In this document: positions 1 through 64,000 of the stretch, piece by piece
Layout: each line of letters starts with the position of its first letter
How positions within the stretch are numbered: position 1 is the first letter of the stretch
Notes under the pieces: model-generated
What the model was told of the DNA's origin: nothing
What the model saw: only the letters and a program-made list of their open reading frames with translations
Databases searched by the model: none
Source of the DNA: a virus
Strand: one strand, 5' to 3'
Virus record (IMG/VR): IMGVR_UViG_3300012931_000759
Span: 186,001 to 250,000 of that record
Length of the DNA: 64,000 nucleotides
Program-made: the position numbers and the translations under genes

Positions 1-1
1 G

Positions 2-1345
2 TTGGGTCATGTTCAATCCGGAAAAGGACATGATCCGCAGGAGATCCACCTTTTCAAGGGGCGCATAGAGCAGATGGTTCGTCAGCAGACCAGCGCCACC
101 GGCGTGAAGCCAACCCCGACGGATTTCGCCCAGGCTTTGGAACAGGCAATAGTGGAAGTAATCGGCCATGAGGCCGGGCACATCGGGCCGGAGCGGCCGA
201 TTGTGCCGGGAGCGCAGCCTTTCCTTGGGGAACCGGAGGCTGAGACGAAGGCCAAGGAGACCGTCCGGAGGATCTATCCCGGAGCCGTCGCGCACGCGGC
301 CATCGAACTGGACGACATCAGACGGAAATTCATGCCAGATGCCCCCATGGGCGAGCCGGATCTGGCCTTTGTGGCAAAGGTTGCCGCCGGAAACGGCGCT
401 GGCGCCCTGCGCGACGGGTTGAGGATCTTGCGCCACGGCAGCGTGCCTGTGGCTTTGGCTATGGGACAGGCCTGCGTGTTCAACAGCCAGGTCGCGCGTC
501 GCACGGATGTGGCCAGGAAGTTGGGCTTCCTAGTGAGCCTGTTTGGGGCGCTGCCGAACTCCAACGATTTCGCGATGGCGCTTGCCGCCTGCCAAACGGA
601 CAACGGCCTCGAGCCGACAGGGAAGCTCGACCGTCCAACCATAGCGCACCTGCGCGCCCGCATGGCGCCCTCCGAGGAGTTCCCGCGCAACTTCGGCATG
701 GTGGCCGAGGGACTGTATCGCGGAAGGCAGCCCGACAGCATCGGGCAGCTCGCGGCCCTGCGCGACAGGCTGGGCGTCCGCCGCGTTGTGACGCTGAACG
801 ACGACGGCCCACCGATCGCCGACTGGTGCCGCCAGCTGGGCCTGGGGCACCTCCACGCGATGCTGTCGTCCGGCGCTCCCCAGGAGCCCGGATGGCAGGT
901 TTTCGGCCCCGAGCTGTCGGATTTCCTGCTTGAGACCCCCACATTCGTCCATTGCCGCCATGGAGCCGACCGGACGGGCGGCGTCGTGGCGCGGTGCCGC
1001 ACCGAGATGGGTTGGCCCTGCGACCTGGCATACGCCGAAGCCAAAGCCTTCGGTTTCAAGGACCGTTTCCCCGACATGGTCGACCGGTTTACCGACGCCT
1101 GCGGACACGACCCGCACGGGCACCGGCACCCGCCCATCGACACCGCCCTGATCCGCCGCATCATGGGGGCGGAGCTTGCCGCCAACGCCCCGCGTCCTTC
1201 GGTCGAGCAGGATCTGCTCGAGCCCACCCCGTTTGACCTCCACTACACCACCGACAACAACAGCTACGAGAGTGGGATCGATACGATCCTGTCGCCATAT
1301 TCCATCATGTCTATTCCGACAGGTTTTCCGGGGGCGGGGAGATGA
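2..1345 (+). CDS. Three-domain virion protein: gluzincin-like HEAGH, PG-binding-like segment, dual-specificity phosphatase (5' partial)
   Basis: The reading frame is open to the left edge, so the gene probably begins upstream; the first possible start is TTG at 2. Numbering from there, a HEAGH motif (HExxH) at residues 56-60 is followed by GEPEAE (76-81), which could supply the third metal ligand of a gluzincin-type peptidase. Residues about 185-222 resemble a peptidoglycan-binding-1 repeat (NGLEPTGKLDRPTIAHLRA). Residues 228-370 form a cysteine-based phosphatase domain: GLYRGRQP early on, then HCRHGADRTG at 317-326, the C(X)5R signature of dual-specificity/tyrosine phosphatases. The motifs are seen directly; activities are inferred. 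It overlaps the next gene by ATGA. Position at the head of a capsid module suggests a packaged or injected protein. Confidence 0.75.
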   Translation: MGHVQSGKGHDPQEIHLFKGRIEQMVRQQTSATGVKPTPTDFAQALEQAIVEVIGHEAGHIGPERPIVPGAQPFLGEPEAETKAKETVRRIYPGAVAHAAIELDDIRRKFMPDAPMGEPDLAFVAKVAAGNGAGALRDGLRILRHGSVPVALAMGQACVFNSQVARRTDVARKLGFLVSLFGALPNSNDFAMALAACQTDNGLEPTGKLDRPTIAHLRARMAPSEEFPRNFGMVAEGLYRGRQPDSIGQLAALRDRLGVRRVVTLNDDGPPIADWCRQLGLGHLHAMLSSGAPQEPGWQVFGPELSDFLLETPTFVHCRHGADRTGGVVARCRTEMGWPCDLAYAEAKAFGFKDRFPDMVDRFTDACGHDPHGHRHPPIDTALIRRIMGAELAANAPRPSVEQDLLEPTPFDLHYTTDNNSYESGIDTILSPYSIMSIPTGFPGAGR

Positions 1346-1911
1346 GTTGTGAACTGACCCTCCTTGTACACCTAGCCGACGAGTTGGACAGGCGCGGAAT
1401 GCTCTGGGAAGCTGATGAGGTCGACCACATAGTGCGCTTGGCTGTCGGCGGGCCGGATGTAAGGGACTGGTTGCGCCGCCAGTATGAGCGTCTGCGCCGA
1501 CTCTTTTCCAGGAAAAAGACTGATCCAGGTGCCGCGAAGACGTACGACGCCGCTGCGGCGAACCGTCTGGATGACATGTTGCGTCGCAAACAGAGTGGCC
1601 CGCCGGATGAGCGCGTGTTTCTCTGGTTTTGCCAGCAGTTCCCGAATTCCTGTCCAGCTTGTCGCGGCCGACACGGCCGCATGCGAACCATGCGCCAATG
1701 GCGCGGGGAAGGCCTGCCAGGCCCCATGGTCTGTGAAAAGGACGATTGCGCGTGCCACCTTGTGCCGCTGCTGCCAGGAGGTGTTGCCCAGATGGATGAG
1801 GATGGCGACATCATGGCGAACATTACCGGCCTCCAGGAGGACAGCTCTGGCCACAGCATGAATCAAGGATTTGCTCTCGAGCCCTTCTTCAGCGACACAA
1901 CAACTAGTTGA
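1342..1911 (+). CDS. Head-module protein with helical tag and C-terminal Cys cluster
   Basis: A 189-residue protein starting at the ATG that overlaps the previous stop (ATGA). Residues about 11-35 carry the helical motif LADELDRRG...EADEVD, which recurs in several other proteins of this window. The centre is basic (RRLFSRKK). Residues about 105-145 have a cysteine arrangement CPAC ... W-x-G-x-GLPGP ... CxxxxCAC, recalling the C-terminal cysteine block of Mu gpF/SPP1 gp7-type head morphogenesis proteins. That match is weak and the domain is shorter than in those families. I cannot assign a function beyond likely virion or morphogenesis protein. Confidence 0.7.
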   Translation: MSCELTLLVHLADELDRRGMLWEADEVDHIVRLAVGGPDVRDWLRRQYERLRRLFSRKKTDPGAAKTYDAAAANRLDDMLRRKQSGPPDERVFLWFCQQFPNSCPACRGRHGRMRTMRQWRGEGLPGPMVCEKDDCACHLVPLLPGGVAQMDEDGDIMANITGLQEDSSGHSMNQGFALEPFFSDTTTS

Positions 1912-1966
1912 GAAAGCCTGAGCGGCATCTACTTGATTACCAACCGCGTGAATAGAAAACAGTACA

Positions 1967-2158
1967 TTATCGCAGCAAAACACACGGACTAGACAAAACA
2001 GAAGATGTCGCTAGCGTACAAAGGCAAATGTCCGGATCCCAGACCAGACAGAGGATGAGCACAGCCAGAAGCAGTTTTATGTAAAGTACCGAAACGCACG
2101 GTCCAGTTAGAATTTTCTCCATTCTTTGCGGTAGGTTGTAATATTGCGTTTTCCGCAT
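1967..2158 (-). CDS. Possible minus-strand small membrane protein
   Basis: On the minus strand an AGGAGG sits five A's before ATG at 2158, an almost ideal ribosome binding site, and opens a 63-residue frame. The product has one hydrophobic segment (VLYIKLLLAVLILCLVW, about residues 24-40) and several cysteines near the end. No recognised family and no matching promoter on that strand. It lies in a 276-base gap between plus-strand operons that has no good plus-strand gene. The ribosome site is the only real support. Confidence 0.3.
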   Translation of the reverse strand: MRKTQYYNLPQRMEKILTGPCVSVLYIKLLLAVLILCLVWDPDICLCTLATSSVLSSPCVLLR

Positions 2159-2187
2159 TTTTTCCTCCTGACACGAAGTCCCGAAAA

Positions 2188-2206
2188 TCTATCAATATTT
2201 TCTCAT
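2188..2206 (+). promoter_or_regulatory. Phage late-type promoter (TCTATCAATA, N6, CAT)
   Basis: Box TCTATCAATA at 2188-2197, then six bases and CAT at 2204-2206; the A of CAT is the predicted transcription start. It is one of seven copies in the window. Its location means the gene downstream must start at ATG 2213, not at the in-frame ATG further upstream. Confidence 0.75.
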
Positions 2207-2212
2207 AAAGGC

Positions 2213-2806
2213 ATGGATCGAATCCCCCGCACAGCTTGGTCTACCCAGCGATCGGTCCCCTTCTCTGAAGAAGAGAAGCAGGCCGCGCGCACAGCCATGG
2301 CCAAACTCGGGAACTTTCTCGGGCAGTTGTGGGCCGCCCAGCAGCACAGCGAGCGGCTGATGGACGTCCTCAACAAGGCGCCCGATACGCCGCCCGAACA
2401 GTTGTTTTCGATCCGTCATCTCATCAGGAAGTTCAGGGACGAGGTCCGCCAGCACTTCACGCAGCTAATTCCGGTCTTCTCTGCCGCCATCACGACGCTG
2501 AATCCGTTCGCGAAAGACACGGATACGGCTGCTATACGTGAGAGTCTCATCGACGCTATGCAGCAGCTTTCTGAGGTCATCGAGACCTACATGGAGACTT
2601 TCGAGGATTTTAATGCGCCGGACCAAATTCAGAGGCTAAAGGCTCTGTTCCAGAAGGTCAAGCAACTCTCGCAGAGTATCGAGGCGGTGATCAAGGGCAG
2701 GCTGCGCGACCATTTTGAGAAAAATATCCTGCGCCGCCAGAGGATCAGCGATCTACATAATGGCATCAGGCGCCGCGCGCGCCTGGTCGCCATGTTGGAG
2801 GGTTGA
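2213..2806 (+). CDS. Unknown helical protein
   Basis: A 197-residue protein whose start (MDRIPRTAW) is chosen because the promoter box lies inside the longer open frame and AAAGG stands just before this ATG. The sequence is almost entirely charged, amphipathic helix (for example IRHLIRKFRDEVRQHF and RLKALFQKVKQLSQSIE), ending in a basic patch RRQR...RRRAR. No family recognised. First gene of the promoter unit that leads into the protease-scaffold gene, so possibly a head assembly or internal protein. Confidence 0.7.
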   Translation: MDRIPRTAWSTQRSVPFSEEEKQAARTAMAKLGNFLGQLWAAQQHSERLMDVLNKAPDTPPEQLFSIRHLIRKFRDEVRQHFTQLIPVFSAAITTLNPFAKDTDTAAIRESLIDAMQQLSEVIETYMETFEDFNAPDQIQRLKALFQKVKQLSQSIEAVIKGRLRDHFEKNILRRQRISDLHNGIRRRARLVAMLEG

Positions 2807-2808
2807 AG

Positions 2809-2979
2809 ATGGGTTTTATCAAAAATGCAGATGGCGACCAGACTAATACCATCGAGCACGTTTTCGAAGGTGTGGATGAGGTGTTGGAGGAGATTGCCAG
2901 CCATGCGGCTCCGGACGAGCCCGCCCTCGTTGTGGATATGTCGAGTTTTGAATCTCTAGATAAAAAAGAATCCAACTAA
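2809..2979 (+). CDS. Small acidic protein, unknown
   Basis: 56 residues, beginning two bases after the previous stop and ending in a TAATG overlap with the nuclease gene. Acidic, with a helical segment IEHVFEGVDEVLEEIASH. No family recognised. The tight spacing on both sides supports translation. Confidence 0.6.
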   Translation: MGFIKNADGDQTNTIEHVFEGVDEVLEEIASHAAPDEPALVVDMSSFESLDKKESN

Positions 2980-3644
2980 TGGGTTATAAGGATAGGGTCT
3001 GTAGCCGCTACAGTAAAACATACACGCCGCGCGCATCGAATCAGCAATATTGCGCTGACCTAGAATGTAGACGTTGGAACAGGAACCGTATCAACAGACA
3101 AGCGCGTAAACATCCAGAGAAAGAGGTTTGCTGTACCGTTTGTGGCACTGTGTTCTCGACTAGTAGGTGGAAACAGCAGCAATGTTGCGGAAAGGAATGT
3201 CGCAGTTTGTTTATGCGACTTAAGAACAAGGAATATTATGAGCAAGTTTTGAGACTGCGTAATAGTCATCTAAAAAGAGGTTATTCGTATCCGCAGAAAT
3301 ACATTTTCGAAGCAGTTTTCAAGCTGTTTCCAAATCTGGTCTGGCAATACGACGACCGTTCGACATTACGCAATCCGAACACAGGATATCCACTTGAATT
3401 GGATATCTGGTGTCCCGAAAAACGTTTTGCGATAGAATATGATGGGGAACATCATTTCTCCCCGAAACAGTTCGGACAGAAGGGGTTTGACTATGTGCGT
3501 CTCTTAGACGCCACCAAGACTAAGGAATGTGTCGACAAGAATATAGTCCTGTTGCGCATCTCCTGCCGGGATGACTGGCGCAACAAGGAATGGTTAGCTC
3601 AAAAGGTCGGAGAGTGCTTGAATGGCGTTTACCAAGTTTGCTGA
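2979..3644 (+). CDS. Homing-type endonuclease, zinc fingers plus PD-(D/E)xK (Vsr/DUF559-like) domain
   Basis: 221 residues. The N-terminal half has paired cysteines (CxxxC, CTVCG, CCGKEC), zinc-ribbon style. The C-terminal half fits a Vsr/DUF559-like restriction-fold nuclease: LELDIW, then FAIEYDGEHH, then KT..C and VLLRI, supplying the D...ExD core. Base composition is clearly more AT-rich than the structural genes. The gene overlaps the start of the protease gene by 23 bases and begins inside the TAATG of the previous gene, the insertion style of free-standing phage homing endonucleases. Target unknown. Confidence 0.8.
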   Translation: MGYKDRVCSRYSKTYTPRASNQQYCADLECRRWNRNRINRQARKHPEKEVCCTVCGTVFSTSRWKQQQCCGKECRSLFMRLKNKEYYEQVLRLRNSHLKRGYSYPQKYIFEAVFKLFPNLVWQYDDRSTLRNPNTGYPLELDIWCPEKRFAIEYDGEHHFSPKQFGQKGFDYVRLLDATKTKECVDKNIVLLRISCRDDWRNKEWLAQKVGECLNGVYQVC

Positions 3645-6600
3645 ATCTAGATTCACAGTTGAGGAGATTCATGCTCCCGAGGCGGCGCTGTCGGATTCTG
3701 TAGTATTGGACAGGTTCACTAAATATGCCAAGACTTTAAGGGCTATTGCCCCAAAAGCCAAGGATTTTCTTTACTTCTCCTGTGTGATGCTCCACTCCGA
3801 CACAGCTGCACTGGTTAATCAAGACACAGGAGAACCAATCCTTGGTAAAGATGGAAAACCTGTTACGGCGGAATGGGATATCAATCCGAAAACAGGATCA
3901 TATAAATGGAAATGTTCAGATCATAATATAAAACCTTTCAAAAATAACAACGGAGATATTTTCGTTGAATCTGAATTAAAAAAGGCTTATCGTAAATGGG
4001 TTGAAAAGCCATTGTGCCAGGATCATCAAAGTAACACGGTCGATGGTGTGCGCGGACTGATTTTGGATACTTATTGGGATGATAAGAGAAAACGTGTAAT
4101 AGGTTTGTGCGCCCTTGACCGAAAAAACTATCCCGATCTTGCACGAAAGGTTGAGAGCGGATATGCAACAAATGTATCTATGGGCACTGCCGTGGGTAGG
4201 TCGATTTGCTACGATTGTGGCAATGTGGCTAAAACCGAGGCCGAATACTGTGCCTGCGTGCGTGCCAAGAGGACCTACGGTGAAATCAACATTGATTTAT
4301 CTCCCATTGAATTGAGTCTGGTGGTTACTGGTGCCGATCCTCGTGCTAAGTTGCGCCATATCATCGCGAGCCTTAACGGATACGCGCAGCAGAAACAGGC
4401 TAGGATCGAGGAGCTACAGCGGGCCGGATGCGTAACTCCCGGCGAGCTGGACAGTCTGCGGGCAGAGGTCGAGGGGCTGCGTCGTCAGCTCTACGAGATT
4501 TCTAGGCTCCATGCACAGGCGGCGCTAGATCCGAGCCACGGGGCAGTGCTCCGCAATCTGCTTGAGATTATCAGCAATCCTGCCACTTCCGCCGAGACCA
4601 AAGCGTTAGCCGACAAGCAGATGAAGGAACTGCTGGGCGGCGTCGCCTCTCCGGAGGATCTGGCGAAGATGGAAACGCCCGCGCCTGCACCTACGGCGGC
4701 CGCCGAGGACGGCGACGGCGTGGAGGGGGCAGGGTGCGAACGAGTAGAAGATAAGCCCGAGGGACAGATGGTTTCCGACGTGGAGCCGCCCTACGGGCTC
4801 GCTGGAAACAAGGCCATGACCGGGGGACGAGGAAGGTCGTATTCCGAGGACCCCGAATCCAGTGGACCGCCACCTTGGTCCCTTGACGGGCGGGAAACCC
4901 GTCTTGCCAGCGGAAACCTGGATGCCCAAATCCTGGCAGTCCAGGAGTGGCTAGATTCAATGCAGACGACCCTGCAGAAGATGGCTGCGGACATCCAGGC
5001 GTCAGCAAACAGGACAAACCCGAAGGAGGAGAAGAACATGTCCGATCTGAAGGAGAGGGCTCGCGCCCGTCGCGCGGCGTTCGAGAAGAACGCCTATCAC
5101 CAGGGGGGAGGCGGTGTCAACGAACCGCAGACCTACCCCAAAGAGGAAGCGGACAAGATCCGCAACACCCAGGACAAGCAGATGGTTGGCGAGGGCATGG
5201 AACCCGGCAACGACGGCTTGGCCGGAAGTGATCTAGCTCTGAAGAAGAAACTGCTCCGTGCCGATCTCGAGGAACGCCGCCTGCGTCGGCATGCACTACT
5301 CGCCAAGGGCGAGGAGATCGTCAAGGTCAAGGCGCCGGACGGAACCGACGTGTCCCTCACAAAGGGCGCCGACGGCAAGTGGACGGTCGCCCCAGCTCAG
5401 AAGGACGACGATCCTGGACTCGAGGTGAATGCGTATTTCCAGGGCGGCGGCGGTGTCAACGAACCGCAGACCTACCCCAAAGAGGAAGCGGACAAGATCC
5501 GCAACATCCAGGACAAACAAATGGTCGGTGAAGGGATGGAGCCCGGCAATGATGGCTTGGCCGGAGACGACCTAGCTTTGAAGAAGAAACTGCTCCGTGC
5601 TGAGCTGACCGCCAAGTTCATCAAGGTCTATGCTGGCCAGGACAAGGCCGAAGTCGACCGGAAGCGCAGCCGCTGGGAAGTCTACGCTGGCGGCCAGAAG
5701 CTCTTCGAGGCGACCGGCGAGCAGATCTATGACGAGGGCGATCTTGTCGACGATAACTACTGGAACCATCTGTCCTCTGCGGACTACGGTCGACGCATTA
5801 TGTCCGCCATTCGCCGCGAGGGTTTGGATAAGACCGCATACCTGCTGACCGGCAAGGTCGTGACGGCCCAGGAACCGGCTCTGCCACCTCCAGGTATGCC
5901 GCCCGCCCCGATGGCCTCCCCGGCCGAGGCTCCCAAGCCTCCCGAGGAGGAGCTTAAGAGCGAAGAGAAGCCGGGCGCCGAGTCCGCCAAGAACAGGGTT
6001 GACGAGGCCCTGGCCGATGTCGAGAAAGCCCTCGGCGACTTGAAAGATGTCCTCAAGGAGGAAGGTGAGTCGAAGGAAGGTGGTAAGGAGGAGCTTCCGC
6101 CGATCGAAATTGGCGAGGCTGCTAAGACCGCCTCTGACATCCGCGCCGCTCTCGATGATAGCGGCGACGAGCTAGCCATTCTTTCCGAGGTTCTCGGCAA
6201 GAGGATCGAGGCTGGCATGACGGCCGGAACCGAGATGGACGAGCTGTTGAAACTGGCCGGCGAATCCCTCGAGGCGAGCGCCGAGATCGTCCGCGAGGCC
6301 GCACTCGTGGTCGAGGCTAAGAAGGGCAAAATGCCCGAGGGCCTGAAGAAGGCGCTCGAGAAGAAGGAGAATGGCGGGAAAGACGAGGAGGACGAGGAAA
6401 AGGGCAAAAAGAAGGAGAAGGAGAAAGGCAAAAAGGACAAGAAGGAAGAGAAGGGTGAGAAGAAAGAGAAGGGCAAAAAGGACGAGAAAGAGGAGAAGGG
6501 CGAGGAGAAAGACGAGAAAGAGGAGAAGGAAGAGAAGAAGTCCGAGGCCGAACTCGTTCTGGAGAAGATGCTGAAAGCACGCGCCGCCAAGCGGCGTGAG

Positions 6601-7602
6601 CTTGTCCGCCTAGCTATCGAGGGAGAGAAGGAATCCCACGAGGAGGCGGAGCACGAGGTTACTGAGGAAATGGAGGAAGGCATTGAAGGTCTCGAGGGTC
6701 TGATGGAGGAACTCGAGGGGATTGAGGAGAAGGAATCTGCCGCTCAGTATGCCGACGAGCCTGCCGCACAGTACGCTGAGGAAGAGGACCCTCTAGTGGC
6801 CGAACTCTTGTCCGAGCTGGACAAGGAAGAGGTGCCGGAGGAAGAAACCGACAACATGACTACCATGGCCGGGCGCCGTGCCTGGCGCGAGAAGGTGGCC
6901 GCCGAAGTCGGTTCGAAGTACCAGCTGAAGTTGGATTCCGCGACCGACATGGACACCGACATGGTACCCAAGGCGCATCCGCAGGGTGGGCACACTCTCG
7001 AGGGACTCGACACTAAACCCTCTGACGAGGGTGCCAAATTCGAGGGCATCGATGAGGTCAAGGCCAAGATTATGAAGCAGGTTGAGAGCTTGCCGCCTGT
7101 CCGCGAGGCCGTCGCCAAGGTGGGCGATCTGCTCAAGTCCGGCAAACTCACGGTGGCCGACCTGTCTAACAACGCCAAGCTGAAAGCGTTGGCGGTCGAC
7201 CCCGAGGCCGCCAAGTACTGGAAACAGTATTTTGGCGAGGGCGACCAAGATAGCAAGCAGTTTGGCGCTGACATGTCCAAGGAGTTCGCCCAGAAGAAGG
7301 CGGCCGCTGAGGCTGAGTCCTACAAGTTGAAACTCCGCAGGGCGGTCGATCTGGCGCTCGACATGCAGGACAAGGGTCTTGTTAGCTCAGGCCGCGAGGC
7401 CATGAACAAGCAGGTCGACGACATCATGAAATTCGACGACCAGGCATTCGAGGCCTTTAAGCGCGCAATGTCCCGCACCACCAATGTCGCGAAGGCCGCC
7501 GGGAAAGCTGAACCGGCCCTCCAGGTTGGCATCAGAGAGGAGGCGGAAACTACCAACCTCTCCGACCAGCTAGGACGTCTTTGGGCACCAAAGAAGCGAT
7601 AG
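3622..7602 (+). CDS. Prohead protease fused to scaffold
   Basis: 1326 residues, start preceded by GGAGAG. Residues 1-260 look like a capsid maturation protease: DHQSN with His135, then NVSMG with Ser186 followed by a cysteine pair CYDCG and YCAC, an arrangement I associate with protease genes of large myophages (His/Ser catalysis inferred). Residues about 380-470 are low complexity. A roughly 60-residue unit is duplicated (near 490 and 603). Residues about 915-1000 are a very long Lys/Glu-rich stretch typical of scaffold cores, followed by the AHP linker motif shared with two other proteins and a helical C-terminus. Expected role: drives prohead assembly, then degrades scaffold and trims head proteins. 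A strong terminator follows directly. Confidence 0.75.
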   Translation: MAFTKFAESRFTVEEIHAPEAALSDSVVLDRFTKYAKTLRAIAPKAKDFLYFSCVMLHSDTAALVNQDTGEPILGKDGKPVTAEWDINPKTGSYKWKCSDHNIKPFKNNNGDIFVESELKKAYRKWVEKPLCQDHQSNTVDGVRGLILDTYWDDKRKRVIGLCALDRKNYPDLARKVESGYATNVSMGTAVGRSICYDCGNVAKTEAEYCACVRAKRTYGEINIDLSPIELSLVVTGADPRAKLRHIIASLNGYAQQKQARIEELQRAGCVTPGELDSLRAEVEGLRRQLYEISRLHAQAALDPSHGAVLRNLLEIISNPATSAETKALADKQMKELLGGVASPEDLAKMETPAPAPTAAAEDGDGVEGAGCERVEDKPEGQMVSDVEPPYGLAGNKAMTGGRGRSYSEDPESSGPPPWSLDGRETRLASGNLDAQILAVQEWLDSMQTTLQKMAADIQASANRTNPKEEKNMSDLKERARARRAAFEKNAYHQGGGGVNEPQTYPKEEADKIRNTQDKQMVGEGMEPGNDGLAGSDLALKKKLLRADLEERRLRRHALLAKGEEIVKVKAPDGTDVSLTKGADGKWTVAPAQKDDDPGLEVNAYFQGGGGVNEPQTYPKEEADKIRNIQDKQMVGEGMEPGNDGLAGDDLALKKKLLRAELTAKFIKVYAGQDKAEVDRKRSRWEVYAGGQKLFEATGEQIYDEGDLVDDNYWNHLSSADYGRRIMSAIRREGLDKTAYLLTGKVVTAQEPALPPPGMPPAPMASPAEAPKPPEEELKSEEKPGAESAKNRVDEALADVEKALGDLKDVLKEEGESKEGGKEELPPIEIGEAAKTASDIRAALDDSGDELAILSEVLGKRIEAGMTAGTEMDELLKLAGESLEASAEIVREAALVVEAKKGKMPEGLKKALEKKENGGKDEEDEEKGKKKEKEKGKKDKKEEKGEKKEKGKKDEKEEKGEEKDEKEEKEEKKSEAELVLEKMLKARAAKRRELVRLAIEGEKESHEEAEHEVTEEMEEGIEGLEGLMEELEGIEEKESAAQYADEPAAQYAEEEDPLVAELLSELDKEEVPEEETDNMTTMAGRRAWREKVAAEVGSKYQLKLDSATDMDTDMVPKAHPQGGHTLEGLDTKPSDEGAKFEGIDEVKAKIMKQVESLPPVREAVAKVGDLLKSGKLTVADLSNNAKLKALAVDPEAAKYWKQYFGEGDQDSKQFGADMSKEFAQKKAAAEAESYKLKLRRAVDLALDMQDKGLVSSGREAMNKQVDDIMKFDDQAFEAFKRAMSRTTNVAKAAGKAEPALQVGIREEAETTNLSDQLGRLWAPKKR
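5038..7602 (+). CDS. Nested scaffold product from an internal in-frame start
   Basis: Within the protease gene, AAGGAGGAGAAGAAC directly precedes ATG at 5038 (residue 473), the best Shine-Dalgarno in this region. Translation here would give an 854-residue protein lacking the protease but containing the duplicated unit, the Lys/Glu-rich core and the C-terminus. Lambda C/Nu3 and herpesvirus UL26/UL26.5 use the same nested arrangement. A second, weaker internal candidate is ATG 6856 (GGAGGAAG upstream). Caution: Lys/Glu codons create purine-rich runs that mimic such sites. Confidence 0.5.
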   Translation: MSDLKERARARRAAFEKNAYHQGGGGVNEPQTYPKEEADKIRNTQDKQMVGEGMEPGNDGLAGSDLALKKKLLRADLEERRLRRHALLAKGEEIVKVKAPDGTDVSLTKGADGKWTVAPAQKDDDPGLEVNAYFQGGGGVNEPQTYPKEEADKIRNIQDKQMVGEGMEPGNDGLAGDDLALKKKLLRAELTAKFIKVYAGQDKAEVDRKRSRWEVYAGGQKLFEATGEQIYDEGDLVDDNYWNHLSSADYGRRIMSAIRREGLDKTAYLLTGKVVTAQEPALPPPGMPPAPMASPAEAPKPPEEELKSEEKPGAESAKNRVDEALADVEKALGDLKDVLKEEGESKEGGKEELPPIEIGEAAKTASDIRAALDDSGDELAILSEVLGKRIEAGMTAGTEMDELLKLAGESLEASAEIVREAALVVEAKKGKMPEGLKKALEKKENGGKDEEDEEKGKKKEKEKGKKDKKEEKGEKKEKGKKDEKEEKGEEKDEKEEKEEKKSEAELVLEKMLKARAAKRRELVRLAIEGEKESHEEAEHEVTEEMEEGIEGLEGLMEELEGIEEKESAAQYADEPAAQYAEEEDPLVAELLSELDKEEVPEEETDNMTTMAGRRAWREKVAAEVGSKYQLKLDSATDMDTDMVPKAHPQGGHTLEGLDTKPSDEGAKFEGIDEVKAKIMKQVESLPPVREAVAKVGDLLKSGKLTVADLSNNAKLKALAVDPEAAKYWKQYFGEGDQDSKQFGADMSKEFAQKKAAAEAESYKLKLRRAVDLALDMQDKGLVSSGREAMNKQVDDIMKFDDQAFEAFKRAMSRTTNVAKAAGKAEPALQVGIREEAETTNLSDQLGRLWAPKKR
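5089..5607 (+). repeat. Duplicated 60-residue unit in the scaffold
   Basis: Copies at about 5089-5268 and 5428-5607, offset 339 bases. Both encode QGGGGVNEPQTYPKEEADKI and continue through GEGMEPGNDGLAG to ALKKKLLRA. The DNA is nearly identical over the first half, so the duplication looks recent or is kept uniform by conversion. Confidence 0.9.
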
Positions 7603-7608
7603 GACCTT

Positions 7609-7645
7609 GGCGCCTGGAGCCAACAACTCCAGGCGCCTTTTCCTT
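7609..7645 (+). terminator. Rho-independent terminator after protease-scaffold
   Basis: Perfect 11-base-pair stem GGCGCCTGGAG (7609-7619) with CTCCAGGCGCC (7627-7637), 7-base loop, then TTTTCCTT. Confidence 0.85.
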
Positions 7646-7659
7646 AAACAGGATCCAAC

Positions 7660-7830
7660 ATGCCGGAAAAGGGAAAGTCGCTCCGCGAGGAGCTCGAGGC
7701 GGAGTTTGCCGACCTCAGGGAGTTGGGTGTGACGGAGGAGGAGCTGGAAGCCCTGTATGAGCAGTGCGGGCTGAAGCCGCGGCGCGTCTTGGTGCTGAAC
7801 ACCGGGCGCGCCCAGGCGCACCCGAAGTAG
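7660..7830 (+). CDS. Small acidic helical protein, unknown
   Basis: 56 residues with EELEAEFADLRELG and TEEELEALYEQCG as probable helices and a basic tail. The ribosome site is weak (AGGA, nine bases away). The stop codon at 7828 sits eight bases before the next start, which fits an operon. No family recognised. Confidence 0.55.
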   Translation: MPEKGKSLREELEAEFADLRELGVTEEELEALYEQCGLKPRRVLVLNTGRAQAHPK

Positions 7831-7838
7831 GAGACACC

Positions 7839-8099
7839 ATGAGCGGATTACGCATTTCCGACGAGATAGCCGCCGCGATGGCGGAGCGGTTGGGTCTCTT
7901 CAGGAAAGCGACCTCTGCGGTCGAAGGCTTCAAAGCCCAACTCGCAGCGGCCAACACCTGTGAGCAGCTGACCCAACTGCGTGCTTTCTGGCTGGATGGA
8001 AGAGGCGCCAGTCAGTTGAACGCGGAGGGTGGCGATGTCGCCTACGGACAAGCCATGCGCGCGTTCCTAGAGAAGAAGAAAGCCCAAGGATGCCCCTAG
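7839..8099 (+). CDS. Unknown protein, short paralogue of the next gene
   Basis: 86 residues from ATG 7839 (TAGGAGACACC before it), chosen over an upstream in-frame start that would overlap the previous gene. It aligns with the N-terminal half of the next protein: DEIAAAMAERLG against DEIASAMSAQLG, LFRKA against LYRKA, FKAQLAAA against FKAEMDAA, and FWLDGRGASQL against KWLASGSEGATKL. No known family. Confidence 0.7.
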   Translation: MSGLRISDEIAAAMAERLGLFRKATSAVEGFKAQLAAANTCEQLTQLRAFWLDGRGASQLNAEGGDVAYGQAMRAFLEKKKAQGCP

Positions 8100-8112
8100 G
8101 AGGATACGGGAG

Positions 8113-8904
8113 ATGACAACTCTCAAGACATATCATGCCGACGAGATCGCCTCAGCCATGAGCGCGCAGCTTGGGAACGAGGAGTTTGTTGGCCTCTATA
8201 GGAAAGCTGAAGCCACCTGGTGGCAGAAGGGTCCGTCTTCGCAGACCTTTAAGGCCGAGATGGACGCAGCCAAGACACCCGCCGAGGCGGTCGCGATCCA
8301 CAACAAGTGGCTGGCGTCCGGCTCGGAGGGCGCAACTAAGCTGGGCAAGGAGCACGATGACTTCTCTCCGCTGGTTGATTATTCCGAGGAGCGGCGCATG
8401 CAGCTCGGCGGCCAGAAAGCTGAGGACGCCGCGCAGGAGGCCGACAAGGGCTGTCCTAAGCATCCCGAGGCGCAGGACGGATGTCCCGAATGCGCGGACG
8501 CTGCCGACGGAGTCGGCCTGGCAGTAGCTATCGACTTCGCCATCAGGCACATCGTGAAGGTTGCTGATGCGCTGGACAAAGTAGGGTATGTAGGCGTAGC
8601 TGGTGCACTGGACGAGACTCTCCAAAAGTTGGCGGCGTCCCGACCAATTGTATCCGAGGCAGCGCGCAGCTACAAAGAATGGGTATCCTTCCTCCGCAAG
8701 AAGAGTCCGAAGGCTGCCGAGAAGTTCAGCAAGACCTACAAGAGCGCCCTGAAGGACAAAAAGAAAGAACTCGGGGCTGAGAAGGCCGAAGAATATGCCA
8801 TGAAGACTGCCCTCGACGGCGTGCCTAAGAGCTACCTCAAGGAACCGACTCCCAAGCACGGCAAGGGCAAAAGTGGTCCGCTGACGGCAAAACGTTCAAA
8901 ATGA
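8113..8904 (+). CDS. Unknown protein with helical tag and cysteine pair motif
   Basis: 263 residues. The N-terminal 85 residues are paralogous to the preceding gene. Around residue 115 is CPKHPEAQDGCPEC, a possible zinc knuckle. Residues about 147-175 carry the shared helical hairpin motif (IVKVADALDKVG...GALDETLQKLA). The C-terminus is strongly basic (KKSPKAAEKFSKTYKSALKD ... KHGKGKSG), which would suit contact with packaged DNA. Probably a head-internal protein; no family assigned. Confidence 0.7.
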   Translation: MTTLKTYHADEIASAMSAQLGNEEFVGLYRKAEATWWQKGPSSQTFKAEMDAAKTPAEAVAIHNKWLASGSEGATKLGKEHDDFSPLVDYSEERRMQLGGQKAEDAAQEADKGCPKHPEAQDGCPECADAADGVGLAVAIDFAIRHIVKVADALDKVGYVGVAGALDETLQKLAASRPIVSEAARSYKEWVSFLRKKSPKAAEKFSKTYKSALKDKKKELGAEKAEEYAMKTALDGVPKSYLKEPTPKHGKGKSGPLTAKRSK

Positions 8905-8925
8905 TACATAGACTGGAGACCGGGC

Positions 8926-9618
8926 ATGTTGAGATTGGTCCAAATTGGCAACGCGCTTCCTTTATCATATCCGGTTGATTCTACTTCTGTTTTTGAACCA
9001 GGGATGATTGCGCAGTTAAAGCTTGCTGGCCAGGATATTGTGGCCGGCTTGTCCGACGGGACGGCGCCGCTGGGGATCATCGACGATGTCAGATCGACGG
9101 CGTTCACGCGCCCGTCTATCGACGAGACTGTGGTCATCAAGTGTACGGGCATCCTAGATGCGTACGGACGCTACATCAGCACGGCGGACGCAAAACAGGA
9201 GCTGCTCAACCCTAATGTGGTACCGGCAAGCTTCGTGGCCGACTATGAGAACCTGGTCCTGAATCCGGTCAACGGCATCCTGATGGCTCCGGCTGGAAGC
9301 GTGCTCAATTTCGACCTAGACGGGGACGGGAAGCCGGACAGTATCAGGACGGTCGTTAACTATGTGTACACAATTCCCGACCTGCCGGGCGAGGACACCA
9401 CGGTCGGTAGCAACAGGATGACGATCTGGTTTACTCGCGGCGTGTACATTACGGACAAGTTCGACACGACGCAGAAGTATCCGCTCAATGCGGCCTTGTT
9501 TGTGAACGAAGAGGGGCTGCTGACTACAAAACAGGCGACGCCAAACCACCCCGCCGTGGCAATGATAAGTGGCCCACCCAGTGCGATGTTAAATAATCTT
9601 GAACTGCTATGGCTTTGA
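8926..9618 (+). CDS. Probable virion surface or decoration-type protein
   Basis: 230 residues, beta-rich with few charged runs. The opening MLRLVQIGNALPLS resembles MALRILQPGIQPLG of the protein encoded just before the capsid gene, so the two may be distant relatives. It contains the calcium-loop-like stretch DLDGDGKPDS near residue 128. No enzymatic motif. The end of the gene turns AT-rich where it runs into a decayed endonuclease. Confidence 0.65.
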   Translation: MLRLVQIGNALPLSYPVDSTSVFEPGMIAQLKLAGQDIVAGLSDGTAPLGIIDDVRSTAFTRPSIDETVVIKCTGILDAYGRYISTADAKQELLNPNVVPASFVADYENLVLNPVNGILMAPAGSVLNFDLDGDGKPDSIRTVVNYVYTIPDLPGEDTTVGSNRMTIWFTRGVYITDKFDTTQKYPLNAALFVNEEGLLTTKQATPNHPAVAMISGPPSAMLNNLELLWL

Positions 9619-9846
9619 TATTATTAATGAAAAAATATAAAACAGACTATCAGGAATGGATAAAAGCTGATGTCGAACAATTGAAACAGAAATATGTTTG
9701 TGCCAAAGCGCGACCCCGGTTGTGCCAAGTATAAGACGGATAACGGCATCTGCCTATGCGTAGATTGTCATAACAGCATTAAAGGGCGCGAACACGAGAT
9801 GCGAGACAGATATCTCGCCATTGTTGCCTCCAAGGAGAGTCTATAA
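9609..9846 (+). pseudogene. Decayed HNH homing endonuclease remnant
   Basis: Two short frames in different phases: 9609-9734 (41 residues, lysine-rich) and 9694-9846 (50 residues). The second contains NGICLCVDCHNSIKGREHE, the terminal half of a phage HNH nuclease (LC..CH..IKGRE), but the preceding Cys pair and HH core are absent. The region is much more AT-rich than its neighbours. It overlaps the previous gene's end and ends in TAATG with the next gene, so it sits like an intact homing gene would. The 50-residue frame may still be translated. Confidence 0.65.
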
Positions 9847-10199
9847 TGCCTTTTGCACCCGAAGACAAGCGCGCGTGGCTTGACAGCGAGGTGATGGCCG
9901 AGCTAGAGAAGATTGCTAAGGAGACCGATCTCCTCGGTGGGCCTCCGAAGGAGGCTTTTGAGCCCATTGAGGAGAAGACTGCCGCCCAGTCCTCATGGGA
10001 GGACGAGGATGTGCCGGAGGCTCCGGCGGATCCGGACGCTGGCCGGCGCGCGGCGTTGGCGTCACACGGTGCGCGGCTCGCGAAGACACTGGAAAGGATG
10101 GCGCAGGATCTCGCCGAGGCTGGCCGTCCGAAAGCGGCCTATCGCCTGGAGCGGGCGCTTGCCGCCCTAAAGGATATCGCCGAAAAGGGAGGAGAGTGA
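9846..10199 (+). CDS. Small protein carrying both shared helical tags
   Basis: 117 residues. Near the N-terminus SEVMAELEKIAKETDLL matches the tag that opens two larger downstream proteins. Residues about 78-112 (LAKTLERMAQDLAEAG, AAYRLERALAALKDIA) match the helical hairpin motif found across this module. Between them is an acidic Pro/Glu linker. It is almost nothing but the two tags, so it may show the minimal functional form. Role unknown; head packaging is a guess. Confidence 0.7.
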   Translation: MPFAPEDKRAWLDSEVMAELEKIAKETDLLGGPPKEAFEPIEEKTAAQSSWEDEDVPEAPADPDAGRRAALASHGARLAKTLERMAQDLAEAGRPKAAYRLERALAALKDIAEKGGE

Positions 10200-10200
10200 G

Positions 10201-13200
10201 ATGCGCCACATCAAACCGAGCGAGAGCACGGTGATGCAGGAGTTCGAACGTATCGCCGCTGAGAAGGGATGGATCGTACAGGTTGCCGCAAAGCCGGGCG
10301 AGTTTTTTATCGAGCAGACCAAGTCGGTAATGCCGCAGAGCAATACGCCTCCGGCCCCGGAGGACAAGCTGCTCGAAACCTGGTCCCGGCTATCCGACAA
10401 GGACAAGAATGCTCTCGTCATCGGTTGGGATGGAATGCTCCAGGCCCAGCTGCTCGACCAGTTGAAGCAGCCGGGTATACAGCGGAAGCTTCTGGAGAAG
10501 GCTAGCCAGCCTGCGGCCCCCGCTTCCGCGCCAGCCACGTCAGCCGCACCGGCCGCCGCGCAGTCTGAGAAACCCGCGAAGCGTAAATGGACGCGCGATG
10601 ACCTGGTGAAGGATGTCCAGTCCGTGCTCGCAATCCACTTCAAGGACCCTTCGAAAGTCGGCAAACGAGGGCCGGATGGATTCTGGGGACCGGCGACCGC
10701 CAAGGCCTGGAACGAGTGGATCGCCCAGACGGGCAACGACGCCGTCGCCAAGGCGGATCCGCGTGGGATGAAGCCGCCTCCCGACAAGGACATGTACTGG
10801 GTTGCGTACACCTATGGATCAACAATCAAGCCGAAAACCAAATCCCCGGCACCCGCCGGAGGTGGTCTGATCAACCCGTTCGAGGGTGACAAGGTGACGC
10901 CGGACCTCATCAATCCATGGGCGAAGGAGAGTTCGACAATGGCCAAGAACATCAGGACAGCGCAGGATCCGGTTCCGGAGCATGTTCCAACTGGACTCGT
11001 GAAAAAGCCACATGAGATGCCGATAGGTGCGGAATCGCCGACAACGATACAGGACATCGATAAAATGTTGGCTGGAACAAAGGAACCGACTCCAAACTAT
11101 GGAGAACAGCTTGTGTGGCAGATTCAGGAGGCGGTTCTGAGTTTAGTGCCGGGAGCACGCAGCCGCATGGTTGGCGCCAAGGCACCGGGCGGAGTGGATG
11201 GCATTTGGGGCCCGAAAACAGTCGGGGCCCTTAGCGAAGCTGCGCTTGTGTTCGATCTTCCAGAGACAACGCGCATCCTCAATTCCAGCAGAGACAGACG
11301 TCCTGGAACACAGGCGCTCCAGACGATTTTGTCGGAGCTTCTTCAGGCGGCAGAAAAAGGACAAGGAAAAGAAATGTCAACATTCCCAGCCAGTCCAGAA
11401 CATGTCCCCGCTGGCCTGGTCAAAGAGCCGCACATGACCAGATCTTGGCAAAATCATAGAGAACCAGAGTTTATGCGAAAATCATCTATCGATACAATCA
11501 ATGAGCTGGTGGCATTAGCTAACGATCTCGATGAGATGGGCGAGGTCAAGGTCGCCGAGGCCGTCGACGAGCAGCTTCACCTGTACAAGACCGCCTTCGA
11601 CAAGCTCTATGACATCACGGGCGAGACCGGCGAGCAACTAGTCGGCCAGGCCCATCCGGGCGGAGGTCCGACCATGGCACCCGCCAAGGACGAGGGTGGC
11701 AAAGTTGAGACCGTCGTGGAAGAGCAGCAGAAGGATCTGAAGGTGGTCAAGACCCAGCCTACCGGCAAGCAGGCCGCCTTTGTGGCACGCCAGCTCGTCG
11801 CGTTGGCCAACCGGCTGGATGCCGAGGGGAAAACGGAGGCCGCCCTGCTTGTCGACAAAACGCTCGCCGAGCTTCGGGAGGGCTCCGCCCGCCCTTTCGT
11901 CGTTAACGGTCTCCGCAAAGAGGCTCTATTTCCTGTGCTTCCTGCCCTCGTGATGGGTCTTGGTATCGGTTTGACGGCGCTTGTCCAACTGATGTCATCC
12001 CGCCAGGAAAACCTGGATGAGGATCTTGGCGATTATTTGGCGGTGTTGGATAAACTCGCACAAGACGATGCGAAATGGCAGCCCTATGCAAGCGGCCTAC
12101 GAACTACTTTGGAACCGTACCGCAAGATGTTCAAACAGCCGCCGCCCGAGGATGCAAAGGCTCGACAGGCACACAAGACCAAACTCTTGGAATTTGGCGA
12201 CACCATTCTGCCACAGATGGAACAAATGACCAATTCCATTCCCAAAAGTTGGTGGACCGTCGGTTTCGGGAAAGATTTCCGCATCAGGGACAAACTCGAC
12301 GATGTGAAGACATCCTACAACGAAATCCTTACCATCCTGAATAGGGCGGATGAATTGGCGGCTTCAAATAAGATCCCGGCCGACAAGACGCCATCCCCTG
12401 AAGCCGCCAAGGAGGAGCGGCCATACGAGAAGCAATTGCGGAAAACCCTGCGGGCATCCTATACTAAGTTTAAAGGCACGGTCGACCAATTGCTGAATGG
12501 GTTGGTCAAAGCGCTCCAGGATCCGGCCAAGGAAATCGAAGCCAACCAAATGCTTAAAGGCAAACTCAACGAGACGATAGATTGGTTGAAGACCCTGCGC
12601 CAGCAAAAGGAGCCCACAACCCTCACTGAGAGGAATACCCTCAACAACTACAACAATATCCTGTGGAATGACTATCTCGGACCTCTTCGCCGCAATCCAA
12701 AATTAGCCGACGTGTTCGCTTCGGTCAAGGATGGACATCTGGTGAGAGAAGCAGCTCCTCCAAAACCGGCTGCGCCGGGAATTCCAGGTGCGCCTGTCGG
12801 TCCATTGAACCAGCCTACGGCAAAAACCGGTCCAGCTAAGCCTAAGCCTGGCGTTCGGCGCCCGGCCAAAAAACCGCGTCTTGAATTACAACAGCTACAG
12901 CAGCTGATGCTGACGCTCAACCTGCCGCTCGGCACACGCAAGGCCGACGGTGTGTGGGGACCATACACAGCCAAGGCCTGGAATAGGCTCAACCACATGG
13001 TCGGTGGACGCCTCGGAGCCGCGCCCTCGGAGAAAACCGAGGGGCCCACGGCCGCCCAGATCGACGTCGCCACACGCGTGGCAAACGTGTTGACACGCCG
13101 CCAGGCGATTGTGGAGATCGCCCCCGGCATCTCTCTGCCGACAGGTGCTTTCGCCAATGTCCAGGTTTTCATGCGGGCCTTGGCCACGAGGCGTGCGGCG

Positions 13201-13851
13201 GGGATCGACACAAGCGGGAACCTCGATACGGCCGCCAATCGCAAGCGCGCGTTGGAACTGCTTCGCGGATTCGCCGGACGCATGGAGGACGAAGATATCC
13301 AGCTCAATCTCGCCGCCAAGCTCGGCACGCAGGAGGCCCAACGTCTGCCGCAGCAGATAAACACTCTGCTCGACGCGCTTGGCGCCGCCGAGACCGGCAT
13401 TCCGTCGTACCGCAGGCCGGAAGGCGAACGTCGCCCCGGATACGGCGAAAACCAGCCATATGGTCGCGGCGAGGGTAGCGCGAGTCCCTTCGGCACTTTG
13501 GAAGGCGGACGTCGCGGTCGCGGCGAGGGCGGCGAGATGGGCGGCTACGGAGAGGGACGTATGTCGCTGGAGAGCCGGGTCTACAACATCCCGGACGTCT
13601 CCGGTTTCGTGAATGATCCGATGCAGTTCGCGATCTGGGCCCAGCGGTACTGGCTGAGCCGGACCCGTGAGGAGGGCGAGCCCTACGCCATCGCCTACAA
13701 GGTGGTCAAGGCGCTGCGCGGCGACATCGCCAATCTCCAGAACGCGCTGATGCGGCAACCGGTGCGCAACCGCGACGAGCTCCAGACCACCCTACAGCAG
13801 CGGCACGAGGCGTTGATGGACGTGTACACCTCCCTGCCGAAGGGGCGATAG
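10201..13851 (+). CDS. Large modular virion protein with three PG-binding-like motifs
   Basis: 1216 residues. Order: N-terminal tag TVMQEFERIAAEKGWI; Pro/Ala linker; first peptidoglycan-binding-like motif DGFWGPATAKAW (about residue 159); PEHVPTGLVKKPHEM; second motif DGIWGPKTVGAL (about 333); PEHVPAGLVKEPHMT; helical tag (near 435); AHP linker TGEQLVGQAHPGGG; second helical tag (near 530); GLRKEALFPVLP with a hydrophobic stretch (about 574-597); SSRQENLDEDLG; third motif DGVWGPYTAKAW (about 916); a Gly/Arg/Glu-rich segment; C-terminal domain. The middle is paralogous to the 14882-16189 product. In-frame ATGs at 10939 and 11374 follow purine-rich sites and each precedes one PEHVP block, so shorter products are possible. 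Probably an internal or injected head protein. Confidence 0.75.
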   Translation: MRHIKPSESTVMQEFERIAAEKGWIVQVAAKPGEFFIEQTKSVMPQSNTPPAPEDKLLETWSRLSDKDKNALVIGWDGMLQAQLLDQLKQPGIQRKLLEKASQPAAPASAPATSAAPAAAQSEKPAKRKWTRDDLVKDVQSVLAIHFKDPSKVGKRGPDGFWGPATAKAWNEWIAQTGNDAVAKADPRGMKPPPDKDMYWVAYTYGSTIKPKTKSPAPAGGGLINPFEGDKVTPDLINPWAKESSTMAKNIRTAQDPVPEHVPTGLVKKPHEMPIGAESPTTIQDIDKMLAGTKEPTPNYGEQLVWQIQEAVLSLVPGARSRMVGAKAPGGVDGIWGPKTVGALSEAALVFDLPETTRILNSSRDRRPGTQALQTILSELLQAAEKGQGKEMSTFPASPEHVPAGLVKEPHMTRSWQNHREPEFMRKSSIDTINELVALANDLDEMGEVKVAEAVDEQLHLYKTAFDKLYDITGETGEQLVGQAHPGGGPTMAPAKDEGGKVETVVEEQQKDLKVVKTQPTGKQAAFVARQLVALANRLDAEGKTEAALLVDKTLAELREGSARPFVVNGLRKEALFPVLPALVMGLGIGLTALVQLMSSRQENLDEDLGDYLAVLDKLAQDDAKWQPYASGLRTTLEPYRKMFKQPPPEDAKARQAHKTKLLEFGDTILPQMEQMTNSIPKSWWTVGFGKDFRIRDKLDDVKTSYNEILTILNRADELAASNKIPADKTPSPEAAKEERPYEKQLRKTLRASYTKFKGTVDQLLNGLVKALQDPAKEIEANQMLKGKLNETIDWLKTLRQQKEPTTLTERNTLNNYNNILWNDYLGPLRRNPKLADVFASVKDGHLVREAAPPKPAAPGIPGAPVGPLNQPTAKTGPAKPKPGVRRPAKKPRLELQQLQQLMLTLNLPLGTRKADGVWGPYTAKAWNRLNHMVGGRLGAAPSEKTEGPTAAQIDVATRVANVLTRRQAIVEIAPGISLPTGAFANVQVFMRALATRRAAGIDTSGNLDTAANRKRALELLRGFAGRMEDEDIQLNLAAKLGTQEAQRLPQQINTLLDALGAAETGIPSYRRPEGERRPGYGENQPYGRGEGSASPFGTLEGGRRGRGEGGEMGGYGEGRMSLESRVYNIPDVSGFVNDPMQFAIWAQRYWLSRTREEGEPYAIAYKVVKALRGDIANLQNALMRQPVRNRDELQTTLQQRHEALMDVYTSLPKGR

Positions 13852-13853
13852 TC

Positions 13854-14885
13854 ATGGACAAGCGGGCTTTCGATTTCAGCGAACTCGCTCAGAACGCGGC
13901 CCGCAGCGTCTGGTCGCAGATCGGCGACCTGAAGCAGATCCGTGAGAGGCCGTTTGAACTGTTGTTTAAGTACATAACGCCCGGCCTACTCATGCTACGC
14001 GGCAAGTGGATCCTCGCCGCCCTATTTGGGGTGGCTGACGATGTGCTGAACATCGGACCAGCCCGCATCGGCGCGTGGCTCGACAAGATGATCGGCAAGG
14101 GTCCTGGAAGCGGCAACACCGACGCTGTGAACGAGACGGATCTCATGAGCGCATCCAAACGGGTCATTGACGGCATCACGGGTGCCCTTTTCACCAAATC
14201 GTCAGCTTTCCGACGCGAGGTCGAAAGGCGAGGTGTTGTCGATGCTCGCGCTTTCGTGGTGGCCTGGGCGCATGGCCCCGACGGGACGATCGAGAAAAAT
14301 GCGGCCTCCCTGTCATCGAAGGTGAGGTCCTGGCTGGCGATGAGCCCCTATAAGTCGGGCGGTTTTTTCAGCGGTATGCTCTTCTCATTCTTGAAGGCTT
14401 TCCTGGTCGGGTTGGGCATCCATAGCGGGCTCAGCATGCTGTTTGGCGGCGGTGGGGGAGAGGTTGCCATGCGGCCATCGGCCACGCCAGGCGCCCCGGG
14501 CGGTTCGGGAACCGCAGCCTCCGGCATGAGGCTCTACGTAAACGCCGCTGGCAATGTCGAGCGGTCGCTGATCATGGCGCTTGACGGCCTCATCAGGGAC
14601 AAGGAAGGCAGGCCGTTCTCGGTCCTGTTCGCCGATTTGAAGGGCTATCCACTGGAGGGCTCCCCCGAAATGGACCGCGTGCTCGGCGAGGTCCGGGCGG
14701 CCCATGGGGGAGCCTCGATCTACGAGATCAGCGGCTACAAGACCTTCGCGGCGCCGCCTCCGGCGGGGATCGCCAGGATACTGCTGCCGCAGGCGACATA
14801 CACCAAACAAACCGCTCCTCCGTCGGCGGCATCCAAACCCGACGCCGAACGGGAACTCGAGGGTATTCTCGGAGGGAAACAATGA
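13854..14885 (+). CDS. Membrane-segment protein of the head module, unknown
   Basis: 343 residues, starting three bases after the previous stop and overlapping the next start by ATGA. Hydrophobic stretches at about 41-65 (ITPGLLMLRGKWILAALFG) and 176-200 (LFSFLKAFLVGLGIHSGLSM), followed by a Gly run and a soluble C-terminal domain rich in alpha/beta pattern (MRLYVNAAGNVERSLIMALD). No family recognised. Its two neighbours share domains with each other but not with it; membrane insertion or pore formation during DNA entry is only a guess. Confidence 0.65.
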   Translation: MDKRAFDFSELAQNAARSVWSQIGDLKQIRERPFELLFKYITPGLLMLRGKWILAALFGVADDVLNIGPARIGAWLDKMIGKGPGSGNTDAVNETDLMSASKRVIDGITGALFTKSSAFRREVERRGVVDARAFVVAWAHGPDGTIEKNAASLSSKVRSWLAMSPYKSGGFFSGMLFSFLKAFLVGLGIHSGLSMLFGGGGGEVAMRPSATPGAPGGSGTAASGMRLYVNAAGNVERSLIMALDGLIRDKEGRPFSVLFADLKGYPLEGSPEMDRVLGEVRAAHGGASIYEISGYKTFAAPPPAGIARILLPQATYTKQTAPPSAASKPDAERELEGILGGKQ

Positions 14886-16189
14886 CAAGGGAATGGAACG
14901 GCAGCCTGGTGATGGAGGAATTCGCCAAAATCGCCGCCAAGAGCGGTCTCATCACTACCGATTTCGACAAGCCGATCGTCGGGAACTCGAACAAGTCCCC
15001 CGTCGGTCCCTTCAGGAACAATCCCAGTGTAAGCGGGAAAACGGACACCTTGTCAGTCGATTCCAATTCCAAGGACTACGGCGTCACGAAAGAGACGGGC
15101 GAGGAATTGGTCGATGAGGCGCATCCGGAAGATCCCCGAATCGCAGAGTCGATGGGTAGAGGCTGGGAGGTAGAAAATATCGTCCAGCAACAAGAGCAGG
15201 ATATCGGGGTCGCCACGCGGATGCCCTCCGGCGCACTCTACGGCAAACATGCCGAGCTGGTGGGCGCACTGGTCCGGCTGGCAGACAAGCTCGACGAGGA
15301 AGGGCGCAAAGAGGCGGCCAAGAGGATTGACCGAGCCATCGGGAGGATCTCGAGGCTCCCTTTTAATGGAGGCCTCCGTAAGGAGGCCATCGGTTTCCTG
15401 GCGGGACTACTCGGACCCCTGAAAACCCTCTTGTGGGGTGGAGCTGCCCTTTGGGGCGGCGCTACCTTTGGCCCGGCTCTGTTGGCGAAACTCACCAGTT
15501 CGCGCGAGAACCTGGCCACAGACATCGGGGACGTCCTTGAAGTGGCAGGCAGCGTTCGCGAGGATGATCCATCCCTGTCGACCGTCGAGGGTCGACTGCG
15601 CACCCTGCTGTCGCCCTTTGCGGTACAGTTCCGCAAGCCGATGCCGACGCCCGGAGACGAGACAGGATTGCGTGAATACCTCGGGCTCCTCGAGGAATTT
15701 GGAACGCGCGTCCTGACGGACGCAAGGGCGCTTGTGACAGCCATGACGGCCGTGCGGGGTGGATGGTGGGAGGGAATTGGGTTCGGTCCCAAATCACGGC
15801 TGATCGAGAAAATGAAGGATATGGAAGAAACGTTCCAGGGCACTATGATGGCTGTCCGAGCGGCCGCCAAGGTGGGCGAGAAGTTGCCCGAGGCCGCCAA
15901 GGCTGAAGTTCCGTCCGGAGGCAATATCGCTGAAATCCAGGCGCTGCTCGCCGAACGCGGGCTGAAGATTTCGCAGAGCGGCAAGCTGGACGACGCTACT
16001 GTGGACGCGCTCAAGCAGCTAGAGCTGCGGATCGACGTCGACCTGCGCCGCGACCCGAGGATGGCCGAGATCCTCGAACGGCGTGGATGGAGCGTAGCGG
16101 GATCGCTGCTGCGTCCCGACGGCAAGACGGTCGACGTGGACACGGTGCGCCGCTTACTTGCGCTGGCGGACAGAGCCGCAGGCAAGTAG
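14882..16189 (+). CDS. Paralogue of the large PG-binding-like virion protein
   Basis: 435 residues. The N-terminal tag SLVMEEFAKIAAKSGLI is followed by the AHP linker ETGEELVDEAHPEDP and VENIVQQQEQDI, then the helical tag LVRLADKLDEEGRKEAAKRI, PFNGGLRKEAIGF, a hydrophobic stretch (about 170-205) and SSRENLATDIGD. Each element has its counterpart, in the same order, in the middle of the 10201-13851 product. Near residue 350 a peptidoglycan-binding-like repeat appears (IQALLAERGLKISQSGKLDD). Last gene before the capsid promoter. Confidence 0.75.
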   Translation: MTREWNGSLVMEEFAKIAAKSGLITTDFDKPIVGNSNKSPVGPFRNNPSVSGKTDTLSVDSNSKDYGVTKETGEELVDEAHPEDPRIAESMGRGWEVENIVQQQEQDIGVATRMPSGALYGKHAELVGALVRLADKLDEEGRKEAAKRIDRAIGRISRLPFNGGLRKEAIGFLAGLLGPLKTLLWGGAALWGGATFGPALLAKLTSSRENLATDIGDVLEVAGSVREDDPSLSTVEGRLRTLLSPFAVQFRKPMPTPGDETGLREYLGLLEEFGTRVLTDARALVTAMTAVRGGWWEGIGFGPKSRLIEKMKDMEETFQGTMMAVRAAAKVGEKLPEAAKAEVPSGGNIAEIQALLAERGLKISQSGKLDDATVDALKQLELRIDVDLRRDPRMAEILERRGWSVAGSLLRPDGKTVDVDTVRRLLALADRAAGK

Positions 16190-16205
16190 CCGTAACAACT
16201 GGATA

Positions 16206-16258
16206 TTTTCCGGAAACATGTCTGAAGACCTTAAATGATTGAGATTTTTCCGGAAAAA
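16206..16258. promoter_or_regulatory. Pair of TTTCCGGAAA palindromes abutting the capsid promoter
   Basis: Palindromes TTTCCGGAAA at 16207-16216 and TTTTTCCGGAAAAA at 16245-16258, centres 40 bases apart, about four helical turns. The second touches the promoter box at 16259. No copy was found at the other promoters. Looks like a two-site operator or activator site; the binding protein is unknown. Confidence 0.5.
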
Positions 16259-16277
16259 CCTATCAATAATTTCGCAT
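16259..16277 (+). promoter_or_regulatory. Phage late-type promoter for the capsid unit
   Basis: CCTATCAATA at 16259-16268, six bases, CAT at 16275-16277. Drives the decoration-type gene and the major capsid gene up to the terminator at 18204. Confidence 0.8.
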
Positions 16278-16289
16278 AGTATCGAGAAG

Positions 16290-16305
16290 ACCCCTTAAGA
16301 GGGGT
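16290..16305 (+). promoter_or_regulatory. 5' leader hairpin of the capsid mRNA
   Basis: ACCCCT-TAAG-AGGGGT, six pairs with a four-base loop, about 14 bases after the predicted transcript start and 60 before the first gene. There is no following T-run, so it is more likely an mRNA-stabilising hairpin than a terminator. Confidence 0.45.
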
Positions 16306-16365
16306 TTGCGGAACAAAGACGACATCCCACGGGCGCAAAGCGTTCGTGGTTGAGGAGATGAACCA

Positions 16366-17037
16366 ATGGCTCTCAGGATTCTTCAGCCGGGCATCCAGCC
16401 GCTCGGACAGTTCGATTTCGCAGACGGTTACCTGCTTAGCGTTAAGGGCGGCGAGGTTTGTACCCTTGTGGCTCTGTCGCGCACAAACACCGCTTCCGAA
16501 AAGGCGGCTGCGGACGCGCTCGATGGCTACACCAACTACTCTCAAAACATGCGCGCTGGCCTGACCCTTAACATCGCAGTCAACACGGCCCGCCCGCTGT
16601 GGCTGACTGATGACGGCACCGGCGCCTCTGGCATCATCCAGGGGTACGGCACGCTGTTCGGCCAGGTGATCGGCACCCCTGTCGGTCTTACGACCTCGGG
16701 AACCAACCTCGGTCCCCACACCGCCCTTGCCTCTGGCAAAGTGACCGCGTGGGACAAGCCGGGCCTCTACGCTGTGACGCTCGACGCTGTCGACACTGAC
16801 GCGACGAACGGCCTTCAGCCAAGCAACGTGGCCATGGTGCCGCAGAAGGCGATCTACCCGACGATCCTCGGTGTTCTGACCCCGACGGCCGGACGTTCGG
16901 TCGGCGCTGCTGGCCCCACGGTCGCCCGTTTCGTGGAGTTTGAATCCACCGCCCGCTCTCTCGTCCGCACGCCTGCCTCGCTCGTGGGCGCGACTCCGGT
17001 CTGGGAGCACGCCGTGATTTCGTACTTTGTCGAGTAG
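16366..17037 (+). CDS. Probable capsid decoration or head-surface protein
   Basis: 223 residues, start behind GAGGAGATGAACCA. It is the first gene of the capsid transcript and lies directly before the major capsid gene, where decoration or head-fibre proteins are common. The sequence is beta-rich, Ala/Thr/Gly-rich and has two DGY triplets. The N-terminus resembles that of the 8926-9618 product. No catalytic motif. Confidence 0.65.
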   Translation: MALRILQPGIQPLGQFDFADGYLLSVKGGEVCTLVALSRTNTASEKAAADALDGYTNYSQNMRAGLTLNIAVNTARPLWLTDDGTGASGIIQGYGTLFGQVIGTPVGLTTSGTNLGPHTALASGKVTAWDKPGLYAVTLDAVDTDATNGLQPSNVAMVPQKAIYPTILGVLTPTAGRSVGAAGPTVARFVEFESTARSLVRTPASLVGATPVWEHAVISYFVE

Positions 17038-17066
17038 TTGATCGTCACGAGTCGTGAAAGAACTGG

Positions 17067-17094
17067 TCCGATCCGGGGGTGACTCTGGATCGGA
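17067..17094 (+). promoter_or_regulatory. Intercistronic hairpin before the capsid gene
   Basis: TCCGATCC (17067-17074) pairs with GGATCGGA (17087-17094) across a 12-base loop. No T-run, so read-through is expected; a processing or stabilising element between decoration and capsid cistrons is plausible. Confidence 0.4.
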
Positions 17095-17146
17095 TCCCAA
17101 GTAAGAGAAAGGAGCGAAAGACCATTCCACAGGAGGACAAAGAGTT

Positions 17147-18172
17147 ATGTCTCTTTTTAACACCCATGGCGAGATGAACGCCAGCGGCGTCAAGGATGCC
17201 CTTGCCCAGATCGTGAAGTATGCCACGATCCTTGAGAACATGGAGCCCGCCAACACCGGGCTCGCCCAGCAGCCCTCGTTCAACGACGAGCAGCGCGACG
17301 AACTGATCAAGCGCGCCCTTCTGACCCAGGAAGGCAAGATTGCCCTCGGTCAGGCGATGGCCAACCCAATCCGGCGTAACCTCGACTACCAGGGAGTCGG
17401 CCGCCGGGTTCTGGTGATCGACCCGCTGCCCCAGGGCGCCCTGCCCGTGTACGACCGCGATATCGACGTCGCAGCCGTGGTCGTAGCCTCGAACGGCTCG
17501 GCTCCCGAGAGCCGCGTGTTCGGTGACCGCGTGACCGTGCCGGAGTTCGAGGTCGTCTCGAATCCGACCGTGCGCATTGCCGAAGTGCGTAGACGCCGTT
17601 TCAACGTGATTGACCGTGCCCAGCAGAAAGCCCGCCAAGAGATCCAGGCCCAGGAAGACGCGAACATTTTCGCAGCCCTGGACTACGCGGCCGACGCAAC
17701 CCTCGGCGGCGAAAACACTGCCCAGGACATCGCGGACGCTGGTCTGCTCAAGCGCGACTTGTCCGAGATCAAGGTCCAGGTGGACCGCTGGGACCTGGTC
17801 ACGACCAAGTTCCTTATGAACATCCTTGAGTTCAACGACATTCTGAACTGGGGTTCGGGCGGTGGTCAGGCTGCGGGCACTGGTGGCGAGGTGGACCCAG
17901 TGACGATGCGTGAAATCCTCCAGACCGGTCTTTACGCGCATATCTGGGGCGCCGACATCATCGTCTCCAAGATCGTGCCGCCAGGCACGGTGTTCGGGAC
18001 TGCGGATCCGGAGTTCGTTGGTGTCATGCCTATCAGGCAGGACATTGAGGTACTACCTGCTGACGAACCTAAGCAGCTAAAGCTCGGCTGGGTGGTCAAT
18101 GAAATCATCGGCATCGGCATCGTGAACCCCCGTGGTGTCGCCGTTGGTCGCAAATCAGTGGCCGTCGGCTAA
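17147..18172 (+). CDS. Major capsid protein (HK97-fold)
   Basis: 341 residues behind a strong ribosome site (ACAGGAGGACAAAGAGTT). The pattern fits HK97-type capsid proteins of myophages: a helical, Gln/Glu-rich N-terminal arm, RRVLVIDPLPQGALPVYD, a loop with FGDRVTVPEFEV, a long helix rich in Ala/Gln/Glu (RAQQKARQEIQAQEDANIFA), and a C-terminal sheet ending near PNPRGVAVGR-type residues (IVNPRGVAVGRKS). The fold assignment is by pattern, not by search. Strong promoter, leader hairpin, good ribosome site and a UUCG terminator all point to very high expression. Any processing at the N-terminal arm by the upstream protease is unproven. Confidence 0.85.
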   Translation: MSLFNTHGEMNASGVKDALAQIVKYATILENMEPANTGLAQQPSFNDEQRDELIKRALLTQEGKIALGQAMANPIRRNLDYQGVGRRVLVIDPLPQGALPVYDRDIDVAAVVVASNGSAPESRVFGDRVTVPEFEVVSNPTVRIAEVRRRRFNVIDRAQQKARQEIQAQEDANIFAALDYAADATLGGENTAQDIADAGLLKRDLSEIKVQVDRWDLVTTKFLMNILEFNDILNWGSGGGQAAGTGGEVDPVTMREILQTGLYAHIWGADIIVSKIVPPGTVFGTADPEFVGVMPIRQDIEVLPADEPKQLKLGWVVNEIIGIGIVNPRGVAVGRKSVAVG

Positions 18173-18203
18173 CGCCAACCGGCAACTAACTGAATCGTGA
18201 ATG

Positions 18204-18238
18204 AAAAAATCGGGCTGCTTCGGCAGCCCGATTTTTTT
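18204..18238 (+). terminator. UUCG rho-independent terminator after the capsid gene
   Basis: CGGGCTGC-TTCG-GCAGCCCG (18211-18230) flanked by AAAAAAT and ATTTTTTT, giving an extended stem and T-run. Confidence 0.9.
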
Positions 18239-18255
18239 GTGCCTGTTCTTTTCTC

Positions 18256-18284
18256 TTGACAAGGCTTAGCAAGATAAATAAACT
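18256..18284 (+). promoter_or_regulatory. Sigma70-like promoter of the nuclease/methyltransferase cassette
   Basis: TTGACA at 18256-18261, a 17-base spacer and TAAACT at 18279-18284. This is a host-type promoter unlike the phage late promoters, placed between the capsid terminator and the cassette, so the cassette may be expressed early. Confidence 0.5.
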
Positions 18285-18324
18285 GAAGATAGAACAACTT
18301 TTCAAGTGATAGTGTCAGGAGAAA

Positions 18325-19911
18325 ATGAGAACGAGGGAAAAAATCGATGACGCCATTCTGGCGGAGGACATCAGGAGCCTCTCGGAAAAGATCGGCAGAG
18401 TGCCGAGGCAGGAAGATTACAAGAAGGACGGAACCTTCGGCTTGAACACTCTGCTGCTCCGGAAGTCTTGGAACCAATGGCTGACGGAGATTTTTGGTCA
18501 GATCAATGAGGTTCGCAAAACCAAGCGAGAGAGGGCAACTGCTCTGGAGGTTTTGCTGGATATCAAATGCGTGTGTGACAAGTTGGGCAAACCTCCAACG
18601 CAGGCGGAGTACAAAGTGGCAGGCAAACACCCTTTGGGAACCATACTGCGGCACCGGAAATGGAACGATTGGTTGAAATTGGCCACTGGTTCCGTGAACT
18701 ACAACCGCACGGAGGACAGCAAAACCAGGAGGATAGGCGACCAGGATCTTGCCGATGATGTGCGGCGGGTGGCGACGGAACTGGGGCACGCCCCGACTCG
18801 GAGCGAATACAACGAGCATGGTCGCCATTCCTCCGACACCATTGTGGTTAGGATGCCTTGGATGGAATTCATCCAGAAGGTTTGTGGGCTTGAGCCATCA
18901 AAAATTGCGTCCGTCAACAGGTCGAAGGCGACCAACGAGGAACTGCTGGCCCAGTTGAAAAGATTGGCGACGACTTTAGATCGAACGCCCCTGAAGGAAG
19001 ATCTGGGTGGTCAAAACGGATTCTGCTACACCGCATATGTTCGTGCCTTTGGCACTTTCGGCAATGCCCTTGTTGCCGCTGGATTGATCAATCCCCTGAA
19101 CCGCTATTGTGTTCCTCGCGAGGAACTGGTTGTCGAACTGAAGCGGGTGTATGGTCTGCTCGGCCACACGCCGTCCGAAACGGAGTTCCTGGAAAACAGC
19201 CCCATACGCAGCAATGGTTCGATATATTCCGAGTTCGGCTCCTGGACAAAGGCGTTCCTTGCTGCAGGTATTCCAGTTATAAAGGCCAGAAATATCTCCG
19301 TGGACGACATCAAGATCGCCTTGCAGAAATGGCATACTGCCAACAATGGCGACGATTCCTGCCTCGAATACTGGAAAATAAGAAAAGCAAAGAAAAACAA
19401 ACAGTTTCCATATTCGCCAAACTCCGTCAGCGCGAAGTTCCATCCACTATCCTGGGAAGAGATTATGCGCGAATGCGGATTCCCAAACTATGTAACCAAG
19501 GATCGTTATGTTACAGGGCGTAAACGCGGCGACCACACCGGAGCCGACGGCAACGAGTACCTATCCTCCCTGGAGAAGGAGATTGGCGATTTCCTGTTCG
19601 AATTGAAGGGCTCGGGAAATATCCTGGACTACGAATATGAGGCCAAAATATGCCCCGACAAGAACTGGACATGCGACTTCAAGGTGACGATGCGCGATGG
19701 CAGGGCTGTCTGGCTGGAGGCCGACGGCCTCCGCAACAACCGCAACCGACCCTACTCCTCGGGCAACAACGAAAAGATCGCATTCTATGGCAACAACGGA
19801 ATGGATTGTCGCATAGTGTCGTATTCCTCTCCCAATATCCGATGGGCGGTGGCCGACAGCCTAGCCTTGCCATTGCCGGTCCCCACCAATCCGCGAAAGG
19901 AAAACTTATGA
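18325..19911 (+). CDS. Homing-type nuclease with an array of HNH_repeat-like DNA-binding units and PD-(D/E)xK domain
   Basis: 528 residues behind GTCAGGAGAAA. About six units of some 50-60 residues follow the pattern ELK-(R)-x-LGxxPxxxEF ... FGSWxxAxxxAGL, for example LKRVYGLLGHTPSETEF and FGSWTKAFLAAGI, matching the homing-endonuclease-associated repeat; the last is degenerate. The C-terminal about 110 residues contain a conserved Glu, CDFKVTMRDG and VWLEADGL, a PD-(D/E)xK core. An array of this length should read a long target. Overlaps the next gene by ATGA. First gene of a four-gene cassette. Confidence 0.75.
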   Translation: MRTREKIDDAILAEDIRSLSEKIGRVPRQEDYKKDGTFGLNTLLLRKSWNQWLTEIFGQINEVRKTKRERATALEVLLDIKCVCDKLGKPPTQAEYKVAGKHPLGTILRHRKWNDWLKLATGSVNYNRTEDSKTRRIGDQDLADDVRRVATELGHAPTRSEYNEHGRHSSDTIVVRMPWMEFIQKVCGLEPSKIASVNRSKATNEELLAQLKRLATTLDRTPLKEDLGGQNGFCYTAYVRAFGTFGNALVAAGLINPLNRYCVPREELVVELKRVYGLLGHTPSETEFLENSPIRSNGSIYSEFGSWTKAFLAAGIPVIKARNISVDDIKIALQKWHTANNGDDSCLEYWKIRKAKKNKQFPYSPNSVSAKFHPLSWEEIMRECGFPNYVTKDRYVTGRKRGDHTGADGNEYLSSLEKEIGDFLFELKGSGNILDYEYEAKICPDKNWTCDFKVTMRDGRAVWLEADGLRNNRNRPYSSGNNEKIAFYGNNGMDCRIVSYSSPNIRWAVADSLALPLPVPTNPRKENL

Positions 19912-20699
19912 AACGGTTCGACCGCGAGACATTGGCGCAGAGGCTGAGATCCTTTTCGGAAAAGTTGGGTTCATCGCATATCTCGAAATCGATGGTGGAC
20001 TCGGCACTCGACATGCCGGCATCGGCCACTTTCGCCAGGTGCTTCGGGTCATGGGGCAACGCCTTGGAATTCTCCGGTCTCCAGAGGGGGACAATCACCG
20101 GTAGGCCCCAGGATCCTCCAATCGAATTGACTCCGGAAGCCATGGATATCATCGAGGGGGAACTTCTCGGCGACGGGAGCCTGGATTCCAGCCCGACCGT
20201 GAACGCCTGTTTTGCGCATTCGACCGCAAACTTCGCGTATTCCAAATTCCTGTATGAATCTCTTGGGAAATGCCATGTTCCGGTCAGGAAGCCGGAGTTG
20301 CTGAAGGCGCGCGGAGGGAAGCCACAGGCAAGGGTGCGCAGCCCGTCAAATGCGGCATTCGGCAGACTTAGGCGGCTGTGGTATCCAGACGGGACCAAGA
20401 TCCTGCCGCAGGGATTTTTTCTCAACAGGACAAGATGCCTGTTCTGGTACCTGGGCGATGGCTATGTGGAAACCGGAACAATCAAGTTCTCGACCTGCGG
20501 CTTCACAAGGTGCGAAGTGGAGCGTTTGGCGGAATTGCTGACCGGTTCCGGCTTCAAGTCCGCCAGGAACAACCGCAGCGGGGGCTACCATGTCATCCGC
20601 ATGTCCAAGATGGCTGCCCCCGGGTTCCTGGAATGGATAGGGCCATGCCCAGCGGCGGGCTACGAGCACAAATGGAACCTGAAAGGGAAAATCCATTGA
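19908..20699 (+). CDS. LAGLIDADG homing endonuclease
   Basis: 263 residues, start set by AAAGGAAAACTT and the ATGA overlap. An N-terminal unit ending CFGSWGNALEFSGL is a single copy of the repeat arrayed in the upstream nuclease. Two LAGLIDADG-type motifs follow: IIEGELLGDGSLDSS (about 83) and FWYLGDGYVETGTIKF (about 178), so the protein should act as a monomer with two active-site acids. The shared repeat suggests the two nucleases were assembled from the same parts. Confidence 0.8.
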   Translation: MKRFDRETLAQRLRSFSEKLGSSHISKSMVDSALDMPASATFARCFGSWGNALEFSGLQRGTITGRPQDPPIELTPEAMDIIEGELLGDGSLDSSPTVNACFAHSTANFAYSKFLYESLGKCHVPVRKPELLKARGGKPQARVRSPSNAAFGRLRRLWYPDGTKILPQGFFLNRTRCLFWYLGDGYVETGTIKFSTCGFTRCEVERLAELLTGSGFKSARNNRSGGYHVIRMSKMAAPGFLEWIGPCPAAGYEHKWNLKGKIH

Positions 20700-21433
20700 T
20701 CACCGACTACATCAACAAACACACAGTCATGGGAATGCTTTCGGCGAACTATGTCCCGTTCGGAGATTGGAGCGGCTTCTACAGGAACAAGACCCGGACG
20801 AAAGTCACGGTTTTCGATCCCGGCTTCGATGGCGATTTCAAGGAGACGGCGTTCCACTATGTTCCCGACAGGATGGGAAAAGGATACAGCTCCACTCTAC
20901 TAGTGTCCCGCTTCGACTCCGCCTTCTTTGCCCTGGCGGGGGCAGAACACAAGGAGATCCGCGAAACCAGGAACAAATGGGACAGGCTGGTGTCCGTCCG
21001 CGAGGAGCCTTCGTCCGTGGGGGAGGTTGTTGCCCTTGTGGACAAGTGGGACATCCTGTCCGGCAGCAAGTATGGATTCAACCGGCACAGTGGATACGAC
21101 AGGAACTTTTTCCGGCGATATTGGGAAACGGAACGGAGCAACCTATACTCGTTGTTCTTCTACCACGGCGATGCGCTTGTCGGCTACAGTGTGGTGTCCA
21201 AACTGCAGGATGACAATTGCTTCAGGTATGTAATCAGGAAAATGGACATAGGTGCGGGCAGGAATATATGCCTGTACATCGACTACAAGACCTTCGAAAG
21301 CATCTGGAGGGATCGCAAGGGGTGTTTTTACGTAAACTGGGGCGCAAGTTCGGGCAAGGTTTTGAAATACAAGGAGAAATTCCCAACCTTCAAGGAGTGT
21401 AGGGTCTGGTTCCACAAAAAGGGGGGCAAATGA
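20696..21433 (+). CDS. Possible GNAT-fold acyltransferase partner of the methyltransferase
   Basis: 245 residues from TTG 20696, which overlaps the previous stop and is preceded by AAAGGG; ATG 20730 is the alternative. The centre and end read like a GNAT fold: SLFFYHGDALVGYSVVSK, then RYVIRKMDIG, then NICLYIDYKTFE, and FYVNWGASSGKVLKYKEKFP, where the last resembles the closing strand of acyltransferases. The family is not certain. It overlaps the methyltransferase start by ATGA, so the two are translationally coupled. One idea is a base-modifying pair in the spirit of phage Mu Mom, which is a GNAT relative, but that is inference. Confidence 0.55.
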   Translation: MITDYINKHTVMGMLSANYVPFGDWSGFYRNKTRTKVTVFDPGFDGDFKETAFHYVPDRMGKGYSSTLLVSRFDSAFFALAGAEHKEIRETRNKWDRLVSVREEPSSVGEVVALVDKWDILSGSKYGFNRHSGYDRNFFRRYWETERSNLYSLFFYHGDALVGYSVVSKLQDDNCFRYVIRKMDIGAGRNICLYIDYKTFESIWRDRKGCFYVNWGASSGKVLKYKEKFPTFKECRVWFHKKGGK

Positions 21434-22566
21434 TCAGCACGACGCCATACGACAGCTCTACACACGCCAATCCTTGGCTTATGGAGACGAACAATTCCTA
21501 TGCCATCCTTGGTCCAGAAGGTGTTCCATTGACAGCTTCCTACATCTGGTCGAAAAGCGGGCAGGACAGGGAGGATCTTGTCAATTGGGTTTTCCGGCAT
21601 TACAGGGACACAGGCTTTGTCAAAAGCGGGGAATCCGGAAATCTCATGGATGACTTTGCTAAACTGAGGATGAAGGATCCGAATGATGTCCTCAACGCCG
21701 ACGGGGAGATCAAGAACAGTTCCCCGCTTTGTAACAATGTCTGTAGACATTTCGTGTGGGAGAAGTATCATTCTGCCAAGGGCGGGAGCAAAAGCAGGTC
21801 CGTCATCGATGTGTTCAACGATGACCAGACATTCCTCAATGTTCTGAAGAACAGGATGGGCTATTGTGTGTCGATGGAGGACGGGGAGGAGCGACCATAT
21901 GTGTTCACCATCACTGATTCGATGGTCCTACAGGGCATCCGGTCCACCGGGTATGGGTACAACGTCAGCCTGTTCAAGCCGCTAGTCGGCAAGTATCTGT
22001 ACGGGAAATACGCCAAAAACAAGGTTTTCGACTACTCGGCTGGCTGGGGCGCAAGATGCCTAGCCGCGATGAGCCTTGGGATAGAGTACTATGGCGTGGA
22101 TCCATTGACCTCCAAGGAAATCAATGGGATGATAGCCTTCTTTGGTGGAAGGGGGTTTGTGGTCGATGGCTGCTCGGAAGACCGCAATGCATATGCCGGA
22201 ATACCTAAGGTAGATTGCGTGATGTCGAGTCCGCCATATTTCGACCTGGAGAGCTACAGCAATGACGCAAGACAAAGCGTGAACAAGTTCGGGAGATACG
22301 AGGATTGGGTGAGCTCGTATTGGGGCGGAACTGTTGTGAATTGCCTTGGCATATTGGAGAAAGGCGGATATTTCATCATGGTTGTCAAAGATTATGTGGA
22401 GAAGCGCCATCTTTCCGAGGACATGGGGGCTGTTTGTAGGAAGGGTGGGCTAGTGCTAGAGGAGACGATCCATTACAGGACATCGACCAGCCACCTGTCG
22501 GGCAAAAGGATGACAAGCAGGACATCCAAAAATGATGAGACAGTGTTCGTATTCTATAGAAAATGA
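21430..22566 (+). CDS. DNA methyltransferase (amino-methyltransferase class, SPPY type)
   Basis: 378 residues. The S-adenosylmethionine motif I is VFDYSAGWGARCLAA at about 199-213, and motif IV is SSPPYFDLE at about 266-274; the order I then IV fits the gamma-like class, and SPPY rather than DPPY is typical of N4-cytosine enzymes, although N6-adenine cannot be excluded. The 190 residues before motif I are unusual and unrecognised. The final strand FVFYRK is standard. Last gene of the nuclease cassette; no restriction partner other than the cassette nucleases is visible. Confidence 0.7.
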   Translation: MISTTPYDSSTHANPWLMETNNSYAILGPEGVPLTASYIWSKSGQDREDLVNWVFRHYRDTGFVKSGESGNLMDDFAKLRMKDPNDVLNADGEIKNSSPLCNNVCRHFVWEKYHSAKGGSKSRSVIDVFNDDQTFLNVLKNRMGYCVSMEDGEERPYVFTITDSMVLQGIRSTGYGYNVSLFKPLVGKYLYGKYAKNKVFDYSAGWGARCLAAMSLGIEYYGVDPLTSKEINGMIAFFGGRGFVVDGCSEDRNAYAGIPKVDCVMSSPPYFDLESYSNDARQSVNKFGRYEDWVSSYWGGTVVNCLGILEKGGYFIMVVKDYVEKRHLSEDMGAVCRKGGLVLEETIHYRTSTSHLSGKRMTSRTSKNDETVFVFYRK

Positions 22567-22724
22567 TTGTGGGTCTTTTAAAAATCCTTCCAAGGGCAAC
22601 GGAAAATGGTGGCCTTGGTGCCATTATTGGATTGCGACCGTCACTTTCTCCAATGGATCAGCTCCTGCCCCGTCGATAATCGCGGGCAAGTAGAGTCCTG
22701 CCTCTGATTTTCCGCTTTATCCAA
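22567..22724. other. Non-coding gap after the methyltransferase
   Basis: No frame with a ribosome site on either strand. The stretch before the small-transcript promoter shows no hairpin or family resemblance that I can support; the short translated pieces look like random sequence or a dead gene. Confidence 0.4.
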
Positions 22725-22743
22725 ACTATCAATAATCCATAAT
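22725..22743 (+). promoter_or_regulatory. Phage late-type promoter of a small transcript unit
   Basis: ACTATCAATA at 22725-22734; the +17 triplet is AAT rather than CAT, so the initiator is weaker than in the others. A terminator follows only about 110 bases later. Confidence 0.6.
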
Positions 22744-22876
22744 TTTTGTCGGACACCAGCCGATGCGCCAATATGGCCGCAAGGGCGTGGCGGTCGGCCA
22801 ATCCAGACTGACCGGCAAGATGGGAAACTGAGCTAGACACTAGGCGGACCGCTCGTGAGGGCGGTCCGCTTTTTTG
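22742..22876 (+). ncRNA. Candidate small RNA or mini-mRNA between promoter and terminator
   Basis: Predicted start near 22742, ending in the terminator at 22844-22876, about 135 nucleotides. It contains one 22-codon frame (22763-22831, MRQYGRKGVAVGQSRLTGKM then GN) with no clear ribosome site. The closed promoter-to-terminator layout is what supports a discrete transcript; whether it works as RNA or peptide is open. Confidence 0.4.
22844..22876 (+). terminator. Rho-independent terminator
   Basis: GCGGACCGC (22844-22852) pairs with GCGGTCCGC (22861-22869), loop of eight, followed by TTTTTT. Confidence 0.85.
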
Positions 22877-22922
22877 ATGATCCTGTCTAGCAGCGTCGCT
22901 GATAGCGGAAAGATGTCGCGAA

Positions 22923-22941
22923 TCTATCAATTTTCCAGCAT
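22923..22941 (+). promoter_or_regulatory. Phage late-type promoter
   Basis: TCTATCAATT at 22923-22932, six bases, CAT at 22939-22941. Opens the unit that begins with the gene at 22971. Confidence 0.75.
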
Positions 22942-22970
22942 TGAAAAGGAACCTTCCGAGGGAGGCATAC

Positions 22971-23246
22971 ATGAGTCGCTACAACTATTTCGGTACCATC
23001 CTGATCGACGGTTACGCGTTCCCGGAGATTCCGCAGGCCGTTTTCGATTTCAATTCTCAAGGGTTCAAATTCCTGAACCGCGGCGCGTATCCCATCGAGT
23101 ATAGTTTTGATGGAACTCATCTTCATGGTGATCTGAATCCAGCCGATGCCTCCAAGGAAATGTCGTTCGATGGGCGTTGTGAGTGTAAGGTGTTTTTCCG
23201 AGCCAAAGATGGTTACGGCATTTGTAGGGTGGAAGCCTGGAGATAG
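22971..23246 (+). CDS. Small beta-rich protein, probable virion component
   Basis: 91 residues. Start chosen at ATG 22971 behind GGGAGGCATAC; the earlier in-frame ATG lies on the predicted transcript start. Two DGY triplets (IDGYA, KDGYG), as in the virion proteins of this window. First gene of a promoter unit and followed three bases later by a GIY-YIG gene. No family recognised. Confidence 0.65.
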   Translation: MSRYNYFGTILIDGYAFPEIPQAVFDFNSQGFKFLNRGAYPIEYSFDGTHLHGDLNPADASKEMSFDGRCECKVFFRAKDGYGICRVEAWR

Positions 23247-23249
23247 ACG

Positions 23250-23969
23250 ATGGCCAGTGGAGTCTACGCCATAACGAACACTGTGAGCCTGAAAAGGTAC
23301 ATAGGTAGTTCGGACAATATAGATCAGCGATGGCGCCAACACAGACGAAAGTTGCGGAAAAATGGGCATTCTAAACCCCATCTTCAGGCTGCCTGGAACA
23401 AATACGGCGAACGGACCTTCAGGTTTGAAGTTTTGTGCTTGACTGATCAACCTTGCCAAGTAGAGCAGGCATTTTTGACAGTCTGGAAACCCGAATACAA
23501 TATTTCGGTGGGCGCCGATGCGTGGGCGAACCTTTACTGTGGAGCATCGGGCCAAATTGGGGCATCTCGCAGGGGATGTGTCCATTCCATAGAAGCCAAA
23601 GTAAAGATGTCGGCTTCTCACAAAGGAAAAAACTTGTCTGCCGAAACGCGTGCCAAGATTTCTTCGGCAAACAAAGGAAAAGTTCGTTCAGAAGAACAGC
23701 GTGCGAACATAAGCAAATCCAAAAAAGGTAAGCCTTCACTTTTCAAGGGCCAAACCCTTTTTGACGAGACGCGTGCCAAAATTTCGGCAGACAAGATAGG
23801 CAAGCCTGGTCATCCGCACACGGAAGAACATCGCGCCTCCATGTACAGGGACAACAATTCATCCAAACGTGCCGATGTCCACGCCAAGATCAACACAGCA
23901 CAGAAGGCTGCTTGGGCTCGTCGTAAAGCGGCACAAGGGAATGCGAATACTCTGGAGACGAAAACATGA
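23250..23969 (+). CDS. GIY-YIG homing endonuclease
   Basis: 239 residues. GVYAITN...KRYIGSS gives the GIY-YIG pair in the first 20 residues, followed by the catalytic-region RWRQHRRKL and EYNISVGAD. From residue about 120 there are several NUMOD3-like DNA-binding units (SAETRAKISSANKGK, SEEQRANISKSKKGK, FDETRAKISADKIGK). Overlaps the next start by ATGA. The combination is the standard layout of free-standing phage GIY-YIG enzymes such as the SegA family. Confidence 0.9.
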   Translation: MASGVYAITNTVSLKRYIGSSDNIDQRWRQHRRKLRKNGHSKPHLQAAWNKYGERTFRFEVLCLTDQPCQVEQAFLTVWKPEYNISVGADAWANLYCGASGQIGASRRGCVHSIEAKVKMSASHKGKNLSAETRAKISSANKGKVRSEEQRANISKSKKGKPSLFKGQTLFDETRAKISADKIGKPGHPHTEEHRASMYRDNNSSKRADVHAKINTAQKAAWARRKAAQGNANTLETKT

Positions 23970-24274
23970 TCCGTCGTGCCGACGGCTTGACCGTCTATTC
24001 CGGTTCGCATGTCGGCTCGCGCGGTTCGCTGGCTTCTATACGGCACACTGGCCCTGAGGACTTCTCGGAGGGCGTTCCCGAGGAGGAACGGGAGTGGGAG
24101 GGCGGTGTCCGGGCGGCCATGCTTACCAGAGAGGCCTCGTTCGGTGCGCGGTGGCACGGTGATTGGGAATCGTGGGACGAGCCCGATGGTCAGGAAATTG
24201 CCCTGACAGCCAGGCTTTGGGGGACAATATACAGGCGTCCAGAGCCGGTGGAGCCACCATTCGGAAGGAGATGA
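23966..24274 (+). CDS. Small protein, unknown
   Basis: 102 residues, coupled to the endonuclease gene by ATGA. Contains a Glu-rich centre (PEEEREWEGG) and W-rich ARWHGDWESWDEPDG. No family. Lies in a run of five tiny genes. Confidence 0.6.
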   Translation: MIRRADGLTVYSGSHVGSRGSLASIRHTGPEDFSEGVPEEEREWEGGVRAAMLTREASFGARWHGDWESWDEPDGQEIALTARLWGTIYRRPEPVEPPFGRR

Positions 24275-24277
24275 AAG

Positions 24278-24499
24278 ATGAAGATCCTGGACACCAGGAA
24301 AGTGAAAGAGCAGCGCAAGATCGAAGCCAAGTCCGAGAATGAGCTACGCGAATTCAAGGAATGGCTTAACAGTGCCACGCCCCTCGATGCCGAGGACATC
24401 AAGAACCTCGGGAACCTGTGGAATGGCCATTCTACCTACAATCTGGATGAGATCAAGGCAATGGCGGACTCCCTCCGCAAACAGACAGGCATCGCCTAG
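24278..24499 (+). CDS. Small helical protein, unknown
   Basis: 73 residues, ribosome site AAGGAGATGAAAG. Opens with MKILDT, almost the same as the next gene's MKILNT, though the rest differs. Two predicted helices (SENELREFKEWLNSA, DEIKAMADSLRKQ). Confidence 0.6.
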   Translation: MKILDTRKVKEQRKIEAKSENELREFKEWLNSATPLDAEDIKNLGNLWNGHSTYNLDEIKAMADSLRKQTGIA

Positions 24500-24509
24500 G
24501 AAGAGACAG

Positions 24510-24728
24510 ATGAAGATCCTCAACACAAAACACGGGGCGGCAACCATTCGACCGCCCCTCCGGAAAGACATCCGGGAACTCGAGGCCACGACCGGCTGGA
24601 GACTCGTTCCCGACAACATGCTCATGTCCGAAATCATGTTTACCGCCATGCTCGACCTGGAGTGCGAGAATGACATGGATTTCTTTGCCTGCGTGGATGG
24701 ACTGTACACCAAGGAAGGACAGGAATGA
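24510..24728 (+). CDS. Small acidic protein, unknown
   Basis: 72 residues from ATG 24510 behind AGGAAGAGACAG; the in-frame start upstream is inside the previous gene. Begins MKILNT. Acidic C-terminal half (DLECENDMDFFACVD). Overlaps the next start by ATGA. Confidence 0.6.
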   Translation: MKILNTKHGAATIRPPLRKDIRELEATTGWRLVPDNMLMSEIMFTAMLDLECENDMDFFACVDGLYTKEGQE

Positions 24729-25051
24729 GAAAAGGAAGAGCCACCCTGGAAGATCCCCTCACCGAAGAATACGTCCGCTACCGTCTCATGGAATACGCTA
24801 AGCTCATCGGAGCCCATGAGGACCTCAAGCAGGTCTTCGCGAAATGGGACACACTCATCCCGCTGGCGCCGCCCGATGAGCGTGCGCAGATGGGGCACAT
24901 GGCAATTATGGAGGTCGAGCGCCTCCTGGATATCTATTCCGCCCAAGGCGACGGCCTCACTATCAATGGAAAGGTTGTCATACCAACCGCAAAGAAGGAA
25001 CCAGAGGCGACGCTGTACGACGTGCGCCCGGACAAGAAGGAAAACGTATGA
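24725..25051 (+). CDS. Small protein, unknown
   Basis: 108 residues, ATGA overlaps on both sides. Helical first half (YVRYRLMEYAKLIGAHEDLK) and a short beta tail. No family recognised. Confidence 0.6.
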   Translation: MRKGRATLEDPLTEEYVRYRLMEYAKLIGAHEDLKQVFAKWDTLIPLAPPDERAQMGHMAIMEVERLLDIYSAQGDGLTINGKVVIPTAKKEPEATLYDVRPDKKENV

Positions 25052-25350
25052 CTAAGTACGAGATCATCAACAACAGGTTCAACAATATCAGGTTTCTACA
25101 GCTCTTCTCCGAGCGCGAGAGCGCATGGAGACTGTATATGGCTGACCAGCGGCGTCCGGTGATCGACTGCCAACCCAACGGTAAATGGCGTTTCGGCGAT
25201 ATGATCGGGACGGTGCCCAAAGGGCACGACTGCGTCATCGAGGGCTTCGTGGTGCGTAAGGGCAGGACGGTGCGCCGCGGCAAAGTGACCCATGTGCCGA
25301 ACGGCGGCGGGGATGTGAACTACATCCTGCGCGGAAACGACGTGGGGTAA
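25048..25350 (+). CDS. Small beta-rich protein, unknown
   Basis: 100 residues, coupled to the previous gene by ATGA. Basic, beta-rich second half (CVIEGFVVRKGRTVRRGKVT). Last of the tiny-gene run before an HNH gene. Confidence 0.55.
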   Translation: MTKYEIINNRFNNIRFLQLFSERESAWRLYMADQRRPVIDCQPNGKWRFGDMIGTVPKGHDCVIEGFVVRKGRTVRRGKVTHVPNGGGDVNYILRGNDVG

Positions 25351-25353
25351 GGT

Positions 25354-25956
25354 ATGGAAACAGAGATTTGCGTCCAGCACGATAATGAAGAAACAATTGA
25401 AGAAACTGAGAAAACCACCGGACAATCTTGGCGCGAATATATGAGAACATATATGAGGCAGTATCGTCGAGACAATCCAGAACGGATGGCCGCAGCGCGA
25501 CGCAAACATTATCTTCGACACCAAGAGGATACAAAAGAGGCCGCTCGCACATATTACGAACAAAACAAGGACAAAATTAAGAAGCGAGTGAACGCCTATA
25601 CAGAGAAGCGGATGAAAACTGATCATGCGTTTTGTGTCAAACGCAGACTGCGCATGCGCCTTAGAACAGCACTTAAGGCTTCTTTGGAGGGACGTAAAAC
25701 TAAGAGATCCTCTGAATATGGTATAAATTACGAGAAGATTTTTCAGCATCTCGGCCCATGCCCCGGTGCTTTGTCGGACTATCACATCGATCATATCAGA
25801 CCGCTGTGTTTATTCGATTTTAATGATCCAGAGCAAATACGGGCAGCTTTTGCACCCGAAAATCATCAATGGCTTCGCAAAGAGGAAAATTTGGCGAAGC
25901 ATTGTAAAACTGCCGTTGCTGTCAATCGTGGCACAGCAGAAGGAGAAGAAGGATGA
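25354..25956 (+). CDS. HNH homing endonuclease
   Basis: 200 residues. A long Arg/Lys helical N-terminus leads to the nuclease core YHIDHIRPLCLFDF, then AFAPENHQWLRKEENLAKH, the H-N-H order of phage enzymes in which the second part supplies the Asn and last residues. AT-rich relative to neighbours. Its stop overlaps the start of the intron-split cold-shock gene by ATGA, so it lies right next to the intron's homing site. Confidence 0.85.
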   Translation: METEICVQHDNEETIEETEKTTGQSWREYMRTYMRQYRRDNPERMAAARRKHYLRHQEDTKEAARTYYEQNKDKIKKRVNAYTEKRMKTDHAFCVKRRLRMRLRTALKASLEGRKTKRSSEYGINYEKIFQHLGPCPGALSDYHIDHIRPLCLFDFNDPEQIRAAFAPENHQWLRKEENLAKHCKTAVAVNRGTAEGEEG

Positions 25957-27098
25957 CTGATACAGGCAAGAGACTGACTGGCAAAGTAGTGTGGTCAAGT
26001 TAGGGCCCTTCGGCGAAGCGATTCGTCGAAAGCATCGGGTGAATTGCTGGAAACCTTAGCGCGTCATGGCGGTGGTAATCAGCAGCCAAGCCTGCGAAGC
26101 CGGTAGGAATAGCAGGAAGGTTCAGAGACCAACAAAATTCTGGAAAAAAACTCACCTTTGAGGTGTAGTGATGGATAGGATGGCAAGAGGTATTTTGGTT
26201 GGCATGGCTTTGGGCGACGGGCATATTCGTATACGACGGGATCTTCGTTATCCGAATGCGCTTCCGTCTGCCACCTTATGTGTCAAACATTGTGCTCGCC
26301 AGACAGAATATGCCGAGTACAAAGCCAATTTGCTTCATCGTATCCTTGGAGGGGCGAAGCCAAAAGTCTCGCCTTTTGACAACAGCGGGTTTCCTGGGGT
26401 TCTGTTTGCGAAAACAAACAAATATTTCAGGATATTGGGAAAGCGATTGTACCGAAATGGTCACAAGTTCATCTCTCGTCAGATTTTGGATTATCTGACG
26501 GACGAAGGGCTTGCAATTTGGTGGATGGATGATGGAAGTCTCTATATGAAAAAGAGGAATGGCATCATCCATGCGCGAGAGGGCATCTTAAGTACTTATT
26601 GTTCAAAACCGGAATACGAAACAGTTGTTGACTGGTTCAAAGATAAATATAGTATTATAGTAGCCCCCGTTGTACACAAAAGCAGTTTCAGGATTCGCAT
26701 TAATACCGCAAACCTGAAACTGCTTGTCCCGATTATCGCTCCGTATGTTGTTCCATGTTTGTCGTACAAAGTAGATATGAAGTACGACCCAGAACTTTGA
26801 CACGAGCGCCCGACATCCCTTGTGGATGAAGATATGGTCCGACACTCCGGGGAAATCCGGAGATCCGGTCTAAACAGCCGGAATAACAGATGTCAACGAC
26901 AAAAAGGGTTTTGGCTTCATCTCCCGCGATGATGGGGGGGGTGACCTCTTTGTTCACTTTAGTAATATAAATGCTGAAGGATTCAAGTCACTTACAGCCG
27001 AGCAGCTGGTGTCATTCGCCATCGGGAAGAACAACCGCGGCCCGCAGGCGATCGACGTCGAGGTGATTGGGGAGCCGGAGTCCGACTTGGACGAGTAG
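25953..27098 (+). CDS. Cold-shock domain protein, split by a group I intron (exons 25953-25995 and 26893-27098)
   Basis: Exon 1 encodes [14 protein letters not shown] plus the first base of a codon; exon 2 starts TC and continues [20 protein letters not shown]. Joining T25995 to T26893 gives TGG-TTC-AAC, restoring the conserved W-F-N of CspA proteins. The spliced product is 82 residues with RNP1 KGFGFI and RNP2 LFVHF, and a short acidic tail. Unspliced RNA stops at 26001 after 16 codons. Expected role: RNA/single-strand binding and unwinding, acting in the cytoplasm on phage or host transcripts. Ribosome site GAAGGAGAAGG. The exon assignment is by reading, with very good fit. Confidence 0.85.
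26153..26165 (+). promoter_or_regulatory. Hairpin hiding the ribosome site of the intron endonuclease
   Basis: CACCT-TTG-AGGTG; the 3' arm is the Shine-Dalgarno for ATG 26171. T4 intron endonuclease genes are held back by similar sequestering structures, so translation may be restricted to certain transcripts. Confidence 0.5.
26171..26800 (+). CDS. LAGLIDADG homing endonuclease inside the intron
   Basis: 209 residues (GTG 26168 is an alternative start). Two LAGLIDADG motifs: [13 protein letters not shown] near residue 10 and [12 protein letters not shown] near residue 118, so a monomeric two-motif enzyme. Low GC. Most likely cleaves intron-less copies of the cold-shock gene at the exon junction, making the intron mobile. 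Members of this family sometimes also help splicing (maturase), which cannot be judged here. Confidence 0.85.
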   Translation: MDRMARGILVGMALGDGHIRIRRDLRYPNALPSATLCVKHCARQTEYAEYKANLLHRILGGAKPKVSPFDNSGFPGVLFAKTNKYFRILGKRLYRNGHKFISRQILDYLTDEGLAIWWMDDGSLYMKKRNGIIHAREGILSTYCSKPEYETVVDWFKDKYSIIVAPVVHKSSFRIRINTANLKLLVPIIAPYVVPCLSYKVDMKYDPEL

Positions 27099-27102
27099 GC
27101 CG

Positions 27103-27636
27103 ATGGCCAGGGACAGGAAAAAGTGGCTGCGGCCCCCTAACAGGGGGCCCAGGTATCTCCTGCGTAATGTTCATCCCAAAAGGATGGACGTGATGTTGGG
27201 GGATCTGGGATATAGGATTCCGTACGGGCAGACGCGCGACATGCTGTCGCCGTCCGCGCGGTTGGATCCGTCCGCAGTCGAGCGTTCCCGTCTGAACGGG
27301 TCGATCGCCCAAAGGCTCCGCCAAGGTGTCCTGATGGAGGTGGTAGCGGTTATACCGATTCCCCCTCCGCAGGTTTCCGTGGCGGAGCCTTCCGCCATAT
27401 CCTTTCCACAGCGCACCAAATCACTTCTGGTTCCTGACGAGGGTGATCTGACGGAGAGCGTCCAGTCGGTGGTTGCCGACGAGGACACCGAACTTCTCAA
27501 GCAGATGGAGGAGGACGAGAAGGCCTTGGCTGAAGGTGAAGCTGCTGGTCTTCCTGTGACCGTTGATCCGGTTAAGGCTACGGCCGTCCTGGACAAGGTG
27601 TCCGGGGGCTGCTGCGGCGGAAAGGGAAGGAAATAG
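27103..27636 (+). CDS. Unknown protein, possible head/neck component
   Basis: 177 residues from ATG 27103, four bases after the cold-shock stop; the longer frame would overlap it. Basic N-terminus (RKKWLRPPNRGPRYLL), an acidic segment (KQMEEDEKALAEGEA) and a Cys-Gly tail (GGCCGGKGRK). No family. Same transcript as the cold-shock gene. Confidence 0.6.
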   Translation: MARDRKKWLRPPNRGPRYLLRNVHPKRMDVMLGDLGYRIPYGQTRDMLSPSARLDPSAVERSRLNGSIAQRLRQGVLMEVVAVIPIPPPQVSVAEPSAISFPQRTKSLLVPDEGDLTESVQSVVADEDTELLKQMEEDEKALAEGEAAGLPVTVDPVKATAVLDKVSGGCCGGKGRK

Positions 27637-27678
27637 GCTGGTCTCTCTTATGATTAAGGCAGCGGCAAAGGCGGCACA

Positions 27679-27999
27679 ATGTTGAAAAAAACCGCCTGCG
27701 AGATTTGCTCTATGTCGGATCTGCGCATCATACATCGCCATCATATTATTCCACGTCCAGATCCGCGTTGCCATAATGGCTCCAACAACTTAGCTTGTTT
27801 ATGTCCCAACTGTCATTCTCTTGTCCATGCGGGTGAGATTGTGATTCTAGGTGTTTATTCTTCGACCAACGGCAGATGTCTTGTTTGGCACAACAAGAAT
27901 GAACAACCGCCACTGGCCAAAGAATGTTGGTTAGTGCGAGATAATCCGCTTGTCGTCACCCTGGGCGGTGGCGAGGATGACTTGCCGGACAAGGAATAA
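27679..27999 (+). CDS. Small HNH endonuclease
   Basis: 106 residues. CEIC...HRHHIIPRP, then LACLCPNCHSLVHAGE: two CxxC zinc pairs enclosing an HH-N-H core. No DNA-binding extension is present, so it is short for a homing enzyme but comparable to other small phage HNH proteins. Start one codon phase after AAGGCGGCACA. AT-rich. Confidence 0.8.
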   Translation: MLKKTACEICSMSDLRIIHRHHIIPRPDPRCHNGSNNLACLCPNCHSLVHAGEIVILGVYSSTNGRCLVWHNKNEQPPLAKECWLVRDNPLVVTLGGGEDDLPDKE

Positions 28000-28000
28000 T

Positions 28001-28717
28001 ATGGTCGACACGAAGCGCCAGATCATAATTCACAGTGATTACGCAGAAGGTGACACCGAGGGTCCGCACCGTGATGCACGGGCGGGCGATGTCCTGGTGT
28101 CGCCCGACAAGGTACGCGTATACGACGGCGTGCCGATGGACGGATACCTGGAATTGTCGCACGACGGCATCCAGGCGAAAATCGAGAGTTCGCTCGGGAC
28201 TGTGAGTGTTGACGGCGTGACGGTTGCCGCACATATCTCCAGGCACCTTGCCAGCGGCGCGGATTCGACCTATGTCGTGTCTGGAAGGGAGCCACTGCCC
28301 AGTGATGACGGATATGCCGTCGGCATGCGTTGGCTCGACACGGTTGGTGGCCAGGAGTACGTATGCTTCTCGAACGCGCCAGCGACAGCTGTTTGGCACC
28401 TTGATCTTACCGAGGAGCGACATAGGATCCTCAGGCAACTAATCCACTTTATCGACAACGGGCCAGCCAGCGGCTTCGCCTCCGGGGCGTACCGCGAGAT
28501 GACGGGCACGGTTTTTCCCACAGCTATCGTGTGGTACGACCAAGTAGGTGCCGGAAAGAAGAAAATCGTCTCGAAGGAGATCACCTGGAACGGAGCGTTC
28601 CCGGCAACGATTACATGGAAGGTGTACGACACTTCAGAGGTTCTGCTGGCTACCGTGGTTGACATTCTGACATACAGCGGACCATTTGAGATTTCGAGGA
28701 CGAGGAGTATCGCATGA
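28001..28717 (+). CDS. Virion protein, unknown (fibre/baseplate region)
   Basis: 238 residues from ATG 28001 immediately after the HNH stop. Beta-rich with MDGYLELSHDGIQAKIESSL and DDGYAVGMRWLD, a coiled fibre-like character, and a C-terminal beta domain. Overlaps the next start by ATGA. Probable fibre or tail-accessory protein by context. Confidence 0.6.
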   Translation: MVDTKRQIIIHSDYAEGDTEGPHRDARAGDVLVSPDKVRVYDGVPMDGYLELSHDGIQAKIESSLGTVSVDGVTVAAHISRHLASGADSTYVVSGREPLPSDDGYAVGMRWLDTVGGQEYVCFSNAPATAVWHLDLTEERHRILRQLIHFIDNGPASGFASGAYREMTGTVFPTAIVWYDQVGAGKKKIVSKEITWNGAFPATITWKVYDTSEVLLATVVDILTYSGPFEISRTRSIA

Positions 28718-30234
28718 GCATCGACAGCCCAGCCTCCATCCTGTACGATGCCGCCGGCAACCCTGTCGCGGTCGTGCTCGACGGCTCAATCCACCGCCTG
28801 GCCGTCGACGCCAAGATAACCGGCGGGGAAGACCCATCCATGGTCGTGCTCGACGGCGACTATGGGCAGAAGGTCAAGCCGACCGGCGCAAGGGGCTTCG
28901 GAGGATGGATTCCGGAGCCGACGGCCTATCCGACGGGTCCGGACGGCTACAAAACAGGCACGCTCCAGATCGATCCCGACGGCTCCCTGCTGATCCGCGG
29001 GCCGGTTCTCACCGACGAAAGATCGTTCCGCTGTGATTTCCCCGGCACATCCTTACACACTGTCCTTACAGGAACCCTTACTTTTACGAATGGCAACTCA
29101 ACGGTGACGGGAAATGGAACGACATTCTCGTCCGAACTCAGCGCCGAGGACTACATAAGGCTTTTGGCCGATGGGTACCAGTACTATACCTTAGTGAAGA
29201 ATGTTATTTCCGACACCGAGTTGCTGCTGGTTGATCCCTATGTCGGCAGTTCCGGCAGCGGCGTCGGCCAGAAGACGTTGTTTACTATAACGGGCACCCA
29301 GTTCTTCACAGTCGTGAATTCAAAAGTGACCATCCCGTCCGGTACAACCGCGAGCCAGTTCAACGGGATCTACAGGATGGCCGATTATTCGCCCATTATG
29401 GCGCATGCTGTTATAAACATCAGCACCAGGCAGGCCAACCAGTACGGCAGTTTCGGGCTTATCGACACAATAAACACCTTGGTACCCTCGTCCGTGTCGG
29501 CTGTGGTGTTTGATGGAACGGATGCCACCAAGGTCAAATTCAATACATCGTGCGACGGGGTGACGGAGCAAACCGATGTTATACTGCCGCTCGGATACAC
29601 GACCGCCAACGAGTTGGATTACCAGATTTCTGTGTATCCGGAGGAGGCAGTCCTATCTATCGAAGGAGTTTCCGTAGCACGTCACAAAAGGCACATACCG
29701 AATCCATATGTGGTCCTGAACGTCTTTGCTGGCTGGTACAACCTGAATCCGGGGCCTGTGGTATCCAGCAATATGCTCATCGATCTCATATTCGTCTCGA
29801 ACCACAACCGCCTACAGGTCTCGCAGACATTTCTCGGCGATACTCTTCCGGTCAGGATTGTTGAGGACGTACACAGCATCGTGGCAAAGCGAACAACCAC
29901 GGCCGTCACGGAAGTCTCGCTCATTGAGTACACTGTTCCGGTAAACAAGACGCTGTGGGTTGTCGGATATTGCGTTAGTGCTGGCATCTCAACAATACGC
30001 GGCTATCCGGTTAAAATCGGTAAAGGATGGCCGCTACCGGATCCAACGAATCCCGGTGTGGTTGATGGTGGGCTTATCAGGTCGTTTCTGCTTGAGCAGA
30101 AAACGAACGTCTCTGAGAGTTTCTCTGTTCCCCTATATCTTGCGGCTGGCGGGGAGACCGTCTATATCTCGATCACGCCAGACGGCGTGACCAGCACGAT
30201 TTGGCGGGCGCAACTAGACTTCATATTGAGGTAG
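28714..30234 (+). CDS. Fibre-type virion protein
   Basis: 506 residues, beta-rich throughout. The N-terminus ILYDAAGNPVAVVLDGSIHR matches VLYDASGNPVGVVLDTTLYR in the centre of the next protein, so both carry the same module. Many Thr/Ser/Gly/Val repeats and no enzyme motif. Likely receptor-contact or fibre protein; exact place in the particle unknown. Confidence 0.65.
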   Translation: MSIDSPASILYDAAGNPVAVVLDGSIHRLAVDAKITGGEDPSMVVLDGDYGQKVKPTGARGFGGWIPEPTAYPTGPDGYKTGTLQIDPDGSLLIRGPVLTDERSFRCDFPGTSLHTVLTGTLTFTNGNSTVTGNGTTFSSELSAEDYIRLLADGYQYYTLVKNVISDTELLLVDPYVGSSGSGVGQKTLFTITGTQFFTVVNSKVTIPSGTTASQFNGIYRMADYSPIMAHAVINISTRQANQYGSFGLIDTINTLVPSSVSAVVFDGTDATKVKFNTSCDGVTEQTDVILPLGYTTANELDYQISVYPEEAVLSIEGVSVARHKRHIPNPYVVLNVFAGWYNLNPGPVVSSNMLIDLIFVSNHNRLQVSQTFLGDTLPVRIVEDVHSIVAKRTTTAVTEVSLIEYTVPVNKTLWVVGYCVSAGISTIRGYPVKIGKGWPLPDPTNPGVVDGGLIRSFLLEQKTNVSESFSVPLYLAAGGETVYISITPDGVTSTIWRAQLDFILR

Positions 30235-30237
30235 CCC

Positions 30238-31629
30238 ATGCAGGAACTACGTCTCAATTACGACGAATGGAAAGCGCTCATCGGCGCGTTGCCGATATTC
30301 TACATCGCGCTGGTTACGGGCTATCGAATCTGGGCGATCGGCAGCTCTTTCAGCATCGCGGCAGATATTTCATCCGCCGAGGATGTTGCCGATTTCGAGG
30401 CCACATACAAACCGACAGCCACTGCTGCTGGAAGCGCGGACGATGCCTTTCTCATGGGCTTGCTGGCCAACGGTGTTCCCTTTATCCACAAGGCAAGGGA
30501 AAATGTGGACGGCTACGCGCTGACTGAAATTGCGTCCCCATTGGATGAATACGGCAACCTAGCGGTGTCCATTCAACGGGCGGTCACTTTGACCGTACAA
30601 CTCGACGGCTACTCGGCGGGGCCCCTGCCTGTGATGGTAGTTTCGCCAAACCGCACCAAAACAAGCATCGACGGCTATTCTACCACCTTCGTCCCCGTGA
30701 AATTGGTTTCGCCGAATCGCGTGGGTACCAATATCGATGGGTACTCTGTTGGTCACATTCCAGTGAAACTGGTATCGCCCAACAGGATAGGAACAAGTGT
30801 GGACGGTTACTCTGTCGCGTTCACTCCAGTCAAGATCGTGTCGCCGAACAGAGTAAGCGTTAGTATCGACGGATATTCCATCTCACCATTGCCGGTCAAA
30901 CAGGGACCGAAAGCCGCCGGAATTGACGCTTGGCCTAATGTGCTATACGATGCGTCTGGAAACCCGGTCGGCGTTGTGCTTGACACAACGCTCTATCGCA
31001 TCCAGGCTGATGCCAAAGTGGCCAAGGGTGCTACATCGACATCACTTGTTCATTTGGACGCAATTGACACAGTCTCCGGACGCGGCAGACTCAAAGCGAC
31101 ACTCTATACTGAAAGCGGAGACGCTGTCTCTTTCGGCTCCGTGCCTCCGAATCCGAGTTCCATTCGCAACGATTTTGTCAGACACTCCGGTAGTGATTCG
31201 CTCCTAATAAATGGGAGTGTAACACCGGTCGTGTTCACCTACGATGCCTATGCGACTCTCGACATATCGATCCAGGAGATCAAGTTTACGCTAGTTGCTA
31301 ACTCGATCACATTTGGGTCCAACGCTTTTGGTGGCACAGTCGGTCCTCTGGCAAATGGTCTGCTGGTGGAGATAGTTGCTGGCGGCAACACGGGAACACT
31401 ATACAACCTAGTTCAGGATGAAAGTTTTGTGAACTTTGCCAGTCCAGGTGGTTTCAACTGGACCGTATCAAGCAAAGACATGATGAGTACTTCCTACTTG
31501 GTTGGTGGTGGACTCAGATTGCTGGCTGGTTCGGGCGATCAAGTGCGCGTGACCGTCAGGGACAACCTGACGGCCGCTGGCACATATTTCAAATGCTTTG
31601 TCAAGGGCAACCTGCTGCCGATTTCCTGA
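30238..31629 (+). CDS. Fibre-type virion protein with 22-residue tandem repeats
   Basis: 463 residues. Residues about 122-222 hold five units of the pattern (I/V/L)DGYS-x4-PVK(L/I)VSPNR(V/I)-x3. These are followed by the YDASGNPVGVVLD module shared with the previous gene and a beta-rich C-terminal domain. A stiff repeated shaft between an attachment part and a tip is a natural reading, but inferred. Confidence 0.7.
   Translation: MQELRLNYDEWKALIGALPIFYIALVTGYRIWAIGSSFSIAADISSAEDVADFEATYKPTATAAGSADDAFLMGLLANGVPFIHKARENVDGYALTEIASPLDEYGNLAVSIQRAVTLTVQLDGYSAGPLPVMVVSPNRTKTSIDGYSTTFVPVKLVSPNRVGTNIDGYSVGHIPVKLVSPNRIGTSVDGYSVAFTPVKIVSPNRVSVSIDGYSISPLPVKQGPKAAGIDAWPNVLYDASGNPVGVVLDTTLYRIQADAKVAKGATSTSLVHLDAIDTVSGRGRLKATLYTESGDAVSFGSVPPNPSSIRNDFVRHSGSDSLLINGSVTPVVFTYDAYATLDISIQEIKFTLVANSITFGSNAFGGTVGPLANGLLVEIVAGGNTGTLYNLVQDESFVNFASPGGFNWTVSSKDMMSTSYLVGGGLRLLAGSGDQVRVTVRDNLTAAGTYFKCFVKGNLLPIS
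30601..30903 (+). repeat. Five tandem 66-base units
   Basis: Units begin at 30601, 30667, 30733, 30799 and 30865, exactly 66 bases apart; the last is cut after about 39 bases. Protein identity (DGYS ... PVK-V-SPNR) is much higher than DNA identity, because third positions vary, so the repeat is old and maintained by selection. Confidence 0.9.
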
Positions 31630-31637
31630 GGTGATCC

Positions 31638-32465
31638 ATGCCGATGCAAGTGTCCCTAAACGACCTTGATGTGGAAAACCGCCTGCGCGTCAGCCCGGAG
31701 CCCAGAGTCGAGGGTTCGCAAACCATTGTTGTGTCGCACAACTGGTGCGACCGCTGTACCTGGTATGGGCAAAGCATTCGCATCACGGGCGAGGAACTGG
31801 TCGACATGGGGGACGGATACAATTTCTCGTCCGCCCATCCCTACTGGATCGATCTCGCGCACGGTCGCCTGTACCGCGAGGATCTGATTTCCGCCACATA
31901 CCTCCCCAAGGTGTATGTAGACGGCTACCTGGCCACGGAACGCGAACCTTTCGCAATTTCCGGCGGCGATTTTGTCGTGGACTATAGGAGCGGCGTCGTG
32001 ACATTTGCGTCCGACATGTCCGGCAGGACCGTGACGGCCGACTACAGTCGCGAGAACGGCAGTATGTTCACCGTCGCCCCCAAGGCCGGCAAGAAACTTT
32101 GGGTCGAGAAAACCGAAATCCAGTTTTCGCTGGACGTCGTCCTCAAGGATACCACCCATTTCCAGGCGTGGGCCTACAATCCCTCCAGCCCGCCGAACAA
32201 GGTTCCGGTCACGGAGAAAACCACCTACAAGGTCGCCAGGGATTTCGTCGACGAGGCGCAGGGCGTCTATCCCACCGTGCCAGCGTTCGGAGGAGTTGGA
32301 CGCGGACTCCAGATCGCCCATGTGGTGCTCCCGTTCAACTATCTACAGATCAAGGAGTTGAAGAGTTCCCAAGGTGTGGAGATTCGCGTGTGGCTTGAAC
32401 ATGACACGGAGTTCGAGGGGACATTCGGTACCGCCACATTCTACTGTACCAGCTTCAGCGAATAG
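31638..32465 (+). CDS. Virion protein, unknown
   Basis: 275 residues, ribosome site GAGGTGATCC. N-terminal DLDVENRLRVSPEPR resembles the D-x-N-GRLRVS openings often seen in phage fibre/baseplate proteins. A CDRC pair lies at residues about 38-41, with two DGY triplets after it and a beta-rich C-terminus. Confidence 0.6.
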   Translation: MPMQVSLNDLDVENRLRVSPEPRVEGSQTIVVSHNWCDRCTWYGQSIRITGEELVDMGDGYNFSSAHPYWIDLAHGRLYREDLISATYLPKVYVDGYLATEREPFAISGGDFVVDYRSGVVTFASDMSGRTVTADYSRENGSMFTVAPKAGKKLWVEKTEIQFSLDVVLKDTTHFQAWAYNPSSPPNKVPVTEKTTYKVARDFVDEAQGVYPTVPAFGGVGRGLQIAHVVLPFNYLQIKELKSSQGVEIRVWLEHDTEFEGTFGTATFYCTSFSE

Positions 32466-32477
32466 GGGAGGAAAAAA

Positions 32478-32966
32478 ATGGCCATCGTGATCGGATTTTC
32501 CACGTCGGACGGCTTTATCTCGAAAGCCATCCGCTGGTTCAGCAGGAGCGAAGTTAGCCACGCCTGGGTCTCTTTCGACTGCGGGGAACTTGAGCAGAGG
32601 CTCATCATGCATGCTACATCCGGCGGCTACAAACTCAACCACTGGCGGCGATGGAAAAAGGGCAACACAATTGTTGCCCAATTCGTCTGCCGTGAAGACC
32701 TGTCGGATGGTCTGAGAAAAATGGCGAAACAGCTTGACCACGACTACGACTACCTGTCCGTCATTATGATGATGCCGCGGCGATGGCTGGGCAAATTGTT
32801 CAGGAATCCCGTGCGCGACAGAAAGAAACTACACTGCTCCGAGGCCTTGGCGCGCCTGCTACAGGCGCATGGTTTTGCGAAAGATTTGGATCCCGAGTCT
32901 ACGACGCCGGGCGATCTGCTAGAGTTCTGCCGCAACAGTCCCACCTTCGTGTCGGTGGGCGTATGA
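32478..32966 (+). CDS. NlpC/P60-like (permuted, YiiX-type) cysteine hydrolase
   Basis: 162 residues. SHAWVSF places His28 and LHCSEALARLL places Cys120 as catalytic pair, His before Cys as in the permuted papain-fold amidases (YiiX/YebB group). Substrates of that group include peptidoglycan peptides and acyl bonds. Overlaps the following phosphoesterase start by ATGA, so the two enzymes are probably made together and may attack the cell envelope or act in lysis. Function is inferred from family pattern. Confidence 0.6.
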   Translation: MAIVIGFSTSDGFISKAIRWFSRSEVSHAWVSFDCGELEQRLIMHATSGGYKLNHWRRWKKGNTIVAQFVCREDLSDGLRKMAKQLDHDYDYLSVIMMMPRRWLGKLFRNPVRDRKKLHCSEALARLLQAHGFAKDLDPESTTPGDLLEFCRNSPTFVSVGV

Positions 32967-33628
32967 TCGTCGTCGTTAGCGATCTACACATTGGCGACAA
33001 CCGTGTTGATGGCAACCTGTCCTCCCTTTTTGGGACGATCGAACGCCTGGCAGCTCCGGACTCACATCTTGTCCTCAACGGGGACACGTTCGACCTGGCG
33101 GTTCTTCCCTGTTTCGACAGCCGACACCGCGAGTTCATCTCGGTGGCCAGGAAACACGGCCGGATCACCTATATCAAGGGAAACCACGATTGGCTCGTGG
33201 ATGGTCTCGACGACGCACTTGCGCCGAACACCCTGTTCTGCCACGAATTCGAGGAGACCTTGGGGGGACGCCGGTTCAGGTTTCTACACGGCCACCAGTC
33301 GGACTTTATCTCTAATAGGCTGCCGCGACTGAACCGGATCATGATTCGCGCAAACCATTGGATCGCGGATACACTGGGTATCGACCTACAGATGAGGCTC
33401 CGTGCGACTGGCATTGGGCAGCGCACCTTGGAGCGGCAGGAGAACCGGATCGCCGAGAACAGTCCTGGGGCCCACGTCGTCGTGGCTGGGCACACGCACC
33501 GACCTGGTATTCGCCTGGTAGGCGGACGCATGTATGTCAATACCGGCGACTGGATGGAGCGTAGACATTGCTCCTATCTGCTGATTCGGAACGATGGGAC
33601 GTTCGAACTGACTACGCTTGAGGGATAG
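32963..33628 (+). CDS. Metallophosphoesterase, LpxH-like
   Basis: 221 residues. The full calcineurin-like motif series is visible: SDLHIGD (D7, H9), NGDTFDL (D41), GNHDW (about 75), HGHQSD (about 107) and GHTHRPG (about 178). The order, spacing and internal helical insert resemble UDP-2,3-diacylglucosamine hydrolases (LpxH family), which cleave a lipid A precursor, and related phage phosphoesterases. All metal ligands are intact. Whether it acts on lipid A intermediates is not shown by sequence. Confidence 0.75.
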   Translation: MIVVVSDLHIGDNRVDGNLSSLFGTIERLAAPDSHLVLNGDTFDLAVLPCFDSRHREFISVARKHGRITYIKGNHDWLVDGLDDALAPNTLFCHEFEETLGGRRFRFLHGHQSDFISNRLPRLNRIMIRANHWIADTLGIDLQMRLRATGIGQRTLERQENRIAENSPGAHVVVAGHTHRPGIRLVGGRMYVNTGDWMERRHCSYLLIRNDGTFELTTLEG

Positions 33629-33631
33629 GCC

Positions 33632-34282
33632 GTGCCGAAGACACAGATACATGGCAGCGATGTCGACATAGAAACCTCGATGCGGCTAGCTCAGCTGACG
33701 TTGGATGGCTATGGTTTCGACGGAAATGAGCAGCCAGAGGCGATGGTAGGTCTCGTCATGAGGAGCGGCGACAACGGACCCGTTACGCTCATGGTTGCGG
33801 CAGCAGACGGTTACATCGAACAGGTGGCGGCGGGACACGTCACCCTGCGCGGATTTACCTCCATCCAGAACAACGCCGAGGTTCATGGCGACTTCGCCAG
33901 CAACAAGCTTGCGAACGGCCAGGAGACGGATGTCAAGACCGTGACAGCCTTGGTCTCCGTTGCGGCCGCTGCGCAGCAGGCGACCTCCATCCAGATTCCC
34001 ATAAACTCCGAAGTGTTGGGCGTGTCGATCCACGTTTCCGTGAAGCCGCCGGGTACATCCTCGATGGATGTTGGTGTGGCCGGATCTGCTTTGTCCAGGC
34101 GAAGGTATGGTGTGAATCTGTCAACTGACGCTGGGACGTCTCATCCCGGTATCGAATCGCCAGGCTTGTCATATCTTGCTGCCACGCCCATAACACTCTC
34201 CTTCAACATCGCCCCGTCCGACGGCAGCGGTCTCATCAGAATTACAATCCACTACAGGGCCATCATTCCCGCCTCGAGTTAG
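33632..34282 (+). CDS. Fibre-type protein, paralogue of 36674-38269
   Basis: 216 residues from GTG 33632. The opening MPKTQIHGSD resembles MPRTQIRGTQ of the 35963 gene. The next 75 residues (LTLDGYGFDGNEQPEAMVGL ... VTLMVAAADGYIEQ) match the N-terminus of the 36674 protein (VTVDGYSGEELNEGYQTGIV ... LTLAAADGAITQ). The remainder is a small beta domain. Confidence 0.65.
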   Translation: MPKTQIHGSDVDIETSMRLAQLTLDGYGFDGNEQPEAMVGLVMRSGDNGPVTLMVAAADGYIEQVAAGHVTLRGFTSIQNNAEVHGDFASNKLANGQETDVKTVTALVSVAAAAQQATSIQIPINSEVLGVSIHVSVKPPGTSSMDVGVAGSALSRRRYGVNLSTDAGTSHPGIESPGLSYLAATPITLSFNIAPSDGSGLIRITIHYRAIIPASS

Positions 34283-34289
34283 GAACAAT

Positions 34290-35834
34290 ATGGACAAACA
34301 GCAGGTCAGGACATGCCTGGACGCCACGTTCGCGGCGGGGGACAAGGCGGCCTACATGAGGCTGGCCAACGCCCGCTTCATGGCCTCCGTCGTAGAGGTA
34401 TTGTGGGACATACGCGGTGAGATGGTTGCTCTCTCCCAGGACGCGACGGCCTTCCGGCAGTTGTCGGAGCGGATTGAATCGGCTCGCAAGCAGCCGGGTG
34501 TCCGCGGACGCTGCCTTGAGGTCTTTCCCGCCGAGAGACGCGCGCTGGTCCGTTTCGGAGGCATCAGGGAGGAGGTGACGGTTTCGCCGCACCTAGAGAT
34601 GGAGAGTCTTGGACCCGGCACAGAAGTGCTGATACAGGGCAACCAGACCGGCGGAAGAACAATCGCCGACATCCGCATGGACACGGGATTCGACGGTTGT
34701 ATAACGACCATCGCCGAGATGCTCGATGGATACCGCGCAGCGATCGACGAGAATGGCGCCAAGGTCATCGCGCAGATAGCCGGAGGCTTGGATTGCGTGG
34801 CCGGAAACACCGTACGGTACGATCCGGTGGCGCACCTGGTCCTGGAGGTTCTGGAGCGCGGCGAGATCGCGGCACTCCGACTGGAGAAGCCCCCGAAACA
34901 CACTTTCGACGACATCGGCGGCTTGACCGAGCAGAAGCTTATGTTACGCGAACGGCTGATTTATCCTGTCATCTATAAGGAGGTATTCGTCAAGTACGGC
35001 TTAGAGGTAGCGAAGGGTGCGTTACTTTATGGACCACCCGGATGCGGAAAAAATCTGCTAGCAAGCGCTGTTTTCAACGAGATGCGCGTCTTGCGCGGTG
35101 GGAAAACGACGGAGGGCTTTTTTGTCATCAATGGTCCCGAGTGTCTATCCGAATGGGCAGGAAAAACCGAGCGGACGATTCGCGAGGTTTTTCAGAGGGC
35201 AAGGGAGGCTGCGGATAAAAGCGGATTGCCTTCCGTGGTATTCTGGGACGAATTGGAGAGCCTTGCCGGCACCAGGCGAGATTCGCCCACATATATGCCC
35301 GAGAAAACAGTGGTTCCCACCCTGCTGGCTGAACTTCAGGGTCTGGAGGAACATGGTGGCGTCGTTTTACTGGCGGCTACGAACCGCCCGGATCTGGTGG
35401 ATCCGGCACTTCTGCGCCCAGGCAGACTTGGCGATGTTCTGGTGGAAGTTCCGCGCCCCAACAGGGGCGCCGGAGCCGACATCCTAGTAAAACATTTCCG
35501 CAGAGAATTGCCATCGACGCTCGCGGCGATGGTTGATCATGGGTTGGTTGAGCGGCTGGTTGCGCACATTTACGATACAGAGTTGCCGCTTGCGGCGCCG
35601 CGAGGCGGCGTGCTGAGGCGTGACTTGGTAAGTGGTGCATTGTGTGCGCAAATCGCAAAAGAACTCATACTTTCTGCCTGTTTATCAGAGATTTGCGGCA
35701 CACAAGGACCTACAATGAAAGATGGATTGGCAGTGGCTGACCGGCTTATACTGGCGCAGATCCTTGCGCAGACAAGCGATAACGGCGGATCCCTACTAGT
35801 CCGACCACTTCAGACGGGAGGATATCCTGGCTGA
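34290..35834 (+). CDS. AAA+ ATPase, ARC/Mpa (proteasomal ATPase)-like, altered Walker A
   Basis: 514 residues. Residues 30-70 helical; about 75-125 an OB-like domain (VTVSPHLEMESLGPGTEVLI) as in ARC/Mpa proteins; then the AAA core: TFDDIGGL, Walker A GPPGCGKN (248-255), Walker B VVFWDELES (about 316-324), sensor LLAATNRPDLVDPALLRPGR. Two departures: the Thr/Ser after the Walker A Lys is Asn, and the RPGR(F/L)D that normally follows is RPGRLGD. The C-terminus ends GGYPG and lacks the GQYL-type tail of Mpa. Sits between two fibre-type genes. Possible unfoldase/chaperone; role in a phage unknown. Confidence 0.75.
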   Translation: MDKQQVRTCLDATFAAGDKAAYMRLANARFMASVVEVLWDIRGEMVALSQDATAFRQLSERIESARKQPGVRGRCLEVFPAERRALVRFGGIREEVTVSPHLEMESLGPGTEVLIQGNQTGGRTIADIRMDTGFDGCITTIAEMLDGYRAAIDENGAKVIAQIAGGLDCVAGNTVRYDPVAHLVLEVLERGEIAALRLEKPPKHTFDDIGGLTEQKLMLRERLIYPVIYKEVFVKYGLEVAKGALLYGPPGCGKNLLASAVFNEMRVLRGGKTTEGFFVINGPECLSEWAGKTERTIREVFQRAREAADKSGLPSVVFWDELESLAGTRRDSPTYMPEKTVVPTLLAELQGLEEHGGVVLLAATNRPDLVDPALLRPGRLGDVLVEVPRPNRGAGADILVKHFRRELPSTLAAMVDHGLVERLVAHIYDTELPLAAPRGGVLRRDLVSGALCAQIAKELILSACLSEICGTQGPTMKDGLAVADRLILAQILAQTSDNGGSLLVRPLQTGGYPG

Positions 35835-35837
35835 AAA

Positions 35838-35856
35838 TCTATCAATAACGAAGCAT
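35838..35856 (+). promoter_or_regulatory. Phage late-type promoter
   Basis: TCTATCAATA at 35838-35847, starting three bases after the ATPase stop; six bases, then CAT at 35854-35856. Leaves a leader of about 108 bases before ATG 35963. Confidence 0.8.
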
Positions 35857-35962
35857 TAAATTGGAATATGAGCCGGTGCGATCACCGGTTGTGTTTTGCT
35901 TTCAATGGAAGGCAGTTGGCATTCCAGTCTTTGGTTCATGTTTAGTTAAAGGGAGTCGGCAG

Positions 35963-36385
35963 ATGCCTCGGACCCAGATCAGAGGCACCCAGACTTGCGA
36001 TGGTTCCATAACCTCTGCGAATCTTGCGGATGGTGCGGTTGTCACGACGAAATTACAGGACCTGGGTGTTACTGAGCAAAAGTTGGCCAGCGATGTGGCG
36101 ACGCGCCTATTGAGCACGGCGTCCCCTGTTGGCCGGGTCCATTTTGGATATGCCATTCCCGCTGACACAGATATAACGATTCCTGGGATAATCACGTATG
36201 CCTCCCTTGCGGATTTCCTAAATAGGCTAGTCGTGACGCTAAATGGCCAGATGATGTATAACGGAGCTGCGGCCCCGGTAACACCGGATGATCCGACCGA
36301 TGTTTATCCGGGAAGTTCGGACAGTCAAATCAGATTCTCTTTCGCGCTTGAGCGCGGCAGCAGAATCCAGGTGGTTCGCCTATGA
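35963..36385 (+). CDS. Small fibre-type protein
   Basis: 140 residues. Start chosen at ATG 35963 behind AAGGGAGTCGGC; the longer frame would begin almost at the promoter. Opens MPRTQIRGTQ. The C-terminal domain (VVTLNGQMMYNGAA ... QIRFSFALERGSRIQVV) is shared with the end of the 36674 protein and with the 38730 protein. Overlaps the next start by ATGA. Confidence 0.7.
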   Translation: MPRTQIRGTQTCDGSITSANLADGAVVTTKLQDLGVTEQKLASDVATRLLSTASPVGRVHFGYAIPADTDITIPGIITYASLADFLNRLVVTLNGQMMYNGAAAPVTPDDPTDVYPGSSDSQIRFSFALERGSRIQVVRL

Positions 36386-36633
36386 GCACCGACGCAAAAA
36401 ACAGGTACACGACTAGTGACATCGCCGTCGCGGCCTATTTAAAGCTCAAGGGTGTGCGGCTTGTGGATTGTGGGAAGGATGGGCAGAAATTTTCCTTTAT
36501 TTTCGAGGATCCCAACGATAACTGTGGTGACCTCGCGCTGGAGTTTATCAACAGCGACTGCCGTCGCTACGACGATGAGATGCGGTCGCTGAAGAAAGTT
36601 TTGTACAGCAAGGGGAAGAGGGAGATTCACTGA
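36382..36633 (+). CDS. Small protein, possibly DUF5659-like
   Basis: 83 residues. YTTSDIAVAAYLKLKGVRLV, FSFIFEDP and a final RSLKKVLYS follow the pattern I remember for the DUF5659 family of phage and bacterial small proteins. The match is from memory and not verified. Coupled to the fibre gene by ATGA. Confidence 0.6.
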   Translation: MSTDAKNRYTTSDIAVAAYLKLKGVRLVDCGKDGQKFSFIFEDPNDNCGDLALEFINSDCRRYDDEMRSLKKVLYSKGKREIH

Positions 36634-36673
36634 CCCTGTGTGAAAATTCATGTTCTTGGAGGGATAACCAACC

Positions 36674-38269
36674 ATGTCTCGCAGCAGGTTTCGCGCTTCG
36701 GCGCTCGACCCCAATGATAGTTTTTCTTTCGCCAACGTCACTGTCGATGGATACTCCGGCGAAGAACTAAACGAGGGGTACCAGACCGGTATTGTCCTTA
36801 AGTACGGTCCGACAGGCGCAACCAAGCTGACGCTGGCCGCAGCCGACGGCGCCATCACCCAGAGCGGCACGGGCCTCGTGTCGTTCAACGGCAACGTTCA
36901 TGCAAATAACGACATGCTGGTTCTCGGCAACTTCACGGTTATGGGTACTACGACCGAGATCGACACTGACCAGATGTTCGTGACCGATCCGATCACGACC
37001 CTGAACGCTTCGGGCAGCGAGCTGCTCAGCCAGTGGTCCGGTCTCTCAATCCGCGACGCTGACGGCTACAACCGCATCGGCTGGTCTTTCGATGGCTACT
37101 GGGCCCTCTCCACGGCAGCCGTGGCAGGTATGGACGCCAACCCCGATAGGGCAATCGCCTTCGTGGGCTCCACTTTCACCAATGGTGACCTGTCCGTGAT
37201 CTCGTCGCATGCCGGTTCTGGTGCGCATAAGGTCGGTGTCTTTCCGACCGGCAACCTGATCTCCGACAATGTCCAGAATGCCCTCGAGGAACTACAGGGC
37301 GAGATCGATGCCCTGATCCCCGGTTCTGTCACTTCGGCTGAGGGCACTACGAGCCTCAACTGGACCATCCACAAGTACGATGCTCCGTTCACGCAGGAGT
37401 CCCCTTGCCTGATCGAGCACGGCGGGAACGGCCTTGGCAGCGAGCTCGACGGCTATCTTTGTACCATCACAGATCCGACCCAGCCCTACCGGATGCAGTT
37501 CAAGATGTACAAAGACGCCGTCCTTATCGATCCCTCCGTCCATATCGGTGTCTACGGAGGCGTCGAGGATCTGAACTCTAGCCTGGTGTTCAACGCTGGC
37601 ACGGGCGCGGCCGCCAAAATCGCAAGCATCAAGCTGTGGGGTACTGAGGATAGGCTGATCTACGACGCCACCGAGCACAATTTTGCCGGTCCCGTCGAGA
37701 TGTACAACAGTCTCCTGGTCGATGGCTACCTCGACGCCTACGGTAACGTGGCTCTTGGCGACTCTTCGTCCGACACCCTGTACGTCGGCGCGACTATCGT
37801 AAGCAGCCTCCTGCCGGAGAACAACCTACACCTGCTAGGCGACCCGACGCACCGCTGGATGGACGGCTACTTCGACTTCTTCGTCCCGACCTACTACACG
37901 CCGGTCGGCAGCAACTACAGCCTCGAGGGGCACCTGAAGGGCATTGACGCGAAGCTGGGAACCATTACCAACTTCACGCACGGCGCCTACATTATCACGG
38001 CTGGCGAGGCTGCCACTGACACGCTGGACTCGTCGCGGGCGGTCAACCAAGGGATCCAGGCGGATGTGGGCTCGCTCACGGACACACAGTTCCTTAACAA
38101 CGTTTACGTCTACCTTGACGGCCAGCTGCTCCTGAACGATACGGCAAAGCGAGCCAACAACGGGGCAGTCGTGAACGACGTGGCCAGGGACAGCGCGACC
38201 CCCAGCCTGCTGCGCTTCAACCGCGACGTTAAGAAGGGTGCGATCCTACAGATTGTTATCACGATGTAG
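36674..38269 (+). CDS. Tail fibre-type protein
   Basis: 531 residues, strong ribosome site GGAGGGATAACCAACC. The N-terminal domain is paralogous to 33632-34282; the centre is beta-rich with six DGY triplets; VMGTTTEIDTDQMFVTDPI resembles the shaft-to-tip segments of phage fibres. The C-terminal domain (VYLDGQLLLNDTAK ... RFNRDVKKGAILQIVI) is shared with two smaller neighbours. Followed at once by a strong terminator, so it ends the promoter unit that starts at 35838. Confidence 0.7.
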   Translation: MSRSRFRASALDPNDSFSFANVTVDGYSGEELNEGYQTGIVLKYGPTGATKLTLAAADGAITQSGTGLVSFNGNVHANNDMLVLGNFTVMGTTTEIDTDQMFVTDPITTLNASGSELLSQWSGLSIRDADGYNRIGWSFDGYWALSTAAVAGMDANPDRAIAFVGSTFTNGDLSVISSHAGSGAHKVGVFPTGNLISDNVQNALEELQGEIDALIPGSVTSAEGTTSLNWTIHKYDAPFTQESPCLIEHGGNGLGSELDGYLCTITDPTQPYRMQFKMYKDAVLIDPSVHIGVYGGVEDLNSSLVFNAGTGAAAKIASIKLWGTEDRLIYDATEHNFAGPVEMYNSLLVDGYLDAYGNVALGDSSSDTLYVGATIVSSLLPENNLHLLGDPTHRWMDGYFDFFVPTYYTPVGSNYSLEGHLKGIDAKLGTITNFTHGAYIITAGEAATDTLDSSRAVNQGIQADVGSLTDTQFLNNVYVYLDGQLLLNDTAKRANNGAVVNDVARDSATPSLLRFNRDVKKGAILQIVITM

Positions 38270-38292
38270 GCATGAGATAGGCACGACAACCT

Positions 38293-38323
38293 ACGGGGCG
38301 GCGGCTTCCGCCGCCCCGTTTTC
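38293..38323 (+). terminator. Rho-independent terminator
   Basis: CGGGGCGGCGG (38294-38304) pairs with CCGCCGCCCCG (38308-38318), short loop, then TTTT. Confidence 0.85.
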
Positions 38324-38341
38324 AGTAAGTGGGGAGGAAAG

Positions 38342-38749
38342 ATGGAGCGGAAGGTATCACTAGATGACAAATCCTCGGAGACGATTGAGATGCTGGCCGA
38401 CGTGTTTGACGACCTACAGACCGCCCTTGAGCCAATCCGAGACAAAGCGCTGGACGAACGGGCGCGTCTCGTGGGGTACGCCCAGTGTGCCGAGCAGATG
38501 ATCAAGATCATCGCGGATCAGGTCGCGGGCCTGCGGGAGCTGGCCAAGAAAAAAATGGCCGCCCCGACGGCCGAGCTTGTTCCTAAGAGGCCGGACGGGA
38601 ATCCGACTACAGCTTCGGCCTCGTTCGCAATGGGGCAGGAGAAGCCGACTGCGGTACAACCCGCGTCTAAGAATGGAACGCCGAAAAACGGACGTACGCG
38701 CATGAAGACCTTGAAGGAGGTCACAAGAGGTGGTGACAATAGCGCTTAG
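38342..38749 (+). CDS. Helical protein, unknown
   Basis: 135 residues, ribosome site GGGGAGGAAAG. N-terminal 75 residues are amphipathic helix (ETIEMLADVFDDLQTALEPI, ADQVAGLRELAKKKMA); the C-terminal part is basic and disordered. Overlaps the next gene by 20 bases. No family recognised. Confidence 0.65.
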   Translation: MERKVSLDDKSSETIEMLADVFDDLQTALEPIRDKALDERARLVGYAQCAEQMIKIIADQVAGLRELAKKKMAAPTAELVPKRPDGNPTTASASFAMGQEKPTAVQPASKNGTPKNGRTRMKTLKEVTRGGDNSA

Positions 38750-39032
38750 GAGTTCCGGGGGCGCGCTTGAGCACCTCCATGTCAAAGACGACCTCAGCGG
38801 CCAGGTGGACGGCTACAGTACCGTCTTTACTACCACCTTTGAGTACAAGTTCGGCAGCCTAATAGTGTTCCTCGGCGGCCAGGCGATGTTGAACGGGGCC
38901 GACAATGATTTCGTCGAAAGTGGCCCCCAGGAGTTTACCTGGGTCAACGACCTGATAGGCCCTCCAGGATCCGGGGTGGGCAGCTGCGAAACTACGATGT
39001 TCGCGTACTACGAGCGCGTCCTGCCGACATGA
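38730..39032 (+). CDS. Small fibre-domain protein
   Basis: 100 residues from GTG 38730 behind GAGGTG. Nearly the whole protein is the LIVFLGGQAMLNGADNDF-type domain that closes the 35963 and 36674 products, here standing alone with a C-terminal Cys. Confidence 0.6.
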   Translation: MVTIALRSSGGALEHLHVKDDLSGQVDGYSTVFTTTFEYKFGSLIVFLGGQAMLNGADNDFVESGPQEFTWVNDLIGPPGSGVGSCETTMFAYYERVLPT

Positions 39033-39040
39033 GGTGACTA

Positions 39041-39361
39041 ATGGCCATTGGGCCCTTCAAGGCGGGAGATATTGTCCGCATTCCGCTGGCCGTCACATTG
39101 GACGGGAAGGCACTCGCGGTGGCGAATCCGCGCATCCAGCGGCTGATACTGCCAGACCACACTGATGCACCAGGATACCCGGCCGCGATGTCGGAAGCCG
39201 AGCCTGGCGTGTACTACTTGGAGCGCCAGCTGTTCGTGATCGGAAACTACACCGCAATCATACGGTGCGAGCTGGACGCAAGCACGCTGGAAGGGATCGA
39301 GTCGTTCAACGTCCAACAGCCCTTCGGATTCCCGAGGATAGAGAGGGCGTGCGATTCGTAA
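39041..39361 (+). CDS. Small beta-rich protein, probable neck/tail component
   Basis: 106 residues, AGGTGACTA before the ATG. Immunoglobulin-like pattern (GDIVRIPLAVTLDGKALA ... GNYTAIIRCELD) that resembles the N-terminal domain of the next protein. Probable virion protein. Confidence 0.6.
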   Translation: MAIGPFKAGDIVRIPLAVTLDGKALAVANPRIQRLILPDHTDAPGYPAAMSEAEPGVYYLERQLFVIGNYTAIIRCELDASTLEGIESFNVQQPFGFPRIERACDS

Positions 39362-39382
39362 GTATCTGGAGGTGACCGTCGC

Positions 39383-40273
39383 ATGGCGACAAGCTGCGAA
39401 ACCAGGACAGTGATCATCGGCCATTCCATTAACCTCGAGATCAAGGTGCTGAACGCGCTTGGCCAGCCCACGGATGCCGACAGTGCGCCATGGGTCGAGA
39501 TCAAGGACTCCAACGGAAGCACAGTGCGTCCGCTGTCGCCCTCGGGCGTCATACGTCTTGACACTGGCATGTACCAATTCACCTATGCGCCTTCTGGATC
39601 CGCTAGGACCGGTATCTGGACCGACCATTGGCGCGCCGTTGTGGATGGCTTTACCACGGACGCATCCCTACAGTTTATCGTGCTCAGCACGAATGCATCC
39701 ATCGACGTGGCCGGTCTCCAGATCGGCGACGCTCCCTGTAAAGTCTACAGCCAGGCGGAAATCGCGGGTATCAACATCCTGCTGGCGCAGCTGAAATGCC
39801 GCCTAAAGAACAACGCCAAGGCGGAAACCCTGGACGAGTACGGCCAGAAAACCTTTGTCGACTGCCCGATCTTCACTGACGATGAGCTACTGTGCTTCTT
39901 GAATAGCAGTCTCTCGGAGTTCAACCAGACGCCCCATTGGACTAGCTTCAGCTATGACAGTTCCATTATCTACGAGCGCAACGCCCATGTGGTTGTGGAG
40001 GGCGCGTACATTGTTGCTCTTGCTGCACAGATGCTGGTCGAGGCAGGACGAGAGTTTACGATTAATGACAATGGTATTAGCCTTTTGCCGCCTCCGTTGT
40101 CAACCACGATGAACAACCAGTTCGGCGCCTTGTTGACGGCGCATACAGAACGTCTGAAGTATATCAAATGTAGTATGAAACCCTCACCTGTAGGCGTAGG
40201 TACGCTAAGAGTGCTTGCAGTGTCTCCCGCATTTTTGAGATTGAGACATTTGCGGCAACGTCAAATCATTTAA
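39383..40273 (+). CDS. Neck/head-completion-type structural protein
   Basis: 296 residues. Residues 1-110 form a beta sandwich like the previous gene. The rest (FTDDELLCFLNSSLSEFNQT, EGAYIVALAAQMLVEAGREF, DNGISLLPPPLSTTMNNQFG, and a basic end FLRLRHLRQRQI) follows a pattern I associate with conserved neck proteins of large myophages, where helices pack against the head-tail connector. Assignment by pattern only. Confidence 0.6.
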   Translation: MATSCETRTVIIGHSINLEIKVLNALGQPTDADSAPWVEIKDSNGSTVRPLSPSGVIRLDTGMYQFTYAPSGSARTGIWTDHWRAVVDGFTTDASLQFIVLSTNASIDVAGLQIGDAPCKVYSQAEIAGINILLAQLKCRLKNNAKAETLDEYGQKTFVDCPIFTDDELLCFLNSSLSEFNQTPHWTSFSYDSSIIYERNAHVVVEGAYIVALAAQMLVEAGREFTINDNGISLLPPPLSTTMNNQFGALLTAHTERLKYIKCSMKPSPVGVGTLRVLAVSPAFLRLRHLRQRQII

Positions 40274-40296
40274 GAAAGGTTATAAAATGGAAACCA

Positions 40297-40491
40297 GTGT
40301 TCGGGGAAACGGCATTCTGGAAAATATCCGTCAATGATCAGACAAGGGAGCGCATCCTGTTGAAGAAGGGTTGGCGGCACATCTCAGTGATTTACGACGG
40401 TGGACACAACCCTATTTTTGTGCGTCGGATCGTGGATGAGATTGTTGCTATACTGCCGACAGATTGGGTCGGCAAAAGAGAATTGCGATGA
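40297..40491 (+). CDS. Small protein with uncertain start
   Basis: 64 residues from GTG 40297. The better ribosome site (AGAAAGG before ATG 40287) opens a different frame that stops after 16 codons, so either the start is unusual or there is a frameshift or sequence error near 40300. Coupled to the next gene by ATGA, which supports this reading frame at its end. Confidence 0.5.
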   Translation: MFGETAFWKISVNDQTRERILLKKGWRHISVIYDGGHNPIFVRRIVDEIVAILPTDWVGKRELR

Positions 40492-40763
40492 GTATTTGTA
40501 AGAGAGCCATAGAGTACGCTGGGGTGGCCAATCCAACCACCCCAGATGAGATGCGTATCGAGATCCTCGGACTGCGCAACGCAATCAGGCAGGCCGAGGA
40601 GTTGATAAGCCGACACGAGCAGGCGATGGAGATTGCTGCCTACATGAGGAGGCTCGCCGCAGTCGGCCCGGAAGAGACGCAGAATGCTATCGAGGGAGAA
40701 GCTGATATCCGAACTCCGGAAGGAACTCAAGCGGAGCCTAGTGGCCCTCCGCTTGTGCGATAG
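40488..40763 (+). CDS. Small helical protein, unknown
   Basis: 91 residues from ATG 40488 overlapping the previous stop. One long helix (EMRIEILGLRNAIRQAEELI and onward) and an acidic tail. No family recognised. Confidence 0.6.
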   Translation: MSICKRAIEYAGVANPTTPDEMRIEILGLRNAIRQAEELISRHEQAMEIAAYMRRLAAVGPEETQNAIEGEADIRTPEGTQAEPSGPPLVR

Positions 40764-40780
40764 GATGGAGGGATTTGGCT

Positions 40781-41260
40781 ATGCCGATGTCGTCAGGCAC
40801 TTTCAGGGACATGGATCGCCGGGAACTGGTAAAGCGCATTCGCCGGGAATTGAAGAACGAAAAGGCTATCCTCGAGATCCTGGACAAGTACAATCTTGAT
40901 CCATCCATAATCGACCATGTGTCCATCAAGTTCGAGCCTCTGGATGTCTCGGCGAAAACTGTGGATGGCCACGTCATTCTCAACGAGAGGCTGCTTGATG
41001 GCGACTGGCGCGATATTGTCCGCTACGCAACCCACGAGTTGACCCATGTTGCACAACAGACCACCTCCGATATAGAAAAAACACAGGATCTCGATTACTT
41101 GGATGATCCTTATGAAAAAGAAGCTTTCCGGACACAAAGGAAAGTAATGGAGGAACTCTACGATCCGGAGGAAATACAGTCATATCTTGAAGGTTTGGTT
41201 GACCATCATGGTCTAAAAGGCAAGGAACGTCTCCGCAAGATCAGGGAATTGAAGCGGTAG
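40781..41260 (+). CDS. Putative gluzincin-type metallopeptidase (HELTH)
   Basis: 159 residues, start behind GGAGGG. YATHELTHVAQQ gives the HExxH zinc motif near residue 88; the later DDPYEKEAFRTQ supplies a candidate glutamate as third ligand, the layout of short gluzincins (minigluzincin type). HExxH and the downstream Glu are intact, so it may be active. Placed among neck/tail genes, hence possibly a processing or virion peptidase. Confidence 0.65.
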   Translation: MPMSSGTFRDMDRRELVKRIRRELKNEKAILEILDKYNLDPSIIDHVSIKFEPLDVSAKTVDGHVILNERLLDGDWRDIVRYATHELTHVAQQTTSDIEKTQDLDYLDDPYEKEAFRTQRKVMEELYDPEEIQSYLEGLVDHHGLKGKERLRKIRELKR

Positions 41261-41273
41261 GCTTAGGAGCACC

Positions 41274-43259
41274 ATGGCCGCCTTCACGAAGTTCATGCCC
41301 GCCCCAGGGCAAACGGGGGTTCCGCGAACCGCCGTGGTAGGGTTTACTATCCTGGACGAACCGAACGGCGTCCAGATAGACACGCTTGCCGTGTCGATGG
41401 ATGGCCAGCAGGCCATCTACGGGGGCGTCTTCGTGAACGGCTTCTCGGGCCGGATCTTCGCCGGATCCGGGACGCATGTGGTGGGCATCTATCCAAGAGG
41501 GCCAACATACCTGTCGGCCGCGACCGAGATCGACGTTGGCATCAGCGTCCTTGACGCCTACGACGCGGTTGACGCATACGATTACCAGTTCTACACCGCC
41601 GGGTTTGTGCCGCCGCCTCCGCCGCCCCCACCCCCTCCGGGCGGGAGAGCCTGCCTGACGGGAAGGCCCTCCTTTATCAGCAATAATGCAGGCCTTCAGG
41701 CCGCATTGGACCAAGGTACCGGAACCGAGGCCGCACTTTTGTGGAACGAAGCAGCTCCAAGCGACGAGAGCGATTTTGTCGTCTACAACATCTACCTCGC
41801 CACCAAGCGGGTCGATGTGTTCGGAGCGCCTCCTGGTTTTCTCGTAACGGCCCAACAGGCGACCATCGGAGGTCTGCCACCAGGCGACACGCGATACTTT
41901 GGGGTGCGCGCGTCCGAAGTTATACCGGCCGTGTCGAGCCTTGAGGGGTTGCGCCATGTCGGCCCAAACATGTATGCCTATCCATCGACGACTCTTGATG
42001 GGTATCTGCTGGATACCAATATGGCTCTCCAGGTGGCGTCAGTCGATGGTTTCCCCGAATTCGGCATCGTCGAGATCGAAACGGAGCTTGTCCGGTATCT
42101 GGAGCTGCGGCAATTCCCGCCAGCCTTGGTTACGGATGCTACGGGACGCGGATACCTTGGTACAATAGCTGCGTCGTATCCCTCCGGAACCCCGATTCTG
42201 CTGTGGCGGGGAAACGAGGACGGCAACACCATAATAGCCGAGGCAACTCCGACGTTCCAGAAGCAGAACTACGCCCTGACGCACGTGCTCGGGGATGGGT
42301 ATGGTCCGGACGGATACAGGGATGGGTACGACGGATACGCCCCGGCGGACGGGTATTTTTTTCCGCGCCAGGTCAAGCGCGACGACATCACGACTGACGG
42401 GAGCAACAACGACGCGCAAGGCGACTTCAACCGCTTTGACTACTGTGGAACTTGGCGTCGGCTAGCTCCGGTTGACTTTTGGAAGGGGCAGTGTAGCGGC
42501 AGCTATTTCGGCGGGGTTCAGCTCCGGGACGGCCAGCTTGTTCGCGCGAACAACATCCAGGACCAGATGCTCCAGCGCGAAGAGTTGCTGCTAGAGACGA
42601 CCGGGGAGCCGTTCGTCCTCATGCGGCGACTGTGGACTGGGATACGCTGTAGCTGCTTCATGCTACGGCGCGAGCATCCCGATGCGCGATGCCCGGTGTG
42701 TTTCAACACCGGATTCGTGACCGGCTACGAACAGTTCCTCAATCCGCGTAGGTCGGACGGGCGCATACTGGTTAGGGTCGACCCGGCGGTCGACAATCTG
42801 CTGATCGGGGACAAGGACGGGCTTACGCCCGACTACAAGCCAGGCAGCTGGACGATGGCGTTCCCGGCAATCAAGGACAGGGATGTACTGGTGCGGTTTA
42901 ATACCGATAACACTGAGGAATTCAGGTACGAAATCCTCGACGTAACCCGTGTGCGCGGTTTTTTTGCCCAATCGGGGGTACAGAAATTCAACATGCAACG
43001 GTTCCACAAAACGGACATCGTGTATCAGTGTGTGGTAACAAGGGATTTTTCCCCATATGCTGATACTTTGGTCACCGGTGTTGCCGCAGCCCCCGGAATA
43101 CAGCCACACACCCATTTGGTACATGTGCCACATGGTTCCAGCTTGGCACGGTTTAACGGAACTACATCCATAAACGCTGGTAGCGAAAGACACAGTCATG
43201 TGGTGAGGCAGGGCAAGGTCCAGATAGTTATCGGGCATACGCACACGCTGGCAGGATAA
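41274..43259 (+). CDS. Large structural protein with polyproline, DGY cluster and His-rich end
   Basis: 661 residues. Order: beta domain; ten consecutive Pro (about 113-122); fibronectin-like domain; five DGY triplets within about 21 residues (about 343-363); CSCFMLRREHPDARCPVC, a likely zinc site; beta domain; and a His-rich C-terminus (PHTHLVHVPHG, ERHSHVV, GHTHTLAG). HxH pairs at trimer tips bind iron in T4-type fibres, which would fit, but that is inference. Baseplate or neck protein by context. Confidence 0.65.
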   Translation: MAAFTKFMPAPGQTGVPRTAVVGFTILDEPNGVQIDTLAVSMDGQQAIYGGVFVNGFSGRIFAGSGTHVVGIYPRGPTYLSAATEIDVGISVLDAYDAVDAYDYQFYTAGFVPPPPPPPPPPGGRACLTGRPSFISNNAGLQAALDQGTGTEAALLWNEAAPSDESDFVVYNIYLATKRVDVFGAPPGFLVTAQQATIGGLPPGDTRYFGVRASEVIPAVSSLEGLRHVGPNMYAYPSTTLDGYLLDTNMALQVASVDGFPEFGIVEIETELVRYLELRQFPPALVTDATGRGYLGTIAASYPSGTPILLWRGNEDGNTIIAEATPTFQKQNYALTHVLGDGYGPDGYRDGYDGYAPADGYFFPRQVKRDDITTDGSNNDAQGDFNRFDYCGTWRRLAPVDFWKGQCSGSYFGGVQLRDGQLVRANNIQDQMLQREELLLETTGEPFVLMRRLWTGIRCSCFMLRREHPDARCPVCFNTGFVTGYEQFLNPRRSDGRILVRVDPAVDNLLIGDKDGLTPDYKPGSWTMAFPAIKDRDVLVRFNTDNTEEFRYEILDVTRVRGFFAQSGVQKFNMQRFHKTDIVYQCVVTRDFSPYADTLVTGVAAAPGIQPHTHLVHVPHGSSLARFNGTTSINAGSERHSHVVRQGKVQIVIGHTHTLAG

Positions 43260-43375
43260 AGGAAAACTTATGGGGTCGGATATGTGAAAGCCCGTACTAT
43301 TTTGACAGAACAAGGCGCGGCGGTTTCCGGGTGGGGTTGCCGCAATGAACGCTTACCGATGGAGGATTGCGCAAC

Positions 43376-46300
43376 ATGACATCTCAATACCCTGGAGCCA
43401 TCGATGGCTACCAGAACATAAGGATTGTCAGGGATTCCATCGATGAGGTTTTGGCGAAGGATCACAACGATAATCGCAGCGCTGTGGTGGCGATTGAGCA
43501 GTCGCTCGGGATCAGGCCCCAAGGTACCTATGGCACCGTCGTGGCGCGGCTAGACCAGGCCGACACGGATTTCGCCACGCATATCAACGGCATTGATTTC
43601 AGGCATGTGGCCGACCACATCGACTATCCGGGCAGCAGCCCGTCCTCTTTTGCCGACGGCTACATGCTGAGCCCGGCCAAGCTTGGCCGGACCGTCAGCG
43701 AAATAGTGGCAAGGATCGGAGCCTCTACTCCGGCGGGCGCGAGCGGAGCCGACAAAATCGGCATAACTCCCTACACCGACCCGTACTTCAAGTACTCGCA
43801 TCCCAGCGCCCAGGTCAGAGGCCAGATCCTCGGAATCCAGAACGACCTGGCAGAGAACGCCACATTACTTGAGCGCACCCTTGGGGCATTTGTGGTGGAT
43901 GGGATGGGGGTCACGGATCCATATGGTACCGGCAACATAGCGCGCGTGGCTGCCGGGCACATCGTGAGCGACGGGCGACTCCTGCGGTTCAATGGCGGAG
44001 ACCTGGCCGTACCTTCGGCCGGCAGTCCCACAATCTACTACGTCTACGCAGTGATCAACAATGGCAGCGTGTCGATCGGCATCGACGATGCCACCTTGCC
44101 CTCGATGGATCCCCTGAACCCGGCCGTGCTCCTGCGTAAGATTGTGCGTGACAGCGGCATCTGGGATTCCAATCTGTCGACAGACATTCGGCGCTATGGC
44201 ATGTTGGTGAACAGCAAGAATTTCTTCTCCGTGGGTAAGACGCCCTCCGGAGGAAAGGACGGCTACGGATGCGATTTCCTGTCCTTGAAGGCCGCCGTTG
44301 ACTATGTTAGGGCACTAACCCCCTCCAGCAAATTGATAGCGTCCTTGCGGATTGAGTTGGCAACCGACATCATCATCACCAGCGATTCCGAGCTTGAGAT
44401 TCTTATCGAAACAGATGGCCTGGTGATCGATGGCTGTGGAAAACGGGTTATTGCTACCACGGGGGTCAGCCACGCCCTTTTCAGCATCCAGGCAAACAAT
44501 GTCAAGATCGAGAACCTGACGCTTGTGTCTAATTGCTCAAGCCCTTTTCTGAGGTTTGCAGACCTTGGCACCACCAGCAGCGTAGATAACCTCCACATCA
44601 ACAACTGTGGAATCGACGCATATCCTGGCCAGGCATCCGGCGATATGTTCCTCCTGTTCGGAGAGACGACCGGTGCCCTTACTGTTTTTAACGCCTTCAT
44701 CACGGACAATATGGCAAACGTGGTGAACGGCGGAATCGTTTGCGCGGCTGTCAACCCGTACACCCAAGTTCTCCAGGACGCCAAGATCACCGGCAACATC
44801 ATCCAACAGCAAACGCTGGCTGCGGTTGCCTCGCCAGGAATCCAAGCATCGGTGAACTGCGTTGTGTCCGACAACCTCGTCATCGGAGGTTTTGTTAGCG
44901 GCATTTGTCTCAATGCGCCCGTGAATACAAGGGTGTCGAATAACGTCGTCCTTGGAACGGACTATTCGACCGTTGCTATGCCCACTGGAATCGCCATTTG
45001 GGTCCCCGGACCTTCTGGAAATGGGTATGGTGCCTTGGTCACACAAAACATTATCAGGGGAGTCAACAATTTCGGCATCGACAATAATGCCGGGGCGCAG
45101 GCTGGTCAACTGACGTTGATTGCGAACAACACTATCGATAACAGCAACATTTCTACATGGTCATACGGGGCGTTCGGCATCAATGTCTATAGTTACGAAG
45201 TTCCTGTCCTGGATAATAAGATAATTTGGATGGGATACCCAATCTACCAAGCCAACTATGTGGTTGGGAATGATATCTATGGTCACGGAATTGCGGCAGG
45301 TGACGGAATCTTATGCGTGCCGAGTTCCTCCAAGATACTAATTTGTAATAACCGCATTTACAATCTCGTCATAGATTATAATCTATATCCGACAGGCTCA
45401 GCCATCAATATAAATGGTACAGATCAGGCAGTAGTGTCCGGAAACGAAATCCAGAACTGTAGCGTTAGTGGGGGCGTATATCTGAACGCTGGCATTACGA
45501 TGGGTCGCGGCACGGAAGCAACAGTCCTAGGGAATGTGATTTCATACCCAACCATTGGAACAAATAACATGTTTGGTGTTTCAGACATTGGTGACAACTC
45601 GATTGTGTACGGCAACATAGTGACCAACCAACAGTATGGGGCTTTCTTTGTCAGTTCGGCCAATCATGTATCCTTTATTGGTAATAAGGTTTACAACTGC
45701 GGCGCGACAGGCATTGAGATGACGGATACTGCCGGAAGCATGGTTGTCGACAATCTCCTAGTCATCGATGATCCCACACTGAATCCAGGATCAGGTATCA
45801 ATGGCTTCTCCAGCAACTGCGTAGTAGCATCGAACATCGTAGTGGGATACGCGGCCGGAAGTTACGGTATCGCAGGCAACTTTGGCTCTTTCCGGTCGAC
45901 AGTCGTGGCCAATAATATGGTTCTTGGTCTACATGCTGACACCCAAGGCGCGATCATTATGGCTGGCGGATGGCGCGACATCTCCGTGGTTAATAATATC
46001 ATATGTAACACAAAGGGGTTTGGCATCGACATGACTGGTTCCGCTCGCAGTATTGTCTCGGGGAACCTACTGCTGGGAACGCCAACTGGTTCAGGATCTG
46101 GAATTGACAAGGTTGGGCAATATTCCGTGGTCGCTAACAATGCAATCCTCGAATACGGCAATGGCACCACTGGGTTCGGAATCAGCCTACTGGACGCCTA
46201 TTCCAGCGTGGTTATTGGCAATACGATTGCCGCCGGTCCCGACATGACCAAGGGTATTTATCTCGATGCTAATGTTGGATCCGTCGACAATCTGATCGCC

Positions 46301-47275
46301 GATAATATACTGAACGGTCTAGTGTATGTTGGAATAGACCTGGTCAGTCCAGCGGTAGCCGGTTACGGTGGCAGTTTCCGACACACCGTCGCAAACAATA
46401 TCGTCATCGGGACAAGCCAGAATAATAATGCGCCCGGCATCGAGAACGCGGCCAGTCAGTCGGTAGTGGTTGGAAACCATATTGTTTACCCGAACGGTGA
46501 GGGTATCCATGTGGTCGGGAACGGCGCCCTTGTGGGTAACAATAGCGTGATGGAGCCACAGGGACACGGTATCTATTTTTACGGTGGAACTGGAGTCACA
46601 ATCCTAAGTGGACTAGTTGTCGGCAACATTGTGTCCCAGAGCACAGAGAATGGAAGCGGAATTATAGTCGGAAACTCATGGGCTATCAGTATAACTGGTA
46701 ACTACGCGTACGGCTTCATTACCGGAATCTCCCTATGGCAGTTCGATGGTGGCTCCAGCATTGATTGTTCGGTTTGCGGAAATTATATCCTACAGGATCC
46801 AGTTGCCCCTGTAGGATATGCTGGCATCTATGCTGACACTACGTGTACAAGTCTCAGCATTGTGGGAAACTTCATCTTCGGATCTCAAATAGGTATCGAA
46901 TTGTTTTCCGGGGCTGTGCTAATTTCCTCGAATCAGATTGTGTGGCACAGGACTGTCGGTATTGAGGCTCATGGTATGGATGAGTTGTGTATCGTGAGCA
47001 ACTTAGTGGGTCCGCCATACCCGCTCACCCTCACAGCCGACGGCATCGATTTGACGGGGTGTATCAAAACATTGGTGGTAGGAAACCTTGCCTACGCGCA
47101 GAACATCCTCGGTTTTGGGTTTGGGACAAGTTTTGTTATCGACAGTTCGCAGCCCTCTGACGGTCTGGTGATGACTGGCAATCTCGGCAGGGCGGGTGCT
47201 GCCGCCCCATCGGACGGCGCTGGCGGAAACTGGTCGAGCGACTGGGTGATCGACGACTGTCGATGGATTTTCTAG
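43376..47275 (+). CDS. Beta-helix tailspike 1
   Basis: 1299 residues, start behind GGAGG. N-terminal anchor (YPGAIDGYQNIRIVRDSIDE, AVVAIEQSLGIRPQGT) is shared with the second tailspike. From about residue 300 onward there are dozens of turns of a right-handed parallel beta-helix with the pattern N-x-I-x-G-N/VVxNN, as in pectate-lyase-like spikes. Such spikes usually bind or cut surface polysaccharide; no catalytic acids can be pinned down by eye. The C-terminus lacks an obvious chaperone domain. Confidence 0.75.
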   Translation: MTSQYPGAIDGYQNIRIVRDSIDEVLAKDHNDNRSAVVAIEQSLGIRPQGTYGTVVARLDQADTDFATHINGIDFRHVADHIDYPGSSPSSFADGYMLSPAKLGRTVSEIVARIGASTPAGASGADKIGITPYTDPYFKYSHPSAQVRGQILGIQNDLAENATLLERTLGAFVVDGMGVTDPYGTGNIARVAAGHIVSDGRLLRFNGGDLAVPSAGSPTIYYVYAVINNGSVSIGIDDATLPSMDPLNPAVLLRKIVRDSGIWDSNLSTDIRRYGMLVNSKNFFSVGKTPSGGKDGYGCDFLSLKAAVDYVRALTPSSKLIASLRIELATDIIITSDSELEILIETDGLVIDGCGKRVIATTGVSHALFSIQANNVKIENLTLVSNCSSPFLRFADLGTTSSVDNLHINNCGIDAYPGQASGDMFLLFGETTGALTVFNAFITDNMANVVNGGIVCAAVNPYTQVLQDAKITGNIIQQQTLAAVASPGIQASVNCVVSDNLVIGGFVSGICLNAPVNTRVSNNVVLGTDYSTVAMPTGIAIWVPGPSGNGYGALVTQNIIRGVNNFGIDNNAGAQAGQLTLIANNTIDNSNISTWSYGAFGINVYSYEVPVLDNKIIWMGYPIYQANYVVGNDIYGHGIAAGDGILCVPSSSKILICNNRIYNLVIDYNLYPTGSAININGTDQAVVSGNEIQNCSVSGGVYLNAGITMGRGTEATVLGNVISYPTIGTNNMFGVSDIGDNSIVYGNIVTNQQYGAFFVSSANHVSFIGNKVYNCGATGIEMTDTAGSMVVDNLLVIDDPTLNPGSGINGFSSNCVVASNIVVGYAAGSYGIAGNFGSFRSTVVANNMVLGLHADTQGAIIMAGGWRDISVVNNIICNTKGFGIDMTGSARSIVSGNLLLGTPTGSGSGIDKVGQYSVVANNAILEYGNGTTGFGISLLDAYSSVVIGNTIAAGPDMTKGIYLDANVGSVDNLIADNILNGLVYVGIDLVSPAVAGYGGSFRHTVANNIVIGTSQNNNAPGIENAASQSVVVGNHIVYPNGEGIHVVGNGALVGNNSVMEPQGHGIYFYGGTGVTILSGLVVGNIVSQSTENGSGIIVGNSWAISITGNYAYGFITGISLWQFDGGSSIDCSVCGNYILQDPVAPVGYAGIYADTTCTSLSIVGNFIFGSQIGIELFSGAVLISSNQIVWHRTVGIEAHGMDELCIVSNLVGPPYPLTLTADGIDLTGCIKTLVVGNLAYAQNILGFGFGTSFVIDSSQPSDGLVMTGNLGRAGAAAPSDGAGGNWSSDWVIDDCRWIF

Positions 47276-47287
47276 GAGATGGCGATC

Positions 47288-47635
47288 ATGGAGAATATTT
47301 TTCTCGCCAAAAGGCTTTACAAAGACGGATATCAATTTGATGGTTATGAGGTGACTGAACATATCGACGGTTACCAGGTCAGCTCGGTTGTCTTGAATTC
47401 GTGTGATGTAGCTCGCTTGGAAAGGCACATGAGTAAGATAGAGTACATTGTTCGCAAAGCTGATGAAATTCCTGTACCACAGCGTTGCCAGGACTCTATG
47501 ATGGAGAAGCTGTACCAAAGCCTTGCCGGACAGGTTATTGCCTTGGAGCCGACTCGTTTCGCGCGTTTGAGGGAACTTCTTACAAAACACGCGGCACTCT
47601 ATGCCGCCATCAGCAATGCCGACGGCTACAAATAG
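47288..47635 (+). CDS. Small DGY-rich protein
   Basis: 115 residues. ATG 47288 is chosen because AGGAG is ten bases away, while ATG 47279 abuts it. KDGYQFDGYE, IDGYQ and ADGYK give four DGY triplets in 115 residues, the highest density in the window. The second half is helical (FARLRELLTKHAALYA). Immediately follows tailspike 1. Confidence 0.65.
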   Translation: MENIFLAKRLYKDGYQFDGYEVTEHIDGYQVSSVVLNSCDVARLERHMSKIEYIVRKADEIPVPQRCQDSMMEKLYQSLAGQVIALEPTRFARLRELLTKHAALYAAISNADGYK

Positions 47636-47671
47636 TAGCGTCGCCGGTTTGTCGTTCCTGAAGGGGTTAAT

Positions 47672-48079
47672 ATGGACGAACAGTTTGTTACAGAGTTGAT
47701 TGAGGATCTCGAGCATATGAGGCAGTTGCTTGACCGCTGTGTGAGAAGGCTGCGTTCGCAGGTGCCAAGTGTCGTTAGCACAGCGTCGGCACCAGTGCGG
47801 ATTACCGAGCCGCAGAATGACATTCGCGCAGAAATCGAGCGCCAACGTAGGGAAATCATGTCGCAGGTGGAGCAGGTAAAAACGCAGGCGCTACAGACGG
47901 CTGCGGCTGCCCGCACCCGCAGCAGTATGCCAGCCGCTGGTGCTAGCGGTATGGGAATGGGGCTGGCGGGAATTGCTAATCTTGGATCCCCGACCCCCGA
48001 GGTTTTAGAGAAGCTGCGTCGCCAGATTACCGAGAAGATCCAAGCAGGAGATAAGCCGGAGAAAAGTAATGAAGGATAA
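47672..48079 (+). CDS. Coiled-coil protein, unknown
   Basis: 135 residues. Helical halves DEQFVTELIEDLEHMRQLLD and RAEIERQRREIMSQVEQVKT separated by a Pro/Ser linker, then a Met/Gly/Ala segment. Overlaps the holin-like gene by 11 bases. Could be a lysis regulator or a tail chaperone; no evidence separates these. Confidence 0.6.
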   Translation: MDEQFVTELIEDLEHMRQLLDRCVRRLRSQVPSVVSTASAPVRITEPQNDIRAEIERQRREIMSQVEQVKTQALQTAAAARTRSSMPAAGASGMGMGLAGIANLGSPTPEVLEKLRRQITEKIQAGDKPEKSNEG

Positions 48080-48416
48080 TAGCAACGGGAGTTACAACGG
48101 CGTACAGTACCCATCGCGTAAATGGAAACTCGTCCTACTGGTCGTGATCCTGGCGACCATTGGCGCTTTTCTGCCGCCGCTCATCAGTGCGTGGCTGCTG
48201 GGTGCCGAGAAGCCTATGGTGCTTTTGTCCGGCACCGAGTGGGTCAGCGTGATCACCTTGAGCGTGAGCGCATATTTTGGTGCCAACGTCTGGCAGAAAC
48301 ATGTCAAGAAGAGGCACCAGCTGGACCTTGAGGCCAGCGGCGTCGTGGGCGATGCGACCGAGCCGGCGGGCGGCGACGACGACAAGGAAGAGGACGACAG
48401 TGGAAAAGAGGCCTGA
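48069..48416 (+). CDS. Holin-like two-segment membrane protein
   Basis: 115 residues. Two hydrophobic segments, WKLVLLVVILATIGAFLPPL and WVSVITLSVSAYFGANVW, a short N-terminus, and a highly charged C-terminal tail (GGDDDKEEDDSGKEA). Length, two-helix layout and charged end match class II holins, and the Y-x-x-ANVWQK end resembles phage holin-type families. No endolysin sits next to it, so the call is moderate. Confidence 0.5.
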   Translation: MKDNSNGSYNGVQYPSRKWKLVLLVVILATIGAFLPPLISAWLLGAEKPMVLLSGTEWVSVITLSVSAYFGANVWQKHVKKRHQLDLEASGVVGDATEPAGGDDDKEEDDSGKEA

Positions 48417-49335
48417 GACGGGCGTATCGCCAATGGAAATTTGTTCTGTGTGCGGACGGGAGAGGCGCGTCCATACAAGAAAAGATGGATTGCCAATATG
48501 TAAGGTCTGTAGACAAAAAGAGAAGAGACGGCAAAACACAGTATCCTGTGGTCGATGTGGCAGGATGAGACGATCACACTATGGGTTTTGCGCCGAATGC
48601 CTCAAAGTAGTCAGGCGCCAACAGGAGAAGTGCGCCATATGTAATGGCGAACCGGTGTATGTGAAACATGTGTGCCGATCATGCTACGACAAACAATGGC
48701 GAGCAAACAGACCGGAAATCATATGCGCATCTTGTGGGCGGATTTGCTTAGATTCCTCGCACAGGGCGCAGGGACGACCACTTTGTGTGGCGTGCTTTGT
48801 CGCCTTGCGAGTTGGGATATGCGTCGGCTGTGGCGTTGAATCACGAATTGCGAAAAGGTTGTTTGACGGCTCCATATGGTGTTGGAAATGCTACCGTCGA
48901 CACAGGTCAAAAAAGCGCTGTGACATATGTGGGATGGATGGTTTGCTCGCAATCTCCAACCCTCCCATATGTCATCAATGCTATGCGAGGGAATACAACC
49001 GCAGACCGGAAGTGTGCGCGCGCAAAGCATCGGATCTTGCGCAACGGCGGCTGATGAATGCGGATGGCAACTTTACCGCCGAGGAGTGGTTGGCGACAAT
49101 GCGCTCATGGGATTGGAGATGCGCATACTGTAGTGAAAGGCTGACAAGGAAAAACCGCTCCACGGATCACATTGTGCCTTTGACTAGGGGAGGTTCGAAC
49201 AATGCGGACAATATTGTGCCATGTTGCCGCAGCTGTAACTCCCGCAAGAACAATCGCCTGCTGTCGGAATGGTTGGCATCAGAGGACTGCGGGCGCACAT
49301 TGATACGAATTGCCGATCATCGGAGGACGGACTAA
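48400..49335 (+). CDS. HNH homing endonuclease with zinc-finger array
   Basis: 311 residues from GTG 48400 (AAGGAAGAGGACGACA before it); ATG 48433 lacks a ribosome site. About ten CxxC pairs form a zinc-finger array over residues 15-220. The C-terminal domain is a classic HNH: CAYCSERL, DHIVPLTRGG, NIVPCCRSCNSRKNN. Overlaps the holin-like gene at its start and the tailspike by TAATG at its end, a free-standing insertion between structural genes. Confidence 0.85.
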   Translation: MEKRPETGVSPMEICSVCGRERRVHTRKDGLPICKVCRQKEKRRQNTVSCGRCGRMRRSHYGFCAECLKVVRRQQEKCAICNGEPVYVKHVCRSCYDKQWRANRPEIICASCGRICLDSSHRAQGRPLCVACFVALRVGICVGCGVESRIAKRLFDGSIWCWKCYRRHRSKKRCDICGMDGLLAISNPPICHQCYAREYNRRPEVCARKASDLAQRRLMNADGNFTAEEWLATMRSWDWRCAYCSERLTRKNRSTDHIVPLTRGGSNNADNIVPCCRSCNSRKNNRLLSEWLASEDCGRTLIRIADHRRTD

Positions 49336-52300
49336 TGTCCAACTCGAAATACCCCAATGGCCTCGACACCGATGCCGAGTTGCCGCGAGTAGATGATGCG
49401 ATCACAGAAATCGGAGGTTTGGCTATCGACAGCCTCCGATCCGCCGTCTTCGCGATCGAGAAGGCTCTCGGCGTGAAACCGCAGGGAACGGCCGCCGACC
49501 TTGCCGGTCGGCTTGGCATGTCCCTCGACGCCAACGGCCACATCAAAGCCTCCGCCCTCTCGGGCATAGGGCTGGTGACCCTTCCGATCACTAATACACA
49601 GGTCGGCTCGGCCGCCGGCATCGAGGAGTCCAAACTCGACCTGAATTACGGCACTACCCTGCTCAAATCGTGGATCGATAGTCTCAGGGTTCGTGTGGAC
49701 GCGTTGGAGGTGACAGTTGCGACCACCATCGCACACTTTGCTGCGCATGTTACCAGTCCGTCGGTCTGGGGGCGGCACAGGACCAGCGACATCGATGCCT
49801 ATGATGTCTTCGCGGGTATGAACGCCCAAGGTGCCCTGACCAACCTCGACACGAGATTGAAGGCTCATATTGCGGATCTTGTCGACGCCCACGACGGCAG
49901 CGCAATCTCCCTCGACGCCAGTCGCTTTTCCTCGATCACTGCAACCGATGTCCAGTCGGGCGCCGAGCAGCTCGAAGCTCTACAATTGGTGGAAATCGTC
50001 CGTCACCGCGACCGGCATCACGGAAATGGGATACTTGGAACACAGGACGCCTTCCTGGCCGGAACCAGCCACGGCGAGGTGCTCATTGCCGCCTCGGCGA
50101 CAACCGCCGCCTCGATCGGGAATGGCTTCATCAAGTTCGCAGTGGCGCCCAGCGCGCCCGCCTTCCAATCTATCTCGAAAAACGACCGAATCGATTTCGT
50201 GAGCGCCGGAGGGAAAACCTACACTTTTGTCATTAGTGGCACACAGAGTACGAACCAGGTCAATATCTTCGGCTCTATGCCTGTGTCCGGGGTTGGAACC
50301 GCAACGGTGTACAAGACTGCCGAAGAGACCTTGGAGCCCTCCGTGGCTATGGTCTGTATGCGCCAGGATACACTGTCGCCGCGGCCGTCTACTCTACAGA
50401 TTGTCCACCCGTCCTCCCCCTTCATCATGAGTTCAGGCTTTCGCGGAAGCGACCTTTCGGCATCGGCTGCGAACATCCGACTGCTGTACCCCAACCAAGA
50501 CGGAAGTGGGGATACCGGCAACCTGGATGTGTACGCCGCCATGGCTGCGTTCTCGGCCGTCAAAAGCACCTGGACTGTCGAGAACATCGCCAGGACGATC
50601 AATTCTCAGCTATTCTCACCGGGCATCGGATTACCAAGATATCCGTTGGTTGCGTTTGCCTACAAGGGTGAACTTACCTTTGCCTTTGACGCGCCCGGCG
50701 CCGACGGCTATGTCGAGATCGGTGTGCCTACCGCTAACGATGCCACGAGCACTCTCGGATTTGTGTCCGGCACGAAAGAATATGCGCGTTCTTCGCGCGA
50801 TCTCTATATCGATGGATATGAGATCACTTCGGTCTCTAAACTTTTGGACGCTTACGGCCAGATTACGGCCTCCGATACAATCACCTTTACGTCCGTTAAT
50901 CTGCTCGCACTCGGCGTTAAATCGGGGCATTTGGCAAGAATCACACCATATCACAAGGGCACATATGTCATAAGTGACGTCACATCAAGCACAATTGTCT
51001 TCGACAGCGCGAACGAGCACGACTTCACCAGTTCGCCCAGCGCGCTGAACAAGCAGATCAGAGTTATAGTATATGCGGACGCCTTCTCCGTCAGCACAAC
51101 TCCTACCCAACACACATTGTACGAGGTTTTCCTCGACGGCTATGACGACGGGTATGGACCAGTGGCTGGGCTCAAGGCCTCGCCAAGAGTTGGGTATTTC
51201 GACACACCTGCTGCCCCAGGATCAGCGCTCAAAGATATCTTGGATGTGAAAGCTGTATCTCGCACTTTTGGAACGGCTTCCAGGCGTGTGTTTTTTGACT
51301 ACTCCGCGCGAACGATGGTTCTCGGCAACCCGATCACCGGCCCTTCCATCTTAAGCCTAGGTGCCAAGGTTACAATGCCTTCCTCAAGTGGAGAGGGATT
51401 TAGGTTCACCCTATATGATACCAACGGCGTGGATTACTTGGAACTTGAAGTGGCAAGTGGCCTCCCTGGCAGCGATGGTTACATGGACGTTTCCGTGTAT
51501 TCCCGTATCAGCGAGGAGCGTTTCCTACAAGTTGCAACCGTCCTACATGACGGGACCGCGTTCCAACACCTCGACGACAATAGGCAGTTCGGGAACGTAG
51601 GACGCCAGGACGTCCGTGATGATTTTACCCGCGACTACGTGTCTTATCCGCGCTCCCTACTGCGCGGCAATGGGGTCATCTACGGTTTTGTGGTCACCGG
51701 CAATGGAACGGGGACTTTGGCCGTCACGGGCGGTCAATGCTTGGTTGATGGTCAACTCAAATCCGTCGGCAAGACTTCGTTCACTATTCCTCTCGACGGG
51801 GCCACGGTGAACTATAACTTGTTCATGGACAGGGATGGCGTTCTGCGACTCATGCGGGACGACTATTTTGCCTCAGGCGTCTTGTCCACGCCTTCCACAG
51901 CTGAGTTGCTGACTAGCAGAACCGAGACCATGCTTGCCAAGGTGGAGGTAAGTGTCGCAAACACCATTACCACCATCATCGATCTCCGAAGGTTTGTTAA
52001 CGATATTGATAGTAAACTCGACCTGTTAGTTGAGGAAAACAGCATCACCCATGGCTCTTTCGCCAGCCTGAAGGCCGCCACGGACTATCTGAATAGTCTA
52101 CCATCCTCGACCGCCTGCTCCAGACGCATCAGGGTGCGCGGAGAGGTTTTCCTGTCCGAGAGCATCAGTATACCGAGGAACACGGAACTTGTGGGCGATG
52201 GGTACGGATCGGGCGGAACCTCGAATCGCAGCGCGCGCATTACATACTTGACCACCAACGCTGCTATACAAGGTAATGACGGCCTGGTCATCAGGGATTT

Positions 52301-53906
52301 GGCCTTTTTCCGAAGCGCGAATTTGCCCAATGGTTTCATCTACATGGTGAATCCATTCTCCTACCTTACGGTTGAAGGATGTACTTTCGAGTTCGGAACT
52401 GCCGACGTCAATAATAATGTCATGGTATTCGAGGCTAGCCTATCCTATGCGACGATCCGGGAGAATGTTTTCCGCAATGTTGCAACTGCTATCCAAGGGC
52501 AGAGTTTGGTCAACTACAGCAAAATTGACAACAACATTTTCGATAACTCTGACGGCACCAATGGTGTGTTTGTCAATGGCGTGTATATGAACCAAGCCTA
52601 TGACGTCAGCATCTCTGGAAACACCATGCGTGTCGCGTCTGCCGCGATGGCAGCCGGCACCGCTTTCGTCCGTCTTGGTGCTGGCAGCGGCATTGTCCAT
52701 TTTGTATGGATCATGGACAATTTTTTATTGTACTACGGAACACAGACTCCCGTAGCCAATATGGCCATGATTGATGTGAATGGAGCCAGCGTCAACACAC
52801 TTGAACTACTGATTGAACGGAACTTTCTGGCAAACACGTTTTCCAATACCGGTTTTGCAGTGGGTATTCTGTGCGCCCCGACCAGTTCGACAGCAACTGA
52901 TGTGACTGTACAGAACAACCATCTTTTCTACTTCTCGACCGTGAGTGTCGGGAAAGGCATTGTGCTGGGAAACTGCCCCTCGGCGATTGTCTCGGGCAAT
53001 GTACTGATCAGTTGCCGCAGTTCGTTCAATATTACGGGCAATGCAGACCAATTTATCTTGGCAAATAACATCGTCCGGAACGGAATTGCGGAAGCTCTCG
53101 ATACAACTTCCTGTACTAGCACTGGTATGAGTGTGCTAGGAAACCGCTTCAGCACCGATGGAACCGGTTATAACTGTTCGTTCTATCCTACCATTGATTC
53201 CGCTACAGTGTGCGGAAACATGTTTACATTCACCGGATCTTCTGGATACTCCTTGATGTTTCATTCCGGCACCAACTTCGTCATCCAAGGTAATCAATTC
53301 CTAGGCACTGTGTTTACAGTGTTTCCACAGTTGTTCATGAATGCGAACAACAACCTGGTGATGGGTAATATTCTTCGGGGAACTCCGCCAGTCGGCAGCT
53401 CCAGGATCTACGACGGCGGCACAGGCAATATCGAGATGCTCAACAAAGGACAGACATACACCGTGTGGGTATCACCTAATCGCGCAGTGTTTGCCTCCCA
53501 GTGGGCTATGGACATCAATAGCGGCTACAGCGGCTTTATCTCGCAGATTTCCGCGACAACCACAACCACCAACAACGAGGCTGCTTTTGACTTCTCAGCG
53601 CTCGATCTTCCTGCCGGGGCGCAATTGGACAAGGTTACGGTCTGGTACGGCAACTCGGGAGCAACTGGCGACATTACGTTCCAATTGTTCACGACGGACA
53701 TTTCCACCGTTACATCCACGGCTATCAGTTTAGTTGTGGATGCGGTAGCAACCGGAGGATTCCCTGCTTCGATTGATGTCACGCCCACTTCGACACATTA
53801 CATCCCTGCTGGAGGAACACAGTGGGACTCGCTGGTTGCTGTTGGAAAGAACGGAACCTCCTTCCTGAAGATAGTCTTCGGGATAAAGATAACATACATA
53901 CTGTAG
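49335..53906 (+). CDS. Beta-helix tailspike 2
   Basis: 1523 residues. The anchor (KYPNGLDTDAELPRVDDAIT, SAVFAIEKALGVKPQGT) is homologous to tailspike 1. The middle 400-900 has several beta-sandwich domains with six DGY triplets; residues about 920-1350 form a parallel beta-helix (VEGCTFEF, ISGNTMRV, VQNNHLFY, VSGNVLIS, IQGNQFLG). A final domain (from about 1380) is beta-sandwich. Two spikes with one anchor but different bodies suggest alternative receptors or glycans. Confidence 0.75.
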   Translation: MSNSKYPNGLDTDAELPRVDDAITEIGGLAIDSLRSAVFAIEKALGVKPQGTAADLAGRLGMSLDANGHIKASALSGIGLVTLPITNTQVGSAAGIEESKLDLNYGTTLLKSWIDSLRVRVDALEVTVATTIAHFAAHVTSPSVWGRHRTSDIDAYDVFAGMNAQGALTNLDTRLKAHIADLVDAHDGSAISLDASRFSSITATDVQSGAEQLEALQLVEIVRHRDRHHGNGILGTQDAFLAGTSHGEVLIAASATTAASIGNGFIKFAVAPSAPAFQSISKNDRIDFVSAGGKTYTFVISGTQSTNQVNIFGSMPVSGVGTATVYKTAEETLEPSVAMVCMRQDTLSPRPSTLQIVHPSSPFIMSSGFRGSDLSASAANIRLLYPNQDGSGDTGNLDVYAAMAAFSAVKSTWTVENIARTINSQLFSPGIGLPRYPLVAFAYKGELTFAFDAPGADGYVEIGVPTANDATSTLGFVSGTKEYARSSRDLYIDGYEITSVSKLLDAYGQITASDTITFTSVNLLALGVKSGHLARITPYHKGTYVISDVTSSTIVFDSANEHDFTSSPSALNKQIRVIVYADAFSVSTTPTQHTLYEVFLDGYDDGYGPVAGLKASPRVGYFDTPAAPGSALKDILDVKAVSRTFGTASRRVFFDYSARTMVLGNPITGPSILSLGAKVTMPSSSGEGFRFTLYDTNGVDYLELEVASGLPGSDGYMDVSVYSRISEERFLQVATVLHDGTAFQHLDDNRQFGNVGRQDVRDDFTRDYVSYPRSLLRGNGVIYGFVVTGNGTGTLAVTGGQCLVDGQLKSVGKTSFTIPLDGATVNYNLFMDRDGVLRLMRDDYFASGVLSTPSTAELLTSRTETMLAKVEVSVANTITTIIDLRRFVNDIDSKLDLLVEENSITHGSFASLKAATDYLNSLPSSTACSRRIRVRGEVFLSESISIPRNTELVGDGYGSGGTSNRSARITYLTTNAAIQGNDGLVIRDLAFFRSANLPNGFIYMVNPFSYLTVEGCTFEFGTADVNNNVMVFEASLSYATIRENVFRNVATAIQGQSLVNYSKIDNNIFDNSDGTNGVFVNGVYMNQAYDVSISGNTMRVASAAMAAGTAFVRLGAGSGIVHFVWIMDNFLLYYGTQTPVANMAMIDVNGASVNTLELLIERNFLANTFSNTGFAVGILCAPTSSTATDVTVQNNHLFYFSTVSVGKGIVLGNCPSAIVSGNVLISCRSSFNITGNADQFILANNIVRNGIAEALDTTSCTSTGMSVLGNRFSTDGTGYNCSFYPTIDSATVCGNMFTFTGSSGYSLMFHSGTNFVIQGNQFLGTVFTVFPQLFMNANNNLVMGNILRGTPPVGSSRIYDGGTGNIEMLNKGQTYTVWVSPNRAVFASQWAMDINSGYSGFISQISATTTTTNNEAAFDFSALDLPAGAQLDKVTVWYGNSGATGDITFQLFTTDISTVTSTAISLVVDAVATGGFPASIDVTPTSTHYIPAGGTQWDSLVAVGKNGTSFLKIVFGIKITYIL

Positions 53907-53915
53907 GAAAAAGAC

Positions 53916-54413
53916 ATGGCAGATAAAACTGGAATCCAGATGATCGAGGAACTTCTCGCTGGTATGGCGGTTCTGGATCGCCGCGTCCAGGTCGTGGAGC
54001 AACTCCTAAAGCAGCTGTTGGCCACAGCGAATTCAGGCCCGCCTTGCGCGGTCCCTGGCGTGGAACTCAACGGGCACCCAGCCAAGTCGCCGGGTGCCGA
54101 TCCACCGGCCGGGCAGCCTCCTAGCATAGAGGGGATCGTCCCGGAGCCGCTGATCAAGGCGGCTCCGAACGCAAGGGTGGTTGGCAGGGTCATGGAGGAG
54201 GGGAAACCCGTCCCCGAGGTGAATGTGACAATCCATGACGATAGGAACAATGCTATCAAGAAAACACGGACCAACCGCTCAGGCGAGTGGATGGCGCAAT
54301 TGCCGCCGGGTAAGTATGCTGCAGAGTGTTTTTTGGATGGGCGGGTGAACGGCAACGTGGTTTTCAATGTCGGGCAGGGCGACAGGATCGTGCGGGTCGG
54401 ACAGCCCCAATAA
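53916..54413 (+). CDS. Virion protein with transthyretin-like (CarboxypepD_reg) domain
   Basis: 165 residues. Helical N-terminus (LAGMAVLDRRVQVVEQLLKQ), a Pro/Gly linker, and from about residue 85 a small beta domain RVVGRVMEEGKPVPEVNVTI ... LPPGKYAAECFLDG of the carboxypeptidase-regulatory/transthyretin type, often found as stalk or adhesion modules. Ribosome site AGGAAAAAGAC. Confidence 0.65.
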   Translation: MADKTGIQMIEELLAGMAVLDRRVQVVEQLLKQLLATANSGPPCAVPGVELNGHPAKSPGADPPAGQPPSIEGIVPEPLIKAAPNARVVGRVMEEGKPVPEVNVTIHDDRNNAIKKTRTNRSGEWMAQLPPGKYAAECFLDGRVNGNVVFNVGQGDRIVRVGQPQ

Positions 54414-54431
54414 GCACAACGGGAAACTGAG

Positions 54432-55190
54432 ATGAGCACTTCGCACAGGACTTATAGCGACCTTTTTGAACTGGCTAATTTCGTTAAACAAACGGCGGTA
54501 GGGCAGGGCAAAAACCTGCTTATCGACTCGTTGCGTGAGCATTTCCGGCAAGACACGATCTACCGGTATAGCACGGACGCTTTCGGATTTCCCCTCACAC
54601 CCGACCTAACCGATCTGCCCCCGGAGATTAGCGAGACCAGAACTACTCGCATGTTTATCGGGGACATCTTCAGGTATGACAAGCGGTACCTTCCCTCGAT
54701 CACCGTCCGCCAGACCAGCGGTCGCTACTACGCCATCAGCTTCAATCAGGAGGGTACAACGCGCTACCGCGTAGACCTGGTGGTCGACGGATACGGCAAC
54801 CGATCATTGGTGAAGGTGCCAACCCACAAGGTGTTCGCCGGGGGATGGGATCAGACATTCGAGGTGCTGATCGCCGCAGAGAGCACACTGGATCGTGAGG
54901 AGTTGTCCGATATTGTCTCCTCGTATCTCATAGGAGTGGCCAGACAACCCCTGCTGGATGCCGGGCTTTTCATCAGGACGGTTTCGTATGGTGGGGAAAG
55001 GGAGGAAGATTGGGCGAATGACAAGATCTACATACAGCCTATCACGGTAGAGACTTTCTCAGAATGGAAGCGAGAAATTCCGCTAGATAGTGTCGTGGAG
55101 ACGATCAACTTTTGCTTCGAGTTCGGGATACTGGGCAGCGGCCGGTTCGACACTGTGGTCACCTTGGTCGATGCGCATAGCGCGTCCTAG
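54432..55190 (+). CDS. Neck or tail-completion structural protein
   Basis: 252 residues, no catalytic motif. Patterns such as SDLFELANFVKQTAVGQGKN and VRQTSGRYYAISFNQEG, and position just ahead of the sheath unit, suggest a tail-terminator or neck protein of the T4 gp3/gp15 sort; that is a contextual guess. Its stop overlaps the end of the convergent minus-strand gene by four bases. Confidence 0.55.
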   Translation: MSTSHRTYSDLFELANFVKQTAVGQGKNLLIDSLREHFRQDTIYRYSTDAFGFPLTPDLTDLPPEISETRTTRMFIGDIFRYDKRYLPSITVRQTSGRYYAISFNQEGTTRYRVDLVVDGYGNRSLVKVPTHKVFAGGWDQTFEVLIAAESTLDREELSDIVSSYLIGVARQPLLDAGLFIRTVSYGGEREEDWANDKIYIQPITVETFSEWKREIPLDSVVETINFCFEFGILGSGRFDTVVTLVDAHSAS

Positions 55191-55681
55191 TCGCGCGCCC
55201 ACTCTCGTAGGGCACCACAGTTCCGGCATAGCATTTCGTGCCCCTCGAGCATCGCCCGCAGGTTGTCCCAGGACATATTCTTCACCTTACTGATTGGGAA
55301 CACCTGGTCATTCTTGTGGAATTCGAACACCGGTGCGGGGAACGGCTGGCTACAGTCAGCACATACGCCTCCCTTCAATGCTACGGCTTTCTCAATTTTC
55401 TCTTCGAATTTCAGGTTCTTAATCTCATCGCTACAGGTTTTACAGTAGCTGAGGGGTTTTAAACCGCCTTTCCGGCTATGGAACTCGCAACGATCCTTGT
55501 GCTTCTGGCAGCGCGCACAAAAAGCTTTGCCTGGCTCGACTTCCACAATATATGTACGGCGGTTGTGTTGCCCCAACGGCGAGCAGACCGGACAGAAGCA
55601 CCGGCTTGCCAAGTTCCAAATGCGCCCGTCGACCTCTACCTGTATCGGAAACTCTTCTCCGCAATTCCTACATTTTGGCAT
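55187..55681 (-). CDS. Minus-strand HNH-type endonuclease
   Basis: 164 residues; start at ATG 55681 behind AAGAAGGGAGCGACAT, chosen over an upstream in-frame start. Zinc pairs CRNCG, CPVC, CARC, CKTC, CADC and CRNC. The core FEFHKNDQVFPISK ... SWDNLRAMLEGHEMLCRNCG follows the FHH-D-P ... LLC.NCH pattern of phage HNH enzymes, but the second His is Lys here, so activity is uncertain. Overlaps the next minus gene by 14 bases. Confidence 0.7.
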   Translation of the reverse strand: MPKCRNCGEEFPIQVEVDGRIWNLASRCFCPVCSPLGQHNRRTYIVEVEPGKAFCARCQKHKDRCEFHSRKGGLKPLSYCKTCSDEIKNLKFEEKIEKAVALKGGVCADCSQPFPAPVFEFHKNDQVFPISKVKNMSWDNLRAMLEGHEMLCRNCGALREWARD

Positions 55682-56015
55682 ATGTCGCTCCCTTCTTGAG
55701 ATTGTCCTTGGCCTGGAGCCATTGGTGGTTTTCGGGCGCGAAGGCCAAACTGATCTGCGACGCATCCGTCAGATCGAAACTGGACAGTCTGTGGCACATC
55801 TGGCATTCCTGCCTAGGTTTCGTTTTTGCGTGGCATGAGGAGCAGACCGGTCCGGCATCGGTACGTGTCTCAACGATTTGCTTTTGACCGCAAAAGACAC
55901 ATATCTCTTTGATTCTTCTTATGTATTCCTGATGTTTATAATATTGATCACACAGTTGTAATTTCTGCGAGAACAGGACAGCGACCTTGTGTTCACAACC
56001 GACACACATGGACAT
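55668..56015 (-). CDS. Minus-strand zinc protein, truncated HNH relative
   Basis: 115 residues, ribosome site AGGAGGTGCTCA before ATG 56015. Zinc pairs CVGC, CVFC, CSSC and CQMC. The end SLAFAPENHQWLQAKDNLKK matches the last part of the HNH gene at 25354 (AFAPENHQWLRKEENLAKH), but the DHI segment that should precede it is missing, as if deleted between the zinc part and SFDLTDASQ. Probably a dead nuclease or repurposed DNA-binding protein. Confidence 0.6.
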   Translation of the reverse strand: MSMCVGCEHKVAVLFSQKLQLCDQYYKHQEYIRRIKEICVFCGQKQIVETRTDAGPVCSSCHAKTKPRQECQMCHRLSSFDLTDASQISLAFAPENHQWLQAKDNLKKGATYAKM

Positions 56016-56037
56016 TGAGCACCTCCTGCTTGCTCTG

Positions 56038-56056
56038 ATGCTGATTAATTGATAGA
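56038..56056 (-). promoter_or_regulatory. Phage late-type promoter, minus strand
   Basis: On the minus strand, TCTATCAATT (plus 56056-56047), six bases, CAT (plus 56040-56038). It points at the two minus-strand genes and is the only copy of the motif on that strand with the full layout, which strongly supports the motif as a promoter. Confidence 0.75.
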
Positions 56057-56097
56057 AAACAGATTATCTTTCAAATCCACAGACTATCTCCTCGCAA

Positions 56098-56116
56098 TCT
56101 ATCAATAAACATGTAT
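56098..56116 (+). promoter_or_regulatory. Phage late-type promoter for the tail unit
   Basis: TCTATCAATA at 56098-56107, with TAT in place of CAT at 56114-56116. Predicted transcript start near 56115 lies after the first in-frame ATG of the sheath frame (56111), which excludes that start. Confidence 0.75.
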
Positions 56117-56179
56117 CAGACCAAGGAAGGGCGCATCTGCGTCAGTTACGACAATTTTGCCGCCTGGAGGACTCAACCG

Positions 56180-58708
56180 ATGGTGAATATACCGGGATTG
56201 ACCGGGTACAACCAACCTGATGTGTTTTCTCGCTTCCGCACTCTGCGGCGCGCTGTCTCTATTCCTGGGGGTTTGCGCGTGCTCTCTATCATTGGTGAGG
56301 GCGAGCGTGAGGAAGTGCTTGTCGACTCCGCCAAGGGAGGTGGTCAAGACGGTTTCAACCCCTCCTTCACCGGCGTCTCGGACGGCTATGGCCGTTTCTT
56401 CAGGACGTCTGTGTATCCACTGATCCAGAACAGGACCACGTTGTACCTCAACAGCGCAAGGTTGCGCCTGCTTGAGGACACCATCGACATGTCTGGATTC
56501 CCCTCGGAGTACGATGCCAGGATCGACCCTACCACCGGCAAGATTGAACTCCAGAGCGCAGCCCTTGTCGACCAAGGCGGAACCCTCTACAAAGCCGGAT
56601 CTGGCAACACGGGCGACGGCTATCTGAGTGGCATCACTCTGCTCGACAGGAACGCTCCGGCCGAGACCTGGACCATCCGCTGTACCAGCGTTCTCAGGGA
56701 TAGTTACGGTGCGCCCCGTCGCGGACAGGCAAGTTTCAGCGCTGTCGGCAGCGTGAGCGGCCAATTGCTTGACAGTTACGGCCAGCCTTTCATCTGGAAA
56801 AGCGACGGCGTTACCCTCAGCAACAGCGTGCTCCGGTTCGCGATTTGGAATCCGACTGGCAGCGTCTTCGACGCAGGCGACCGCTTCACGGTCATAGTTT
56901 CCAGCAAGGTGCTCCAGGAGCGCGACAATCTCGAGGCCGACTACATCGCCGAACTCGACCTCAATGACCCTGAGGTTTTCACCGACCCGGCCAAACTTTA
57001 CGACAAACATGGCCAACCATCGATGACGAATATCCTGTCCCTCGGCGCCCAGATGGCTTTCGAGAACGGGGCTACCAGTGTGATGGCCGTCCAGGCCAAG
57101 CCGCCTCTTCCGAGGCGTACGTCCGAGATCGTGCTCCCGGCCAAGGATGCCACGACCGGCCTCGGCGGAGCCAGCGGTAACGCCAATCCCGACGACCTGG
57201 TCTTTTTTATCACACCGCCGGGCAAGCCTGACCGTGGGACGCAGGCCCACTTCTTCATCATTGGAACCGACGGGACCGAGACCCAGGTGTTCCCGAATAA
57301 AGTCGATTTCTACGATCCGACTATCACGGCCGCTCTTGCGATCTACGAGGACACTGGTAGCAACACCGCTCTCATGGCCGATTTCATGGATCCGGCGCAG
57401 ACCGGCATGCCATTCTCCTACACCATCGTGAGCGACGACAAGATCGAGCAGGATGGGACGGACGGCTACATCTCGATCTACGGCCTTAGCACGGGCACGT
57501 TCTACAGCCCATCGATCCAGCTGGTATCGGGCGATATCGGCAAGCTGCTCGACTTCATCAACGCCGACCCGGCCAACGAGGGGCGGTTCGAGATTACGGC
57601 GATCGTTGATCAGCACACTGCCAGGATTACCAGGATCTCCGGCAACTTCACCGCCGAGACAAATGTGCGCTGGCAGCTGCTCGCGGCTAGCGGTACCTCT
57701 CAACGCGTCCTGTTCACCACTGACCTGGCCCTCGCAGCCGGGCAGGGACTCCGAGTCACCTACATTGACGAGATGGATGTCGATTTCTACGACGCAAACT
57801 GGGCCGAGGTCCTGGACGAGCTACAAAAGCAGGATGTCCAGATCCTAGTCCCGCTGCCCACTCAGACCTTCTCGGCCATCCAGCAGGCTTTCCGCGTACA
57901 TGTAGAGCAGATGTCCAGCACCTACTACAAACGCGAACGGGTGCTGTTCACCGGCGCATTACAGGGTCTGTCGGTCGACAACGTCACGGGTGTGTCTGAG
58001 GTCGCTGTCGAGGACATAGGAATTCTCGAGGGCATCCAAGGCGACGACCCCGAGGAAATCCTCGCGGGCAACATTGAGGATCTCGCCAACTACGACGTGG
58101 CCACCAACTTCGGCGATAGTTTCCGCGTGGTGTTCTTCTATCCGGATGAGATCGTCAAGGTAATCTCCGGCAGCAACGAGACGCTGCCCGGCTACTACAT
58201 CGCAGCGGCGGCTGGTGGACGCGTGTCCGGAACTGCCAATATCGCGGAGCCGCTAACCTTCAAGACGCTGGTTGGCTTCACGATCCTGAACAGCAAGGTT
58301 TTCACCCAGGATCAGCTTAACAGATTGGGCGACCACGGCATTACGGTCCTCCAGCCTGTGACGGGCGGGGCTAAGGTTCTCCACGGCAAGACCACAACCC
58401 AGAGCGGGGCGCCGGAAGAGGAAGAGATCTCGATCGTCTTTATCCGCGACCAGGTCGCGAGGGTGATGCGCCGAAGTTTCCAAGGATTCCTCGGACATGC
58501 CGAGGATCCAACATTACTGCCGTCCCTGACGGCAAACGCTGTCGGAGTGCTCAACGCATTCATATCGCAGAATCTTCTCACCGCATACAGAAATCTGTCT
58601 GTTTCCAAGGATGATGTGGAGCCGCGTCAATACAATATACGGGTTGAAATCAGTCCGACAGCACCAGTGAATTGGATTTTCATCGATGCCAGTGTCAGCA
58701 TTTTCTAG
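56180..58708 (+). CDS. Contractile tail sheath protein
   Basis: 842 residues from ATG 56180 (GGAGG nine bases upstream; earlier ATG lies before the predicted transcript start). N-terminus MVNIPGLTGYNQPDVFSRF and IPGGLRVLSIIGEG match sheath proteins of myophages. Central insertions make it longer than T4 gp18 (659). The C-terminal fold is characteristic: LNRLGDHGITVLQP, EEISIVFIRDQVARVMRRSF, and NWIFIDASVSIF at the end. Three DGY triplets. First gene of the tail unit; forms the contracting tube around the two tail-tube paralogues. Confidence 0.9.
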   Translation: MVNIPGLTGYNQPDVFSRFRTLRRAVSIPGGLRVLSIIGEGEREEVLVDSAKGGGQDGFNPSFTGVSDGYGRFFRTSVYPLIQNRTTLYLNSARLRLLEDTIDMSGFPSEYDARIDPTTGKIELQSAALVDQGGTLYKAGSGNTGDGYLSGITLLDRNAPAETWTIRCTSVLRDSYGAPRRGQASFSAVGSVSGQLLDSYGQPFIWKSDGVTLSNSVLRFAIWNPTGSVFDAGDRFTVIVSSKVLQERDNLEADYIAELDLNDPEVFTDPAKLYDKHGQPSMTNILSLGAQMAFENGATSVMAVQAKPPLPRRTSEIVLPAKDATTGLGGASGNANPDDLVFFITPPGKPDRGTQAHFFIIGTDGTETQVFPNKVDFYDPTITAALAIYEDTGSNTALMADFMDPAQTGMPFSYTIVSDDKIEQDGTDGYISIYGLSTGTFYSPSIQLVSGDIGKLLDFINADPANEGRFEITAIVDQHTARITRISGNFTAETNVRWQLLAASGTSQRVLFTTDLALAAGQGLRVTYIDEMDVDFYDANWAEVLDELQKQDVQILVPLPTQTFSAIQQAFRVHVEQMSSTYYKRERVLFTGALQGLSVDNVTGVSEVAVEDIGILEGIQGDDPEEILAGNIEDLANYDVATNFGDSFRVVFFYPDEIVKVISGSNETLPGYYIAAAAGGRVSGTANIAEPLTFKTLVGFTILNSKVFTQDQLNRLGDHGITVLQPVTGGAKVLHGKTTTQSGAPEEEEISIVFIRDQVARVMRRSFQGFLGHAEDPTLLPSLTANAVGVLNAFISQNLLTAYRNLSVSKDDVEPRQYNIRVEISPTAPVNWIFIDASVSIF

Positions 58709-58732
58709 CTAAAGGGGCCAGGGGGCATATAG

Positions 58733-59311
58733 ATGGCGACTGGATATCCCCAGACCGGCAGCCTGCTCTCCCCTACTCCGCATGCTGCTCTTTCCACCTT
58801 GATCACAGTGAAGGTCAAGGGGACGGCGGTCGGAGCCATCCAAGAATTGCGGATTGACCAGAACCGCGAGATGCTTGTGTGGGAAGAGATCGGCACGGAC
58901 GGAGTGGTCGAGATACATCCAAAAGGCGCTGCGAAAATCACATTTAGCGTCACTAGGTTTATTTTCGACCAACTCCGGCTCCCAGAGGCATTCTCGCGGG
59001 GTTTCCTCAACCTACAGGCCCAAAGAGTACCCTTTGATGTCGAGATCGTGGACACCTTTGCGGGCGACGTTTCGCTGGCAGTTATCCACACGCTGAAGGG
59101 CTGCTGGTTCCGCCGCTACTCTACGCCGTACCGTGCGGACAATTTTCTGATCTCGGAGACAGCCGAGTTGACGTGCGAACGGATCATATCGCTACAGGGT
59201 ACGGGCAATGTGGCAAACGGCGGCGCGCGTGGCATTTCATTCGAGTACGACACGATAGAGCGCGCGACAGACTTCCACGGCCGACCGGGTAAATTCGAGT
59301 CAGCTTTCTAG
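58733..59311 (+). CDS. Tail tube protein 1
   Basis: 192 residues. Follows the sheath gene, as in T4 (gp18-gp19). Pattern: MATGYPQTGSLLSPTPHAAL, VGAIQELRIDQNREM, VTRFIFDQLRLPEAF, GCWFRRYSTPY and a C-terminal helix. About a third of positions match the next gene. Ribosome site AGGGGGCATATAG. Confidence 0.85.
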   Translation: MATGYPQTGSLLSPTPHAALSTLITVKVKGTAVGAIQELRIDQNREMLVWEEIGTDGVVEIHPKGAAKITFSVTRFIFDQLRLPEAFSRGFLNLQAQRVPFDVEIVDTFAGDVSLAVIHTLKGCWFRRYSTPYRADNFLISETAELTCERIISLQGTGNVANGGARGISFEYDTIERATDFHGRPGKFESAF

Positions 59312-59324
59312 AAAAGGAAGAATA

Positions 59325-59372
59325 ATGCCAGCAAGACTAGAGAGCCGTACGTGAAAATGTAATACCTACATT
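59325..59372 (+). promoter_or_regulatory. Leader frame and hairpin before tail tube 2
   Basis: A nine-codon frame (59325-59354) stands behind an excellent ribosome site (AAAAGGAAGAATA), followed by hairpin AATGTA-ATACC-TACATT (59356-59372) before GTG 59393. This could tune the ratio of the two tube proteins or mark an mRNA processing site. Confidence 0.35.
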
Positions 59373-59392
59373 ATAGTTGGAGGTACACAAAG

Positions 59393-59995
59393 GTGGTAGC
59401 ATATCCGAAAACTGGCTCGACACTCCAGAGTAACATCAGCGCCGGTCTGTCCACACAGATCGTCGTGAAGGTAGGTTCCGACACGGTCGGGGCCCTCCAG
59501 GCGCTGGAGGTCCGGCAGAACCGTCCATTGGCCCGGCTCGTGGAACTCGGCCTCGACGGCACGTTGGAAATCGTTCCACAGCAGCGGACCGAAGTCACCT
59601 TGACGGTGCGGCGTATCGTATTCGACCGTCTTCGCATCGCGGAGGCTTTCGAGCGCGGTTATGTGAACATCAAGTCCCAGCGCCTGCCGTTCGACATACT
59701 GGTGATTGACCAGACCGGCGGCGACGGCGAGCTGGCCGTGACGCACCATTATGTGAATTGTTGGTTTCAAGACATCAGCACGCCCTATAACGCCGACAAC
59801 TACATCATCACCGAGTCGGCGACAATCTGGGCCGAGGATGTCAGCAGCAGACTTGGCGCTAGCGCCAATGTAGCGCAGGGAGGCGCTCGTGACATGAAGC
59901 CGCAGATCGAGCAGATTGAGCGCGAGGCGGACATCGGCAATAGACGTGGTACATTGGATGCGCCAGGACTAATTACCGCAGCTTTCTCTTCGTAG
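59393..59995 (+). CDS. Tail tube protein 2
   Basis: 200 residues from GTG 59393 behind GTTGGAGGTACACAAAG. Paralogous to tail tube 1 over its full length: VGALQALEVRQNR against VGAIQELRIDQNR, RRIVFDRLRIAEAF against TRFIFDQLRLPEAF, NCWFQDISTPYNADNY against GCWFRRYSTPYRADNF. One copy may form most of the tube and the other a special ring, which sequence cannot decide. Confidence 0.85.
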   Translation: MVAYPKTGSTLQSNISAGLSTQIVVKVGSDTVGALQALEVRQNRPLARLVELGLDGTLEIVPQQRTEVTLTVRRIVFDRLRIAEAFERGYVNIKSQRLPFDILVIDQTGGDGELAVTHHYVNCWFQDISTPYNADNYIITESATIWAEDVSSRLGASANVAQGGARDMKPQIEQIEREADIGNRRGTLDAPGLITAAFSS

Positions 59996-60013
59996 TTTCC
60001 GAAGAATCCCCTG

Positions 60014-60032
60014 GCGGGCCTTCACGGCCCGC
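60014..60032 (+). terminator. GC-rich hairpin after tail tube 2, possible attenuator
   Basis: GCGGGCC (60014-60020) pairs with GGCCCGC (60026-60032), loop TTCAC, about 18 bases after the stop; only a mixed pyrimidine run follows, so termination should be partial. This could raise tube expression over the downstream chaperone and tape-measure genes. Confidence 0.45.
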
Positions 60033-60133
60033 TGCAACCTTTCCCCATGGCGGACAATGAAATTTTCCCTCCCCGCCACAACTCGATTCACACGTCAGTC
60101 CAAGCCTATGATTGGGCCTGAGAAGGGGTAACT

Positions 60134-60646
60134 ATGCCAGAAATTTCCCATCCCGTGTTCGGGAGCGTTGGCCGCGCCGAGCGGCCGGAGGCCCCTGCCA
60201 AACATCAAGAGGCGCCTGCGGCGCCCGTTGCGCAGCCGCAGGAGCCGCCCGAGGAGCCCACGATGGCCTCCTCCGACCTACAGTCACTTGTCGAGTGCGG
60301 CAAGGTCACGGACAGCATCGTGATCGACGGCAAAAGTTTCCGGATGTCCACCTTGGACGACGATGCCCAGGAGGCTATCATTAAGAGGTTCTCCGCCACG
60401 GAGAACTCCGGGAACTTTGTGGAGCTTCGCCGGTCCGTCGTGGCGGCGGCGATGGAAACCTTCAACGGGCGGCCCTTCGAGTCGATCTATCCCGCAGATG
60501 CCGCGCCGCAGCCGAGCGTGGCCGCCACGAAATTGGCCCTGATCCGCATGATGCAGGGCCAGGTGGTGGACAAACTCTACACCTTCTATGAGGAGCTGGT
60601 CAAGCGCAGCAAGCAGAGGGTCGATCCGGAGCAGGTAAAAAACTAG
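60134..60646 (+). CDS. Tail assembly chaperone, short (G-type) product
   Basis: 170 residues. Pro/Ala-rich N-terminus, then a compact helical domain (FSATENSGNFVELRRSVVAA ... ALIRMMQGQVVDKLYTFYEE). It lies between the tube and tape-measure genes, the classic position of lambda gpG-type chaperones. Its stop TAG at 60644 follows a slippery heptamer, so part of the ribosomes continue into the -1 frame. Confidence 0.75.
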   Translation: MPEISHPVFGSVGRAERPEAPAKHQEAPAAPVAQPQEPPEEPTMASSDLQSLVECGKVTDSIVIDGKSFRMSTLDDDAQEAIIKRFSATENSGNFVELRRSVVAAAMETFNGRPFESIYPADAAPQPSVAATKLALIRMMQGQVVDKLYTFYEELVKRSKQRVDPEQVKN

Positions 60647-61092
60647 CGGAGGGGCCGTGGGCCCGGCTGCGCTGGAAGCTCTGTAAAGCCTTCCAGGTGC
60701 CAGCTGACGACCCCCTGTTCGACCGGATGAACAATCCGCAGTGGCTGTGGTACGCCGCGCAGTTCGCTGCGGACGACAAGGAGCAGTTCGAGCTGCTCCG
60801 CGACATCGCGGAGTACAATGCCAGCTTCTGGAACCCCGAGGGGGTCGACCAGGTCCGTCGGGCGCGCGAGAAGACCTTCGTCGTGGGCGACAAGGATTTC
60901 GCACGGCAGATCGAGGAGACCTTCGGCCGCAAACTCAGGATCCCGGAGCAGAAGGAGAACCTGGCCCTGCCTTCCGTGCCCGAGCGGCGGGAGCCGGAAC
61001 GGCCGGATCGCCGCAGGATGCGGCCGGATGTGGACGCCGGCGCGTACTTGGACGCCGAGCTGGACGAAGTGAGATTCATCCCCACAAGGTGA
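60134..61092 (+). CDS. Frameshifted tail chaperone (GT-type) product
   Basis: If ribosomes slip back one base at 60637-60643, reading continues from 60643 (CTA GCG GAG) in the frame that runs open to the stop at 61090-61092, giving a 319-residue fusion. The added part (WARLRWKLCKAFQVPADDPL ... NPQWLWYAAQFAADDKEQFE) has no good start codon or ribosome site of its own, only GTG 60697. Lambda gpGT and similar pairs in many tailed phages are made this way, with the T part binding the tape measure. Confidence 0.8.
60637..60666 (+). promoter_or_regulatory. Programmed -1 frameshift site
   Basis: A_AAA_AAC at 60637-60643 in the correct phase, next to the TAG stop. A stem GGGCC (60652-60656) with GGCCC (60658-60664) begins about eight bases downstream, with room for a larger fold. 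Heptamer, phase, spacing and open -1 frame all agree. Confidence 0.8.
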
Positions 61093-61098
61093 TAACCG

Positions 61099-63327
61099 AT
61101 GGCCGATGGAGACCCCACCAACATTCCTGATCTCAATGTGCTGACTCGCATCCAGGATGTGATGCAGAATCTCAAGAATATGGGCAAACTGGAAGTTGCC
61201 GAACAAGTCAGTAATATTACAAATAAAATCTCGGAGATGACCGAGGAGCTAGGTCGCCTAAAACAGGGAGAGCAAGTTTGGAAAGACAAAAAGGCAGTTC
61301 TTGACCAGGTGACGGCAGCTTTTGACCGGCTGAAGAGCAAGATGGGCGAGACCGCGACCTTCTTTCTTGGCGCACAAGGCGATATCAACACCTTGCGGAA
61401 GAATCTTGAAGGGACGGCGCTCGGCGCCGGGGATTTCACAAAATCACTATCGGATCTGACAACCAAGATGTTGGGTGCGGGTGCCGCTGGTTTGCTGCTC
61501 GGCACAAACACTGGTCGGGCGTTGCTACAGCCCTTCTCTGACAGCAATATGGTTGCCAGCGTATTTGGGCACACCCTTGGCACACTGAACGAAGTGTTCC
61601 GCAAGCATGCGCAGGCGCAGGACCTGGTGAATGTCGGCTATCTGGCTTTGGGCCGGTCGATGGCCGACATCAGGGGGCGCGGCGACCTGATGATAGATGC
61701 GGTCCAGAAGATCACGGCCCAGTTCTTCATCGCCGGCGAGGAGCAGCAGAAGTTCATCGAGTCCACGCGCATGGTGCCAGGCGGGTTGGACGCGGTCACG
61801 ACCGCCGTCAAGGGCGTCGGCGGGGGCGTGACCCAGATGGCCCAGATCATGCTCGTGGGGCGCGGAGCCAGTCTCACTTTTGCGGAGACCTCGCGGATCA
61901 TGACCGAGCAGTACCAGAAGTTCGGCCAGATCATGGACAAGGACGCCGTCGAGAGCGTGGTCAAATTCGCGGAGGCCTCCAAGGCCACCGGCGTGCCCAT
62001 CGGCATAGCGGTGAGCCAGATCCAGGCTGCGAGCCAGCCGCTGGCCATCTTTGGAACCAAAATCACCGAAGCACAGAGCATCTGGACGACATTCACGAAA
62101 TCCCTGAAGGGCATCGCGCCGGAGGAGGTTGGCAGCCTCACGCGGCAGATTACCAGCAACATCGCAACCATGAGTCTTGGCGCGCAGGGTTTTGTGGCGC
62201 AGATGAGCGGCATGGTCCATGGCGTGACCGCGCTCGGGGGTGCGCTGCGGATGGAGCTGGCGATGCGCGAGCCTGGCGGCATGGAGCGCAACCTCGAGCG
62301 CGTCATGCAAACCATCTCGCGCATGGGCGGCGGGCGCATCATAACGCTCCAGGAGGCGTCCCAGACTCCGGCGCTAGAGATGCAGTTCCAGCTCCAGCGG
62401 CAGATGGTCGGGCAGATGCTCGGGGTCCAGCAGGGTCCCCAACAGTCCCGCGTGCTGGAAGTGCTCCAGAACATGGAGAAGGGCGGGGCCTCCGGAGCAG
62501 AAGCCACCAAAAATGTCCAGGAGCTGATGGCCGACGGGCAGAAGGCCCAGTCCGCGAGCACCACTGCCATGGAGAAGACGGCTATGGGCATCACCCGGAC
62601 CAACTCTTTCCTACACGAGATTGTCGGCCTGGAGCAGACCGCCGGTCGCGAATTGGCCCAAATCGGGCGCGCGCTCGGCACCGCCGGGGTCGGCATGCGC
62701 CCGAGGGAAAGCGATGTCGCGCGCGCCACGCTGGCGGGCATGCGGGCAGGCCCGGCGGTCGCTGCGGCCGCTCCGCGCGCTTTGGAGCGCATGGGCGGCC
62801 TGGTCCGCACTGTTAGTAAAGGCGCCGAAAGAGGCTCGAAGGCCTTCGTCCTCGAGCGGCAATTCCGGGCAAAAATGACGCCGACAGGCGAGCCCATCGA
62901 CCCCAGGCATCCCGAGCAGGCCGAGGCCGAACGCGGACTGGCAACAGTGCTGCCCACGGCCACCGGCAGGCGCCCGGAACTTGCGCCTGGTCTGCCCGTG
63001 TCCACCGGCAGGCGCCTGGAACTCGCGCCTGGGCCGCGCGAGAGGCGGGACAGGTTGGCGCGGACAGTGATGCCATTCGGGTTCGACCGCCCGGAGGAGA
63101 TGGCTCCAATGGGGCCCGACGAGACGGCGCCGGGGCGACCGGGCGCAAGGCGAGGTGCGGCGGCCATGGCGGCGGAGGGTGAGAGGCCAGAGGCCCTGAC
63201 GGTCACCCCTCTCGAGCCGCCCACTGTGGAGATCAAGGTCATATGTGAGAAGTGCCTCGAGAAGATCGTGGACAAGAAGCTACACCTTGGCAACCAGGGC
63301 GCGGCAGGCGAGGACTACGCCAGATAG
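61099..63327 (+). CDS. Tail tape-measure protein
   Basis: 742 residues. Long helices with phased hydrophobics, a Gly/Ala membrane-like segment (MLGAGAAGLLLGTNTGRALL, about 130-150), and a Pro/Arg-rich region with a repeated LPTATGRRPELAPG / LPVSTGRRLELAPG unit near residues 615-645. At about 0.15 nm per residue it would set a tail of roughly 110 nm. N-terminal MQNLKNMGKLEVAEQV is faintly like the helical tag of the head proteins. C-terminal CEKCLEK is odd for this family. Confidence 0.8.
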   Translation: MADGDPTNIPDLNVLTRIQDVMQNLKNMGKLEVAEQVSNITNKISEMTEELGRLKQGEQVWKDKKAVLDQVTAAFDRLKSKMGETATFFLGAQGDINTLRKNLEGTALGAGDFTKSLSDLTTKMLGAGAAGLLLGTNTGRALLQPFSDSNMVASVFGHTLGTLNEVFRKHAQAQDLVNVGYLALGRSMADIRGRGDLMIDAVQKITAQFFIAGEEQQKFIESTRMVPGGLDAVTTAVKGVGGGVTQMAQIMLVGRGASLTFAETSRIMTEQYQKFGQIMDKDAVESVVKFAEASKATGVPIGIAVSQIQAASQPLAIFGTKITEAQSIWTTFTKSLKGIAPEEVGSLTRQITSNIATMSLGAQGFVAQMSGMVHGVTALGGALRMELAMREPGGMERNLERVMQTISRMGGGRIITLQEASQTPALEMQFQLQRQMVGQMLGVQQGPQQSRVLEVLQNMEKGGASGAEATKNVQELMADGQKAQSASTTAMEKTAMGITRTNSFLHEIVGLEQTAGRELAQIGRALGTAGVGMRPRESDVARATLAGMRAGPAVAAAAPRALERMGGLVRTVSKGAERGSKAFVLERQFRAKMTPTGEPIDPRHPEQAEAERGLATVLPTATGRRPELAPGLPVSTGRRLELAPGPRERRDRLARTVMPFGFDRPEEMAPMGPDETAPGRPGARRGAAAMAAEGERPEALTVTPLEPPTVEIKVICEKCLEKIVDKKLHLGNQGAAGEDYAR

Positions 63328-63345
63328 CGTTTCCGGAGGACCGAC

Positions 63346-64000
63346 ATGGCCGAGCAGACGATAGGCAACCAGGTGTTTGTTGACCCGTCGCAGGATCCGG
63401 CGAACAATCCCCTGCGCGACAAGGGAACAAGCGCGGCAGAGGGCAACCCCCAGCAACCCGCTATTATCGCCAGCAACCCTCAGATGCCGACGGGCGTTCG
63501 GAGGCGCCAGCTTATGCGCTGGAAAGTGCCCGACCTCGGCTATATCGACATGTACATCAACCCGCAGCAGATGACTATCCAGGAGAAGAAGGTCATCACC
63601 AAGCGCAGGACCAAGGGAGGATACATCATCCAGTATTGGGGCGAGGAGCTTCCGACGATCAGTATCAGTGGATCGACCGGCGCCTCGGGCATTGAGGGCA
63701 TCAACATCCTGCGCGACGTGTATCGGTCCGAGCAGAAGGCTTTCGAGAAGGTAGCAAAATCACTGGTCGACAGGCTGGGTACCTTTTCCTTGGGAAGCGT
63801 CTCTGGCATCATGAACGCCGTCTCTAACCCTGGCCAGGCCATAGGGAGCGCGCTTTCCGGTCTTTTCGGCTCCGGTGCCAATCCGCCGTTGCTCCCCACG
63901 TTGGGCTCCTTGGCTCTCGGGGTTGAATTGTATTTCCAGGGGTGGGTTTTCAAAGGCTATTTTCTCGATTTCTCGGTAGAGGAGAGCGTAGCTCAGGGTG
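63346..64000 (+). CDS. Baseplate-type protein (3' partial)
   Basis: 218 residues visible from ATG 63346 (TTCCGGAGGACCGAC before it); no stop before the window edge. Disordered N-terminus, then RWKVPDLGYIDMYINPQQMT, YWGEELPTISISGSTGASGI and LYFQGWVFKGYFLDFSVEES, the pattern of baseplate/hub-associated proteins that follow the tape measure in large myophages. Exact role not assignable. Confidence 0.65.
   Translation, partial: MAEQTIGNQVFVDPSQDPANNPLRDKGTSAAEGNPQQPAIIASNPQMPTGVRRRQLMRWKVPDLGYIDMYINPQQMTIQEKKVITKRRTKGGYIIQYWGEELPTISISGSTGASGIEGINILRDVYRSEQKAFEKVAKSLVDRLGTFSLGSVSGIMNAVSNPGQAIGSALSGLFGSGANPPLLPTLGSLALGVELYFQGWVFKGYFLDFSVEESVAQG

Follow-up and report, generated by a model that had tools for sequence, protein, structure and literature searches.

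The window analysed here, 64,000 bases long, covers positions 186001-250000 in the record of a giant phage (340,392 bases in all) and contains a phage structural gene block. Within it, a cassette of four overlapping genes, A to D, lies directly after the major capsid gene at 18325-22566 (Table 1). The genes are joined by an ATGA at 19908-19911 (A/B), a TTGA at 20696-20699 (B/C) and another ATGA at 21430-21433 (C/D); the four reading frames and overlaps listed in a previous, sequence-only reading of this DNA are all present.

Table 1. Features of the cassette and its borders (positions in the window)
Feature	Position	Strand	Remarks
Major capsid protein gene	17147..18172	+	matches phrog_2522 (major head protein) with E 3.4e-76; conserved gene bounding the slot on the left; proposed target of homing
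Intrinsic terminator 3' of the capsid gene	18201..18240	+	18-pair stem and T run
Possible sigma70-like promoter, TTGACA-17-TAAACT	18256..18284	+	consensus match 10/12
Gene A, 528 aa	18325..19911	+	five HNH_repeats and a putative C-terminal PD-(D/E)xK/DUF559-like domain
Gene B, 263 aa	19908..20699	+	HNH_repeat and LAGLIDADG homing endonuclease
Gene C, 245 aa, TTG start	20696..21433	+	predicted tandem-GNAT protein, MprF/FemX-like
Gene D, 378 aa	21430..22566	+	SPPY amino-type DNA methyltransferase
Late-promoter-like motif CTATCAATA	22726..22734	+	right border of the slot
Second terminator, between the cassette and the next late gene	22842..22871	+	13-pair stem and T run
Next conserved late gene	22941..23246	+	right flank of the slot

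The same reading had described the unit as isolated from late control, lying between the capsid terminator and the next late promoter and carrying a promoter of its own. The terminator behind the capsid gene is clear, and the late-promoter-like motif CTATCAATA downstream of the unit, with a 1-mismatch copy at 22924, is enriched in the window (16 matches against 6 expected). The other half of the argument fares less well: sigma70-like sites near the cassette number 7 against 4.7 +/- 2.4 expected, which is not above chance, and with one such consensus match as the candidate the case for an own promoter is weak. Across the whole record, D occurs as a single copy and HNH_repeats are confined to A and B. 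A remnant of the capsid 3' end was suspected at 22768-22800 and dropped when an nhmmer profile of capsid ends gave no match there.

A putative repeat-array nuclease, a LAGLIDADG enzyme, a predicted tandem-GNAT protein and a methyltransferase

Pfam profiles find five HNH_repeats (PF18780) in A, with E 4.6e-50. Its C-terminal domain carries an E / DF / ExDG / K pattern that is invariant across five relatives. The earlier description of A as a repeat-array PD-(D/E)xK nuclease thus stands for the repeats, whereas for the nuclease domain the conserved residues are accompanied only by weak DUF559 matches (E 0.05) and by no PDB match, and a PD-(D/E)xK-class fold is plausible. B is a LAGLIDADG enzyme with one copy of the repeat found in A, as had been proposed; it matches LAGLIDADG_2 (PF03161, E 4e-17) and HNH_repeat (PF18780, E 4.4e-7), and its translation keeps both LAGLIDADG acid motifs, LLGDGS and LGDGY. 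Among fused or linked relatives, both motifs fit a strict pattern in 29 of 47, the pattern being a stringent one.

D had been read as an SPPY DNA methyltransferase, and the profiles bear this out: phrog_12517 matches with E 3.4e-13 and N6_N4_Mtase (PF01555) below threshold with E 2.8e-4, and motif I (DYSAGWG) and motif IV (SSPPY) are conserved. Motif IV is intact in 44 of the 45 cassette methyltransferases examined, two of them having it as SPAY. A profile search of genomes with D returned three MAG contigs.

C by itself has no family match in Pfam, PHROGs or NCBIfam scans and no match in phage or plasmid records at E <= 0.01 / 1; one phage match at E = 1 was dropped, its ORF being unlike the C family. 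Relatives of C were reached through the profile searches with D, which led to loci where C-like genes adjoin D. PF09924 (LPG_synthase_C) matches 19 of 24 such relatives, with a best E of 5.2e-13, and the window protein itself has no match. An AF2 model of C built from these 24 relatives reached pLDDT 94.2 and pTM 0.90, against a pLDDT of only 32 for a single-sequence model. The top solved structures in a Foldseek search with this model were MprF, A-PGS and L-PGS, followed by tandem GNATs, FemX and Sbb17, and the MprF, A-PGS, L-PGS and FemX matches had E values from 4e-9 to 1e-6. Most of these proteins are transferases for which charged tRNA is the source of the amino acid. Because PF09924 is found in the relatives and the Foldseek matches are of the MprF/FemX type, C is assigned, by profile and model, as a predicted tandem-GNAT protein of the aminoacyltransferase type. 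C resembles MprF, FemX and Sbb17 (PF09924) in its tandem-GNAT fold and its sequence profile, but it differs from them in having no membrane or peptidoglycan context and in its strict linkage to a methyltransferase.

The suspicion that this small protein has a GNAT fold is therefore confirmed, both by the fold and by the family, while the accompanying analogy to Mu Mom is not. Mom is a GNAT relative that hypermodifies DNA, and C resembles it in being of GNAT type and in its proposed part in modifying DNA; C is nevertheless set apart by its MprF/FemX-type tandem-GNAT fold and by the scans of Pfam, PHROGs and NCBIfam, which gave no Mom-like profile match. A second kind of coupling is seen in a relative, L120 (L-numbers denote the loci or contigs of the relatives compared), in which a classical GNAT is fused to a D-type methyltransferase. 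Since this fusion is independent of C, GNAT-methyltransferase coupling arose at least twice.

Recurrence, fusions and the slot beside the capsid gene

The pair formed by C and D recurs in other genomes, which the sequence-only reading had made one of the tests of its proposal. C and D are adjacent in 21 distinct contigs, in either gene order, and in most of these a nuclease gene belongs to the same unit; C was never found without D wherever flanking sequence was present. Fusions tie the modules together further. D-clade methyltransferases joined to LAGLIDADG domains, of about 690-740 aa, occur in many contigs. D is fused to LAGLIDADG with HTH domains (L013, L014, L015, L017, L018, L020, L109, L121 and others), to LAGLIDADG_2 (L058, L166, L169), to HNH_repeats together with an A-type nuclease (L180, L194), to an HNH_repeat (L178), to a treble-clef/Vsr-like MTES_1575 domain (L108, a weak profile match) and to DUF7487, a presumed nuclease domain (L265). 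C in turn is fused to LAGLIDADG in L123 and L099. The operons, the fusions and the recurrence in 21 contigs agree with the idea, also raised before, that nuclease and modification enzyme travel as one mobile unit, which had been pictured as a selfish element that protects itself or as a way to keep rival phages out.

Nuclease linkage of D goes with the capsid gene, beside which such units have settled repeatedly and independently. Flanks were available for 96 non-redundant D-family loci. Nuclease and capsid gene are both close by in 30 of these, a nuclease without a capsid gene in 3, the reverse in 4 and neither in 59, an association with a Fisher probability of 3e-17, or 5e-16 without the loci retrieved through the capsid, kinship being ignored in both tests. 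Units beside the capsid gene may have its orientation, be inverted (L117, L134, L101) or be partly inverted (L126), and units at the capsid flank also occur in phages with unrelated nucleases. In L264 and L265 the capsid gene that precedes the unit is from a different family, phrog_138.

Mobility was compared in a separate, capsid-anchored search that gave 40 non-redundant capsid loci. None of the modules sought was present in 25 of them; 6 held a nuclease only, 4 a nuclease and a methyltransferase, and 5 all three including C. The methyltransferase is thus always accompanied by a nuclease (9/9), and C always by the methyltransferase (5/5), a nesting that suggests stepwise addition. The search found a nuclease alone in the slots of L195, L204, L222, L228, L233 and L248. 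An empty slot is seen in L187, where about 130 nt, with a terminator and a promoter, separate the capsid stop from the start of the next gene, which is also preceded by the CTATCAATA element. This next gene in L187 is the ortholog of the right-flank gene at 22941..23246; in L103, L104 and L108 the ortholog comes after the cassette.

Among phages whose capsid proteins are 83-90% identical, slots range from empty through nuclease-only to four deeply different nuclease-methyltransferase versions. The capsid proteins of L194, L108, L184, L178, L180, L103 and L104 are 83-90% identical to that of the window, and yet the methyltransferases of the window and these seven loci make up four deep D clades. 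When the capsid tree is set against the D tree, a clash with supported capsid clades emerges for 20 of the 25 D clades that have support. Close capsids, deep D clades and tree conflict together indicate that versions of the cassette were replaced repeatedly at one site. An optional gene between conserved genes, present in some genomes and absent from others, and horizontal spread, visible in the slots and the tree conflict, are the marks by which intronless homing is recognised. The capsid-adjacent slot proposed for homing, the fusions of nucleases with methyltransferase or GNAT modules and the recurrent exchange of cassettes at the slot all go beyond the sequence-only reading. The slot also harbours unrelated cargo, namely SNase-like and beta-helix genes and duplicated structural genes, and the clustering may thus be due in part to a permissive site.

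A probable homing element, possibly guarded by DNA modification

From the architecture, recurrence, fusions, capsid linkage and replacement established by comparing sequences, we consider it rather probable that the cassette is a homing element that targets the capsid gene and is guarded by its own DNA modification, a hybrid of homing and restriction-modification. In a mixed infection, the nuclease would cut the capsid locus of a phage without the cassette, and repair from the carrier genome would copy the cassette in, amounting to intronless homing. D would mark the recognition site in the carrier, with C helping or strengthening the mark through a bulkier base modification, and the element would thereby be self-immune and exclude rival phages. 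The C-terminal block of the capsid protein, residues 281-320, is 88-96% conserved in 115 relatives, and because insertion beside the capsid gene leaves this conserved coding region intact, the carrier would need protection. Some evidence points the other way. Protection by modification is not obligatory, since nucleases also reside in this slot on their own, with no methyltransferase beside them; in some carriers LAGLIDADG genes split the capsid gene itself, which is another route to carrier immunity; and the specificity of the methyltransferase may differ from that of the nuclease. A fuller version of the proposal, in which self-immune homing elements aimed at phage capsid genes have their endonucleases coupled, and often fused, to a cognate methyltransferase and add an aminoacyl-tRNA-using enzyme that aminoacylates DNA bases, so that homing and restriction-modification would be linked through a new DNA chemistry, is tentative and as a whole somewhat unlikely.

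The main rival account would see ordinary free-standing homing endonucleases beside an orphan methyltransferase, plus the GNAT, directed against host restriction, the modules sharing a permissive slot, having unrelated specificities and hitchhiking together. Phages commonly carry orphan methyltransferases, neither a nuclease nor a capsid neighbour accompanies 59 of the 96 D-family relatives, and the slot also holds unrelated cargo. We nevertheless regard this account as unlikely, since D-clade enzymes are fused to several nuclease types and C to LAGLIDADG, and since the capsid-anchored sample contains no methyltransferase without a nuclease. Still less probable is a phage restriction-modification or exclusion system that destroys the DNA of co-infecting phages or of the host without homing, its place beside the capsid gene serving late expression or offering a safe site. 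The fused nuclease-methyltransferase polypeptides do resemble Type IIG enzymes, and versions are swapped at one locus as restriction-modification specificities are; yet every nuclease part with a known name is of a homing-endonuclease type, and the units inverted relative to late transcription in several genomes argue against simple late co-expression. That C and D modify the adjoining capsid protein instead of DNA is very improbable: although the linkage to the capsid gene is constant across two capsid families and proteins are possible substrates of GNAT and SAM enzymes, the profile matches of D are to DNA N6/N4 methylases, its fusion partners are DNA nucleases and HTH domains, and C and D are missing from most capsid loci (none of the modules sought is present in 25 of 40 slots).

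A modification-guarded homing element would stand between systems that are already known. Collaborative homing, where the carrier is shielded by an intron, is established. So is intronless homing, where the free-standing endonuclease attacks a gene next to its own position in genomes without the endonuclease (PMC6083498). The T4 Seg/Mob type and F-CphI are similar to the cassette in that an optional nuclease gene lies between two conserved genes and its product presumably cuts a neighbour in genomes without it (PMC6083498), but here the nuclease comes together with a DNA methyltransferase and a protein resembling aminoacyltransferases. Known cases of intronless homing protect themselves by sequence divergence or an intron, unlike the modification proposed here. 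With Type II and IIG restriction-modification the cassette and its relatives share the pairing of an endonuclease with an SPPY methyltransferase, as neighbours or as parts of a single polypeptide, the two being genetically linked through operons and fusions as in Type II systems; it departs from them in its LAGLIDADG/HNH_repeat nucleases of homing type, its linkage to the capsid gene and its tandem-GNAT partner. The ShiLan domain, an HNH nuclease inserted out of frame into a phage methylase gene (PMC11855218), likewise associates a homing nuclease physically with a phage DNA methylase, whereas in the cassette the nuclease and the methyltransferase would be co-functional modules at a conserved position. 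PADLOC matches to defence systems were limited to generic homing-endonuclease and Type II methyltransferase models. The open-access literature yielded no description of a system combining a homing endonuclease and a methyltransferase, in keeping with the sequence-only reading, which knew of no described system with this content.

Among selfish nucleases, homing endonucleases and restriction-modification systems are as a rule kept apart. Numerous independent unions of LAGLIDADG or HNH_repeat nucleases with methyltransferases, exchanged at one essential gene, would form a natural bridge between the two, and would give homing elements a new way to spare the carrier from cutting. If C does use aminoacyl-tRNA, this would suggest a DNA-modification chemistry for which we know of no precedent. 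Exclusion between giant phages at the capsid locus also becomes directly testable.

Homing endonucleases and the capsid gene

In seven loci (L013, L014, L018, L092, L099, L110 and L121), relatives of a second LAGLIDADG_2 endonuclease of the window are flanked by pieces of the capsid gene, which makes this gene a target of several homing elements. A GIY-YIG endonuclease with NUMOD3 motifs is also encoded near the cassette.

Coordinates of features in the window and at related loci
Feature	Sequence	Position	Remark
CTATCAATA-like motif	window	16260, 22726, 22924, 35839	precedes late genes
GIY-YIG, NUMOD3	window	23250-23969	two genes 3' of cassette
Second LAGLIDADG_2	window	26168-26800	E 5.9e-25
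Capsid gene	L102	2336-3211	5' of cassette
Diverged capsid-like ORF	L102	8098-9171	E 5e-11; directly 3' of cassette
Structural gene copy	L185	10352-11077	relative of window 16366-17037
GNAT-methyltransferase fusion	L120	6371-8062	Acetyltransf_1, E 7e-16
Nuclease pair and fusion	L178	9038-13920

Other occupants of the slot

In L185, the slot 3' of the capsid gene holds a copy of a structural gene whose usual place is upstream of the capsid gene, and in L188 and L191 it is filled by staphylococcal-nuclease-like genes, assigned by eye from sequence. L102 has a second, diverged capsid-like ORF, and two copies of the tandem-GNAT gene C lie between it and the capsid gene.

Fused methyltransferases

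In L120, a methyltransferase of the gene D family is fused to a classical single GNAT; no capsid gene match was found within this locus. L178 encodes a tandem pair of A-type nucleases followed by an HNH_repeat-methyltransferase fusion, which carries an additional, second N6_N4 methylase domain.

A candidate late promoter

The CTATCAATA-like motif, a candidate non-sigma70 late promoter, is enriched: the window has 16 matches, where 6 would be expected. In L181, L185 and L187, the next gene is preceded by elements resembling it.

Follow-up and report, generated by a model that had tools for sequence, protein, structure and literature searches.

A group I intron encoding a LAGLIDADG endonuclease in the cold-shock gene of a jumbo phage

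The interrupted csp gene and its neighbours

The window analysed here is a stretch of 64,000 nucleotides (positions 186,001 to 250,000) from IMG/VR virus record IMGVR_UViG_3300012931_000759, a 340,392-bp contig of a jumbo phage. A cold-shock protein gene (csp) begins at position 25953 of the window with the ribosome-binding site AAGGAG close upstream, and its frame reaches a stop two codons past the first exon to give a peptide of 16 amino acids if it is read unspliced; the rest of the cold-shock protein resumes approximately 900 bases downstream, from N-D-K-K-G-F. The features of the locus are as follows:

25354-25956, plus strand: ORF whose C-terminus is HNH-like and whose end shares 4 nt (ATGA) with the start of csp
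25953-25995, plus strand: csp exon 1, 14 codons and the first base of F, with a read-through stop after 16 codons
25996-26892, plus strand: group I intron of 897 nt in phase 1 after codon 14, delimited by the RF00028 match, restoration of the cold-shock protein and the 3' tail
26168-26800, plus strand: LAGLIDADG_2 homing endonuclease ORF, start GTG 26168 or ATG 26171, 210 amino acids
26893-27098, plus strand: csp exon 2, with the remaining RNP1, RNP2 and the stop; matches the cold-shock domain (CSD)

The joining of T25995 to T26893, from which the original prediction derived a product of 82 residues with both RNA-binding motifs intact, holds up: the spliced ORF encodes 82 amino acids, of which residues 9-72 match Pfam CSD (PF00313) with 92 bits, and it contains both RNP1 (K-G-F-G-F-I) and RNP2 (D-L-F-V-H-F), with the invariant cold-shock residues retained across the two exons. 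This gene holds the only CSD match in the whole 340-kb record. The predicted junction of the ligated exons is TGGT^TCAACGAC. The choice of splice sites was evaluated by scoring all 306 combinations of a T that could end exon 1 with a G that could end the intron against the consensus of intron-free cold-shock proteins, for which the maximum score is 87. The pair T25995/G26892 was the best of the 306 by a wide margin, with a score of 80 and exact restoration of the cold-shock protein, and the best alternative (25992/26889), which replaces the invariant W-F with Y-V, was rejected with a score of 64. The U that precedes the 5' splice site and the G that ends the intron, as had been predicted from the group I rules, are found at this best pair of positions. 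The tails GAUAACAACAUG and GAUAACACAUUG of related introns at the loci L011 and L003, respectively, match the intron's 3' tail, AAUAACAGAUG, in form, so that the 3' site is supported independently of the protein encoded by the window itself.

The intact W-F-N-D codons, GGTTCAACGAC, are found in the joined exons of the window (25993-25995 plus 26893-26900) and at the loci L020, L021, L030 and L033. This 11-mer, within which the window intron is inserted, is identical to the conserved R segment (the 5' strand of P7) of several group I introns examined, which is probably a coincidence of conserved codons.

The ORF that overlaps the csp start codon has a weak match to the endonuclease VII family phrog_1035 (E 9e-4), no match in a Pfam search, and no similarity to the HNH ORF of the csp intron at L011; it is possibly a free-standing homing endonuclease that flanks csp outside the intron. 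Other endonuclease-like ORFs cluster around the csp intron (window positions 18325-28000):

19650-20699: LAGLIDADG ORF
23250-23969: GIY-YIG ORF
27679-27999: HNH ORF

Further introns were sought in the endonuclease-rich region 16900-29000 and in the whole 340-kb record, and none was found beyond that in csp.

Ribozyme core and intron-encoded endonuclease

A sensitive covariance search matched the group I intron model RF00028 at 25986-26862, over model positions 1-253, with an E-value of 5.8e-10 and a score of 44.9 bits, which is below the curated gathering cut-off of 50 bits. The default Rfam run on the window reported no match at all because of this low bit score and the 633-nt ORF that lies within the ribozyme core. 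With the core identified and the cold-shock protein restored, the interruption of csp by a group I intron at 25953-27098 is confirmed with the coordinates originally proposed. The core and splice sites suffice to place the intron in group I, so that a group II reading is not called for. Three other matches were rejected as chance: one of exon 2 to the cspA thermoregulator, at E 0.06, and two to microRNAs, at E 0.016 and 3.6. The elements of the intron are as follows:

25993-26007, plus strand: best candidate for P1, GGU^C (25993-25996) with GGCC (26004-26007)
26009-26030, plus strand: P2 hairpin of 9 bp with a GCGA tetraloop, from the predicted fold
26035-26040, plus strand: P3 5' strand UCGGGU, which pairs with GCCCGA at 26808-26813 and covaries in relatives
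26045-26087, plus strand: P4-P5 and segment Q (AATCAGCAGCC, 26077-26087)
26119-26129, plus strand: segment R (GGTTCAGAGAC), the 5' strand of P7
26808-26839, plus strand: P3 3' strand, P8 (26814-26828) and segment S (AAGATATGGTC, 26829-26839)
26845-26862, plus strand: P9, CUCCGGG-GAAA-UCCGGAG with a GAAA tetraloop (26845-26881 together with the next hairpin)
26865-26881, plus strand: P9.2-like hairpin, 3' of P9

The core segments GAATTGCTGGAAA, Q, R and S resemble those of textbook introns. Pairing is found in P3, P4, P5, P8 and P9, with covariation in P3, P5 and P9 when related phage introns are compared; among helices picked by eye, P3 is kept with different bases in eight related introns, and RNAalifold on eight intron cores finds compensatory changes at 18 of the 30 predicted pairs. 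Core pieces had been noticed on both sides of the LAGLIDADG gene, and the 5' side of P7 does lie upstream of it and the 3' strand of P3 downstream, a position of the ORF that, judged from sequence, would fit subgroup IA. The candidate P1 places a U25995.G26005 pair at the splice site, and is short and weak, with three exon pairs plus one and an adjoining mismatch of U25992 with C26008. The search for a P10 with at least three uninterrupted pairs starting at the junction gave none in the window intron.

The intron ORF is intact and matches Pfam PF03161 with 88.6 bits, which bears out the placement of a LAGLIDADG gene within the intron; it also matches phrog_11023. Its GDG and MDDG acidic motifs are invariant in nine aligned endonuclease sequences. 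The closest solved structures are I-SceI-like (E about 1e-6, over residues 84-203 only); I-SceI, a mitochondrial group I intron endonuclease, is similar in sequence to this ORF but differs in its intron and host. A small hairpin, CACCUUUGAGGUG, covers the likely ribosome-binding site of the endonuclease ORF, and a similar hairpin is present in L003. In phage T4, the ribosome-binding site of the I-TevI gene is likewise covered by a hairpin.

Related introns, a second csp intron and an empty site

The P3-P9 architecture with Q, R and S segments in the window is that of the introns of T4 (td, nrdB, nrdD), SPO1 (DNA polymerase), Twort (nrdE) and Bastillevirinae, and these phage introns and the window intron alike have a U before the 5' site, a G at the 3' end, an endonuclease ORF in a peripheral loop, and an insertion site in conserved codons. 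The host gene differs: known phage introns usually interrupt genes of DNA metabolism, terminase, head or lysin proteins, whereas that of the window interrupts csp. The introns of T4 carry GIY-YIG or HNH endonucleases, whereas the ORF of the window intron is of the LAGLIDADG_2 type. The nearest DNA matches to the core among annotated phages are in Shewanella phage 1/4 and Vibrio phage 1.187.O (73-78% over 74-98 nt); they are confined to the core, and each is flanked by two annotated fragments of a single gene, that of the ribonucleotide reductase (RnR) alpha subunit in the former and of terminase in the latter, so that the host genes differ from that of the window. No annotated phage record matches across the intron end together with csp exon 2.

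Related introns are found in IMG/VR, where relatives of the endonuclease adjoin group I cores at L003, L004, L006, L007, L008 and L010, and exons of the major head protein lie beside L003, L008, L010 and L016; a search of genome contigs gave two LAGLIDADG relatives and no csp intron. The introns of L003, L008, L010 and L011 share with the window a homologous endonuclease (52% identical in L003), a similar core and, in most, the 3' tail AUAACA...UG. The host gene of L003, L008 and L010 is that of the major head protein, and among the four only L011 shares the csp host. Unlike the window intron, those of L003 and L011 have an extra HNH ORF in the P1-P2 region. At L003 (3572-5660), two consecutive group I introns are present in or beside the major head protein gene; both cores are preceded by an HNH ORF, and the second intron has a LAGLIDADG ORF in addition. 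An intron with two LAGLIDADG ORFs splits phrog_12143, a phage gene of unknown function, at L007 (3981-6358).

The second csp intron, in IMGVR_UViG_3300033064_003457 (L011), is a related group I intron whose endonuclease is 39% identical to that of the window:

1646-3159 of L011: split csp gene with an HNH ORF (1704-2249) and a LAGLIDADG ORF (2274-2903)

Exon 1 of L011 ends in WFNNKKG (GGGT^TAACTT) and exon 2 starts with YGFIQK (CATG^TATGGATTT), so the insertion KKG^YGF is in phase 0 after codon 17 of its gene, as compared to phase 1 after codon 14 in the window; on the aligned csp gene, it is 17 nt downstream of the window site. Its P1 is a clear helix of 9 bp, AAAGGGU^UA with UAGCUCUUU, with U.G at the cut, located directly before P3 and enclosing the HNH ORF in its loop. 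Alleles of csp that have no intron also exist, including that of L053, a syntenic relative of L011 in which homologous neighbour genes occur in the same order and csp is uninterrupted (AAAAAGGGTTATGGATTC). The existence of such alleles and the covariance match, the two computational checks suggested with the original prediction, both bear it out. Intact csp genes were found in more than 100 of 145 loci examined, and split genes only in the window phage and L011; the survey matched peptide patterns and took the best 80 matches rather than being exhaustive, and interrupted csp genes could therefore be missed. The suggestion that csp is an unusual intron host stands in that no report of a cold-shock gene with a group I intron was found in the literature, of which few subscription papers were covered, but the window is not the sole case. 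The intron is of a well-known kind, and csp seems not to have been described previously as its host gene.

Probable splicing and mobility, and possible regulation

The locus is very probably the site of a mobile group I intron that is spliced out of csp and spread by its LAGLIDADG endonuclease. The ribozyme would splice itself from the csp mRNA at U25995/G26892 and join the exons, so that Csp is still made; during co-infection, the endonuclease would cut intron-free csp at the conserved W-F-N-x-x-K-G codons, and repair after cutting would copy the intron into that allele. The ribozyme core, the intact ORF, the restored frame, the empty sites and the related second csp intron can all be read from sequence, from which it is inferred that the intron splices in vivo, that its endonuclease cuts csp, and that the element is mobile. 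That these elements were assembled by chance, with unrelated csp exons and a core brought together by an assembly artefact or with a free-standing endonuclease breaking csp, has a negligible probability: the contig is metagenome-derived and the default Rfam threshold returns no match, but the core is full-length with an E-value of 5.8e-10, the splice sites are precise, and the independent case of L011 together with its empty-site relative L053 refutes such an origin in practice.

Splicing of the window intron may be slow or need help because P1 is short and there is no clean P10, and its efficiency is uncertain. An intron so decayed that it splices poorly, leaving Csp mostly not made and the gene effectively knocked out, would be consistent with the weak P1, the lack of a clean P10, and an unspliced product of only 16 amino acids; this is unlikely, since the core helices are intact and covarying, the endonuclease ORF is intact, and the exons still encode a well-conserved cold-shock protein, as a gene that died long ago would hardly do. 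Splicing that is tuned, for example by temperature or by Csp, and thereby sets the amount of Csp, is more doubtful still. Cold-shock proteins are RNA chaperones, and RNA chaperones help the T4 td intron to fold (PMC3017892), which together with the location of both csp introns in the region of the first RNA-binding motif speaks for such tuning. A feedback loop in which Csp aids the folding or splicing of its own precursor, or in which cold slows splicing, would result in temperature-dependent or dose-dependent control, and is given equally little credence. Two sites 17 nt apart in two phages are a better fit to repeated invasion of a good, conserved target than to one conserved switch; other members of the intron family reside in head protein genes, no conserved sensor element was seen, and intact csp loci are the rule. 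The placement of the intron in an RNA-binding motif, which is the evidence for the originally suggested splicing switch, is already explained by the preference of homing endonucleases for conserved codons.

On the preferred reading of a mobile intron, cold-shock genes are a further target of phage group I introns, which have entered the RNP1-coding region at two nearby positions in two separate phages; split phage csp genes such as these escape default Rfam thresholds. The csp sites support the view that homing endonucleases favour the codons of functionally essential residues. Since the product of the split gene belongs to the RNA chaperones, the locus offers a simple test of whether a host protein acts on the splicing of its own intron.
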